Origin: an uncultured Acidobacteriota bacterium
GTDB lineage: Bacteria > Acidobacteriota > Thermoanaerobaculia > UBA5066
Assembly (NCBI GenBank): GCA_937888435.1
Contig: CALAQS010000357.1
Location: 1 to 43,211, forward strand
Length of the DNA stretch: 43,211 bases
Reading direction: 5' to 3'
A program made the position numbers and the translations under genes. This document shows positions 1 through 43,211 of the stretch, in pieces; positions within the stretch are counted from its first letter, which is position 1, and each line of letters opens with the position of its first letter. The notes below the pieces were generated by a model. That model saw only the letters and a program-made list of their open reading frames with translations, did no database searches and was not told where the DNA came from.

Positions 1-142
1 TGCTAGGATTTCAACCCGGAGTCTCCAAACCCACTCAGGCCAGAGTAGGGGGCAATGTCAGGACCAGCATTGCGGGCCCAACTGGCGTAGCGTTGGGTCG
101 GCAACGACGGTAATGTCCGACTCACGCCGAGGAGAACACTTA

Positions 143-655
143 ATGAAAGCAGTCAGGAGCGTTACTCAAGCAGCCGCCGACGCCGAAGGCAAACTCAAAG
201 CCTTCATCGCGAAATTCGGCCCGAAGGATCAACAGCTGATTCAGGCTGTCCGAAAGGCGGTGCGCAAACGGCTTCCGACAGCCAACGAACTGGTATGGGA
301 TAACTACAATTTCTTTGTGATCGGCTACTCTCCGACAGAACGGCCGTCGGATTCAATAATTTCGATCGCCGCTCGTGCAAACAGCGTGGGTCTCTGCTTC
401 ATTCACGGCGCCACCCTTCCCGATCCGAAGAAGGTCCTTCTCGGCTCTGGCAGTCAGACTCGCTTCATTCGCCTTGAGTCAGCCGGTGCGTTGACGCGTC
501 CGGAGGTTGAAGCGCTCGTAGCCGCGGCGATTGTTAAGGGGAAGAGACCTTTGCCAGCCACCGGGCGCGGCAGGCTCATCATTCGCTCGGTTTCGGCGAC
601 ACAGCGACCGCGCCGGACGACGGCGAAGGCGGGCAAACGTCGGCCGGTTCCCTAA
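143..655 (+). CDS. DUF1801 (YdhG-like) domain protein
   Basis: The 170-residue product resembles small DUF1801/YdhG-type proteins, whose biochemical role is unknown. The recognisable part is roughly residues 25-140: an N-terminal helix pair (LKAFIAKFGPKDQQLIQAVR), then an aromatic beta region (ELVWDNYNFFVIGYS) and a C-terminal Lys/Arg-rich tail (RPRRTTAKAGKRRPVP). I chose the internal ATG because GAGGAG lies 8 nt upstream; the longer ORF starting 30 nt earlier has no such site. Third codon positions are noticeably more A/T-rich than elsewhere in the window (for example aat, ttt, ata, aaa codons), which suggests recent acquisition. It stands alone, with no obvious operon partner. The family call is moderately sure; no function is claimed. 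Confidence 0.6.
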   Translation: MKAVRSVTQAAADAEGKLKAFIAKFGPKDQQLIQAVRKAVRKRLPTANELVWDNYNFFVIGYSPTERPSDSIISIAARANSVGLCFIHGATLPDPKKVLLGSGSQTRFIRLESAGALTRPEVEALVAAAIVKGKRPLPATGRGRLIIRSVSATQRPRRTTAKAGKRRPVP

Positions 656-766
656 GGGCGAGCCTCTGGTCTCTACGCGTCACAGCCCCCCGGCAATTCC
701 CATTGCGCCCCTACAGCTCCGGAGAGAGAACGTCGTCTGGATGCCCGGCGACGGCTCGCCGGTCGA

Positions 767-1297
767 TCAGGTCCCTCCGTTACCCAGCACCCTGGCGATC
801 GCGGTGATGGTATTCCAGTTGCGCGTGGTGACCGGGACCCCAAAGAGCCGGTCGAACGTGCCGAGGTAGCTGATGACCTTCATGTGGCGCCGGTACACAC
901 CGAAGACGAACCGGTTGTCCCTCGCGAGGATCTTCATCAGCCACTTGCCGCTGGAAGGAAAGCTCATGGGCGTCGACGGCGCCGCGCGAGGGCGTTTGGA
1001 CAGGACGCTCACGAAGCGGACGATGTCGGGTCGCGCGGGTTGGTCCGCGAAATGATTCTGAGACATCAGCCTGACAATCTCGCGGCCCTGGCAGATCATG
1101 ATCTCGGCATCAAAGGGAAGCCTGCGTGCCAATTGGGCGCGGAGTTGCGCCCGGGTGACTGGCCGCCGGATCACGAAGGTGCCCGCCGCGCCGATGTTGA
1201 CGGCATCGAGGTGCTTCAATTGTTCGGCGAGCGTGGTAGGTCGGAAGGTCCTGTGACCGCCGACGTTGACTCCTCTCAGAAGAACCACGAGTGCCAC
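767..1297 (-). CDS. DUF1697 family protein
   Basis: The 176-residue protein starts VALVVLLRGVNVGGH, the typical N-terminus of DUF1697 proteins (LLRGINVGG), followed by a region rich in basic residues and a conserved end (RNWNTITAIARVL). The ORF track extends 13 codons further upstream. I place the start at the GTG because AGGAGG sits 5-6 nt before it on the minus strand and the family normally begins a few residues before LRG[VI]NVGG. Function of the family is unknown. It is convergent with the DUF1801 gene and divergent from the Mut7-C gene, so it is probably transcribed alone. Confidence 0.72.
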   Translation of the reverse strand: MALVVLLRGVNVGGHRTFRPTTLAEQLKHLDAVNIGAAGTFVIRRPVTRAQLRAQLARRLPFDAEIMICQGREIVRLMSQNHFADQPARPDIVRFVSVLSKRPRAAPSTPMSFPSSGKWLMKILARDNRFVFGVYRRHMKVISYLGTFDRLFGVPVTTRNWNTITAIARVLGNGGT

Positions 1298-1578
1298 GCG
1301 TTTCCTCCTGCTGGCGCCGCTCGAAAACTGATCCACCGGCTTTCTTGTCTGCCCAACGATATCGTTTCAATGAAGACGAGAAAAGGGCTGTCCTCGCTGA
1401 CGTGGTACCGATGAAATCGGGCCACAGACAGAATAACGGGGTCAACCTCCGAGGAGGTGCCCCAAGTAAGGGAGGTCACGGCTCCTCCTTGACGTGGCTC
1501 GCCGCCCCGCCCAGATTGAAGACTGGAGCTGTCCATCGGGGTGAGCGGGTTGAGAGTGGATGGCTGGACCGACGCCAG

Positions 1579-2334
1579 ATGGGAGCCGCTACCTTTCGCT
1601 TCTACGCCGAGCTGAACGACTTTCTCCCGGTCGGCGACCGGCAGCACGACCTAGTCCGGAGCTTCCTCGGGAGGCCGTCGGTCAAGGACCAGATCGAGGC
1701 GTGCGGCGTCCCCCACACCGAGGTCGACCTCATTCTCGTCAACGGCCGGTCCGTCGGGTTCGATCACGGCCTCGGGGATGGCGACCGCGTCAGCGTCTAC
1801 CCGGTCTTCGAGGCTCTGGATGTCACGCCGGTGGTACGCCTGCGCCCGCAACCGCTGCGCGAGCCGCGCTTCGTCCTTGACGTCCACCTCGGGAAGCTAG
1901 CTCGCCGGCTCCGCCTGCTCGGCTTCGACGCGGTCTGGCAGTGCGACGCCACCGACGAGGAGCTCGTTTCGCTGTCGCTCCGCGAGAAGAGGATCCTCCT
2001 GACGCGCGACCGCGGGCTTCTCAAGCGGCGGGAGTTGACCCACGCCGCCGCCGTCCACGGGACGGACCCGCGTGAGCAGCTCCCGGAGGTCGTCCGGCGG
2101 TTCGACCTCGCCCGCTCCGCCGCCCCCTTCACGCGCTGCCTGACCTGCAACGGACAGCTCGCCGCCGTCCCGAAAGAGGAGGTCCTCGACCGGCTCCCGC
2201 CCGAAACCCGGCTCCACTACGACGCCTTCCTCACCTGTCTGTCCTGCCGACGGGTCTTCTGGTGGGGGCCGCACTCCCGACGGCTTCGGGAGATTGTCGA
2301 GGAGGCCCTGCGCTTCGGGGGGGCCGGCGGCTGA
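1579..2334 (+). CDS. Mut7-C RNase-domain protein with N-terminal ubiquitin-like domain
   Basis: The 251-residue product has two parts. Residues 1-85 look like the ubiquitin-fold segment found in front of Mut7-C domains (ATFRFYAELNDFLP, then VNGRSVGFDHGLGDGDRVSVYP). Residues about 95-250 are the Mut7-C PIN-like RNase domain (FVLDVHLGKLARRLRLLGFD, then ILLTRDRGLLKRR). It ends in a four-cysteine zinc ribbon (CLTCNG and CLSCRRVFWWG). Acidic residues in LDVHLG and LTRDRG are the likely metal ligands, by analogy with PIN nucleases. The ATG was chosen because homology begins right after it; there is no strong ribosome site, and about 96 codons of the longer open frame look non-coding. Substrate RNA is unknown. 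Confidence 0.75.
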   Translation: MGAATFRFYAELNDFLPVGDRQHDLVRSFLGRPSVKDQIEACGVPHTEVDLILVNGRSVGFDHGLGDGDRVSVYPVFEALDVTPVVRLRPQPLREPRFVLDVHLGKLARRLRLLGFDAVWQCDATDEELVSLSLREKRILLTRDRGLLKRRELTHAAAVHGTDPREQLPEVVRRFDLARSAAPFTRCLTCNGQLAAVPKEEVLDRLPPETRLHYDAFLTCLSCRRVFWWGPHSRRLREIVEEALRFGGAGG

Positions 2335-2657
2335 CCGTCGCGGCGGGCCGGGTAGGCGAGGAACCACGCCCAAGGCGGCTCCCGCCCGCGGAGCTGCCGA
2401 GGGCTAGGGGCGCGGAACGGCGCGGGTCCGGGTCCATTCTCGGCCCAGCGTCCGCCGGAAGTGCCTTGCTCTGAGAGCCTTAGGGGTTCATCGGGAGCAA
2501 CCCCGAGGCTACTCCCTCAAGAATCGCAGTTCGATAATCGATACGAATGCTCCACCATCCTCGACCTGCCTTCTTCGAGTCGCTTCCGCTGCTCGCGCCG
2601 GAGGCGGAGCCGAGCGGCCGGGCGCGTCGACCGTCTACTCGGCTAGGCGTCGCTCGG
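2335..2657. other. Gene-free stretch between convergent genes
   Basis: About 320 bases between the end of the Mut7-C gene and the end of the DUF2950 gene, which converge here. I see GC-rich sequence, no ORF with a ribosome site or recognisable family, no tRNA and no convincing terminator hairpin. The short ORFs in the track here have no supporting features. Confidence 0.5.
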
Positions 2658-3635
2658 CTACGGCTCCCCGACCAGCTTCCAGGTCGGGTCGGGCTCGTAC
2701 TCTTTGACGGCCGCAGCCAGTTCGGCCGTCGCCTCTCCGAGGTTCTTCTCGTACACACGGCCCTGCTGATTGACGATGAACGTCATGACCCCCGAGCTCC
2801 CCCACTTGTCGGGGGATGCGATGAGGGCGAAGCCGGCGATCATGTTGCCGTTGATCACGTAGTCGAACCGGCCGCCCGGAGCGTGGGGTCCCTGGGCCTT
2901 GAGGATCCTGAAGAAATACCCGTGATAGGGAGAGCGCTTCTTCGCCTCGCCGCTCCTGGCCATGCCCGGGGTGTACCCTTCCGCCCGTTCCTGCGCGATG
3001 AGGCTTCCGAGCGGACTGGGCTTCCCTCCCTCGGGAGCCTCCCAGAAGAGCCCGTCCCGCTTCCCGGGGGTGCTGATGAAGCGCTGCGCGTAGACGGCGA
3101 GTCCGTCGCGGGCGGTGTCCCGTGCCTGGGTGTAGTACTCCCACTGCGCGAGGACGTAGGCACGGCAGGTCATGATCGTGGAGAGCTCGTTCTCGCCGAT
3201 CCTCCGGCTGAGGATCTCGTCGAGGCCGGCCGCGGTATCGAAGCGCCACTTCCGGCCCTCTTTGACGATCGGGATCGGCGACGGCCAGCGGTCCTCGCCC
3301 ACGACCAGGGTGTACTTCGCGTCGTCGACCTTCTCGAGCGTCGCGCCTTTCCCCAGCCGTTCGCCAAACCCCTTGAGCGCGTCGGCGTCCTCGACGGGGT
3401 CGCCCGAGAGCAGCTTCTCGCGCTCGGGCCCGAGGATTGCCGATAGCTTCTCCTGGTCTGCTGTCTTTACGGCCTGGATCAACGCCTGCACGGCCTCCTG
3501 GGGAGTGGCGAAGAGCCTTTGCTTCGGCGCCGTCGCGCCCGCGACGGACGCCGGGCCGGTGAACAGGATGCACGCCAGGACGAACGGCGCGATCGCGGCC
3601 GCCGCTCTGCCCCGGGTCTTCGTCTCGCGGTTCAT
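2658..3635 (-). CDS. DUF2950 family exported protein
   Basis: 325 residues with an N-terminal signal segment (IAPFVLACILFTGPASVAGA) directing export. Family hallmarks of DUF2950 follow: the early stretch FATPQEAVQALIQAVKTAD, the mid-region YHGYFFRILKAQGPHAPGG and the C-terminal GVMTFIVNQQGRVYEKNLG. Function is unknown. Its ATG overlaps the stop codon of the upstream DUF3300 gene by 4 nt, so the two are co-transcribed and translationally coupled. Pairing of DUF3300 and DUF2950 genes is a recurrent arrangement in Gram-negative genomes as far as I know, which supports both calls. It probably acts in the periplasm or at the envelope. Confidence 0.85.
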   Translation of the reverse strand: MNRETKTRGRAAAAIAPFVLACILFTGPASVAGATAPKQRLFATPQEAVQALIQAVKTADQEKLSAILGPEREKLLSGDPVEDADALKGFGERLGKGATLEKVDDAKYTLVVGEDRWPSPIPIVKEGRKWRFDTAAGLDEILSRRIGENELSTIMTCRAYVLAQWEYYTQARDTARDGLAVYAQRFISTPGKRDGLFWEAPEGGKPSPLGSLIAQERAEGYTPGMARSGEAKKRSPYHGYFFRILKAQGPHAPGGRFDYVINGNMIAGFALIASPDKWGSSGVMTFIVNQQGRVYEKNLGEATAELAAAVKEYEPDPTWKLVGEP

Positions 3636-4738
3636 CGGCGCCTCCCTTCCGCAGGCTGGGCATGCATTTGCGGCCGCGAAGGCTGCGCCTGCGCCCGGCT
3701 GGCCTGCCCTCGCTGGCTCGCCACACGCGGATCGAACCCCCCGCGAGCGGGCGTGAACGCCGGGGTATTCGGCGCATGGACCGCCGTGGGCGCCTGCGGA
3801 ACGTGTCCGCGGTAGCCGTTGAGCCTCGCGTCGCCGGCGTTGATGTTCCGCGCCATGATCTTGTTCTGAACCGCCCCGCGGTTCGGCGGGGCCGCTCGGT
3901 CGGCGACGGCGACGCCGCCGGTGGACCTGTGAAAATTGTCGAAGTTCGACCCGCGGTGCACGTCATCGTACCGGTCCAACGCCTGGTAGTTCACCCGCCG
4001 CTGGCTGACGGAGGGATTGATGATGGCGTTGCGACGTCCGTCGTTGCCATAGACGTTGTTGACGTGAACATAGGGCCGGCTGCGCTCCACCCATCCCCGG
4101 CCACGCTCCCAACCGTGGTCGAAGACGCGATGCCCGCGCCAGTCACAGTCGTAGATGAGCCACGCGCCGATGGGAAAACGGGTGTGAAAAGAGAGCGGCG
4201 CTCGGCCGAAGAAGACGACTGCCGGATCGTACTCGGGCACGAAAATGTACTGCGGCTGAGCCGGCCAGAGCTCGATCTCGCCGCCGGAGTCGACCACCTC
4301 CATCTCGGGAGTCGTGGTGAGGTTGCCCGCCGCCCGCGCCTGCGCTCGGAGGCGTTGCACCGACGTCATCAGGTCGGTCGACTGGTTGACGTAGGCCTGA
4401 CCAAGCGCGGTCGTCCAGTCGAGCTTGTCGGCCATCATCTCCAGGACTTCCGGGTAGTGGGCCACGGCCTTGACGCTCACGTCCCACGGCTGGCCGTCGA
4501 CGTCGTCCGCGTTGGTATCGTCGCGGACGAAGCGGGCGGCCTGATCGACCTGGTCCGGGAACGTCGCGGCGACGAGGACCTGCGCGAGCAGGGGATCAGG
4601 GTAGAGCGCGATCGGAGCGAGCAGGTTGTCGAGCTGGTCCGGCGAGAACGGCTCGTAGCCTTCGTCGTCCTGCGCCAGGAGCGGCGGGGCCAGGACCATC
4701 AGCGAGAGAGCGAGCGAAACAGCCAGATTCTTCCCCAT
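3632..4738 (-). CDS. DUF3300 family exported protein
   Basis: 368 residues beginning with a clear signal peptide (LAVSLALSLMVLAPPLLA followed by Q). The conserved DUF3300 block is LLAPIALYPDPLLAQVLVAATFP near residue 40, continuing through PWDVSVKAVAHYPEVLEMM. The central part is rich in Trp, Tyr and Pro (IELWPAQPQYIFVPEYDPAVVFFG). The C-terminal 130 residues are low-complexity, rich in Gln, Arg, Pro and Asn, ending in RRR. AAGGGG lies 9-10 nt before the ATG. First gene of a two-gene unit with the DUF2950 gene. Role unknown; a structural or envelope-associated protein is likely from composition only. Confidence 0.85.
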   Translation of the reverse strand: MGKNLAVSLALSLMVLAPPLLAQDDEGYEPFSPDQLDNLLAPIALYPDPLLAQVLVAATFPDQVDQAARFVRDDTNADDVDGQPWDVSVKAVAHYPEVLEMMADKLDWTTALGQAYVNQSTDLMTSVQRLRAQARAAGNLTTTPEMEVVDSGGEIELWPAQPQYIFVPEYDPAVVFFGRAPLSFHTRFPIGAWLIYDCDWRGHRVFDHGWERGRGWVERSRPYVHVNNVYGNDGRRNAIINPSVSQRRVNYQALDRYDDVHRGSNFDNFHRSTGGVAVADRAAPPNRGAVQNKIMARNINAGDARLNGYRGHVPQAPTAVHAPNTPAFTPARGGFDPRVASQRGQASRAQAQPSRPQMHAQPAEGRRR

Positions 4739-4799
4739 GGCGTGAGTCCCCTTACGTTCTGGCTCTCATCCTAGCTCAAGACTCCAGAGCCGCAATCGC

Positions 4800-6782
4800 T
4801 CAGAACAGCTTCATCGCCCTGAGCTCGCGGATGCGGTCGCGGAGCTGCGCCGCCTTCTCGAACTCCAGCTCCTTCGCCGCCGTCTTCATCTCTTTCTCGA
4901 GGTCCGCGATCTCGCGGTCGAGGGACGGGGCGTCCTTCGGCCTGCGCCGCCCGTCGAGACGCTGCGGCTCGAGGTAGTCGAGGTTCGACATGGCGAGGAG
5001 CGGCGAGTCGAGCGACTTGACGATCGACTCCGGCACGATGCCGTGCTCCTCGTTGTACGACCTCTGGAGCACGCGGCGGCGCTCGGTCTCGTCGATCGCC
5101 CGGCGCATGGAGTCCGTGATGCGGTCCGCGTAGAACACGGCGATTCCGTTCACGTTGCGCGCCGCGCGCCCGGCGGTCTGGATGAGCGACGTCTCGGATC
5201 TGAGAAAGCCTTCCTTGTCGGCGTCGAGGACCGCCACGAGCGAGACCTCCGGCAGGTCGAGCCCCTCGCGCAGCAGGTTCACGCCTACGAGGACGTCGAA
5301 GACGCCACGGCGGAAGTCGCCGATGATCTGGACGCGCTCGAGCGTCTCGATGTCGCTGTGCAGGTAGCGCACGCGCACGCCGAGCTCGAGATAGTAGTTC
5401 GTCAGGTCCTCGGCCATGCGCTTCGTGAGCGTCGTGACGAGCGTTCGCTCGCCCTTGGCCGTCCGCTCCTTCACGCGCGACAGGAGATCGTCCACCTGCC
5501 CCTTCACGGGCTTCACCTCGATGGGCGGGTCGAGGAGGCCCGTGGGCCGGAGGAGCTGCTCGACGACCTCTCCGCCCGTCTCCGCGAGCTCGTAGGCGGC
5601 GGGCGTGGCCGACACGAAGAGACGCTGGCCCGAGCGCTCGAGCCATTCCTCGAACTTCAGCGGGCGGTTGTCGAGGGCGGACGGGAGCCGGAAGCCGTAC
5701 TCCACGAGCGTGCGCTTGCGGGACTGGTCGCCGTGGTACATGGCGCGGAGCTGCGGGACCGTCTGGTGGCTCTCGTCGATGATCGTGAGGTAATCCGCCG
5801 GGAAGTAGTCCAGGAGCGTCGGCGGCGGCTCCCCCGGCCGGCGCCCCGAGAGATGGCGCGAGTAGTTCTCGATGCCGGCGCAGTAGCCGATCTCGCGCAT
5901 CATCTCGAGGTCGAAGCGCGTCCGCTGCTCGAGGCGCTGGGCCTCGAGGAGCTTGTTCTGGGCCTGAAGGTCCTCGAGCCTCACGACGAGCTCGGCCTCG
6001 ATCGAGCCGAGCGCCCTTTTCCGGGTCTCCTCGGGCGTGACGTAGTGGGACTTCGGAAACAGCTCGAACCGGTCGACCTCCCCGAGCGTCTTCCCGGTCA
6101 CGAGCTCGAAGCGCGTGATGCGGTCGATCTCGTCGCCGAAGAACTCGACTCTCAGGCCGAGGTCCTCGTAGGACGGCTGGATCTCGAAGACGTCGCCGCG
6201 CACCCGGAAGCCGCCGCGCTCGAGGTCGAGGCTCGTGCGCTCGTACTGAGCCTCGACGAGACGCTTGAGGTACCACGTCATCCCGTAGCGCGCGCCTTTT
6301 TCGAACTCGATCGCCATCTTCCCGAACGACTCCGGGCTGCCGAGGCCGTAAATGCACGAGACGGACGCCACGATCAGGACGTCGCGCCGCTCGAAGAGCG
6401 CGGCCGTGGCGGCGATGCGCATCTTGTCGATCTCGTCGTTGATCTGCGTTTCCTTCTCGATGTACGTGTCCGACTGCGGCACGTACGCCTCGGGCTGGTA
6501 GTAGTCGTAGTACGAGACGAAGTACTCCACACGGTTTTTCGGAAAGAACCTCTTGAACTCCTGGTAGAGCTGGGCGGCCAGCGTCTTGTTGTGGGAGAGG
6601 ACGAGCGTGGGGCGGTTCAGCGCCTCGACGACCTTCGCCATCGTGAACGTCTTTCCCGAGCCGGTGACGCCGAGAAGGACCTGCTTCTCCCGACCCTCGC
6701 GATAGGCCGCCACGAGCTGCTCGATCGCACGGGGCTGGTCGCCCTGCGGCGTCAGCGGGGAGAGGAACTCGAAATCCGGCAC
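4800..6782 (-). CDS. uvrB: UvrABC excinuclease subunit B
   Basis: Damage-recognition helicase of nucleotide excision repair; with UvrA it loads on DNA and recruits UvrC. The 660-residue length is normal. Visible features: Walker A GVTGSGKT near residue 40, the beta-hairpin that clamps DNA ([21 protein letters not shown]) near 92, the [10 protein letters not shown] motif II near 337, helicase motifs [24 protein letters not shown] and QTAGRAARN near 500-545, and a C-terminal UVR domain for UvrC binding ([23 protein letters not shown]). The start codon is GTG; homology begins within five residues of it. A short gap separates it from the small membrane protein gene upstream, so the two may share a transcript. 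Confidence 0.98.
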
Positions 6783-6803
6783 GGAGTCAGCGCGGCGATT
6801 CCT

Positions 6804-7244
6804 TCAGGGCGGGTCCTTCAGGTAGGCCGTGAGGGCGCGGAGCTCCTCCGCCGTGACCCGGTTGTCGGCGACGGCCGCCTTCACGCGGCCCTGAAACGCG
6901 GTGACCTGCTGCGCCGTCACCTTCCGGTCCTTTGCCTTCGCCGCGAAGGATTTCATCGCCGCCCGGAATTCTTCCTTCTCGGCGGGCGTCACGTCCGGGG
7001 TAGAGGCGGCGACGATCTGGTCGCCCATCTGGTCGAACGCGAACTCCATCAGCTTCTTCGCATTGCTCATCAGGAAAAGGAGGCCGATGATCACGGCCAC
7101 GGAGGCGCCGGCGCATCCGACGAGGCCCCACTTCAGGCAGCCCTGCCGCCGCGCGCGAACCGCCGCGTCCTCGAAGGGCAGCGTCACGGGCAGTTGCGGA
7201 GGCAGGCCCGGGGCGGGCGGAGCGGGAGGGGGCGTTTCCGTCAT
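6804..7244 (-). CDS. Small single-pass membrane protein, unknown function
   Basis: 146 residues: a Pro/Ala-rich N-terminal cytoplasmic segment (TETPPPAPPAPGLPPQLP), one hydrophobic helix at about residues 37-59 (WGLVGCAGASVAVIIGLLFLM), and a soluble C-terminal part of about 85 residues. That part is helical, with two similar half-repeats, VTPAEKEEFRAAMKSFAAK and VTAEELRALTAYLKD. The ORF track starts 19 codons earlier; I prefer the ATG giving MTETPPP because the upstream codons overlap the likely promoter of the divergent PBP gene. I do not recognise the family. It lies just upstream of uvrB on the same strand. Confidence 0.6.
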   Translation of the reverse strand: MTETPPPAPPAPGLPPQLPVTLPFEDAAVRARRQGCLKWGLVGCAGASVAVIIGLLFLMSNAKKLMEFAFDQMGDQIVAASTPDVTPAEKEEFRAAMKSFAAKAKDRKVTAQQVTAFQGRVKAAVADNRVTAEELRALTAYLKDPP

Positions 7245-7276
7245 CGCCGCGAAATTACCACGTGCGAGAATGAGAT

Positions 7277-9682
7277 GTGAGCGCGCACCGCGCGGCGGCA
7301 TTGACCGTCCTCTTCCTGCCGGTCCTTCTCACGGCCGGCCTTGGCGCGGGCGCCGGATACGCCCTGTCGCGCGTCATCCGCGTTCCGAAGGTGTCCGAGC
7401 TCGCAACGTATCGCCCCGACATCATCACCGAGCTGCGCGGCGCGGACGGCTCCGTCATCGCCCGATTCGCGATCGAGCGCCGGATCCTCGTCGAGCGGCC
7501 GGACATTCCGGACGTGATGGTCAAGGCGGTCCTCGCCGCCGAGGATGCCCGGTTCTACGACCATAGCGGCATCGACCTCATCCGCATCGGAGGCGCGGCG
7601 ATCCGGGACCTCGCCACGCGCCGGATGTCGCAGGGCGCGTCCACCCTGACGCAGCAGCTCGCGCGCGCCGTGTTTCTAACGCCCGAGAAGACGTGGGCGA
7701 GGAAGATCAACGAGGTCTTCCTCACGGTCGAGATCGAGAAGCAGTTCTCGAAGGACCAGATCCTGACGATGTACCTGAACCAGATTCCGTTCGGGCACGG
7801 GACCTACGGAGTCGAGGCGGCCTCGCGCTGGTACTTCGGACACGGTGCGAAGTCCCTCACGCTGCCCGAGGCGGCGCTGCTGGCGGGCCTCATCCAGCGC
7901 CCCGCGTACTACTCGCCGTTCAACAACCCGACCGCCGCGAAGAACCGGCGCGATCTCGTTCTCCGCCGCATGGCCGAGGAAGGCTTCCTCTCGGACGCAC
8001 AGCGCGCGGCCGCGCAGGGGACTCCCGTGGAGGTCATCCGCTCCTCGCGCGAGACGACGCTGGGCCTCTACTTCTGCGAGGAGGTCCGCCAGTACCTCGA
8101 GAAGGAGTACGGGGAAGGAGACCTCTACCGCGAGGGCCTGCGCGTCGACACGACGCTCGACCCGCGGCTCGAGACCTGGGCGGAGGACGCCCTGCGCCAG
8201 GGGCTTCGGCGCATCGACCGCCGCTCGGGCTTCCGCAAGCCGCGCAACCTCGTCGCCGAGGGGGTCGACCCCGAGAAATACCGCGACCCGTCCTGGGCCG
8301 AAGGCGTTCCCGCGTCCGACACGCTCACGGCCGTCGTCCTCTCGGCCTCGAAGGCGGGCGCCGAGGTGCGGGTCGACACGAAGCGGTTCACCGTCCCCGC
8401 GGCCGCTTTCCGGTGGACGCGTGCCGAGAGCCCCGTGAAGGCCGTCCAGCGGGGAGACCTGATCCAGATCGAGACGTCCGTGAACGAGGCGGGCAAGGAG
8501 GAGACGTTCGTCGCACAGGACCCCCACGTCGAAGGGGCGGTCGTCATCCTCGAGAACGGCACCGGCGCGGTGCGCGCGCTCAGCGGGGGATACGACTTCA
8601 ACCGCTCGAAATTCGACCGGGCCGTGCAGGCGCTCCGGCAGGTGGGCTCCGCGTTCAAGCCGGCCGTGTATCTGGCGGCCATCGAGCAGGGCTTCACGCC
8701 CGCGGACACGGTGCTCGACGCACCGCTCTCCATCGTCATCGACCCGAAGCAGCCGCCCTGGCAGCCGCAGAACTACGAGCACAAGTACAACGGCATCGTG
8801 ACGTACCAGTACGCGCTCGAGCATTCGCTGAACGTCGCGACCGTACGCGTGGACCTGCTCGTCGGCACGAAGAAGGTCATCGAGGCGGCGCGCCGGCTCG
8901 GAGTCCGGCAGAACCTCCTCGCCTATCCCTCGCTCGCTCTCGGCTCTTTCGAGGTGACGCCGCTGGAGATGGCCGCGGCCTACTCGTCGATCGCGAGCGG
9001 CGGCGTGTCGTACAAGCCCTACTTCGTCGAGCGGGTCCGAAACGCGGACGGAATCGTGCTCGAGCAGAATACGCTCGAGCCGAAGGAAGCCACATCGCCC
9101 GCCGCGGCCTATGTCCTCCTGAACATGATGAAGGGAGTCGTGGCGCGCGGCACCGCGGCCTCCGCGGCCCGGCTCAAGCTCCCCCTCGCGGGCAAGACGG
9201 GCACGACGAACGACTTCACGGACGCCTGGTTCATCGGCATGACGCCGCGCCACACGATCGCCGTGTGGGTCGGCCATGACGCGAAGAAGACGCTCGGGCC
9301 GAAATCAGCGGGCGCCGACGTGGCCCTCCCGATCTTCCTCAGGATCGTCGAGAAGATGAGGGACGCCGGCCTCGTGACCCAGTCCGAGGACTTCGAGACG
9401 CCCCAGGGCGTCGTCCTCGTGGCCGTGGACGAATCCACCGGTTACCGGGCGACGCCTTCCTGCGGGAAGGTCGTGCTCATGGCGTTCGTCAAGGGCACGC
9501 AGCCCACGGAGCTGTGCGGCGACCAGCCGCACGCGGTCGCGAACCTCCCCCAGTACCTGCAGCGCGCGATGTATGCGCCGAAACGCGGCGAGACGAAGGG
9601 CGACGAAGTCACCGTGACGGACGCCCCAAAGCTCGCGGCGCCTCTGCCGAAGGCGGGCCCTCAGGGCGGCCCGCCGGGCTGA
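7277..9682 (+). CDS. mrcA: Class A penicillin-binding protein (PBP1A type)
   Basis: Bifunctional peptidoglycan synthase anchored in the inner membrane: it polymerises lipid II and cross-links the strands. 801 residues. An N-terminal membrane helix (LTVLFLPVLLTAGLGAGAGYAL) is followed by the GT51 glycosyltransferase domain with EDARFYDHSGID, QGASTLTQQLAR and EVFLTVEIEKQFSKDQILTM. Next come an inserted OB-like region (about residues 330-430) and the transpeptidase domain with SxxK (SAFK, near residue 459), SxN (SLN, near 517) and KTGTT (near 640). The start is GTG, and GAGAAT lies 5 nt upstream without an obvious Shine-Dalgarno. It is divergent from the uvrB side and convergent with rplI. Confidence 0.95.
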   Translation: MSAHRAAALTVLFLPVLLTAGLGAGAGYALSRVIRVPKVSELATYRPDIITELRGADGSVIARFAIERRILVERPDIPDVMVKAVLAAEDARFYDHSGIDLIRIGGAAIRDLATRRMSQGASTLTQQLARAVFLTPEKTWARKINEVFLTVEIEKQFSKDQILTMYLNQIPFGHGTYGVEAASRWYFGHGAKSLTLPEAALLAGLIQRPAYYSPFNNPTAAKNRRDLVLRRMAEEGFLSDAQRAAAQGTPVEVIRSSRETTLGLYFCEEVRQYLEKEYGEGDLYREGLRVDTTLDPRLETWAEDALRQGLRRIDRRSGFRKPRNLVAEGVDPEKYRDPSWAEGVPASDTLTAVVLSASKAGAEVRVDTKRFTVPAAAFRWTRAESPVKAVQRGDLIQIETSVNEAGKEETFVAQDPHVEGAVVILENGTGAVRALSGGYDFNRSKFDRAVQALRQVGSAFKPAVYLAAIEQGFTPADTVLDAPLSIVIDPKQPPWQPQNYEHKYNGIVTYQYALEHSLNVATVRVDLLVGTKKVIEAARRLGVRQNLLAYPSLALGSFEVTPLEMAAAYSSIASGGVSYKPYFVERVRNADGIVLEQNTLEPKEATSPAAAYVLLNMMKGVVARGTAASAARLKLPLAGKTGTTNDFTDAWFIGMTPRHTIAVWVGHDAKKTLGPKSAGADVALPIFLRIVEKMRDAGLVTQSEDFETPQGVVLVAVDESTGYRATPSCGKVVLMAFVKGTQPTELCGDQPHAVANLPQYLQRAMYAPKRGETKGDEVTVTDAPKLAAPLPKAGPQGGPPG

Positions 9683-9704
9683 GCCCGCCGCGCCGCGGGG
9701 AACC

Positions 9705-10154
9705 TCAGGCGACGAGCGGAAGAACTTCGACGGTGAGGCCCACGGTCACGTCGCGATGCAGCTTCACGTGGACCGTGTGCGTGCCGAGGCGCTTGATGGG
9801 CTCCTCGAGGTCGATCTTCCGTTTGTCGACCGTGATGCCCTTGGCCTCGAGCGCGTCGGCCACCTCGGACGAAGTCACCGAGCCGTAGAGCGAGTCGTTG
9901 TCGCCCGCCTTCTTGTGGAGGACGATCTTCGCGCCCTCGATGGACTTGGCCACGGCCGCGGCCTGGTCCTTCTCGTGCTCGGTGCGCGCGTCGTAGCGCT
10001 TCCTTTCCTGCTCGAGCCGCTTCAGGTTGCCGTTCGTGGCGGGATACGCGAGCGCTTTGGGCAGCAGGAAATTCCGGCCGTAGCCCTCGGCGACGTTCAC
10101 CACGTCGCCCCGGTGCCCCAGCCCTTTCACGTCGTCGGTCAGGACCAATTTCAT
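9705..10154 (-). CDS. rplI: 50S ribosomal protein L9 (bL9)
   Basis: Binds 23S rRNA at the base of the L1 stalk. The 149-residue length is standard. The N-terminal signature is clear: MKLVLTDDVKGLGHRGDVVNVAEGYGRNFLLPKALA, matching the family pattern G-x2-G-x-V-x-V-x2-G-Y-x-RN-x-L-x-P. A long connecting helix (LKRLEQERKRYDARTEHEKDQAAA) follows. The C-terminal domain has DNDSLYGSVTSSEVADAL. GAGGAG lies 7 nt before the ATG. Last gene of the rpsF-rpsR-DUF2232-rplI run. Confidence 0.97.
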   Translation of the reverse strand: MKLVLTDDVKGLGHRGDVVNVAEGYGRNFLLPKALAYPATNGNLKRLEQERKRYDARTEHEKDQAAAVAKSIEGAKIVLHKKAGDNDSLYGSVTSSEVADALEAKGITVDKRKIDLEEPIKRLGTHTVHVKLHRDVTVGLTVEVLPLVA

Positions 10155-10189
10155 CGCGAGCTCCTCAGGTTTTCGGGCATTGTCGCCGG

Positions 10190-11122
10190 TCAGAATCCGT
10201 CGGGGCCGGGTGGACCCGCGGACTCGCCGCCGGGTCCTCTCTTTTCGAGGCGCGTCCTCACGTCGACGAACTCGTCGAAGAGGCCCGAGAGAGCGAGAAG
10301 AAGGGGAAACGGCATCTGAAAGACCAGCACGTAGACGAGCGCCCGGCCGACGAGGCCGGCTCTTCCGCGGTCGAGAAGAGCGCGGATTATGGCGAGACCC
10401 CTCAGAAAAAACAAGACGCCGAGCGGGAGCAGAAGATCGACGGCGGGCCGGCGAAGCTCCGCGCCACCTACGCCCGCGAGGAGACCCGCGGGCACGAACG
10501 CCGCGGCCGCGGCCAGCGGGGTCCGGAAACGGCTGAAGGACGCCTCGGACCAGTCCGCCTCGGCAAGGCCCGCGCCGCGCGCGAACCCGTAAACGACGAG
10601 GGCCGCGTGAAGCACCGCGGCCGCGAGGACGAGGCCCGCGAGCTGTTCCTCGACCAGGACCCGGCCGAACTCGAAGAGTCGCGCGACGGTCGCGAGCGAG
10701 GACTCGCTCCAGCCGCTCGTTCGGTAGTTGGCGAGCATTTCGGGGACGAGCGCGGCCCAGCGACTCGCGAGGAGGAATCCGGGGTCCCGGCCCGTGGCGA
10801 CCGACACCCCGAGAAGGGCCGCGAGGCCGCCGATCCCCGTGAGTGCGAAGACGACGAGGAGGACGTCGTCCCGCCGACGACCGTCCCGAGCGGCCGCGAA
10901 GAGCGCCACGGCGGGAAGGGCGACGAGGGTGATCGCGAGAACCGCGGCGACGAGCGCACCTTCCGGTACGAGCAGGGCGCCGAGGAGGAGCGCGATCGGG
11001 ACCGACAGGGCCGGCAGGACGAAGCCCGTCGCGAGCCGCTGCGACTCGAGCGCCGCGCGGCCCAGACGCGCGGCCGCATGCGGCGCCAGAACGAGGCCGA
11101 AGGGCGGCGCCGCCGCGGTCAA
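10190..11122 (-). CDS. DUF2232 (YybS-like) polytopic membrane protein
   Basis: 310 residues, strongly hydrophobic with about seven to eight membrane segments (for example LPALSVPIALLLGALLVPEG, LVAAVLAITLVALPAVALFAA, LVLLLGVLFFLRG-like stretches) and a Pro/Gly-rich tail. Position between rpsR and rplI matches the DUF2232/YybS family, which sits beside rplI in many genomes; the call rests mainly on that context and on topology. The start is uncertain. The listed TTG has no good ribosome site, and the frame stays open and hydrophobic (about 14 more codons) up to the rpsR stop with no ATG or GTG. Translation may therefore be coupled to rpsR through an unusual start. Function unknown. Confidence 0.6.
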   Translation of the reverse strand: MTAAAPPFGLVLAPHAAARLGRAALESQRLATGFVLPALSVPIALLLGALLVPEGALVAAVLAITLVALPAVALFAAARDGRRRDDVLLVVFALTGIGGLAALLGVSVATGRDPGFLLASRWAALVPEMLANYRTSGWSESSLATVARLFEFGRVLVEEQLAGLVLAAAVLHAALVVYGFARGAGLAEADWSEASFSRFRTPLAAAAAFVPAGLLAGVGGAELRRPAVDLLLPLGVLFFLRGLAIIRALLDRGRAGLVGRALVYVLVFQMPFPLLLALSGLFDEFVDVRTRLEKRGPGGESAGPPGPDGF

Positions 11123-11162
11123 CGCCGCCGCGAGCGCCGCCCCGAGGACGGCGAGAGCTCGC

Positions 11163-11414
11163 TTAATCGGAGACGTATGGCAGAAGCGCGAGGTAGCGCG
11201 CGCGCTTGATGGCGGTCGCCAGCTTGCGCTGGTAGAAAGCGGACGTTCCGCTGATGCGGCGCGGAAGGATCTTCGCGCGCTCGGGGACGAATCCCGCGAG
11301 GAGCTTCACGTCCTTGAAGTCGATGTAGCCGATCTTCTCGACCGTGAACTTGCAGACGCGCTTACGGCGCACGAAGAACTTCTTCTTGACGGGCTTGCGA
11401 ACGGGAGCAGCCAT
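11163..11414 (-). CDS. rpsR: 30S ribosomal protein S18 (bS18)
   Basis: 83 residues; pairs with S6 on the 30S platform. Conserved blocks: [62 protein letters not shown], nearly the entire protein core. The N-terminus is a basic tail ([13 protein letters not shown]). Only one cysteine is present, so this is not a zinc-binding copy. AGGAG lies 7-8 nt before the ATG. It follows rpsF after about 25 nt; no ssb gene lies between them, unlike in many bacteria. Confidence 0.97.
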
Positions 11415-11439
11415 TGTGTTTCTCCTGATCCTTCCCGCG

Positions 11440-11889
11440 TCACTCGGGGCGGGAGTCGCCGGCCGGCTCGGCCGGGGGCATGGTGGAGGAAGCGGCGGAC
11501 GGACCGGCGTACGGCGCTTCGGACGCCTCGGGGCGCGGGCGGCGCGGCTTCGTGTTGCGCGCCACCTTCAGGCCGTGCTTGACCTCCTCGTCGATCCGAA
11601 CGGAGAGGAACCGCAGGATGTCTTCCGAGAGCCGCATCTTGCGCTGCACCTCTGCGACGCATGCCGTGGGCGCCCGGAACAGGAAGTTGTGGTACGTCGC
11701 CTCGGTCCTTTTCTTGACGGAGTAGGCGAGACGGCGGCGTCCCATCGACTCGTCCTTCTCGATCGTGGCGCCGTTGTCGACGAGGAGCTTGCGGAACTCG
11801 TCGACGACGGCGAGGGCTCCCGCCTCGTCCTTTTCGGGGACGACGAGAAAGACCATGTCGTACTGGCGTTGAGGGTTCGGGGTGGTCAC
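11440..11889 (-). CDS. rpsF: 30S ribosomal protein S6 (bS6) with extended tail
   Basis: 149 residues; the S6 fold covers about residues 8-105 ([52 protein letters not shown]). The last 40 residues are an extended low-complexity tail rich in Pro, Ala and Arg ([22 protein letters not shown]), longer than the usual acidic S6 tail. The start is GTG with AGGAGGAG just upstream, a strong ribosome site. First gene of rpsF-rpsR-DUF2232-rplI and 120 nt downstream of pth on the same strand. Confidence 0.95.
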
Positions 11890-11945
11890 GGGGTCTCCTC
11901 CTTCTGGATCGCGCCGGTTTACGCCCGGTCGCGAGGCGCGGCTGT

Positions 11946-11958
11946 GGACCTCAGGTCC
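11946..11958 (-). promoter_or_regulatory. Inverted repeat in the rpsF leader
   Basis: GGACC-TGA-GGTCC lies about 57 nt before the rpsF GTG, flanked by CCG trinucleotides. S6:S18 autoregulatory leaders in many bacteria present CCG next to a hairpin, so this may be such a binding site. The resemblance is weak and judged by eye only. Confidence 0.25.
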
Positions 11959-12012
11959 GGTGCCGGGCCAAGGCTGTGGTTCGACGGCACGCCGGCGAAC
12001 GCGGGTTGAAGA

Positions 12013-12603
12013 TCAGCTCGCCGGATCCTCCTCCGGCGAACGGTTGAAACGGTTCATGGCGGCGTCGATTCCCTCGGTGACGAACACGGAGAGGGCTTCG
12101 CACGCCAATGCGGTCGCCTCGTCCACGACGGGGCGCTCCACCTTCGAAAAGCGCGAGAGCACGTACGTGTCGAGCGCCTCTCCCGGCTGGAAGTTCTCCC
12201 CGCGCACGCCGAGGCGCAGGCGCGGGATCGCGCTCGTGCCGAAGCAGTCGATCACGGATTGCAGCCCCTTCTGGCCGCCGGAGGAGCCCGATCGGCGAAT
12301 GCGGATCGCACCGACGGGCAGCGCCGCGTCGTCGGAGACGACGACGAGCCGCTCGAGGGAGACGCCATACTTGAGCGCGAGGCCCTTCACGGACTCGCCC
12401 GACGCGTTCATGTACGTCTGCGGCCGGGCGACGACGACCGTTTGGTCTCCGACCTTGACGCGCCCCGTGAGCGCGCGGCAGTCGAGTCGGTCGAGACGCG
12501 GCGGACGGCCGGCGACCTTCCGGGCGAACGCCTGCACGACGTCGAAGCCGACGTTGTGGCGCGTTCCGGTATACCGGTCGCCGGGGTTGCCGAGTCCCAC
12601 CAC
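12013..12603 (-). CDS. pth: Peptidyl-tRNA hydrolase
   Basis: Releases peptides from peptidyl-tRNA that drops off ribosomes. About 196 residues, usual length. Visible motifs: VVGLGNPGDRYTGTRHNVGFDVV at the start (the HN pair includes the catalytic His), RPQTYMNASGESV (substrate-binding Asn) and SDDAALPVGAIRIRRSGSSGGQKGLQSVI. The start is not certain. I give the first of two adjacent GTG codons (LVVGLGNPG), where family homology begins, but there is no Shine-Dalgarno before it. The frame is open across the rplY stop 20 nt upstream, so translation is probably coupled to rplY termination. Confidence 0.93.
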   Translation of the reverse strand: MVGLGNPGDRYTGTRHNVGFDVVQAFARKVAGRPPRLDRLDCRALTGRVKVGDQTVVVARPQTYMNASGESVKGLALKYGVSLERLVVVSDDAALPVGAIRIRRSGSSGGQKGLQSVIDCFGTSAIPRLRLGVRGENFQPGEALDTYVLSRFSKVERPVVDEATALACEALSVFVTEGIDAAMNRFNRSPEEDPAS

Positions 12604-12623
12604 GAGGAAGAGGTCGTCCGTGC

Positions 12624-13385
12624 CTATTTCTTTTCCTTCTTCTCCGCCTTGCCCTCGGCTTTCGCCGGCACCGCGGCTTTCCCAGCCGCGGCGGGCTCGG
12701 CGCCTTCCTCTTCCTTCTTGCCCTTCTTGATCACCTCGGGCTCGGCGGCCGGGGCGGCGGCGCCCTCGACGCCGACGACCTCTGCGGCGGCCGGAGCGAC
12801 GACTTCCTCGGCCTTCGGCACGCCGACGTGCGCGATCACGCGGCCCGCGTTCTCGAGGACCTTGATCTTGTCGCTGAGCTTGAGGTCCGACACGCGCAGC
12901 GAGTCGTGCATCTCCATGGCGGAGACGTCCACCTTCACGGACTCTGGAATGTCCGCGGGAAGGCACTCGATGAGGATCTCGTGCGTGACGATGTTCAGAA
13001 TGCCGCCCGCGTTCCTGACGCCGCTCGGCACGCCCTCGATCGCGATCTCGCTCTTGACGCGGAGCTTTCGGTCGAGAAGCACGCGCACGAAGTCGACGTG
13101 CAGCATCTTCCGCGAGACGGGGTCGAGCGTGAGGTCGCGGATCATGACGTGGCGCGTCTGGCTCGTGCCCTTCAGATTGACCTTGAAGATGGCGTTGGAG
13201 TGCAGACCCTTGTTGAGAAGGGTCGCGAGGGTCTTGCGCGGCACCTGCAGCGACCACGTCTCCATGTCCTTGCCGCCTCCGTAGAGGACGGCCGGGATCT
13301 GGTCCTGCGCGCGCAGGCGGTTCGCGGCGTTCTTTCCGGTGGTGAGCCGCTTTTCGACCTCGACGACGATCTGTTCCTGGAGCAT
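12624..13385 (-). CDS. rplY: 50S ribosomal protein L25, CTC form (bL25)
   Basis: 253 residues: the 5S rRNA-binding L25 domain (about 1-95: GKNAANRLRAQDQIPAVLYGG, RDLTLDPVSRKMLHVDF), then the TL5/CTC C-terminal domain (about 100-190: GVPSGVRNAGGILNIVTHEILIECLPADIPE, KVDVSAMEMHDSLRVSDL), and a low-complexity tail of about 60 residues rich in Ala, Glu and Lys ending KAEKKEKK. AAGGAAG lies close before the ATG. Located between prs and pth, the order seen in many Gram-negative bacteria. Confidence 0.96.
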   Translation of the reverse strand: MLQEQIVVEVEKRLTTGKNAANRLRAQDQIPAVLYGGGKDMETWSLQVPRKTLATLLNKGLHSNAIFKVNLKGTSQTRHVMIRDLTLDPVSRKMLHVDFVRVLLDRKLRVKSEIAIEGVPSGVRNAGGILNIVTHEILIECLPADIPESVKVDVSAMEMHDSLRVSDLKLSDKIKVLENAGRVIAHVGVPKAEEVVAPAAAEVVGVEGAAAPAAEPEVIKKGKKEEEGAEPAAAGKAAVPAKAEGKAEKKEKK

Positions 13386-13443
13386 GGCTTCCTTTCAGGG
13401 GCGCCCGGTCCGGGGGGAATTCCCCGGGCGGGCGGTCCTTACG

Positions 13444-14397
13444 CTAGACGAAAAGGGACGAGACGCTCGCCCCCTGGTGAATGCGCTGGATCGCCTCCGC
13501 GAGAAGAGGCGCGATGGAGAGTGGCGTGACGAGCGGGCAGCGCGCGAGCTTCTCGTCGAGCGGAACGGTGTTCGTGCAGAACACGCGCTCGATGGGGCTC
13601 GCGTTGACGCGGTCGATGGCGGGGCCGGACAGCACGGGATGCACGCACCCGGCGAAAATGCGGCGCACGCCCGCGTCCCGGAGCGCGATGACCGTATTGA
13701 TCAGCGTGCCGGCGGTGTCGATGATGTCGTCCACGACGACGACGTTGCGGTCCCTCACGTCACCGATGACGTGCAGGACCTCGACCTCGTTCTTCCCTTT
13801 CCGCCGCTTGTCCACGATCGCGAGGCCCGCGCCGAGACGCTTCGCGAACGCGCGCGCGCGCTCGACGCCGCCCGCGTCCGGCGAGACGACGGTGAGCGGG
13901 TCGAGGTTCGCGTCGCGGATCGCGTCGAGGAGGACGGGCGCCGCGAAGAGGTGGTCCACGGGGATGTTGAAGAAGCCCTGAATCTGCGCGGCATGCAGGT
14001 CCACGCAGAGGACGCGGTCGGCACCCGCCGCCACGATGAGGTCGGCGATGAGCTTCGCGGTGATCGGGACACGCGGTTTGTCCTTGCGGTCCTGCCGCGC
14101 GTAGCCGTAGTACGGGAGCACGGCGGTCACGCGCGACGCCGAGGAGCGCTTGAACGCGTCGAGCATGATGAGGAGCTCCATGATGTTGTGGTTCGCCGGC
14201 GGGCCCGTGGGCTGCACGACGAACACGTCCGCGCCCCGGACGTTCTCCTCGATCTGGCAGTAATTCTCGCCGTCGGAGAAATTGTAGAGCGTGACGCGGC
14301 CGGCCTCCCGGCCGAGGTTCCGGCAAATCTCGCCCGTGAGGGCCGGATGTGACCGCCCTCCGAAGACTTTCAGATCGCCGTACGGAAATCGTTCCAT
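13444..14397 (-). CDS. prs: Ribose-phosphate pyrophosphokinase (PRPP synthetase)
   Basis: Makes PRPP from ribose 5-phosphate and ATP for nucleotide, His and Trp synthesis. 317 residues, standard class I length. Motifs: FSDGENYCQIEENVRGADVFVVQ near residue 40, PYYGYARQDRKDKPRVPITAK near 95 (ATP-binding flexible loop), the metal/catalytic DLHAAQIQGFFNIPVDHL near 130, SPDAGGVERA near 170 and the PRPP loop VVVVDDIIDTAGTL near 220. A possible -10 (TAACCT) lies 9 nt before the ATG, but readthrough from ispE/tRNA-Gln is equally likely. Confidence 0.98.
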   Translation of the reverse strand: MERFPYGDLKVFGGRSHPALTGEICRNLGREAGRVTLYNFSDGENYCQIEENVRGADVFVVQPTGPPANHNIMELLIMLDAFKRSSASRVTAVLPYYGYARQDRKDKPRVPITAKLIADLIVAAGADRVLCVDLHAAQIQGFFNIPVDHLFAAPVLLDAIRDANLDPLTVVSPDAGGVERARAFAKRLGAGLAIVDKRRKGKNEVEVLHVIGDVRDRNVVVVDDIIDTAGTLINTVIALRDAGVRRIFAGCVHPVLSGPAIDRVNASPIERVFCTNTVPLDEKLARCPLVTPLSIAPLLAEAIQRIHQGASVSSLFV

Positions 14398-14425
14398 GAT
14401 GCGTTCAGGTTAGCGATGCGGAGCT

Positions 14426-14500
14426 TGGCTGGGGAGGGAGGATTCGAACCTCCGAATGGCGGTTCCAAAGACCGCTGACTTACCACTTGTCGACTCCCCA
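14426..14500 (-). tRNA. tRNA-Gln (anticodon TTG)
   Basis: On the minus strand the acceptor arm TGGGGAG pairs with CTCCCCA, followed by G and an encoded CCA. The anticodon arm is GCGGT-CTTTGGA-ACCGC, giving anticodon TTG (Gln). The T arm is GGAGG-TTCGAAT-CCTCC and the D loop contains AGTGGTAAG. 75 nt including CCA. It sits between ispE and prs on the same strand, so it is probably processed from an operon transcript; this tRNA position between ispE and prs is a familiar arrangement. Confidence 0.97.
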
Positions 14501-14537
14501 TCCGGAAGTCCCACGTGGATTCTCGCGCAAGCGGAGG

Positions 14538-15452
14538 TCATCCGCGTTGCGCCCTGGCGGAGGGCATCGCGCGGCGCGCGAACGCCACCTTCGAAACGGT
14601 CGTCACGATCGTCATCGTCGCCATCACTTCTTTCCGAAGCCCCGCGAGCCCTTCGAAGGCGCGCTGGGCGCTTTTTGCGTCGCCGAATACCCCGAACACC
14701 GTCGAGCCGCTCCCGGACAGACGCGCGCTCGTCGCGCCGTGGTCCAACAGGGCCAGACGGAGCCTGCGCAGCTCCCCCCGAAGAGATTCCGCCGCCGGCT
14801 CCAAGTCGTTCCGATCCGATCCGCCACCAGAACCGGAACCGCGAAGGTTAGTTTGGGCGGCCGAATCTGTCAACGCGGGTGCCGAAAACAGCCCGTAAAC
14901 CGCTGCCGTGGAAAGGAAAAATGGCGGAAAGGCGAGGACAAGCCATTCCTCGGGCTTGTCCGGCATGGCCTCCAGAATCTCGCCCCGGCCGGTCCCGCGA
15001 GCGCGGCCGCCAATCAGAAAAAACGGCACATCCGACCCGATTTCGGCGGCGAGAAGGTGCAGGTCGGCGTCGGTGGCAGATAGATTCCACAGTCCGGAGA
15101 GCCCGCGAAGGGCCGCAGCGGCGTTCGAACTGCCTCCGCCAAGCCCACCACCGATCGGAATTCTCTTGGAAAGGTGAATGTCCGCTCCAGAAGCACCGCC
15201 GAAGCGCGCTTTCAGGGCTCTCGCCGCCTGAAGAACGAGATTGTCGTCGCCCGCCGACAGATCGGCGCCCTCGATCGTCAGGACGAGGCGGCCATCTTTC
15301 CTTTCTTGGAAATCGATCCTGTCCGTCAGGTCGATCGTCTGGAAGATGGTGTCGATCTCGTGATAGCCGTCGCGCCTCTTCCCGAGAACCCGCAGGTCGC
15401 GGTTCACTTTCGCAAACGCCTCGACGGTGAGAGCCCTTCCGATCTCCGTCAT
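14538..15452 (-). CDS. ispE: 4-diphosphocytidyl-2-C-methyl-D-erythritol kinase
   Basis: GHMP-family kinase of the MEP isoprenoid pathway, phosphorylating the 2-hydroxyl of CDP-ME. 304 residues. The N-terminal FAKVNRDLRVLGKRRDGYHEIDTIF contains the catalytic Lys region and the GYH signature. The ATP-binding P-loop is IPIGGGLGGGSSNAAAAL, with SDVPFFLIGG following and a C-terminal SGSGSTVFGVF GHMP motif. The ATG overlaps the stop of the lipoprotein gene by 4 nt (ATGA). Two copies of the dispersed TTC-N3-GAA-type motif lie in it and use AT-rich codons even across the conserved KRIPIGGG stretch. The tail has an unusually Arg/Ala-rich end. Confidence 0.95.
   Translation of the reverse strand: MTEIGRALTVEAFAKVNRDLRVLGKRRDGYHEIDTIFQTIDLTDRIDFQERKDGRLVLTIEGADLSAGDDNLVLQAARALKARFGGASGADIHLSKRIPIGGGLGGGSSNAAAALRGLSGLWNLSATDADLHLLAAEIGSDVPFFLIGGRARGTGRGEILEAMPDKPEEWLVLAFPPFFLSTAAVYGLFSAPALTDSAAQTNLRGSGSGGGSDRNDLEPAAESLRGELRRLRLALLDHGATSARLSGSGSTVFGVFGDAKSAQRAFEGLAGLRKEVMATMTIVTTVSKVAFARRAMPSARAQRG
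15156..15180 (+). repeat. Dispersed motif copy (variant) in ispE
   Basis: CGGAATTCTCTTGGAAAGGT followed by GAATG. The core is looser (TTC-N5-GAA). Overlies codons for the conserved KRIPIGGG start of the kinase P-loop. Confidence 0.4.
15293..15316 (-). repeat. Dispersed motif copy in ispE
   Basis: Minus strand GATTTCCAAGAAAGGAAAGA; core TTC-CAA-GAA. Read in frame as DFQERKDG. Confidence 0.55.
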
Positions 15453-16210
15453 GCCGGGGGGACCAGTTCGCCCTCGGGCCAGGACGAATAAGACTCGAGT
15501 GTGAGGACGGCCCGGCCTTCCGGGCCGTTTGCCTCGATGCGGCGCGGAACGCCTTCCCCCGGCTGCAGCTTCACGGTCTCGTCGTTCGGGAAAGAGAATT
15601 CGATCGGCCTTCCCTCGCGGTCCAGCAGAGCGGTGCGCTTCGAGGCATCGATGTGCAGTCTCACGCCTCTCGGAGTTTCTTCGAATGGCCATGAGGGCGA
15701 GGCGGGGGCGTCCGGCGCGCCGAGGACGCAGGCGATGAGGTCGGACGACGCGAGCCTTCCCGGGAAAGGCGAGGCGCCATCGCCATCTGCGATCGCGTGC
15801 CCGGCATCGGCGCCAGCCGCGCCCGTCCCCTTTCTAAGAAATCCCCCTCTTCCGCTCCCCGCGATCGGCGCCGAAGCGCGCCAATGGAGCGTGCCCGTCG
15901 CGCCATCCCACCAGACGGACAGGTAGCCGCGCGCGATCGCGCCGACGTTCCGCGAGACCTCCGCCTTGAAGAGCGCTTTGAAACGGCGGGTGGAATCCCA
16001 CGCAGCGAGCCGCGCCTTCTCGTACGATTGGAGAACCGAAGAGGAGATTTCTTTGAAACGTGAAGAGGGCGGCGCCTGCGCTCCGGGGCCTGTCGCGGCA
16101 CGAGCCGGCGCCCCGCTGCCGCATCCAATCTCTAAGGAGAAAACCAGCGAGGCGAGAGCCCCTCCGGCAACCCGCAGCAGATGGGGGTGCCTCGCGCAGC
16201 GCGTCTTCAC
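15449..16210 (-). CDS. Putative LolB-like outer-membrane lipoprotein
   Basis: 253 residues with a lipoprotein-type signal (GGALASLVFSLEIGC; the -3 residue is Glu, so the lipobox is imperfect). The mature part has features of LolA/LolB-like beta proteins: RGYLSVWWDGATGTLHWRASAPIAG, SFPNDETVKLQPGEGVPRRIEAN and alternating hydrophobic strands. The strongest support is position: it lies directly before ispE and prs, where lolB sits in many Gram-negative genomes, overlapping ispE and the TPR gene by 4 nt each. LolB inserts lipoproteins into the outer membrane; that role is inferred. Two dispersed motif copies are inside, one near the mature N-terminus (SSRFKEISSSVL). Confidence 0.55.
   Translation of the reverse strand: MKTRCARHPHLLRVAGGALASLVFSLEIGCGSGAPARAATGPGAQAPPSSRFKEISSSVLQSYEKARLAAWDSTRRFKALFKAEVSRNVGAIARGYLSVWWDGATGTLHWRASAPIAGSGRGGFLRKGTGAAGADAGHAIADGDGASPFPGRLASSDLIACVLGAPDAPASPSWPFEETPRGVRLHIDASKRTALLDREGRPIEFSFPNDETVKLQPGEGVPRRIEANGPEGRAVLTLESYSSWPEGELVPPA
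15826..15847 (-). repeat. Dispersed motif copy in the LolB-like gene
   Basis: Minus strand GGGGATTTCTTAGAAAGGGG; core TTC-TTA-GAA. Encodes GFLRKG. Confidence 0.6.
16043..16067 (+). repeat. Dispersed motif copy in the LolB-like gene
   Basis: GAGATTTCTTTGAAACGTGA then AGAG; core TTC-TTT-GAA. Opposite orientation to the gene. Confidence 0.65.
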
Positions 16211-18192
16211 TTCCGCGCGTCGCGGCCTTCGGTCTTCTGAAGCTTCTCGTCGAGGCGGCGTTTCACGTCCTCGTCGGGCTTGAGCGTGAGCGCGCGCTTC
16301 CAGCTCGTCCGCGCGAGCGGGAGATCTCCCTTCTTCTCGAAGAGGTCGCCGAGGTGCTCCTCGACGGTCGCGTCATCGGGATTCAGGACCGACGCGGCGC
16401 GGAGATTCTCCTCGGCCTTGTCGAGCTTGTTGAGCCGGTAGTAAACCCAGCCGAGCGAGTCGAGGTAGGCGCCGTTACCGGGCTCCAGCTCAACCGCCTT
16501 GCGGATGAGCTCGAGCGCGCGCGGCAGGTTCTCGCCGCGGTCCGCCCACATATAGCCGAGATAGTTGAGGCCCGGCGCGTGGTCACCCCTCACCTTCAGG
16601 AGCTTTTCGAAGGCGTCCACCGACTCGGCGACCTTTTTCTCCCGCTCGAGCGAAGCGGCCAGCCGGAAGAGCAGGTCCGGATCCTCCTTGTCGCGCTCGA
16701 GACCTGCGCGCGCCGCCGCCGCCGCGCGGCCGTACTTGTCGAGGCGCTGCCAGGCGTCGGCGGTTGCGAGCGTTCCCGTCTTGTCCTCGGCCGCGAGAGT
16801 GTCGAGCATCTTCGTGCCTTCGGCCTCGTCGGCAGCCGACGAGGAGCGGAGCAGGAATTCGGCATAACTCGCCCTCAGCAGCGCCGTTTTCTTCGGCGCC
16901 TTGTCGTATGCATCCTTCGCGAGCCGGAGGCCCCCCGCCCAGTCTTCGCGGTCGCGGGCGATCTGCAGCAGAAGGTTATAGGCCTGCAGGTTTAGCCCGT
17001 CTTCGCCCCTCAGGTGCGGCTCGAGCCGCGCAGTGGCCGCCGCGTAGTCCTTGCGCAGGTACGCGGCGTAACCGAGCTGGCCGTCGATCTGCGCAACCTC
17101 CGGAGCGTCCGGCTTCTTCGCGACGAGGGTCGCGCGCAGCTCGCGGAGTACGGCTTCGGCCTCGGGAATCCTTCGCGCTTCGAGGAAGTTCACGGCGCGT
17201 CGATAAGGAACCTCCAGATCGTCCGGCTCGAGCGACTGGAGCTTGCGCAGCGCCTCGTCGGCCTTATCCGGCTCGCGCGTTTCGGACAACAGCGCCGCAT
17301 AGAGACGCAGCGCCTCGCGGTTCCCGGAATCGGCGGCAAGCACTTCCTCGAAGACCTTCCGCGCCTCGGCGAAGCGGCGACCCCGGAGCAGGAGCCCTCC
17401 GTACTGCGTCTTGAGCCCGAGGTTGCCCGGCTGCAGCTTGAGGAAGTCCTGAAGGATGGGCGCCGCCTTGTCGAACTGGCGGCCGCGGTCGTACACGCGC
17501 AGGAGTCCCAGGAGAGCCGCGCGGTTTTCCGGATCGAGCTTCGCGAGCCCCTTGTAGACCTCCTCGGCCTGCTGAAGCTGGCCGCTGCGCTCGAGGGTTT
17601 CGCCATAGAGAAGCAGGACGGCGGGTCCGTTCGCAAGATCCAGGACTCCTTCGAGAACGCTCGACGCCTCCTTCGGCTTCTCGAGCCGCAGCAGAACCTG
17701 CGCGTACGCGACGGCTCCCTGCGGGTCGGCAGGCGCGAGCGCGTTGGCCTTCTTGAGCTCGGCGGCGGCCTCTTCCAGGCGTGGCGTGTCCTTCGCGGTC
17801 GAGAGAAGCACCTGGCCCAAGAGCCGATGCGAGCCGGCGCTCTTGGGCTCGAGCTCGACGGCCTTGCGGGCCTCCTTCTCGGCCTCCGGATAGTCGGGCA
17901 GGTCGCGCAGCAGCTCCCCGTATTCGCGCCGGAGCGCGCCGTCCGTCGGATCCAGCTCGACGGCCTTCTTGAACTCCCGGACGGCCGCCTCGAACTCGCT
18001 CTCCTGCGCGTACAGCTTCGCGCGCAAATAGTGCTCGACCGCCTCGCGGCGGCGGCTCTCTTTCTGGGTCAGGGCGTCCTTCGCCGAGGTCTTCCCGACG
18101 TCTCCGCCGCCGGTCTGAGCCGCAAGGGGCATGCCGAGAACGGCGAACGAGGCGGCCAGGGCGAAAAAAAAGCGTCTCAGAGGCATCGACAT
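16207..18192 (-). CDS. Exported tetratricopeptide-repeat protein
   Basis: 661 residues with a signal peptide (RRFFFALAASFAVLGMPLAAQ). The rest is tandem TPR units, recognisable from about residue 50 to 640. Examples are EFEAAVREFKKAVELDPTDGALRREYGELL, YPEAEKEARKAVELEPKSAGSHRLLGQVL, QQAEEVYKGLAKLDPENRAALLGLL and LPRALELIRKAVELEPGNGAYLDSLGWVYYRLNKLDKAEENLRAASVLNPDDATVEEHLGDLF. I count at least a dozen. Such proteins are scaffolds in the periplasm or at the outer membrane. GAGG lies 8 nt before the first of two in-frame ATGs (MSM). It heads the long minus-strand run through ispE, prs and ribosomal genes. Partner proteins unknown. Confidence 0.88.
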   Translation of the reverse strand: MSMPLRRFFFALAASFAVLGMPLAAQTGGGDVGKTSAKDALTQKESRRREAVEHYLRAKLYAQESEFEAAVREFKKAVELDPTDGALRREYGELLRDLPDYPEAEKEARKAVELEPKSAGSHRLLGQVLLSTAKDTPRLEEAAAELKKANALAPADPQGAVAYAQVLLRLEKPKEASSVLEGVLDLANGPAVLLLYGETLERSGQLQQAEEVYKGLAKLDPENRAALLGLLRVYDRGRQFDKAAPILQDFLKLQPGNLGLKTQYGGLLLRGRRFAEARKVFEEVLAADSGNREALRLYAALLSETREPDKADEALRKLQSLEPDDLEVPYRRAVNFLEARRIPEAEAVLRELRATLVAKKPDAPEVAQIDGQLGYAAYLRKDYAAATARLEPHLRGEDGLNLQAYNLLLQIARDREDWAGGLRLAKDAYDKAPKKTALLRASYAEFLLRSSSAADEAEGTKMLDTLAAEDKTGTLATADAWQRLDKYGRAAAAARAGLERDKEDPDLLFRLAASLEREKKVAESVDAFEKLLKVRGDHAPGLNYLGYMWADRGENLPRALELIRKAVELEPGNGAYLDSLGWVYYRLNKLDKAEENLRAASVLNPDDATVEEHLGDLFEKKGDLPLARTSWKRALTLKPDEDVKRRLDEKLQKTEGRDARK

Positions 18193-18228
18193 GCAGTTTA
18201 CCTCGCAAGAACCGGGCCGTCGCGGAAC

Positions 18229-19938
18229 CTAGAAGACAGCCGGCTCTTCGTACGTCGCGAAGACCTCGCGCATGACGTCGGAGATCTCGCCCACCGTGGC
18301 GTAAGCCCTGACGGCCTCGACGAGAGGCGGCATCACGTTCGCCCCGCCCGCGCAGGCGACCTTGAGGTCCGAGAGCTTCTGCATCGCCGTGCGCGAGTCG
18401 CGTGTCCGGCGGACTTCGGCGAGCGCCTTCACCTGCTCGGCGGCCATCTGCTCGGAGATCGTCAGGATCGGCACCTCGTCTTCCGGAACGGACTCCGTGA
18501 ACGCGTTGACGCCGACCATGATCTTCTCTTTCGCGTCGACCGCGCGCTGAAAGCGGTACGCGGCGTCCATGATCTCCCTCTGCGGGAAGCCGGCCTCGAT
18601 GGCCTCCACCATCCCGCCGAAGGCGTCGATGCGCCGGAAGTAGTCGAACGCTCCCGCCTCCATCCGGTTCGTCAGCTCTTCCACGAAATACGAGCCCCCG
18701 AGGGGGTCGACCGTGTTGGCGACGCCCGTCTCGTGCAGGATGACCTGCTGCGTCCTCACGGCGATCTTCGCGGCGAACTCCGTCGGCAGAGCGAGCGTCT
18801 CGTCGAGCGCGTTCGCGTGGAGCGAGTTCGTGCCTCCGAGCACGGCCGCGAGGGACTGGATCGCGACGCGCGCCACGTTGTTGTACGGCTGCTGCGCCGT
18901 GAGCGAAACGCCCGCCGTCTGCGAGTGGAAACGCATCTTCCAGCTCTCGGGCTTCTTGGCGCCATAACGGTCCCTCATGACCTTCGCCCAGATGCGGCGC
19001 GCCGCCCGGTATTTCGCGATCTCCTCGAAAAAGTCGTTGTGAGCGTTGAAGAAGAACGAGAGGCGCGGCGCAAAGTCGTCGACGTCGAGGCCCGCGTCGA
19101 TGCCGTACTGAACGTACTCCATCCCGTCGCGCAGGGTGAACGCGAGCTCCTGGAGCGCCGTCGAGCCGGCCTCGCGGATGTGGTACCCGGAAATCGACAC
19201 GGTGTTCCACTTCGGAACGTGCTTCGCGCAGAACGCGAACTGGTCCGTCACGAGCCGCATCGAAGGGCGGGGCGGGAAGATGTACTCCTTCTGGGCGATG
19301 TATTCCTTGAGAATGTCGTTCTGGAGCGTGCCGCCGACCTTCGACCACGGCGTCCCGTGCTGTTCGGCCACCGCGAGATACATCGCGAGGGCGATGGGCG
19401 CCGTCGAGTTGATCGTCATGGACGTCGTCACGGCGCCGAGGTCGATGCCCTCGAAAAGCGCCTCGAAGTCGCGCAGCGTGTCGATCGCGACGCCGCACTT
19501 CCCCACTTCGCCGGCCGACATGGCGTGGTCCGAGTCGTAGCCGTAGAGCGTCGGCAGGTGAAAAGCCGTGGAGAGGCCCGTCTGCCCGTGCGCGAGCAAG
19601 GCCTTGAATCGCTCGTTCGTCTGCTTCGCGGTGCCGAAGCCGGCGAACTGCCGGATGGTCCACGGCTTGCCGCGATACATCGTGGGCTGCACGCCGCGCG
19701 TGTACGGGAACTCGCCGGGCCAGCCGAGGTCGCGGTCGAAGTCGAAGCCGGGCAGATCGTCCGGCGTCCCGAGCGTGTTCACCGCCGCGGACGAGATCGT
19801 CGTGAAGTCCTTCCTCCACGGGGGCGTCTTCGCGAAGGCGGCAGCCGCCTTCCGGCGCCATTCCTCCTTCGCGGCGCGGATTCGCTCCTGCTCGGGGGTC
19901 AGGGGAAGGACAGGGGACTCCGGAACCTTGACGCTCAT
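18229..19938 (-). CDS. Methylmalonyl-CoA mutase family, catalytic (large) subunit without B12 domain
   Basis: Radical B12-dependent acyl-CoA mutase interconverting (R)-methylmalonyl-CoA and succinyl-CoA, or a related branched-chain acyl-CoA. 569 residues correspond to the TIM-barrel substrate domain: [33 protein letters not shown] near 80, [19 protein letters not shown] near 135, [25 protein letters not shown] near 245, [21 protein letters not shown] near 335, and [34 protein letters not shown] after it. The C-terminal cobalamin domain (DxHxxG) is absent, so a separate B12 subunit must be encoded elsewhere; none is in the window, nor is a MeaB chaperone. Exact substrate cannot be fixed from sequence. 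The ATG lies 7 nt after TAGAAT, suggesting a leaderless mRNA. Confidence 0.9.
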
Positions 19939-19945
19939 GTCGCGG

Positions 19946-19966
19946 ATTCTATCGGGCTACGCCCGA
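19946..19966 (-). promoter_or_regulatory. -10 element and adjoining palindrome before the mutase gene
   Basis: On the minus strand TCGGGC-GTA-GCCCGA, a perfect 6-bp inverted repeat, is followed directly by TAGAAT (positions 19951-19946) and then, 7 nt later, the mutase ATG. The palindrome starts 9 nt after the aldo/keto reductase stop, so it could be a U-less terminator of that gene or an operator over the mutase promoter. No clear -35 is visible. Confidence 0.45.
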
Positions 19967-19975
19967 GAAGGAGAC

Positions 19976-20965
19976 TCAGCGGCCGACCGTCGTCAGCCCT
20001 TCCGCCGGGTAGCGCTCCCCAGCCGCGGCGCCTGGCGGGAACGCGGCCTCGAGCTCGTCGAGGTCCGTCCTGGCGAGGACGAGGTCCGCAGCGTCGAGGT
20101 TCTCCTGGAGGCGGTCGCGGCTCTTCGTCCCAAAGATGGGCACGACGTCACCCCCCCGCGAGAGGACCCACGCGAGGGCGACCTGCGCCGCCTTGGCGCG
20201 CCGGCGCTTCGCGATCTGCTCCACCTTCGCGACGAGCGCGAGGTTCTTCGCGAAGTTCTCGCCCTGGAAGCGCGGCGCCATGCGCCGGTAGTCGCCCTCC
20301 GGGAAATCCGCGAGGCTGCGATACCGCCCCGAGAGGAACCCGCGCCCGAGCGGGCTGTATGCGATGAACCCGATCCCGAGCTCGCGGCACGCGGGGAGGA
20401 CGGCCACCTCGACGTCGCGCGAGAAGAGCGAGTACTCGCTCTGGAGCGCCGCAATCGGGTGGACGCGACTCGCGCGCCGGAGCGTCTCGGGCGAGGCCTC
20501 CGAGAGGCCGATCCACCGGACCTTTCCTTCCCTCACGAGACCCGCCATCGCGCTAACGGTCTCCTCTATCGGCGTCGCGGGGTCGACCCGATGGAGGTAA
20601 TAGAGGTCGATCGTGTCGACGTCGAGCCGCTTCAGGCTCCCCTCGCACGACGTGCGGACGTAATCGGGCTTCCCGCACACGCCGCGCTTCGTGGGGTCCG
20701 CCGGATCGCGCAGGATGCCGAACTTCGTCGCGAGGACGACCCTGTCGCGCCGGCCCGCGATGGCCTTCCCGACGAGCTCCTCGTTCGTGTACGGGCCGTA
20801 CATATCGGCCGTGTCGAGGAGGTCGAGCCCGGCGTCGAGGGCCGCATGGATCGTGAGGACCGACTCCTCGTCGTCGCGGGTCCCGTAGAACTCCGACATC
20901 CCCATGCAGCCGAGGCCCATCGCCGAGACGGTGGGGCCGTGGGTGCCGAGCGAACGAACGTCCAT
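19976..20965 (-). CDS. Aldo/keto reductase
   Basis: NAD(P)H-dependent (alpha/beta)8-barrel oxidoreductase, 329 residues, of the subfamily beginning with [23 protein letters not shown]. The catalytic tetrad is visible: Asp in [21 protein letters not shown] near 50 together with the Tyr of DMYG, Lys in VLATKFG near 80, and His in LYYLHRVDP near 125. The cofactor-phosphate region near the C-terminus reads [26 protein letters not shown] lies 5-6 nt before the ATG, and a GATAAT -10 lies further upstream. Substrate unknown; such enzymes reduce aldehydes and ketones. Same strand as the mutase gene, about 37 nt apart. Confidence 0.93.
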
Positions 20966-20986
20966 ACGGCCTCCCTGCGGCCGGCC

Positions 20987-20992
20987 ATTATC
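20987..20992 (-). promoter_or_regulatory. Putative -10 box of the aldo/keto reductase gene
   Basis: GATAAT on the minus strand, 21 nt before the ATG with an AGGGAGG ribosome site in between. The -35 would fall inside the end of lysA, and no good match is seen. Confidence 0.35.
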
Positions 20993-21010
20993 CTCCCGGC
21001 GCGCGCCCCG

Positions 21011-22276
21011 TCAGAAGGGGGTCTTCTGGCGCGCCTGCAGGTCGGCGACGCGCGGCGGCCGCCGCAACAGCGCCAGCCGGCCCTTGCGGACTCCCACCTC
21101 GGCCGGCCATTCGTGCGAGAGGAAGAGCGGCATCGACTCGGTGAAGCCGTACGCGCCTGCGTTCTCGAAGGCGAGGAGATCGCCGCGAACGGGGAGCGGC
21201 AGCCGCGCGGCCGGGTGCAGGATGTCCAGGCTCGTGCAAAGAGGGCCGGCAAGGACGAGAGATTTCTGCGAACGGGAAGCGGGGCGAGGGCGGCCTCCGA
21301 TCCTTCCCGGCACGAGCCTCACTCGGTGCGGGGTTCCGAGGAGAAGGGGGCGGAGGAAGTGGTGGACGCCGCCGTCCACGAGGACGTAGTCGACGCCGCG
21401 GCTCCTCTTCGTGCCGAGGACCTTCACGGCGTACGTCCCGCTCTCGGCCACGAGGAATCGGCCGGGCTCGAAGACGAGGCGCGTGCCGCGAAAGCGTGAT
21501 TCGCCGGCGGCCCATTTCGCGATCCCCGCCAGCCCCTTTCTCAGAATTCCGAGGTCCAGCGGTTTCTCCTTCTCGGCGTACGGCACGCCGAAGCCGCCGC
21601 CAAAATCGACGGAGCGCAGCGGAACGGAGTATTTCTTTGAAAGTGAAAGCGCCAGAGAGAGCACGCGGCGCGTGTTCTCGACGAGAAGCCGCGCGTCGAG
21701 AACGTTCGAGGCGTTGAACACCTGAAAGCCGCACACCTCGAGGTGCGGGAATCTCCTTCTCATTCGAAGAATCCTCTGGGCGCTTTTCAAATCGAAACCG
21801 AACTTCTTCGCGCCGGGACCGCCGATCATGACCCTCTTCTCCGCGATTCCCCAGGGCGGATTCAGGCGTAGGCCGACCGCGATTCGCCTTCTCAGGCGTC
21901 TTCCGATCTGCTCGAGGCGCTCGAGCTCCCACTCGCCTTCCGCATGGATGATCGACACCCCGGCGCGCACGAGCGCCTCGAGGTCGGCGTCGGATTTCGC
22001 GGGGCCGGTCGAAAGAATCTTCGAGGGTGGCCATCCGGCGCGGCGCACCGCGAGCAGCTCGCCTCGGGACGCGACGTCCGAAGAGAGACCGAATTTTCTC
22101 AGAAAGGAAAGAATCCCGAGCGAGGGGTTGGCTTTGACCGCATACGCAAGCTCGAAGCGCGGGCCAAGTGCGGCGCTGAGCGCGCTCACGCGCGCTTCGA
22201 TGACCTCGAAGTCATAGAGATAGAACGGCGTTCCGAAGCGGCGCGCCGCCCGCTCGAGAACCGGATCGCCCTTCAC
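21011..22276 (-). CDS. lysA: PLP-dependent decarboxylase, probable diaminopimelate decarboxylase
   Basis: Last step of lysine synthesis, meso-DAP to lysine plus CO2, inferred from its place as the final gene of the lysine operon. 421 residues of the fold-III family: PLP-binding Lys in [14 protein letters not shown] near 48, the [11 protein letters not shown] region, the glycine loop [12 protein letters not shown] near 235, [11 protein letters not shown] near 285, the Cys motif GPLCTSLD near 355 and the C-terminal [13 protein letters not shown] near 385. In typical LysA the Cys motif reads CESGD-like with Glu; here it is [16 protein letters not shown] replaces the usual VDAGMNDLIRP-like stretch, resembling exosortase-associated or BtrK-like relatives. 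GTG start overlaps dapD by 4 nt. Five dispersed motif copies lie inside. Confidence 0.8.
21258..21282 (+). repeat. Dispersed motif copy in lysA
   Basis: GAGATTTCTGCGAACGGGAA then GCGG; core TTC-TGC-GAA. Confidence 0.55.
21531..21552 (-). repeat. Dispersed motif copy in lysA
   Basis: Minus strand CTCGGAATTCTGAGAAAGGG; core TTC-TGA-GAA. Encodes LGILRKG. Confidence 0.55.
21627..21649 (+). repeat. Dispersed motif copy in lysA
   Basis: AGTATTTCTTTGAAAGTGAA then AG; core TTC-TTT-GAA. Close match to the copies at 16043 and 23956. Confidence 0.65.
21750..21778 (-). repeat. Dispersed motif copy in lysA
   Basis: Minus strand AGGATTCTTCGAATGAGAAG then GAG; core TTC-TTC-GAA. It forces three rare Arg codons (aga agg aga) in a row. 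Confidence 0.6.
22090..22113 (+). repeat. Dispersed motif copy in lysA
   Basis: CGAATTTTCTCAGAAAGGAA then AGA; core TTC-TCA-GAA. Lies over the conserved FLRKFG codons. Confidence 0.55.
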
Positions 22277-23040
22277 CGCAGCGCGCTCTCGAGCGCCGTC
22301 CTCGCGTCCGTCTTCGCATCGCGATACTTCACGATCACGGCAGCCGAGAGTGAAAGCCCGCGGGCCTCGGCCCAGGCACCGGTGGCCCGCCGCGAGCCCG
22401 GGACGACGACGGCGCCCTCGGGGATGACGAGCGGGCGGTCCGGCGTCGAGCGCAGCTCGCGCTCGTTCACGGGATCGAAGACGACGCTCGAAGCCGTCAG
22501 GATGACGCCCGCCGCGAGGACGGCGCGCTTCCTGACGCGGACGCCTTCGTAGATCCCGGCTCCCCCGCCCACGAAGACCTCGTCCTCGATGACGACGGGA
22601 ACCGCGCCCACGGGCTCGAGGACGCCGCCCACCTGCGCCGCGGCTGAGAGGTGGACTTTCTTCCCGATCTGCGCGCAGGAGCCGACGAGCGCATGGCTGT
22701 CGATCATCGAGCCCTCGTCGACGTACGCGCCCACGTTCACGTAGGCGGGCGGCATCACGACGACGCCCTTCGCGAGAAACGCGCCGCGGCGAAGAGCCGT
22801 CCCGCCCGGGACGACGCGCACGCCTTCGGGAAGCGGCCGGCGCGGCGGGAGGGTGTCGCGGTCGCGGAAGAGGAGCGGGCCGGCTTCACTCGATTCCTCG
22901 ACGCCGAGCCGAAAGGCCGCGAGGATGCCCTCCTTGACAGCCGCGTTCGCCACCCAGTTTCCGTCCGCGTCGGGGGCAGCCGCGCGAACCTCGCCGCGCT
23001 CGAGCGCCCCGAGAAGTGCGACGATCTCCTCGCGCGTCAC
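22273..23040 (-). CDS. dapD: Tetrahydrodipicolinate N-succinyltransferase
   Basis: Succinylates tetrahydrodipicolinate from succinyl-CoA, marking the succinylase branch of the DAP pathway. 255 residues. The N-terminal helical domain is about 1-80; from about residue 95 a left-handed beta-helix of hexapeptide repeats is clear ([60 protein letters not shown]). The signature [17 protein letters not shown] is typical. The start is GTG, overlapping the dapA stop (GTGA); the longer ORF in the track is dapA sequence read in another frame. No dispersed motif is obvious inside, in contrast to its neighbours. Confidence 0.95.
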
Positions 23041-24005
23041 GCCGCCGCCTTTTCGACCGGCTTCCCGGCGGCGTCGAGGAGGCCGGCGCTCCGGAGCGCG
23101 TCCTCGAGCGGGGCGTGGTGCTGCGGCGAGAGCGGCACGAGCGGGAGGCGCAGGGCGCCCCCGATGAGGCCGAGCCGCGCCAGCGCCCATTTCACGGGGA
23201 TCGGATTTGATTCGCGGAAATTCGCCTTCATGAGGGGGAAAATTCTCGCCTGAAGCTCCGAGGCGCGAGCGCGATTGCCGGCGAGGGCCGCGGCGATCGC
23301 GTCCACGTACAGACCCGGGGCCTCGTTCGAGACGACGGCGATCACGCCTTCCGCGCCGCAGGCGATCATCGGAATCGCGAGCGAGTCCTCGCCCGAGAGG
23401 ACGGCGAATCCGTCCGGGCGGGCTCGGAGGATCTCGCAGGCCTGGTCGAGGCTGCCCGAGGCTTCCTTCACGGCCACGATGCGCGGGTCCTTCGCGAGCT
23501 CGAGCACGGTGTCGGGCTGCATGTTGAGTCCGGTCCTGCCCGGTACGTTGTAGAGAACGAGCGGCAGCCGGCCCGCGTCGGCGACGGCCAAAAAGTGCGC
23601 GACGAGGCCTTTCGGCGTGGGCTTGTTGTAGTAAGGCGTGACGACGAGGAGCGCGTCGGCGCCGGCCCGGCGGCACCGCTCGGCGAGGCCCTGGGATTTC
23701 CGGGTGTCGTTCGAGCCGCAGCCCGCTATCACGGTCACGCGCCGCGAGGACGCGCGTGCCTCCTCGACAACCACCGCCACGACGCGCTCGTGCTCGTCCG
23801 CGTCCAGCGTCACGGCTTCGCCCGTCGTCCCGCACGGAACGAGACCCGCGACGCCGCCCGCGATCTGGCGCTTCGCGAGACGGCGCAGGCCCGCTTCGTC
23901 GACGCTGCCGTCGTCGCGAAACGGCGTGACGATCGCGGTAAAGACCCCGGAAAGAGAAAGATTCCTTGAAGGTGAAGGGTCCTGCGCGTGTGCCGAAGCC
24001 ATCAT
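23037..24005 (-). CDS. dapA: 4-hydroxy-tetrahydrodipicolinate synthase
   Basis: Condenses pyruvate with aspartate semialdehyde, the committed step to DAP and lysine. 322 residues, slightly long. Motifs: [22 protein letters not shown] at the start of the barrel, [11 protein letters not shown] near 60 (Thr pair), [14 protein letters not shown] near 130 (catalytic Tyr), [11 protein letters not shown] near 155 and the Schiff-base Lys in [11 protein letters not shown] near 180. About 20 extra N-terminal residues ([17 protein letters not shown]) precede the usual start of homology and are largely encoded by a dispersed motif copy. The ATG is the first of two (ATGATG), overlapping the dapB stop by 4 nt. 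Confidence 0.96.
23956..23980 (+). repeat. Dispersed motif copy at the 5' end of dapA
   Basis: AAAGATTCCTTGAAGGTGAA then GGG; core TTC-CTT-GAA. Encodes much of the extra N-terminal segment of DapA. Confidence 0.6.
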
Positions 24006-24706
24006 GAGGCGCCCCCCTTTAGCGACAGGTCGTCGAAGAATTCGTCGAAGGTCAACGGGCCCGAGCGGCCCGACACGATCATCCACTCCGCGGCGCGCAC
24101 GGCGCCCTGGGCAAAGATCGAACGCGACCGGGCGCGGTGCACGAGTTCCACCGTCTCGTCGGCCCCTTCGAAGAAAACCGAATGCTCTCCCGGTTGGGCC
24201 CCCTGCCTGAGAGAGACGATCGGGACGGATCTCTTCGAAAGAGGCTCCCGCGAGATGTCGAGCGCGAGAACGCGAGCGGTCCCGGAGGGAGCGTCTTTCT
24301 TCGCCGCATGATGCCGCTCCACGATTCCCGGCTCGAACTCGGGGAACGGCGCGAGCGCGGCGGCTGCGGCGGCGACGGCGCGCCGCAGTGCGGCGACGCC
24401 GAGGGAGAAATTCGAAGAGTGAAGAAAAGGGATTCTCTGCTCCCGAGCAAGATGTGCGGCCGAAGTCACGTCCCAGCCGGTGGTGCCGGAGACGACGGGG
24501 ATTTTCTGAGAAAGGAGGAGGGGGACGACGCGCGGGGCAACGTCCGGCGCGGTGAACTCGAATGCGACGTCGCAGGCCGGGAGGTCCGAAGAGAACGAGA
24601 GGATCTCTCCTCGTCCGAATCGTCCTGCGACGTCGTGTCCGCGCTGCACGAGCGCCGCCCCGATCGCTTTCCCCATCTTCCCGTATCCGACGAGGAGCGC
24701 TCTCAT
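24002..24706 (-). CDS. dapB: 4-hydroxy-tetrahydrodipicolinate reductase
   Basis: NAD(P)H-dependent reduction following DapA. 234 residues, short of the roughly 270 of the E. coli enzyme. Motifs: nucleotide-binding [14 protein letters not shown] at the N-terminus, FEFTAPDV near 48, VSGTTGW near 70, [10 protein letters not shown] near 95 and the family signature [22 protein letters not shown] near 130 (His pair and catalytic Lys). The C-terminal [28 protein letters not shown] is typical. The ATG overlaps the lysC stop by 4 nt. Several dispersed motif copies occur within; one sits over the conserved HSSNF codons, which use tct, ttt and ctt rather than GC-rich synonyms. Confidence 0.95.
24164..24184 (-). 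repeat. Dispersed motif copy (variant) in dapB
   Basis: Minus strand GGTTTTCTTCGAAGGGGC; core TTC-TTC-GAA. Encodes VFFEG. Confidence 0.4.
24227..24246 (+). repeat. Dispersed motif copy (variant) in dapB
   Basis: CGGATCTCTTCGAAAGAGG; the core has CTC in place of TTC. Confidence 0.35.
24401..24429 (+). repeat. Dispersed motif copy (variant) in dapB
   Basis: GAAATTCGAAGAGTGAAGAA; left part shortened, right part GAAG-GTGAAGA well kept. Overlies the conserved LHSSNFS codons. Confidence 0.4.
24497..24520 (+). repeat. Dispersed motif copy in dapB
   Basis: GGGGATTTTCTGAGAAAGGA then GGAG; core TTC-TGA-GAA. Confidence 0.55.
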
Positions 24707-24720
24707 TCGAAGAACTCCCG
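24697..24720 (-). repeat. Dispersed motif copy at the lysC/dapB junction
   Basis: Minus strand GGGAGTTCTTCGAATGAGAG; core TTC-TTC-GAA. It contains the lysC stop and the dapB ATG. Confidence 0.5.
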
Positions 24721-26067
24721 GTGAAGCCTGCGCAGCGCTTCCGGGGCGTCGTTCCCGTCGACCACGAACGTCACGTTCGTGTCGGACGCGCCCTGCGAGA
24801 TGAGAACGACATTCACGTCGCCGACCGCGCCGAAGACGCGCACGGCGACGCCCGCGGTCGAGCGCAGGCCTTTTCCGACGACGGATATGACCGCGAGATG
24901 CGGGAGGAGCGAGACCTCGGCGAACTCGGAGAGGTCGCGCACGACGCCCTCGAGCGAGGCCTTCTCGTCCACCGTGATGGAAATCGACACCTCGCTCGTG
25001 GCGATGACGTCCACCGGCACGCCGTGCTTCTCGAAGACGGAGAAGACCTTCGCGGCGTACCCATGGGCGAGCAGCATGCGCGGGCTGCCCACGAAGAGCG
25101 CCGTCACTCCCCTTCGCATCGCGACGGCCCGGACGCCGTTTCCGGGCGCGTCCTGCCGCACGACCGTCCCGGGGCACTCCGGCCGGAACGAGTTCCTCAC
25201 GGCGACCGGGATCCCGCGCGCCACGGCTGGGCGGATCGTCGCCGGATGGAGCACCTTCGCGCCGAAAAACGCGAGCTCGGCCGCCTCGGGATAGCTCACC
25301 TCCGGCACGAGGCGCGCCGCAGGCACGATGCGCGGGTCGGCCGTCAGAATCCCGTCCACGTCGGTCCAGATCTCGATGCGGCCCACGGCGCGGCCGACGT
25401 CATGGAGCGCGGCGCCGAAGAGCGCGGCCGAGTAGTCCGAGCCGCCTCGGCCGAGCGTCGTCGTCGAGCCGTCCGGAGCGGCACCGACGAAGCCTCCCGT
25501 CACGACAGTCCGGCCAGCCGCGAGGTGAGGCGCGACGCGCAGGGCCACGCGGACGGCCGTCTCTTTTTCGTCCGCAAGGGCCGCGCCGTACGAGGCATTC
25601 GTCGCGAGGATCTCACGCGGGTCGATCCACACGCTCTCTCCGCCGCTCGCGCGGAGCGCGGCGGCGACGAGACGTGAGCAGATCAATTCTCCGATCGCAA
25701 GGAGCGCGTCCGACGTTCGAGGAGAGATTTCTTCGAGTAGAGAGATTCCGAGAGAAAGCTCCCGGCAGCGCCGCATCTCCTCGTCGATCGCCACGGCGCA
25801 GCTTCGCGCCTCGCCTTCCGAGAGAACAAGCCCATCGAGCGTCGCGCGATGGCGATCTTCCAGTTCGTCGAGTTTGGACTCGGTGGCGGCCCGCTCTTTG
25901 TCTTTCGAAGAATTCCTCAATCCGACCAGGAAATCGGTCACCCCAGCCATTGCCGAGACGACGACCAGACACGGGTCTCCCCCGCGCGTCCGCACGAGCC
26001 GGGCGACGTCCAAAATCCGCTCGGCCGATCCGACCGAGGTGCCGCCGAACTTGAGAACGTCGGTCAT
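24703..26067 (-). CDS. lysC: Aspartate kinase, LysC (AKIII) type
   Basis: Phosphorylates aspartate, the entry to Lys/Thr/Met synthesis. 454 residues, the size of single-polypeptide AKIII-like enzymes. Motifs: the N-terminal VLKFGGTSVGSAERI, VVVSAMAGVTDFL near 37, FVGAAPDGSTTTLGRGGSDYSAAL near 195 and WTDVDGILTADPRIVP near 245. A C-terminal regulatory pair of ACT domains follows (near 320-454: FSVFEKHGVPVDVIATSEVSISITV and ISVVGKGLRSTAGVAVRVFGAVGDVNVVLISQGASDTNVTFVV). Feedback inhibition by lysine is expected from this architecture. The ATG overlaps asd by 4 nt. Dispersed motif copies lie in the variable GLRNSSKDKER segment, over LLEEISPR and at the very C-terminus (REFFE). Confidence 0.95.
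   Translation of the reverse strand: MTDVLKFGGTSVGSAERILDVARLVRTRGGDPCLVVVSAMAGVTDFLVGLRNSSKDKERAATESKLDELEDRHRATLDGLVLSEGEARSCAVAIDEEMRRCRELSLGISLLEEISPRTSDALLAIGELICSRLVAAALRASGGESVWIDPREILATNASYGAALADEKETAVRVALRVAPHLAAGRTVVTGGFVGAAPDGSTTTLGRGGSDYSAALFGAALHDVGRAVGRIEIWTDVDGILTADPRIVPAARLVPEVSYPEAAELAFFGAKVLHPATIRPAVARGIPVAVRNSFRPECPGTVVRQDAPGNGVRAVAMRRGVTALFVGSPRMLLAHGYAAKVFSVFEKHGVPVDVIATSEVSISITVDEKASLEGVVRDLSEFAEVSLLPHLAVISVVGKGLRSTAGVAVRVFGAVGDVNVVLISQGASDTNVTFVVDGNDAPEALRRLHREFFE
25722..25746 (+). repeat. Dispersed motif copy in lysC
   Basis: GAGAGATTTCTTCGAGTAGA then GAG; core TTC-TTC-GAG (one mismatch). Confidence 0.5.
25893..25920 (-). repeat. Dispersed motif copy in lysC
   Basis: Minus strand AGGAATTCTTCGAAAGACAA then AGAG; core TTC-TTC-GAA. 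Encodes RNSSKDKE in a variable region. Confidence 0.6.
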
Positions 26068-27143
26068 CGCACGGGAGCTCGCGTCGCGACGCGCCCCTGC
26101 GCGAGGAGCAGCTCGGCATTGAGCAGCGCCGCCCCGGCCGCCCCGCGCACGGTGTTGTGGACGAGAACCGTGAACTTCAGGTCGAAGGCGGGATCGGGGC
26201 GCAGGCGGCCCACCGTCACCGTCATGCCGTTCCCCGCTTCGACGTCGCGCGCGGGCTGCGGGCGGTCGCGCTCGTCGCGGACCGCGATCGGCCGCGCCGG
26301 AGCAGAGGGCAGCTTCAGCCGCTGCGGCTCGCCCGTGAAGGCCTCGAGCGCGGCGCGCACGTCGTCGAGAGATGCCTTCTTTTTCAGGTCGACAAAGACC
26401 GACTCCATGTGGCCGTCGCGCACCGGCACGCGATTGACGGAGACGGAGATCGGGAACTCCGCGTCCTGAACGCGCCCGTTCACGAGGCGCCCCAGGATTT
26501 TTCGCGGCTCCCTTTCGATCTTCTCCTCCTCTCCGTCGATGAAGGGGATCACGTTGCCCAGAGCGTCCAGCGACGCCACGCCGGGATAGCCCGCGCCCGA
26601 CAGCGCCTGCATCGTCGTGACGAGCACGCGCCCCACGCCGAACGCGCGCTCGAGCGGCGCGAGCGCCATGGCGAGGCCGACGACGGAGCAGTTCGGGTTC
26701 GTCACGATACCGCCGCCCGTCGCGCGCCAGGACTGCAGGTCGAGGAGGCTGAGGTGGTCCGGGTTCACTTCGGGGATGACGAGCGGGACGTCCGGCTTCA
26801 TCCGGAACGACTTGGTGTTCGACACGACGAGCTTCCCGCGCGAGGCTTGAAGCGGCTCCACCGTGTCGGCCACGGCGGCATCGAGCGCGGAGAGGCAGAG
26901 GGGCGAGGACAGCTCGTCCTCGACGGACGTTACGGCGAGGTCGCTCGCGGCGGCCGGGATGTCGCCCGGCAGGATCCACCGCGTCGCGTCCGCGTAGCGC
27001 TTCCCCGCCGACCTCTCCGAGGCCGCGACCTCCGCGAGGACGAACCGCGGGTGTCCGTCGAGCAGCGAGACGAGGCGCTGTCCCACGGCGCCCGTCGCGC
27101 CGAGGACCGCCACCGGAATCCGGAAATCGTTCGCGGTCGCCAT
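26064..27143 (-). CDS. asd: Aspartate-semialdehyde dehydrogenase
   Basis: Reduces aspartyl phosphate to aspartate semialdehyde with NADPH. 359 residues of the archaeal/fungal-type subfamily. The Rossmann motif is PVAVLGATGAVGQRLVSLL. The catalytic Cys is in GGGIVTNPNCSVVGLAMAL near 152 and the catalytic His region is NRVPVRDGHMESVFVDL near 248. EKIEREPRKILG lies between. GAGAGGAGC lies 5-6 nt before the ATG. First structural gene of the operon asd-lysC-dapB-dapA-dapD-lysA, sitting directly downstream of the attenuator hairpin. No dispersed motif copy is obvious in it. Confidence 0.96.
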   Translation of the reverse strand: MATANDFRIPVAVLGATGAVGQRLVSLLDGHPRFVLAEVAASERSAGKRYADATRWILPGDIPAAASDLAVTSVEDELSSPLCLSALDAAVADTVEPLQASRGKLVVSNTKSFRMKPDVPLVIPEVNPDHLSLLDLQSWRATGGGIVTNPNCSVVGLAMALAPLERAFGVGRVLVTTMQALSGAGYPGVASLDALGNVIPFIDGEEEKIEREPRKILGRLVNGRVQDAEFPISVSVNRVPVRDGHMESVFVDLKKKASLDDVRAALEAFTGEPQRLKLPSAPARPIAVRDERDRPQPARDVEAGNGMTVTVGRLRPDPAFDLKFTVLVHNTVRGAAGAALLNAELLLAQGRVATRAPVR

Positions 27144-27164
27144 GGGTGCTCCTCTCGAAACGAA

Positions 27165-27190
27165 AGAGCCCGCCGTTCAAGGCGGGCCCT
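27165..27190 (-). terminator. Attenuator terminator hairpin (3:4) before asd
   Basis: On the minus strand AGGGCCCGCC-TTGAAC-GGCGGGCTCT forms a 10-bp stem (one G-T) with a 6-nt loop, followed by TTTCGTTTCG. It lies between the leader peptide ORF and the asd ribosome site, 22 nt before the asd ATG. Its 5' arm is also the partner of the upstream antiterminator segment. Confidence 0.8.
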
Positions 27191-27251
27191 GGTGTGCCTC
27201 CTGGGATCGTCGAAACGCGTCGATCTACAGAACGCTCCCTCGCCCGCCTTG
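27178..27251 (-). promoter_or_regulatory. Antiterminator pairing (2:3) of the lysine-operon leader
   Basis: CAAGGCGGGC (minus, 27251-27242, inside the leader ORF) is perfectly complementary over 10 bp to GCCCGCCTTG (27187-27178), the 5' arm and loop of the terminator. Forming this helix would prevent the terminator. A competing 1:2 helix pairs CGCCCG (27288-27283) with CGGGCG (27246-27241), and all four leader Lys codons lie in its loop. This is the layout of a ribosome-stalling attenuator. Confidence 0.7.
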
Positions 27252-27302
27252 CGGCGTCGTCTTCTTCGCGGTCTTGCGCTTTCGGGCGCAGGCGGCGCTC
27301 AT
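27225..27302 (-). CDS. Lys/Thr-rich leader peptide of the lysine operon
   Basis: A 25-codon ORF absent from the supplied track, ATG to TAG. The peptide contains ARKRKTAKKTT: four Lys (codons 8, 10, 13, 14) and three Thr (11, 15, 16) within nine codons, all Lys as AAG. It lies between a sigma70-like promoter and the terminator hairpin in front of asd. Proposed role: a sensor whose translation reports charged tRNA-Lys (perhaps also tRNA-Thr); stalling would free the antiterminator and let transcription enter the operon. There is no Shine-Dalgarno, and the predicted transcription start is only about 4 nt before the ATG, so it may be translated from a leaderless 5' end. A chance ORF cannot be excluded, but the coincidence of content, position and RNA pairing is strong. 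Confidence 0.68.
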   Translation of the reverse strand: MSAACARKRKTAKKTTPQGGRGSVL

Positions 27303-27312
27303 CGTGGCGTGC

Positions 27313-27342
27313 AGCCTAGTGCGCCGGGAACGGGCCTGTCAA
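27313..27342 (-). promoter_or_regulatory. Promoter of the lysine operon
   Basis: TTGACA (27342-27337, perfect -35), 18-nt spacer, TAGGCT (27318-27313, weak -10). The start of transcription would be about 27306, a few nt before the leader peptide ATG. No lysine riboswitch-like structure can fit in so short a 5' segment. Confidence 0.65.
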
Positions 27343-27379
27343 GAGCGGGACGGAGTCCGAGACCGCCTCGCCGGCTCGT

Positions 27380-27409
27380 TTGACCCTCGCCGGAGCGGCC
27401 CTTGATAAT
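27380..27409 (+). promoter_or_regulatory. Promoter of the 2-oxoacid dehydrogenase operon
   Basis: TTGACC (27380-27385), 18-nt spacer, GATAAT (27404-27409). It diverges from the lysine-operon promoter, the two -35 boxes being about 37 nt apart. The ATG of the E1 alpha gene lies 36 nt after the -10. Confidence 0.6.
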
Positions 27410-27445
27410 CGCTCCTCGCTCCGCATTCCGGACGAGCTCCCGAAT

Positions 27446-28462
27446 ATGACGACGTCTCTGCCGCCGCAACGCCTCGCCGACCTCTATCGCTGCATGCTGC
27501 TGAACCGCCTGCTCGAGGAGCGGCTCGTCCACCTGTACCGGCAGGGGAAGGTCGTGGGCGGCCTGTATCGATCGCTCGGGCAGGAGGCGACGTCCGTCGC
27601 GACCGCGTTCGCGCTCGACGAAGGCGACCTCCTCGCACCGCTCATCCGGAATCTCGGCTCCGTGCTCGCGCGCGGCATCCCGCCTCGCGACATCCTCACG
27701 CAATACATGGCACGGGCGACCGCACCCTCAGGCGGCAAGGACGCTAATCTCCACTTCTCCGTCCCTGAAAAAGGCGTCTATTCCCCCATCGCGATGCTCG
27801 GAACACTCGTGCCGGTCGTCGCGGGGATGCTTCTCGCGGACCGCATGCAGGGCAAGCGCACGGTCGGCATGACGTACCTCGGAGACGGCGGGACGTCCGT
27901 GGGGGCGTTCCACGAAGGCTTGAACTTCGCCGCCGTGCAGAGGCTGCCGCTCGTCCTCGTCGTGGAGTTCAACGGATGGGCGTACTCGACGCCATACGAA
28001 AAGCAGTGCGCGGCAGCGACACTCGCCGACAAGGCTCTCGGCTACGGGATTCCCGGCGAGGTCGTGGACGGAAACGACGCGCTCGCCGTTTACGAGGCCG
28101 CCCGCGCGGCCGTGAATCGAGCGCGCCTGGGCGGGGGGCCCACGCTTCTCGAGTGCAAGACCTATCGCATGAAGGGCCATGCCGAGCACGACGCGCAGGC
28201 GTACGTGGATCCGAAAGAACTGACCGCCTGGCGCGTCCGCGACCCGCTCGCCCGCTTCGAATCCGCCCTCGAGTCCTCGGGCGCGATGCCGGCCGCCGAG
28301 CGGCGCCGGATCCACGACGAGGTGGAGAGTCAGCTCGACGCGGACGTGGCCTTCGCCGAGGCGTCGCCGTTCCCCGACCCGGCCCTCGCCTTCCGCGGCG
28401 TCTACGCCGACGAGAGCATCCTCGAGCGCGGCCGCGCCGGCGTCTTCATGGGAGGCCTCTGA
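27446..28462 (+). CDS. pdhA: 2-oxoacid dehydrogenase E1 component, alpha subunit
   Basis: Thiamine-diphosphate subunit of a pyruvate or branched-chain 2-oxoacid dehydrogenase complex. 338 residues. N-terminal MLLNRLLEERLVHLYRQGKVVGGLYRSLGQEA is typical of E1 alpha. The TPP-binding motif runs from GDGGTSVGAFHEGLNFAAVQRLPLVLVVEFN; the usual NN at its end is FN here. The phosphorylation-loop region reads YRMKGHAEHDAQAYVDP where others have YRxxGHSxxD. The ATG was chosen over the upstream TTG because the promoter -10 lies between them; a ribosome site is weak. The stop overlaps the E1 beta start (TGATG). Which 2-oxoacid it uses cannot be fixed by eye. Confidence 0.9.
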   Translation: MTTSLPPQRLADLYRCMLLNRLLEERLVHLYRQGKVVGGLYRSLGQEATSVATAFALDEGDLLAPLIRNLGSVLARGIPPRDILTQYMARATAPSGGKDANLHFSVPEKGVYSPIAMLGTLVPVVAGMLLADRMQGKRTVGMTYLGDGGTSVGAFHEGLNFAAVQRLPLVLVVEFNGWAYSTPYEKQCAAATLADKALGYGIPGEVVDGNDALAVYEAARAAVNRARLGGGPTLLECKTYRMKGHAEHDAQAYVDPKELTAWRVRDPLARFESALESSGAMPAAERRRIHDEVESQLDADVAFAEASPFPDPALAFRGVYADESILERGRAGVFMGGL

Positions 28463-29499
28463 TGGCCGATCCGCGCGTCGCCCGAAGCGGCGCCACGCTC
28501 ACGCTCACGGCGGACGCGACTGCGGGCGTCGAGACCTTCTACCTCGAGGCCATTCGCCAGGCGCTCTTCGAGGAGATGGAGCGCGACGAACGCGTGTTCG
28601 TCCTCGGCCAGGATGTGGGCGTCTACGGCGGTGCCTTCAAGGCGACCGAAGGGCTGCAGGAGAGGTTCGGTGTGGACCGCGTCCTGGATACGCCGCTCTC
28701 GGAGGAGGCCATCGTCGGCGGAGCCATCGGCGCGGCGATGCGTGGGATGCGCCCAGTCGCGGAGATGCAGTTCATCGACTTCATTTCGCGCGCCTTCGAC
28801 CTCCTGACGAACTTCGCGGCAAAGAACCGGTACCGCACGGGCGTCGGCGTGCCGATGGTCGTGCGCGGCCCGTCGGGCGCCGGAGTCCACGGCGGGCCGT
28901 ATCACTCGCAGAGCCCCGAGATGTACTTCGTCAAGACGCCGGGCCTCAAGGTCGTGGCCCCTGCGACCGCTTACGACGCAAAGGGCCTGCTGAAGGCCGC
29001 GATCCGCGACGACGACCCGGTGATCTTTCTGGAGCACAAGTTCCTTTACCGCCGGGTGAAGGACCGCGTGCCGGAGGAGGACTACGTCGTGCCGATCGGG
29101 AAGGCCGCGGTGCGCAGGGCCGGCCGTGACCTCACGATCGTGACCTATGGCGCGATGCTCTGGACGGCTCTCGAAGCGGCCGAGCTTCTCGCCAAGGACG
29201 GCGTGTCGGCCGAAGTGCTCGACCTGAGAACGCTCCTGCCGCTCGACGAAGAGGCGATTCTCGCGTCCGTCAGGCGCACGGGAAAGTGCCTCATCCTGCA
29301 CGAGGACACGCGCACGGGCGGGCTCGGAGCCGAGATCGCCGCCACGGTTTCCGAGAAAGCGTTCGAGTGGCTGGACGGCCCCATCCTGCGCGTGACGGCG
29401 CCCGACACTCCGGTGCCGTACTCTCCACCCCTGGAGGAGGCGTTCCTCCCGAACGTGAGAACCCTGCTGGCCGCCGTGCGAAAGCTCGTGCGGTACTAG
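28462..29499 (+). CDS. pdhB: 2-oxoacid dehydrogenase E1 component, beta subunit
   Basis: Partner of E1 alpha; completes the thiamine-diphosphate site. 345 residues. Motifs: EAIRQALFEEMERDERVFVLGQDVGVYGGAFKATEGL near 30, DTPLSEEAIVGGAIGAAMRGMRPVAEMQFIDF near 80 (catalytic Glu region), GGPYHSQSPEMYFVKTPGLKVVAPATAYDAKGLL near 145 and a C-terminal transketolase domain (LTIVTYGAMLWTALEAAELL, EVLDLRTLLPLDEEAI). About 30 non-conserved residues precede the homology. The stop is followed after 17 nt by the E2 gene. No E3 (lipoamide dehydrogenase) gene is in the window. Confidence 0.93.
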   Translation: MADPRVARSGATLTLTADATAGVETFYLEAIRQALFEEMERDERVFVLGQDVGVYGGAFKATEGLQERFGVDRVLDTPLSEEAIVGGAIGAAMRGMRPVAEMQFIDFISRAFDLLTNFAAKNRYRTGVGVPMVVRGPSGAGVHGGPYHSQSPEMYFVKTPGLKVVAPATAYDAKGLLKAAIRDDDPVIFLEHKFLYRRVKDRVPEEDYVVPIGKAAVRRAGRDLTIVTYGAMLWTALEAAELLAKDGVSAEVLDLRTLLPLDEEAILASVRRTGKCLILHEDTRTGGLGAEIAATVSEKAFEWLDGPILRVTAPDTPVPYSPPLEEAFLPNVRTLLAAVRKLVRY

Positions 29500-29516
29500 C
29501 TACCGGAGACAAGACC

Positions 29517-31106
29517 ATGCCGACGAACGTCATCATGCCGCAGATGGGCGAGTCGATCGCCGAAGGAACGGTCACGAAGTGGCTCAAGAAGCCCGGCGAC
29601 GCGGTCAAGCGCGACGAGCCTCTCTTCGAGATCTCCACCGACAAGGTCGACGCCGAGATTCCATCCCCGGGAGCCGGCACCCTCCTCGAAATCCTCGTGC
29701 CCGAGGGCCAGACCGTGCCGATCAACACCGTCGTCGCGCGCCTCGGGGAGGCGGGAGAGAAAACGGATATTGCGCCGCCTTCGGCGGCGGAAGATTCTTC
29801 GAAGAAGGAGAGCGCGTCCACGGCGGCGGGAATGGCGGCCCAAGCCGCAGCGGCGCCACCGCAGGCTCCGCCGGCGAAAGATTCTTTGAAGGGTGGGCAG
29901 CCGGACGCCGCCGCGGCGAGCGCCCCGCCGGTTGCTCCGGCGGCCCCCGCGCCTTCTCAGCAGTCTTCAACTCCTTCTTCCTCTTCCGCTCCTCCCGGGC
30001 CCGGGGAGTCGCAGGAGGAGCTCCTCAGGCGCCGCTCGTCGCCCGTCGTCCGCGCGATCGCGGAGGAGAAGGGCGTCGACATCTCACAGATTCCAGGCAC
30101 GGGCATCTCGGGCCGCGTGACGAAGGCCGACATCGAGGGATTCCTCGCCGGAGCGGGAGCGCCGCCTGCGGCGGCGCCGGGGACCGGAAGAGAAGATTCT
30201 TCGAAGGTCGAGAGAGCGGCCGCCCCCGCGGCTCCTCCGGCTGCGGCTGCTGTAGCGGCCCCCGCGCCTTCTGAGAAACCCCCGGTCTCCTCCGCGGCCC
30301 CCGCGCTGGCCGCGCGCCCCGTCGACGCTCCCGTCCCCCCGCGCGCCCCCGCCCCCTCGCCCACGGCGCTCGCGTTCCCGTCTGGGAGCAGCGTCACCGT
30401 CGAACCGATGAGCGCGATGCGCCGGAAGATCGCGCAGCGGATGGTCGAGTCGAAGCAGACCTCGGCTCACGTGACCACCGTGTTCGAGGTGGACTACTCG
30501 AGCATCGCGAAGCTCAGAAACCGCGTGAAAGCCCGTTTCGAGCAGCAGTACGGCACGAAACTGTCGTACCTGCCCTTCCTGCTTCGCGCGGCGGTCGCGG
30601 CGCTCAAGGCGCGCCCGCTCGTGAACGCCTCCATCGTCGGCGACGACGTCGTCTATCACCGCGAGGTAAACCTCGGCATCGCCGTCGCGCTCGACTGGGG
30701 TCTCATCGTGCCCGTCATCCGCCGTGCGGACGACCTGTCGCTCGTGGGCCTCGCGCGCGCCGCGAACGACCTGGCCGCGAGGGCACGCGCGAAGAAGCTC
30801 GTGCCGGACGAGGTGGCGGGAGGCACGTTCACCGTGACGAACCACGGGTCGTTCGGCTCGCTTTTCGCGACGCCCGTCATCAACCAGCCGCAGGTTGCCA
30901 TCATGGGTGTTGGCGCGATCGAGAAGCGCGCGAAGGTCGTCGAGATGCCGGACGGCTCCGATTCGCTCGCCATCAAGACGATGGGCTACGTCGCCCTCAC
31001 GTTCGACCACCGGCTCATCGACGGAGCCGAGGGCGATGCGTTCGTGAACGTCGTCAAGGCGACGCTCGAGAAGGGCACGTGGAGCGAGCTGGAGTCCATC
31101 GGGTAG
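29517..31106 (+). CDS. pdhC: 2-oxoacid dehydrogenase E2 (dihydrolipoamide acyltransferase)
   Basis: Core acyltransferase of the complex, 529 residues. One lipoyl domain (about 1-77) has the lipoylated Lys in FEISTDKVDAEIPSPGAG. A long Ala/Pro/Ser linker follows, then the E1/E3-binding domain near 173-207 (SSPVVRAIAEEKGVDISQIPGTGISGRVTKADIEGFL), a second Ala/Pro linker, and the catalytic domain near 290-529 with the active-site DHRLIDG near 497. GGAG lies about 9 nt before the ATG. Three copies of the dispersed motif are in the linkers, encoding AEDSSKKE, AKDSLKGG and REDSSKVE, which makes the linkers look repeat-built. lipB and lipA downstream supply and attach the cofactor. Confidence 0.94.
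   Translation: MPTNVIMPQMGESIAEGTVTKWLKKPGDAVKRDEPLFEISTDKVDAEIPSPGAGTLLEILVPEGQTVPINTVVARLGEAGEKTDIAPPSAAEDSSKKESASTAAGMAAQAAAAPPQAPPAKDSLKGGQPDAAAASAPPVAPAAPAPSQQSSTPSSSSAPPGPGESQEELLRRRSSPVVRAIAEEKGVDISQIPGTGISGRVTKADIEGFLAGAGAPPAAAPGTGREDSSKVERAAAPAAPPAAAAVAAPAPSEKPPVSSAAPALAARPVDAPVPPRAPAPSPTALAFPSGSSVTVEPMSAMRRKIAQRMVESKQTSAHVTTVFEVDYSSIAKLRNRVKARFEQQYGTKLSYLPFLLRAAVAALKARPLVNASIVGDDVVYHREVNLGIAVALDWGLIVPVIRRADDLSLVGLARAANDLAARARAKKLVPDEVAGGTFTVTNHGSFGSLFATPVINQPQVAIMGVGAIEKRAKVVEMPDGSDSLAIKTMGYVALTFDHRLIDGAEGDAFVNVVKATLEKGTWSELESIG
29788..29812 (+). repeat. Dispersed motif copy in the E2 linker 1
   Basis: GGAAGATTCTTCGAAGAAGG then AGAG; core TTC-TTC-GAA. Encodes EDSSKKE. Confidence 0.65.
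29876..29899 (+). repeat. Dispersed motif copy in the E2 linker 1
   Basis: GAAAGATTCTTTGAAGGGTG; core TTC-TTT-GAA. Encodes KDSLKGG. Confidence 0.65.
30190..30216 (+). repeat. Dispersed motif copy in the E2 linker 2
   Basis: GAGAAGATTCTTCGAAGGTC then GAGAGAG; core TTC-TTC-GAA. Encodes EDSSKVER. Confidence 0.65.
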
Positions 31107-31114
31107 AATCGTCC

Positions 31115-31792
31115 ATGCCCCGGACGGTCGACGTCGTCAATCTCCTTCCTGAAGGCCGCGTCTCCTGGGACGCGGCCTTCGCGCTTCAGAGGGAGGCCGA
31201 GGCGCGCGTGAAGGCGGGCGGGGACGAGACGCTCTTCCTCCTCGAGCACGAGGACGTCATCACCGTGGGCCGGAACGCGGGACTCGGCGAGCTCCTCGTG
31301 TCGGAGGACTTCCTTCTCCAGCGAGGCGTCGCGCTTCGCGTCGCCGATCGCGGCGGCAAGCTCACGTTCCACGGCCCCGGGCAGCTCGTCGCGTACCCGG
31401 TTCTCGATCTGGCTCACGGCCGACGCGACGTGCGGCGTTACGTGTGCGACCTCGAGGAGACACTTATTCGTACCGCCCGCGACTTCGGAGTGACGGCGGC
31501 TCGCAGCCCTGTTCCGGAGAGGAAAGCCTCGGTCTGGGTCGAAAACGACAAGTTGGCCGCGATCGGCGTCCATCTGTCGCGCTGGGTCACGACGCACGGC
31601 GCCGCCCTGAACGTCTCGACCGATTTGGCAAGGTTTTCGCTCTTCATTCCCTGCGGGATCGCCGACGGCGGCGTGACGTCCCTTTCACGGGAAACCCCAA
31701 ACAAACCGCCGCCGGCGCTGCCGGAGGTCGCAGAATGCTTCGTGAGTCATTTCCTGAAGGTCTTCGACAGGGGAAAGGGGAAAACGCCATGA
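31115..31792 (+). CDS. lipB: Lipoyl(octanoyl) transferase
   Basis: Transfers octanoate from acyl carrier protein to the lipoyl domain Lys, the first step of lipoate assembly. 225 residues. Motifs: LLEHEDVITVGRNAG near 43, DRGGKLTFHGPGQLVAYPVLDL near 82, the catalytic Lys in DKLAAIGVHLSRWVTTHG near 148 and the catalytic Cys in FIPCGIADGGVTSLSRE near 180. The ATG is 8 nt after the E2 stop; TAGAAT (partly formed by the E2 stop) lies 5 nt before it, so both readthrough and a leaderless internal start are possible. The stop overlaps the HEAT-like gene. Confidence 0.96.
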   Translation: MPRTVDVVNLLPEGRVSWDAAFALQREAEARVKAGGDETLFLLEHEDVITVGRNAGLGELLVSEDFLLQRGVALRVADRGGKLTFHGPGQLVAYPVLDLAHGRRDVRRYVCDLEETLIRTARDFGVTAARSPVPERKASVWVENDKLAAIGVHLSRWVTTHGAALNVSTDLARFSLFIPCGIADGGVTSLSRETPNKPPPALPEVAECFVSHFLKVFDRGKGKTP

Positions 31793-32451
31793 CGGAGCGC
31801 GGTCACCGGGGAATCTACGAGCTCCTCACCGGGCGCATCGCGCCTTACGCCAGCGAAGGGGAGACGCTGCGGTTCGAGCGGATCGTGCGCGCTCCGGTGG
31901 ACGACGAGACCGTCGGCCTCGTCGCGCAGGCGCTCGTCGACGCCGACGCAGACACCCGCCGGGCCGGCCTTTTCATCTTCGCGGGCCTCCAGGACGAGAC
32001 CGCCGAACGTCTCGAACCGTTCCGGCCGCTCGCGGACAAGGTGCGCGAGCTCCTCCTCGACGCCGAGCCGGCCGTCCGCTGCGACGCGCTCATGGCCTTC
32101 GCCTACTTCGACCCCGACGATCTCCACGTGGCGGTGCGCGAGTTCCTGACGGACCCGAACGGCCGCAACCGCCTGCAGGCCGTTCGCATCCTCGACGTCG
32201 AGCGCAGCCCGAAGAACCTCCCCACGCTGCTGACGCTCGGGGTGGACCCGTACCACGAGGGCCGCGAGGAGGACGCGCGCGAGTGGCTCGTCGTGCGCGA
32301 GGCCGCGCGCTCCGCCGTCGAACGCACCGCCGACCTCCGCTTTCCCGCGGCGCTCGAGGAAGAGGACGTCGAAGGCATCCGCTGCGTGTACCACGCGTGG
32401 GACGCCGTCTGGCAGTGGGCGGCGCGAGAAGGGATCCGCGGACGCGGTTAG
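31789..32451 (+). CDS. HEAT-like helical repeat protein, unknown function
   Basis: 220 residues, predicted all-helical with repeat-like units: VGLVAQALVDADADTRRAGLFIFAGLQDE, VRELLLDAEPAVRCDALMAFAYFDPDDLHVAVREFL and GRNRLQAVRILDVERSPKNLPTLLTLG, in the style of HEAT/armadillo repeats. It ends in a Trp-rich segment (YHAWDAVWQWAAREG). No signal peptide. The ATG overlaps the lipB stop (ATGA) and GGGGAAAGGGG precedes it, so it is a translationally coupled last gene of the E1-E2-lipB operon. A protein-binding role in the lipoate or dehydrogenase system is a guess from context only. Confidence 0.65.
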   Translation: MTERGHRGIYELLTGRIAPYASEGETLRFERIVRAPVDDETVGLVAQALVDADADTRRAGLFIFAGLQDETAERLEPFRPLADKVRELLLDAEPAVRCDALMAFAYFDPDDLHVAVREFLTDPNGRNRLQAVRILDVERSPKNLPTLLTLGVDPYHEGREEDAREWLVVREAARSAVERTADLRFPAALEEEDVEGIRCVYHAWDAVWQWAAREGIRGRG

Positions 32452-32461
32452 CCCGCCGCTG

Positions 32462-33019
32462 TCACCTCGGCCACAACCATCCGAAGAAGCCCGCCGTCAG
32501 GAGAGCGTAGATGAGGCCGTCGACGTTGGACTTCAGGGTCGTCATCCAGTTCTTCTTGTACCAGATCGTGTTCTGCCACAAAGCCAGCGCGTAGCCGTAG
32601 AACGCGGTGGCGCCCGCGAAGCGGAAGACCGCGAGATAACGCGCCCCCGCCGGCAGCGCGCGCCCGGCGATGTACGCCGCCGTGATGCCGACGACGACGG
32701 AGTACAGGAACCAGAGCGAGAGGTTCCGGCCCATCGACCACGGCCCTTTCGGCAGCACCGTCATCGAGCCGGCCGGCCCCTTGCTCCATTTTTCCACGAA
32801 AGCCGGGTTCTTCATGTCGCCCGCGTTCGCCATCGGAAACATGTAGTCGCCCGGGGGAAGGTCGAACGAGCGGAGGGCGTCCATCACGCCGTCCTCGGAG
32901 GGAAGTCTCTTGTAGTCCGACTTGTGGTAGGGCAGAACCATGTGAATGAGCGAGCTCGCCACGAAAACGGCGACGGCAGAAAGCAGGATGGGCAGCCAAA
33001 GAGATGGGATTGAGACCAT
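32462..33019 (-). CDS. Four-helix membrane protein, unknown family
   Basis: 185 residues. Hydrophobic segments: [23 protein letters not shown] (about 6-28), [20 protein letters not shown] (about 104-123), a third around [17 protein letters not shown] (about 134-152) and [15 protein letters not shown] at the end. The loop after the first helix is conserved-looking ([33 protein letters not shown]). The ATG was chosen 12 codons inside the track ORF because GGAGGAAAC directly precedes it. It converges with the HEAT-like gene and diverges from lipA. I do not recognise the family. Confidence 0.75.
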
Positions 33020-33059
33020 GTTTCCTCCGCTTTGGTGGGGCGGAGCATATGACACCCGC

Positions 33060-33065
33060 TAGACT
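33060..33065 (+). promoter_or_regulatory. -10-like box before lipA
   Basis: TAGACT ends 6 nt before the lipA GTG, with no Shine-Dalgarno in between, which points to a leaderless transcript. A correctly spaced -35 is not obvious. Confidence 0.4.
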
Positions 33066-33071
33066 CGTTCC

Positions 33072-33971
33072 GTGAGCGCGCTCGGGAAGCCTCTCTATGG
33101 CATCACCCCCCGCCCCGAATGGCTGAAGGTACGCGTTTACGACAACGAGACGTCGCGCGGCATCGCGAAGCTCTTGGAGGACAAGCTTCTCAACACCGTG
33201 TGCCAGGAGGCGCGCTGCCCGAACATCTTCGAGTGCTGGGGCGTCGAGAAGACCGCTACGTTCATGCTCATGGGCGATGTCTGCACGCGGCACTGCGGCT
33301 TCTGCGCGGTGGCACAGGGCGCAGGCAAGCCGCTCGACCCCGAGGAGCCGCGCCACGTCGCTGAAGCCGTGAAGACGCTGGGCGTCGCGCACGCCGTCGT
33401 AACGTCCGTGAACCGCGACGAGCTGCCGGACGGCGGAGCCGCGCACTTCGCGGCCACGATCCGGGAGATCCGCGCGCTCGCCCCCGGCGTCACGGTCGAG
33501 GTGCTCATCCCGGACTTTCTCGGCAACGAGACCGCGCTCGGAACCGTGCTTTACGAGCGCCCGGAAGTCCTCAACCACAACATGGAGACCGTCGAGCGCC
33601 TCTACCGGCGCGTACGGCCGGACGCGGTCTATGCGCGGTCGCTGGAGCTGCTGTGTCGGGCTGCGTCGTGGAAGAATGAAGGGAATACTTCCATGAAAGT
33701 GAAGAGCGGAATCATGGTGGGTCTCGGCGAGACGCGCGACGAGCTGTCGAAGACGCTGCGCGACCTGCGCGCGAACGGTGTCGACGTCGTCACCGTTGGC
33801 CAGTACCTGCAGCCGCACGCGCGCCGGCTGCCGATCGAGAGGTACTACACGCCGGTGGAATTCGAGGAGATCCGGAAGGAAGGTGAGAAGATGGGGTTTG
33901 TTCTCGTCGAGTCAGGGCCGCTGGTCAGATCCAGTTACCACGCGAGGAGAGCTGTCCTGGCGGGCAGCTAG
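33072..33971 (+). CDS. lipA: Lipoyl synthase
   Basis: Radical SAM enzyme inserting two sulfurs into protein-bound octanoate. 299 residues. Auxiliary cluster motif [12 protein letters not shown] (CX4CX5C) near 44, SAM-cluster motif CTRHCGFC (CX3CX2C) near 74, [15 protein letters not shown] near 117, [10 protein letters not shown] near 217 and the C-terminal RSSYHA whose Ser ligates the auxiliary cluster. The segment just before [10 protein letters not shown] ([17 protein letters not shown]) is unlike the usual helix and, compared with my memory of the E. coli protein, about four residues longer; it coincides with a dispersed motif copy. The GTG start is supported by the TAGACT box 6 nt upstream. 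Confidence 0.96.
33681..33706 (+). repeat. Dispersed motif copy in lipA
   Basis: GGGAATACTTCCATGAAAGT then GAAGAG; core TTC-CAT-GAA. It sits in the unusual segment before [10 protein letters not shown]. Confidence 0.6.
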
Positions 33972-34198
33972 CCGTCGTTACCGATCGCTTCCACCGGGCA
34001 GGAGTCCATCGCTTCCTGGCACTGGGCCTCTTCCTCGGGAGTCTCGGCCTGTTTCATCACGTACGAGAAGCCCTTGTCTTCCTGGCGAGTGAAGTTCGCC
34101 GGCGCCGTGACGCGGCAGACATCGCAGTCGATGCACTGCGTGTCGACGTAGAATTTCCCGGGAACGTTCTCCGCGTAGCGGTCGTCTTTGTTCGCCAT
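33968..34198 (-). CDS. [4Fe-4S] ferredoxin
   Basis: 76 residues, acidic, of the single-cluster 4Fe-4S type: CIDCDVC near residue 22 and the distal Cys-Pro in DSCPVEAI near 68, with a further Cys in [11 protein letters not shown] that could form a disulfide. The N-terminus is short and soluble. The stop codon overlaps the lipA stop tail to tail (shared CTAG). LipA needs low-potential electrons, so this is a candidate donor; that pairing is inference from position. TTATCT lies 7 nt before the ATG. Confidence 0.88.
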
Positions 34199-34205
34199 CC
34201 TGCGG

Positions 34206-34228
34206 AAAGATAACATGCCCGATTCGGG
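34206..34228 (-). promoter_or_regulatory. -10-like box and palindrome before the ferredoxin gene
   Basis: TTATCT (34211-34206) lies 7 nt before the ferredoxin ATG. Just upstream is the palindrome CCCGA-A-TCGGG (34228-34218, minus strand), a possible operator. The layout resembles that in front of the mutase gene (GC palindrome then -10). Confidence 0.35.
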
Positions 34229-34261
34229 ACGCACTCATCAGTCTGCATCATTGTCGCGCCC

Positions 34262-34933
34262 ATGACCGCACCCATCCTTCTCCCTCTTTTCCCGCTCCCG
34301 AACGTCCTGCTTCTGCCGGAGACGACTCTCCCTCTTCACGTCTTCGAGCCCCGATACAGGGCGATGCTCTCGGACGCGCTCGCCGGCGACCGGCTCATCG
34401 GCATCCAGCTTCTGAACCCGACTGCGCCTCCGGACGGCGCGGGCCGGCCTGCCGTGTTCGAGATCGGCTGCGCCGGCGAGATCGTGCGGCACGAGCCGCT
34501 CGAGGACGGGCGCTCGAACATCCTGCTTCGGGGAACCTTCCGGTACCGGATCGCGGGCGAGCGCGAGACGCCGGCTCCTTATCGCGTCGCCGAGGTCGCT
34601 CCTTTCGCCGTCCATCCTCTTCCCGCGACGTCACCGGGCGGCCGGACCCGGCGCGACCTCCGGCGTCTTCTCGCGAAGAGCGTGGAACGGCTTGCCGATT
34701 CCGTCGGCCGCTCGCAGGCGCGCTCGTTGCCGTCGCAGCTTTCGGACGAAGGGTTCGTGAACGAGGCGCTCACCCGGCTCGGGCTGGACGCAGAAGAGGG
34801 CTATCGCCTCCTCGTCATGGACCGCCTCGAAGAGCGCTACGCCTGGGCGATCGAGCACATCGCGAACGTGCAGAAGCGACTCGATTTCCTCGAGCCGTTC
34901 CGGCGATCCGGATTCGATCCGCGCTGCAACTGA
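34262..34933 (+). CDS. LON substrate-binding domain protein (stand-alone)
   Basis: 223 residues matching the N-terminal LON domain (PF02190-type): [36 protein letters not shown] at the start, [33 protein letters not shown] in the middle, and a helical C-terminal part. There is no ATPase or protease domain, so this is the free-standing peptidase-S16-like family of unknown role. The ATG begins right at the domain. No Shine-Dalgarno is visible. Followed after 14 nt by the YbjQ-like gene on the same strand. Confidence 0.88.
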
Positions 34934-34947
34934 AGGAGGATTCCGTC

Positions 34948-35307
34948 ATGACGCATCCGATGACCACGACCGCCTTCACGCTCGACGGCTACCGGATCGC
35001 GCGCACGCTCGGTGTCGTGCGCGGCATCACCGTGCGCTCGCGCTCGATCTTCGGGACGATCGGCGGGTCGCTTCAGACGCTCGTCGGCGGGAACATCACC
35101 CTTTTCACAGAGCTGTGCGAGAAGACGCGGACAGAGGCTTTCGACATGATGCTCACCCACGCGCGCGACATCGGCGCGAACGCGGTCGTCGGCGTTCGCT
35201 ACGACGCAACGGAGGTGATGCAGGGCGTCACCGAGGTGCTCTGCTACGGCACCGCCGTGATCGTGGCCTCCGAGGGCGCCGCCCCGCCTCCCCCGCCGCT
35301 GCGCTGA
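34948..35307 (+). CDS. YbjQ/UPF0145 family protein
   Basis: 119 residues: [76 protein letters not shown] covers almost the whole UPF0145 family pattern. The core forms a small pentameric beta-barrel in known members; it has been called a heavy-metal-binding domain, but function is not established. GGAGG lies 8-9 nt before the ATG. It probably shares a transcript with the LON-domain gene. Confidence 0.9.
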
Positions 35308-35328
35308 ACCGGCCGGACTCGCGCGCGC

Positions 35329-36810
35329 TCAGGGCTTCGAGGCCGGCATCGCGCGGTCGTGCGCCCAGCTCTTGATGGCCTTGATCTGCTCGTCCATCGT
35401 GCGCGAGAGGGGCACGGTGGCGGTCAGCATCTTCGACATGTCGTCCTCGGTGAGCTTGCGCCCCTGATTGAAGGCCTCTACGGCCGCGGCCTGAACGGCC
35501 GCCTCGATCTCCGAGCCGACGAAGCCCTTCGTGGCCTTCGACAGGAACACGACGTCGAACAGACTCACGTCCGCGCCGACTTTCTTGAGGTGGACGTTGA
35601 AGATGGCCTTGCGCTCATTCTCGTTCGGCAGGTCGAGGAAGAACACCTGGTCGAAGCGGCCCTTACGGATGATCTCGGCGGGCAGGAGGTGGATGCGGTT
35701 TGCCGTCGCCGCCACGAAGACGAGCCCCTGCTTCTCCTGCATCCAGGTGAGGAACGTCGAGAAGATGCGGCCGAGCGACGGGTCGCCGCCGCCCGCCTCG
35801 CGCCCGCCGGTGATCGCCATCTCGATCTCGTCGATCCACAGGAGCGCGGGCGACAGCGACTCCACGCTTTGGAGCGCGCGGTGGAACGTCTGCTCCGGGT
35901 TCTCCGTGCCGAAGACGAGGTTCATGTCCAGGCGGAAGAGCGGGAGGTTCCAGAGCGCGGAGATGGCCTTCACCGAAAGCGATTTCCCGCAGCCCGATAC
36001 GCCCATGAGCAGGATGCCCTTCGGCACGGGCATGCCGGCATCCAGCGCCTCCTTCGTGAAAAGGTTCTGGCGCTTCACGAGCCATTCCTTGAGGTTCTCG
36101 AGGCCCCCCACGTCCGCGAGGGAGAAGCGCGGCGGCACGAACTCGAGGACGCCGTCCTTGCGGGTCGCCTGCTGCTTCTCGGCGAGAACCTCGAAGTAGG
36201 CCTCGTCGTCGAAGACGGGCCGGCGCGAGAAGACCCGCGAGACGACGTGCTCCGTCTCGTCCTGCGTGAGGCCCTTGAGCGCCATGGCGAGCTTCTTCGC
36301 GTCCGCTTCGGAGAGGCCCTTCTCGCCGAAGTAGCGCTTGCCGAGGTGGCCGAGGAGGAACAGGATCTCGCTCTCGTCCGGAAGGTCGTAGTCGAGGACG
36401 TAGACCTCCTTCTTGAGATCCTCGGGGATGACGAGACGCGGGGACATGAGGACGAGGAATCGGCCTTTGCCCTTGAGCGCCCGATAGGCGTCCCTCAGGC
36501 GCCGCACGACCTCGGGCTTGCCGAGGAACGCGGTGAGGTCCTTCATGAGGAAGAACCCGGGGCCGCTCGCCGCGAGGATCGCGTCCAGCGCCTTGAGAGG
36601 ATCGGCCGTGTCGGGCAGCCGCTCCGTCCCGGTGACGATGCCGTCCACGCAGCTCCAGACCGAGAAGGGTACGGGCTTTTCGTAGAACTTCTGGGCGAGC
36701 GCCGCGATGGCCCGCTCCACGCGCCCCTCCTCCCAGGACACGATGTAAAGAAGAGGGTAGCCGCCGAGGAGGGCTCGGCGTATCCGTTCGGGTCCCCGGA
36801 CGACGCTCAT
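35329..36810 (-). CDS. AAA+ ATPase, Ycf46-like
   Basis: 493 residues. The N-terminal half (1-240) is a degenerate P-loop-type domain (GYPLLYIVSWEEGRVERAI, FFLMKDLTAFLGKPEVVRRLRDAY). The C-terminal half is a canonical AAA module: Walker A GVSGCGKS near 267, Walker B LLWIDEIE near 324, sensor FVAATANRI near 365 and arginine-finger region IIRKGRFDQVFFLDLP near 380. This two-part design is that of the chloroplast/cyanobacterial Ycf46 family. Role unknown in bacteria generally. The track starts 6 nt upstream at a GTG; I use the ATG because TAACAT lies 8 nt before it with no ribosome site. Divergent from the pentapeptide gene. Confidence 0.85.
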   Translation of the reverse strand: MSVVRGPERIRRALLGGYPLLYIVSWEEGRVERAIAALAQKFYEKPVPFSVWSCVDGIVTGTERLPDTADPLKALDAILAASGPGFFLMKDLTAFLGKPEVVRRLRDAYRALKGKGRFLVLMSPRLVIPEDLKKEVYVLDYDLPDESEILFLLGHLGKRYFGEKGLSEADAKKLAMALKGLTQDETEHVVSRVFSRRPVFDDEAYFEVLAEKQQATRKDGVLEFVPPRFSLADVGGLENLKEWLVKRQNLFTKEALDAGMPVPKGILLMGVSGCGKSLSVKAISALWNLPLFRLDMNLVFGTENPEQTFHRALQSVESLSPALLWIDEIEMAITGGREAGGGDPSLGRIFSTFLTWMQEKQGLVFVAATANRIHLLPAEIIRKGRFDQVFFLDLPNENERKAIFNVHLKKVGADVSLFDVVFLSKATKGFVGSEIEAAVQAAAVEAFNQGRKLTEDDMSKMLTATVPLSRTMDEQIKAIKSWAHDRAMPASKP

Positions 36811-36818
36811 CCCCACGA

Positions 36819-36840
36819 ATGTTACAGGCTTCGATACACT
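36819..36840. promoter_or_regulatory. Compact divergent promoter region
   Basis: TAACAT on the minus strand (36824-36819) faces the ATPase gene and TACACT on the plus strand (36835-36840) faces the pentapeptide gene, only 10 nt apart. Each lies 8 nt from its start codon, so each gene's -35 region overlaps the other gene's start. Confidence 0.4.
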
Positions 36841-36848
36841 AGACGGTC

Positions 36849-38345
36849 GTGAACCCCGAACACCTCGAACACGTGCAGGCCCCCGACTGGAACGAGTGGC
36901 GAGCCGAGCGGCCTTCTCTCACCCCCGACTTCACCGATGCGCGCCTTCACGCCGTCGATCTCTCGGGAAAGAACCTCTCCGGCGCGGACTTTTCCCGGGC
37001 GAAGGTCGAGGGCTGCAACCTCTCAGGGGCGTCCCTGACGCGGGCTCACGTCACGGGGGCCTCGTTCAACGGCTCGACGCTCGACCGGGTCGATCTCTCC
37101 GACACGGACCTCGACTATCTGGTCCTCGACCGGGTCTCTTTCGTCGGTGCGACACTCCGGAACGCGACCCTGAGAAGCGCCACGGTGCGCGAGAGCATCA
37201 TGACCGCCGTCGACATGACGGGTGCGAAGCTCGACGGGACCGATTTCTCCGCGACCGATTTCTCCTTCGGGCGCCTCCTCTACGCGAACTTCCGCGGTGC
37301 CCAGCTCGACGGGTGCATCTTCGAGGGCGCCGACCTCACCCAGGCGGTGTTCGACGGGGTGACCTACCGGAAAGGCCGTTTCGACAAGGCGAACCTGACA
37401 CTTTCTTTCTTCCGCGACGCGAAGCTCACGGAGACGTCTTTCAGGGGCGCGAAGCTCCAGCGCGCGGTTTTCCGCGGCGCCGAGGCGAACGGCACCGACT
37501 TCACGGGGGCCGATCTTTCCGAGGCCGATCTCGAGCGCGTCGTGGCTCAGGGCGCAAATTTTTCGGACGCCATCATGCGCAAGACGAGCGCCCATCGAGC
37601 CGACCTGAGGAACGCCGTCTTCCTCGGGGCACAGCTCGAGGAGACCGACTTTCTGGGGGCCTCGCTCGACAAGATGGATCTGAGAACGCCCCGCATGCGG
37701 CTACCGAACTTCACGGCCGCGCGCCTTCTCGAGGCGAACGGCGTGCGCGCGAACCTGCGCGGCTCGAACTTCACGGAAGCCGACCTCTCGGGGGCCGACC
37801 TCTCCGAGGCGAACCTCGAGGGCTGCATCATGGCCAAGGTCAAGCTCGCGCGGACGAATCTCAGGCGCGCGAACCTGAAGCGCTCGCGCCTCTCGGGCGC
37901 GATCGCGGTGGGCGCGAATCTGTCCGGCGCGAACCTCTTCGGAATCGAGGCCGACGACGCCGATTTCTCGGCCAGCGACGTGCGCTTCGCCCAGCTCGTC
38001 GGTGCGAAGCTCGAGGGAGCCTCGTTCAGGCAGGCGAACATCGGGGGCGCGGATTTCTCGGAGGCCCGCCTGGGCGGCGCCTCGTTCGTGGGCGCCTTCG
38101 GCGAGAACGCGAAGTTCACCGGCCAGCTTCACCTGAAGCTCGTCCTGGCGGCGAGCTCGCTCCTCGGCTCGGCGAAGAAGAAGAGCGAGCAGATGGAGCG
38201 CGACAAAGAGGCCGAGCGCCTCTCGCGCCTCGCCGCGCTCGAGCGCAGCGCGGACGAGCGCGCGCGCGCGATGGGCATCCGGCGCGACGCCGATACGCCC
38301 AAGGAGTCGATCCGGTCGTCTCCGGAGACGCCGAAAAGAGGCTGA
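36849..38345 (+). CDS. Pentapeptide-repeat protein
   Basis: 498 residues, of which about 30-430 are A(D/N)LXX-type pentapeptide repeats forming a quadrilateral beta-helix (DLSGKNLSGADFSRAKVEGCNLSGASL, ADLSGADLSEANLEGCIMAKVKLARTNL and many more, roughly 75 repeats). There is a short unrelated N-terminus (HLEHVQAPDWNEWRAERPSL). The C-terminal 65 residues are a charged helix (KKKSEQMERDKEAERLSRLAALERSADERARAMG). No signal peptide. Such proteins may mimic DNA (gyrase protection) or act as scaffolds; none of that can be assigned here. A similar N-terminal WNxWR stretch is seen in pentapeptide proteins linked to secretion systems, but no such genes are near. GTG start, 8 nt after TACACT. Confidence 0.9.
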   Translation: MNPEHLEHVQAPDWNEWRAERPSLTPDFTDARLHAVDLSGKNLSGADFSRAKVEGCNLSGASLTRAHVTGASFNGSTLDRVDLSDTDLDYLVLDRVSFVGATLRNATLRSATVRESIMTAVDMTGAKLDGTDFSATDFSFGRLLYANFRGAQLDGCIFEGADLTQAVFDGVTYRKGRFDKANLTLSFFRDAKLTETSFRGAKLQRAVFRGAEANGTDFTGADLSEADLERVVAQGANFSDAIMRKTSAHRADLRNAVFLGAQLEETDFLGASLDKMDLRTPRMRLPNFTAARLLEANGVRANLRGSNFTEADLSGADLSEANLEGCIMAKVKLARTNLRRANLKRSRLSGAIAVGANLSGANLFGIEADDADFSASDVRFAQLVGAKLEGASFRQANIGGADFSEARLGGASFVGAFGENAKFTGQLHLKLVLAASSLLGSAKKKSEQMERDKEAERLSRLAALERSADERARAMGIRRDADTPKESIRSSPETPKRG

Positions 38346-38349
38346 GCGG

Positions 38350-39792
38350 CTACTTCTTTTTCGCGGGCGGGACGGTCCTGGCGGCGCCGGGCTCGGGAGC
38401 GGACCCGGGTTTCGCGCTCGCCTTCGCCTTGTCGGATTCCTTCGGCTTCCCGTTCGCCGCGTCGCGCAAGGCGGCCGCCGCGCGGCGCAGATCGTCTAGG
38501 ACGGCTCTGTCGACGAGCATCGGTTCCGGCCTGCCCGTGACCTCCGCCACGGCTCCGGCGGCGCCGGGCGGCGCTTCGAAGAACGAGACGACCCGCTCCG
38601 ACGTCTCCCCCTCGGACAGCAGCTCGAGCGTCGCGACGGGCTTGTCCTTCGCGGATTTTCCGCTTCGCCTCGGCAGAAACGCCTTCACTTCGGCGCGCGC
38701 GATTCCGCCGCCCAGGGCTTCGGCGACCTCCGCGGGAATCTCGCGTCCCGTCGAACGCCAGGAACCTTCCACCTTCTCGGCTCCCACCCGGAGCTCATCC
38801 GCGACGAACGAGACGCGCCGGAGAGCGGGCACGTCGACAGGGAGGACGTGCCCTTCCCGCCAGGCCGACATTTCCGCATCGAGGTCCTCGCGCACCCGGT
38901 CGTCCACGACGGCCACGACGTTTCCGACCTTCGCGTAGAGCTTGCCGCCGGCGTCCGCCTTGGCGGCACCGAACGAGATCGTGGCGACGACCTCCGCGCC
39001 CTTCTCCAGCCTCACCGTCGCCCAGGACGGAGACAGGCCGACGCGCGAGAGCTCGGCCGGAGGAACGGCCGGGAACTCGGAGATCCGCTCGTTCGCGAGG
39101 TCGCCGAGCAGGCGATCGACGAACGCGTCCGCGGCGAAATCCGCGACGGGCTTCTCCATCTTCCAGCCGCCCGCGGCGCGGTCCGGCTTCGATCCGCGCG
39201 CGACCACGACGGTGTACGGGCCCTTCGTGACGGTGACGCGGGTGATCTCGGCGGTCGGCGTCTCGAAGAGGGAACGGCTGCGGTAATCGTCCAGCGGCTT
39301 CGTGAGGGCCGCGAGCGGCGCCGCCCGAACGGCCGCGAAGCGCGCTCCTTCGGAGGCCGCGGTGGCGTCCGTTCCGGGAATCGCCTGCCCGAACGCGAAC
39401 TTCTTTACGGAGTTGTCCTTGAAGGTCACGGTGACCTTCGCCTTCGGCGTGTCGAGGCCGAACTCCTTCGGGTCGACGTCGGTGCGCACCTCGCCGACGA
39501 CGTCGAGCCGCCCGAGGTCGCTCGCGAGGTTCTCGGCCGCGAAGCCGTCCGCCGGACCCTCGGGCTCGCCCGAGAGCACCCACCGGTTTTTCTCACGGCG
39601 TACGAGCTGCACCTTCGGCAGATCCGGGCGCTCGAGCAGGATCGAAGCCACCTCCTCGACGTTCACGTCCGCGAGCCTCCTCGCCGACACCGCGCGCTCC
39701 TCGGACGTCGGCTGCTTGCGCTCGAAGAGGATCACGAACGCGAGGAGCGCGAGAAAGACGCCGGAGAGGATGAGGAGCTTCTTCGTCGGCAT
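38350..39792 (-). CDS. DUF4340 domain protein
   Basis: 480 residues: an N-terminal membrane anchor (KLLILSGVFLALLAFVILFE), then duplicated DUF4340 modules in the periplasm (VEEVASILLERPDLPKVQLVRREKNRWVLSGEPEGPADGFAAENLASDLGRL; FGLDTPKAKVTVTFKDNSVKKFAFGQ; a second ELSRVGLSPSWATVRLEKG...ISFGAA). It ends in a Lys/Ala/Pro-rich tail. It is the last gene of the ABC ATPase-permease-GldG-DUF4340 operon, a recurrent cluster. Role in that complex is unknown. The ATG lies 8 nt after the GldG stop. Confidence 0.88.
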   Translation of the reverse strand: MPTKKLLILSGVFLALLAFVILFERKQPTSEERAVSARRLADVNVEEVASILLERPDLPKVQLVRREKNRWVLSGEPEGPADGFAAENLASDLGRLDVVGEVRTDVDPKEFGLDTPKAKVTVTFKDNSVKKFAFGQAIPGTDATAASEGARFAAVRAAPLAALTKPLDDYRSRSLFETPTAEITRVTVTKGPYTVVVARGSKPDRAAGGWKMEKPVADFAADAFVDRLLGDLANERISEFPAVPPAELSRVGLSPSWATVRLEKGAEVVATISFGAAKADAGGKLYAKVGNVVAVVDDRVREDLDAEMSAWREGHVLPVDVPALRRVSFVADELRVGAEKVEGSWRSTGREIPAEVAEALGGGIARAEVKAFLPRRSGKSAKDKPVATLELLSEGETSERVVSFFEAPPGAAGAVAEVTGRPEPMLVDRAVLDDLRRAAAALRDAANGKPKESDKAKASAKPGSAPEPGAARTVPPAKKK

Positions 39793-39800
39793 GGCTCTAT

Positions 39801-41318
39801 CTATTTGCGCCGGCGGAACCAGATCGCGATGCCCATCGCGACGGACGCGAGCGGCAGGAGAAGGAGCACGACGAACGCGACCTGGCCCATGTCGCGCCGC
39901 GTGAGCGTGACGGCGACCTGGTCGGCGCTCTTCGGGGGGATCGCCACGAGGGACTCGCGCTCGAGCGCCCAGTTCACGGCAGACGACAGGAGAAGCCGGT
40001 TCGCGGCGTTCGCGATGCCCGCGTTCGACGCCCAATCCGCGTCGCCGAAGACGACGACGCGGGCCCTCTTCTTCGGCGCTTCGCCCCGCTTCGTTCCGTC
40101 GTCGGGCACGGCCCCGGAAGCGTCGTCCGCCTCGACGGCGGCCGCCAGGGAGACGGGACCCTTGACGTCCTTGTCGTCCTTTTTCGGCAGGCCCGTCTTC
40201 TCGAGCTCCTTCAGGTTCGTTTCGCCCCAGCCGTCGGGCGAGGTCTCGACGAGCGATGTCACTTTCCAGCCCGGAACGGGCGCCTGAGCCACGCTCACCG
40301 AGCGCGCGAGCGGAAAGACCACGGGCATGCCGGTGAGGAGCTTCGTGATGGGATGGCTCCGGAAGCTCTTCGCGAAAACCGTCTCGGCTCCCATCATGGG
40401 AAGCGTGTTCTTCGGGTCCACCACGACGTCGCTGTCCAGCGTCACGCCGAGGGACGTGAGCAGCGGGCCCAGCCCGAAGTCGGACAGCGTGCTCGACGTT
40501 CCCGGCGGAAACTCCACGTCGAGGAAGAACAGGGCTCGGCCGCCGGCGTCGAGATACTTTTTGAGCACGTCGCGCTCACTCTCCGTGAAGGGCGTGCGCG
40601 GCCCCGCGACGACCACGAGATCGGCGCCTTCCGGTACGGCGGCCGCGCCGAGCGTGGCCCATTCCTCGACGGTGCAGTTGTCGGCCTTGAGCGACTCGGC
40701 GACTTCCGAGAACCCTTCGCGGCTCCGGGCCGCGTCGACCTTGCGCTCTCCGTGCCCGGACGTGAAGACGACCTTCGGGGCCTTGGCCTGCGTGACACTG
40801 AGGATCGCGGACGTGAACTCCTGCTCGCCGCGGAAGCTCTTCACCGAGGGCTCGCCGCCCATGCGAGCGCGCGAGTAGTCGTACTCGACGATGCGGTCCT
40901 CGGTGACGATTTTCTTCTTGTCTCCCGCGCGGAAGACGACGGCGAGATTCCTCACCCCGGTCTCTTCGACGAAGGTCTTCGCGCGGACCGGGTTGCGCGT
41001 CGGGTCGAGCGTCTCGACGGTGAGCATGGCGCTCTTCGCCTTGTAGCGCTTGAGGAGCTCGTCGACGTCCGGATAGAGCGGCGTACCGGCGGTCATGAAG
41101 ACGGTGACCTGGACGGGGACCTTCAGGCCCTTGAGAACGTTTACGGTCTTCTCGGACAGCGAGTAGCGGCCCGTCGTCGTCCAGTCGAAGCGCGCGTAGC
41201 GCCGCGAGCCGATGTAGTTCACGAGGACGAGTATCCCGAGGCCGAGCGCGATCGAGATCGCGAGCGTCGCACGATAGGTGGAGCGCGAGGGCGTGTCTTT
41301 CGCGGTGTTGGCGTCCAT
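39801..41318 (-). CDS. GldG-like ABC transporter accessory protein
   Basis: 505 residues with an N-terminal membrane helix (LAISIALGLGILVLVNYIGS), a long extracytoplasmic part of the GldG/ABC-2-associated family (RFDWTTTGRYSLSEKTVNVLKGLKVPVQVTVFMTAGTPLYPDVDELLKRY; VVFTSGHGERKVD; DLVVVAGPRTPFTESERDVLKKYLDAGGRALFFLD) and a C-terminal helix (QVAFVVLLLLPLASVAMGIAIWF) ending in RRRK. In gliding Bacteroidetes GldG works with GldA and GldF; here it is paired with an analogous ATPase and permease, but no other gliding genes are present, so motility is not implied. The ATG is 1 nt after the permease stop. Confidence 0.9.
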   Translation of the reverse strand: MDANTAKDTPSRSTYRATLAISIALGLGILVLVNYIGSRRYARFDWTTTGRYSLSEKTVNVLKGLKVPVQVTVFMTAGTPLYPDVDELLKRYKAKSAMLTVETLDPTRNPVRAKTFVEETGVRNLAVVFRAGDKKKIVTEDRIVEYDYSRARMGGEPSVKSFRGEQEFTSAILSVTQAKAPKVVFTSGHGERKVDAARSREGFSEVAESLKADNCTVEEWATLGAAAVPEGADLVVVAGPRTPFTESERDVLKKYLDAGGRALFFLDVEFPPGTSSTLSDFGLGPLLTSLGVTLDSDVVVDPKNTLPMMGAETVFAKSFRSHPITKLLTGMPVVFPLARSVSVAQAPVPGWKVTSLVETSPDGWGETNLKELEKTGLPKKDDKDVKGPVSLAAAVEADDASGAVPDDGTKRGEAPKKRARVVVFGDADWASNAGIANAANRLLLSSAVNWALERESLVAIPPKSADQVAVTLTRRDMGQVAFVVLLLLPLASVAMGIAIWFRRRK

Positions 41319-41319
41319 C

Positions 41320-42057
41320 TCAGCGGGCCTTGTTCGCCTCGAGGGCGCGCGTCGAGAGGAAGAGAAAGAAGACGACCGTCGAGACGACGTAAAGGATGCG
41401 GCGTGTGTCCACGATGCCCCGGGAGAAATCGTCCATGTGCTCGAGGATGTTCAGGTAACTCAGCGCGTCGCGCGCGTCGGGGAAGGGCAGGAAGTCACGC
41501 GCGATCCCGATGATGAAGCTGCCGAGGATGAGGACGAACGCGAGGATCGCGGCGACGATCTGGTTCTTCGTCAGCGCCGACGCGAACGTCCCGGCGGAAA
41601 TGAAGAGCGCGCCGATGAGCGCGATTCCGAAGTAGCCCGAGAGAACCGGGCCGAGGTCGAGCCCCCCGAAGCGAGAGAGCAGGAGCGGGTAGATCGCCGT
41701 CGGCACGAACAGGAACAGGAAGAAACACCAGGCTCCCGTGAATTTCGCCGCCACGACGGTCGCCTCGGACACCGGGGCGGTCAGCAGCGTCTCGATGGAG
41801 CCCGACTTGCGCTCCTCCGTGAGGAGGCGCATCGCGATGATCGCCGAGACGAGCATCAGGAAGATCCACTGGAACACGTTCGTGAAGAACGTGGACATGA
41901 GCGCCATCCGGGGCGTGTCCGGCGAATTGAGTGCTCCGACGAGCACCATGAACACCCATCCGCTCACGAGCAGGAACGAGGTGAGCACGAGGTACCCGAG
42001 CGGCGAAACGAAGTACGAGAAGAACTCCCGCTTGACGATCGCGACGAAGGCCCTCAC
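41320..42057 (-). CDS. ABC-2 type permease (GldF-like)
   Basis: 245 residues with six predicted membrane helices (for example LGYLVLTSFLLVSGWVFMVLVGAL, FLMLVSAIIAMRLL, FFLFLFVPTAIYPLLL, YFGIALIGALFISAGTFASAL, IVAAILAFVLILGSFIIGIA, YVVSTVVFFLFLSTRALEA). The first cytoplasmic loop has MRLLTEERKSGSIETLLTAPVSEATVVAAKF, the ABC-2 permease signature. GTG start overlapping the ATPase stop by 4 nt (GTGA). Works with the ATPase and GldG-like protein; substrate unknown. Confidence 0.93.
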   Translation of the reverse strand: MRAFVAIVKREFFSYFVSPLGYLVLTSFLLVSGWVFMVLVGALNSPDTPRMALMSTFFTNVFQWIFLMLVSAIIAMRLLTEERKSGSIETLLTAPVSEATVVAAKFTGAWCFFLFLFVPTAIYPLLLSRFGGLDLGPVLSGYFGIALIGALFISAGTFASALTKNQIVAAILAFVLILGSFIIGIARDFLPFPDARDALSYLNILEHMDDFSRGIVDTRRILYVVSTVVFFLFLSTRALEANKAR

Positions 42058-43061
42058 GGCGCCACCTCCGTGCCCGCGGCGGGCGTCTGCACGTTCGAGT
42101 CGACACCGGGCTGCGTGTCGACCTCGACGGCAGAGTCGCGCGAGACGAGGCGCACGAACACGTCCTCGAGCGAGGCCTGGCGGGGCGTGAGCTCCAAAAG
42201 GGTCCAGCCGCGGGTGACGGCCTCCTTGAAGACGGATTCGCGCAGGTCTGTGCCCGGGTCGCCGTCGAGCGTAACGCGCGTCTCGCCGCCCGCGCCGATG
42301 CGCGACGCGCCCGAGACGCCGGGCAGCTGGCGGAACACGGAGTCGGCCTCGGGCACCTCGCCCTTCAGGGCGACAGTCACGCTGGGCATCTGCGACATCT
42401 GGTGGCGAAGCGTCTCGGGCGTCCCCGACGCCACGATGCGTCCCTTGTCGATGATGAGTATCCGGTCGCAGACGAGCTCGGCTTCGGGGAGGATGTGGGT
42501 CGAAAGCAGGATCGTGTGATCCTTTCTCAGGTCGCGGATCAGCTCGCGCACCTTCACGATCTGCCGCGGGTCCAGCCCGACCGTGGGCTCGTCGAGGACG
42601 AGCACCTTCGGCTTGTGGACGAGCGCCCCCGCGAGGCCGACGCGCTGGCGATATCCCTTCGAGAGGTTGCCGATCGGATTCGACGCGACGTCGTCCACGA
42701 AGCACTTCCCGAGCGCCTCGTCGACGAACGCCTTCACGTCGCGTCCCGGCACTCCGCACAGCTCGGCGCGGAAGGCGACGTACTCCTTGACCCGCATCTC
42801 GGGATAGAGCGCGAGCGTCTCGGGCAGGTACCCGAGCACGCGCTTGGCCAGCAGCGGCTTTTCCCTGACGTCGACGTCCGCGAGCGTGACGCGGCCCGCA
42901 GTCGGCGCTAGAAAGCCCGTGATCATCCGCATCGTCGTCGTCTTGCCGGCCCCGTTCGGGCCGAGAAAGCCGAGGATCTCGCCGCTCTCGACCCGGAAGC
43001 TCACGTCCGTGACCGCCGGCGTTCCGTAAAACGACTTTGAAAGTCCCTGTGCTTCGAGCAT
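42054..43061 (-). CDS. ABC transporter ATP-binding protein (GldA-like)
   Basis: 335 residues. Walker A GPNGAGKTT near 37, Q-loop GYLPETLALYPEM near 82, signature LSKGYRQRVGLAGAL near 135, Walker B VLVLDEPTVGLDP near 155 and switch His ILLSTHILPEAELVCDRI near 190. The last 100 residues are a C-terminal extension typical of ABC-2 exporter ATPases (VTLDGDPGTDLRESVFKEAVTRGWTLLELTPRQASLEDVFVRL). First gene of the four-gene operon. Powers the permease; transported substrate unknown. Confidence 0.96.
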   Translation of the reverse strand: MLEAQGLSKSFYGTPAVTDVSFRVESGEILGFLGPNGAGKTTTMRMITGFLAPTAGRVTLADVDVREKPLLAKRVLGYLPETLALYPEMRVKEYVAFRAELCGVPGRDVKAFVDEALGKCFVDDVASNPIGNLSKGYRQRVGLAGALVHKPKVLVLDEPTVGLDPRQIVKVRELIRDLRKDHTILLSTHILPEAELVCDRILIIDKGRIVASGTPETLRHQMSQMPSVTVALKGEVPEADSVFRQLPGVSGASRIGAGGETRVTLDGDPGTDLRESVFKEAVTRGWTLLELTPRQASLEDVFVRLVSRDSAVEVDTQPGVDSNVQTPAAGTEVAP

Positions 43062-43136
43062 CTCTTTTCGGTGACCTCCGCGTCGGGCCTCGACCGGACG
43101 GCACGTGGCCGCCGGCGGGCCGCAGAAGCCGTGGGA

Positions 43137-43142
43137 ATATAG
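43137..43142 (-). promoter_or_regulatory. Putative -10 box of the ABC operon
   Basis: TATATT on the minus strand, about 75 nt before the ATPase ATG, the only AT-rich hexamer in an otherwise GC-rich spacer. No good -35 is seen. Confidence 0.3.
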
Positions 43143-43204
43143 CAGGCCCCGGAGGAAGCCCCGTCCCGGCGCGTTAGGATCGCGGAGGAGGCTCTGGAGG
43201 TCCG

Positions 43205-43211
43205 ATGTACC
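43205..43211 (+). CDS. Possible start of a gene running off the window
   Basis: The window ends with GGAGG-TCCG-ATGTACC, a strong ribosome site 4 nt before an ATG on the plus strand, divergent from the ABC operon. Only two codons are inside the window, so nothing can be said about the product. Confidence 0.35.

Follow-up and report, generated by a model that had tools for sequence, protein, structure and literature searches.

The asd-lysC-dapB-dapA-dapD-lysA operon in the window (the whole stretch of DNA analysed, 43,211 nt) is preceded by what is probably a ribosome-mediated transcription attenuator. We assign this reading a probability of about 0.85, based on sequence comparison and RNA modelling. 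The preliminary description of this DNA had proposed such an attenuator, and the proposal is strongly supported by the sequences: the leader ORF is conserved, its elements are laid out in frame, a terminator follows, the antiterminator shows compensatory change, and leaders of the same control type appear to stand before ilvD. For the leader itself we infer translation, stalling, termination and a response to amino acids.

The sensor would be charged tRNA-Lys and tRNA-Thr, perhaps with Met too. Transcription would start at the leader ATG or no more than a few bases from it, and the ribosome would trail the polymerase. With ample Lys and Thr, the ribosome would clear the control codons and cover or unwind segment 2 (GGCGGGC). 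The antiterminator would then not form, the GCCCGCC/GGCGGGC terminator would fold, and transcription would stop before asd. With scarce Lys or Thr, the ribosome would wait on an AAG, ACG or ACC codon and leave segment 2 free. Free segment 2 and segment 3 (GCCCGCC) would then make up a long antiterminator hairpin that keeps the terminator from forming, and the operon would be transcribed.

Layout and conservation of the leader

Table 1. Features of the putative asd attenuator; coordinates are those of the window.
Feature	Position	Strand	Remarks
−35 box TTGACA	27337–27342	−	invariant in 11/11 leaders
−10 box TAGGCT	27313–27318	−	N18 spacer from TTGACA; leader ATG 10 nt downstream
Leader ORF, 25 codons, MSAACARKRKTAKKTTPQGGRGSVL, then stop	ATG 27302 to TAG 27225	−	frame kept in 11 genomes
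CGA-AAG (Arg-Lys) codons, front of control segment	27279–27284	−	invariant in 11/11 leaders
Control segment CGC AAG ACC GCG AAG AAG ACG ACG CCG CAA	27249–27278	−	Lys/Thr/Met enrichment
Segment 2, CAAGGCGGGC, predicted antiterminator 5' arm; GGC-GGG codons invariant	27242–27251	−	
Predicted antiterminator hairpin: segments 2 and 3, inner stem, and an apical hairpin close to the stop of the leader	27178–27251	−	fold z, swap test
Intrinsic terminator hairpin (3:4)	27165–27190	−	outer pairs vary on both sides
Possible segment 1, CGCCCG	27283–27288	−	could pair with CGGGCG, 27246–27241
asd, leading gene of the operon	26064–27143	−	GAGAGGAG precedes the start at 27143
lysC-dapB-dapA-dapD-lysA, remainder of the operon	21011–26064	−	

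The preliminary description had listed a TTGACA-N18-TAGGCT promoter, a 25-codon ORF with four AAG Lys codons and three Thr codons, a 10-bp terminator-type hairpin just before asd, and a 10-bp complementarity between the end of the ORF and the terminator 5' arm. All four are present on the minus strand, the promoter at 27342–27313 and the ORF at 27302–27225. Specifically, codons 8, 10, 13 and 14 are Lys and codons 11, 15 and 16 are Thr, while CAAGGCGGGC (27251–27242) is the perfect complement of GCCCGCCTTG (27187–27178) over 10 nt. The terminator stem contains 10 pairs, 8 of them G-C, with a loop of 6 nt and a T-rich tail, TTCGTTTC, at 27164–27157. The tail is interrupted, a point that we count against the attenuator reading. 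No other terminator-like site than 27190–27165 occurs in the region, with 0.3 expected from shuffled sequences; an intrinsic terminator, as an attenuator requires, is located between the leader ORF and asd. The asd ribosome-binding site lies directly behind the terminator tail, and the interval between terminator and asd has no space for a further promoter. On the plus strand, a promoter-like TTGACC-N18-GATAAT (27380–27409) is located ahead of a divergent pyruvate-dehydrogenase-like gene.

Given where the −10 box lies, the leader transcript is probably leaderless or almost so, and the ATG stands in a place that points to leaderless translation. The attenuator transcript of Sinorhizobium meliloti rnTrpL/trpL likewise starts with the AUG of its leader ORF (PMC7298713), which, unlike the ORF here, carries Trp codons and belongs to trpE. 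The hom and second aspartokinase genes of the window's own genome have the same start type as the leader, and this lineage may commonly produce leaderless transcripts. A −10-like box a few nucleotides before the start codon was seen for hom (L151, L152, L154 and L155) and for the second aspartokinase (L165–L168 and L173).

The source genome assembly is fragmented (366 contigs). Within its taxonomic order, asd was found in 10 other genomes of its own family (f1; one, G011, split over two contigs), in one genome of family f2 and in two of f3; those relatives that carry a name belong to Acidobacteriota, and one of them has the label Thermoanaerobaculia. With the window included, 11 of the 12 f1 and f2 genomes with an orthologous asd have the leader (10/11 in f1, 1/1 in f2). 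In the remaining f1 genome, G005, no leader was found within 350 nt upstream of the same operon, and the pdhA-asd gap is 1.6 kb. No leader of this kind was seen ahead of asd in the f3 genomes or in other families of the class.

The 11 leaders are mutually related, with 10 from f1 and one from f2, and each has the complete arrangement with its elements in identical order. The ATG lies 7–10 nt downstream of the −10 box, CGA-AAG and GGC-GGG are in frame at a spacing of 36 or 39 nt, the stop codon comes 11–29 nt past GGC-GGG, and the terminator, GCCCGC..GCGGGC, follows. The spacing holds even in the f2 leader (L011) and the G008 leader (L005), whose other codons nearly all differ. Indels within the ORF are multiples of 3; past the stop codon other lengths occur too. 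L011 was counted among the leaders by position and layout, not by covariance score: the leader covariance model (30.5 bits for L011) was rejected as evidence for being unspecific, with a 28.9-bit match in G016 sitting in an NtrC-like regulator gene.

The G008 leader (L005:1253–1435) keeps the frame, CGA-AAG and GGC-GGG, with one Lys and zero Thr codons in the control stretch. With its loss of Lys/Thr codons and its weak antiterminator, it may be decaying or re-targeted; like the missing leader of G005, it counts against the attenuator reading. Homologues that retain the hairpin and lack the ORF or its Lys codons, or pairings that do not co-vary, had been named beforehand as evidence against an attenuator, and this one degenerate member is the only such case.

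Arg-Lys and one Gly are the sole invariant residues of the leader peptide. The invariance of Arg-Lys and its fixed distance to Gly-Gly exceed the needs of codon counting and would suit nascent-peptide arrest, in which, as with TnaC or SpeFL, the peptide senses a ligand in the ribosome tunnel. However, Lys, Thr and Met replace one another freely around the possible stall site, a pattern in keeping with codon counting, and base pairing accounts for Gly-Gly; we consider arrest improbable. The peptide is also basic with a conserved core, as a functional small protein would be, and asd could depend on read-through past the terminator belonging to such a protein or to a small terminated RNA. In Sinorhizobium, the leader products rnTrpL and peTrpL are able to act in trans (PMC7298713). 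Yet the composition of the peptide tracks Lys and Thr rather than a fold, and a small protein would leave the antiterminator unexplained, so that this alternative has very little probability.

Predicted competing structures in the leader RNA

Folding of the RNA from GGCGGG to GCCCGCC predicts a single long hairpin in every leader, far larger than the 10 bp first noted. Its fold z is −3.5 in the window and on average −3.9 over the 11 leaders, ranging from −3.2 to −5.1 in ten of them and reaching −1.9 in L005. Outside the GC-rich core the sequence varies between clades, and the two halves still fit each other. With the GC core left out, pairing energy is −22.9 for cognate halves, −23.1 for halves swapped within a clade and −14.9 for halves swapped between clades, a cost of 8 kcal/mol for the between-clade swap. 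Whichever member represented each clade, the true pairing ranked best of 120 permutations; two control segment pairs put through the same test showed no such effect (0.40–0.61). Judging from these comparisons, the antiterminator is maintained through compensatory change. In the terminator, three of nine sequences have both partners of the two outer pairs changed (G-C to A-U), with pairing kept. The leader thus has the mutually exclusive 2:3 antiterminator, with compensatory change, that is expected of an attenuator.

Of the 1:2, 2:3 and 3:4 helices proposed in the preliminary description, the second is borne out by the swap test and the third by the outer-pair changes, whereas the swap test for the 1:2 helix was not significant (0.09–0.12). 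The 6-bp CGCCCG/CGGGCG pairing (27288–27283 with 27246–27241) is possible as drawn but lacks clear comparative support as a helix. In modelled nascent RNA, the 1:2 pairing already exists in part (0.33–1.0) while segment 3 is still to be transcribed. The free RNA favours the antiterminator in folding, so that an untranslated leader might leave the operon switched on, barring early pairing of segment 1; this too counts against the attenuator reading.

When the modelled ribosome stalls at control codons as far as the final Lys/Thr one, the terminator 5' arm is sequestered, mostly at 0.8–1.0; once it has reached Pro-x-Gly-Gly, sequestration drops. By computation, the placement of the control codons would let a stalled ribosome expose segment 2 and a moving ribosome cover it.

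Two conserved structures, antiterminator and terminator, would also be present in a metabolite- or protein-binding RNA switch with the ORF as a by-product. An Rfam search of the window, however, returned one tRNA only, with no match to the lysine riboswitch (L box), T-box or any other riboswitch. Moreover, the ORF keeps its frame with a biased codon set, and the inner antiterminator sequence is unconserved between clades, unlike a ligand pocket. We consider such a switch very improbable.

Control codons and the aspartate pathway

Between CGA-AAG and GGC-GGG of the window's leader, 6 of 10 codons are Lys, Thr or Met (binomial p = 4e-5 for this leader alone), compared with a background of 8.1% of codons in the window's genes. 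Nine f1 leaders have 5–8 such codons among 10–11 (p from 1e-3 to 2e-7), and L011 has 4 of 11, all of them Lys with no Thr (p = 9e-3). The stretch is enriched in 10 of the 11 leaders, the exception being L005, and the short ORF ahead of the operon thus contains a cluster of end-product codons as an attenuator would. Comparison with relatives, which the preliminary description had recommended for Lys codons, upholds Lys/Thr/Met codons in 10 of 11 leaders and finds Lys without Thr in only one of these ten.

Over all leaders, the control codons that start with A are Thr (36), Lys (18), Met (8), Arg (2), Ile (1), Asn (1) and Ser (1). A-rich RNA as the source of the Lys and Thr codons was ruled out by the near absence of Asn, Ser, Arg (AGR) and Ile codons; the A-starting codons for these four amino acids are common in the window's genes, indicating that the bias concerns amino acids and not just A-richness. 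The likely signals are Thr and Lys; the case for Met is less sure, its excess over the window's genes among A-starting codons being modest.

As a Lys-only sensor, the Lys-rich leader of the preliminary description does not hold across the family, where Lys-only describes L011 alone. A similarly built attenuator responding to lysine alone, with the Thr and Met codons incidental, would agree with the product of the operon, lysine, with the four Lys and three Thr codons of the window's leader and with the Thr-free control stretch of L011. Against this, all nine informative f1 leaders have at least as many Thr as Lys codons in the control stretch, and Thr is more than 8-fold enriched there relative to the window's genes. 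In addition, asd is apparently single copy, with hom and thrC elsewhere in the genome, so the asd operon should also feed Thr and Met synthesis. Sensing of Lys and Thr is more likely than sensing of Lys alone, which we consider unlikely. Codons for Lys, Thr and Met would suit the operon, since asd is the step common to the synthesis of all three.

The operon order asd-lysC-dapB-dapA-dapD-lysA is fully conserved in six of the relatives examined, and in the remaining ones, where the contig ends or lysA was undetected, the visible part agrees. Homoserine dehydrogenase is present in 13 of 14 f1 genomes. Most f1 genomes have thrC matches above the cut-off and a second aspartokinase as well, in several of them beside thrC. 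The f2 genome G014, whose leader has Lys and no Thr control codons, is without homoserine dehydrogenase and without a thrC-grade match, and has one aspartokinase. Its f2 sister G016 is without homoserine dehydrogenase, a thrC-grade match, asd and a true aspartokinase; both are probable amino-acid auxotrophs. We tentatively propose, at somewhat less than even odds, a joint gauge of Lys and Thr whose codons track the branches kept: Lys and Thr (and Met) where the homoserine branch is present, Lys alone where homoserine dehydrogenase and threonine synthase are absent (G014). The match in G014 is a hint rather than a test, because it concerns one genome and its sister G016 shows no asd. Leader codon content could serve as a guide to the amino acids that an uncultured organism is still able to synthesize.

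Known attenuators and further leaders

The enterobacterial thr attenuator (thrL) has Thr and Ile codons, mutual exclusion of terminator and antiterminator, and a common-pathway gene first. The leader described here resembles it in the last two traits and in being an ORF with several codons for end products of the aspartate pathway. It differs in that Lys codons replace Ile, asd-lysC-dap-lysA rather than thrABC is controlled, and the start is likely leaderless; comparison by eye shows no sequence similarity. The thr leader has eight ACC codons (PMC1183508). Threonine genes are under attenuators and lysine genes under L-box riboswitches (PMC1262725). The L box thus controls lysine genes in other bacteria, but the present locus has no Rfam match to it and no long conserved aptamer.

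SEP5 of Sinorhizobium meliloti is a small translated ORF in which six Thr and three Lys codons occur; it lies in the 5'-UTR of what the authors name an aspartate dehydrogenase gene, and they suggest a leader peptide (PMC10117765). Unlike the case for the present leader, the suggestion draws on codons and position only, and SEP5 is described as conserved in Sinorhizobium only (PMC10117765). The preliminary description knew of no commonly cited Lys leader attenuator, and this agrees with the open-access literature, where no demonstrated Lys-codon leader was found and SEP5, as a suggestion, is the sole candidate (PMC10117765). What is new is the codon set and the host lineage, in a little-studied phylum; the mechanism is already known.

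Ile/Leu/Val-rich leaders with terminators stand ahead of ilvD in six relatives (e.g. SVVLSLLVLVLLVLVIGPPGVG, L220). The window's own genome has a similar ORF before ilvD (L222, G000:C340), with a GC hairpin and T-run behind it by eye. Across L216–L222, within 420 nt upstream of ilvD, Ile/Leu/Val leaders are followed by ACCCCCGGG-GAAA-CCCGGGGGT terminators. The ilvD leaders are probable branched-chain attenuators in the same family as the window, and the lineage therefore appears to use attenuation elsewhere. They share with the asd leader the lineage, a leader ORF, a terminator-complementary segment and the terminator style, and differ in their branched-chain codons and CCCCCGGG terminators. 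Upstream of hom and of the second aspartokinase-thrC cluster no attenuator was seen, with likely leaderless starts only, and no leaders were found for trpE, ilvB and hisD, which seem operon-internal.

A 2010 survey listed almost no Acidobacteria attenuators with known function, and leader-peptide systems were then known mainly in Proteobacteria and Actinobacteria (PMC2965389). The asd leader, the ilvD leaders and ORFs of Thermomicrobia suggest that attenuation is more widespread. The latter are Thr-rich short ORFs (MNAVRSATRTTTGTTATRCAGVRSGSP; VRHFVITITGMTMTTTAGTRSEVVD) before asd in Thermomicrobium and relatives (L054, L084, L109 and L116) and in Sphaerobacteraceae (L077), all Chloroflexota, and are possible Thr attenuators of asd. 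GC hairpins with T-runs lie downstream of these ORFs.
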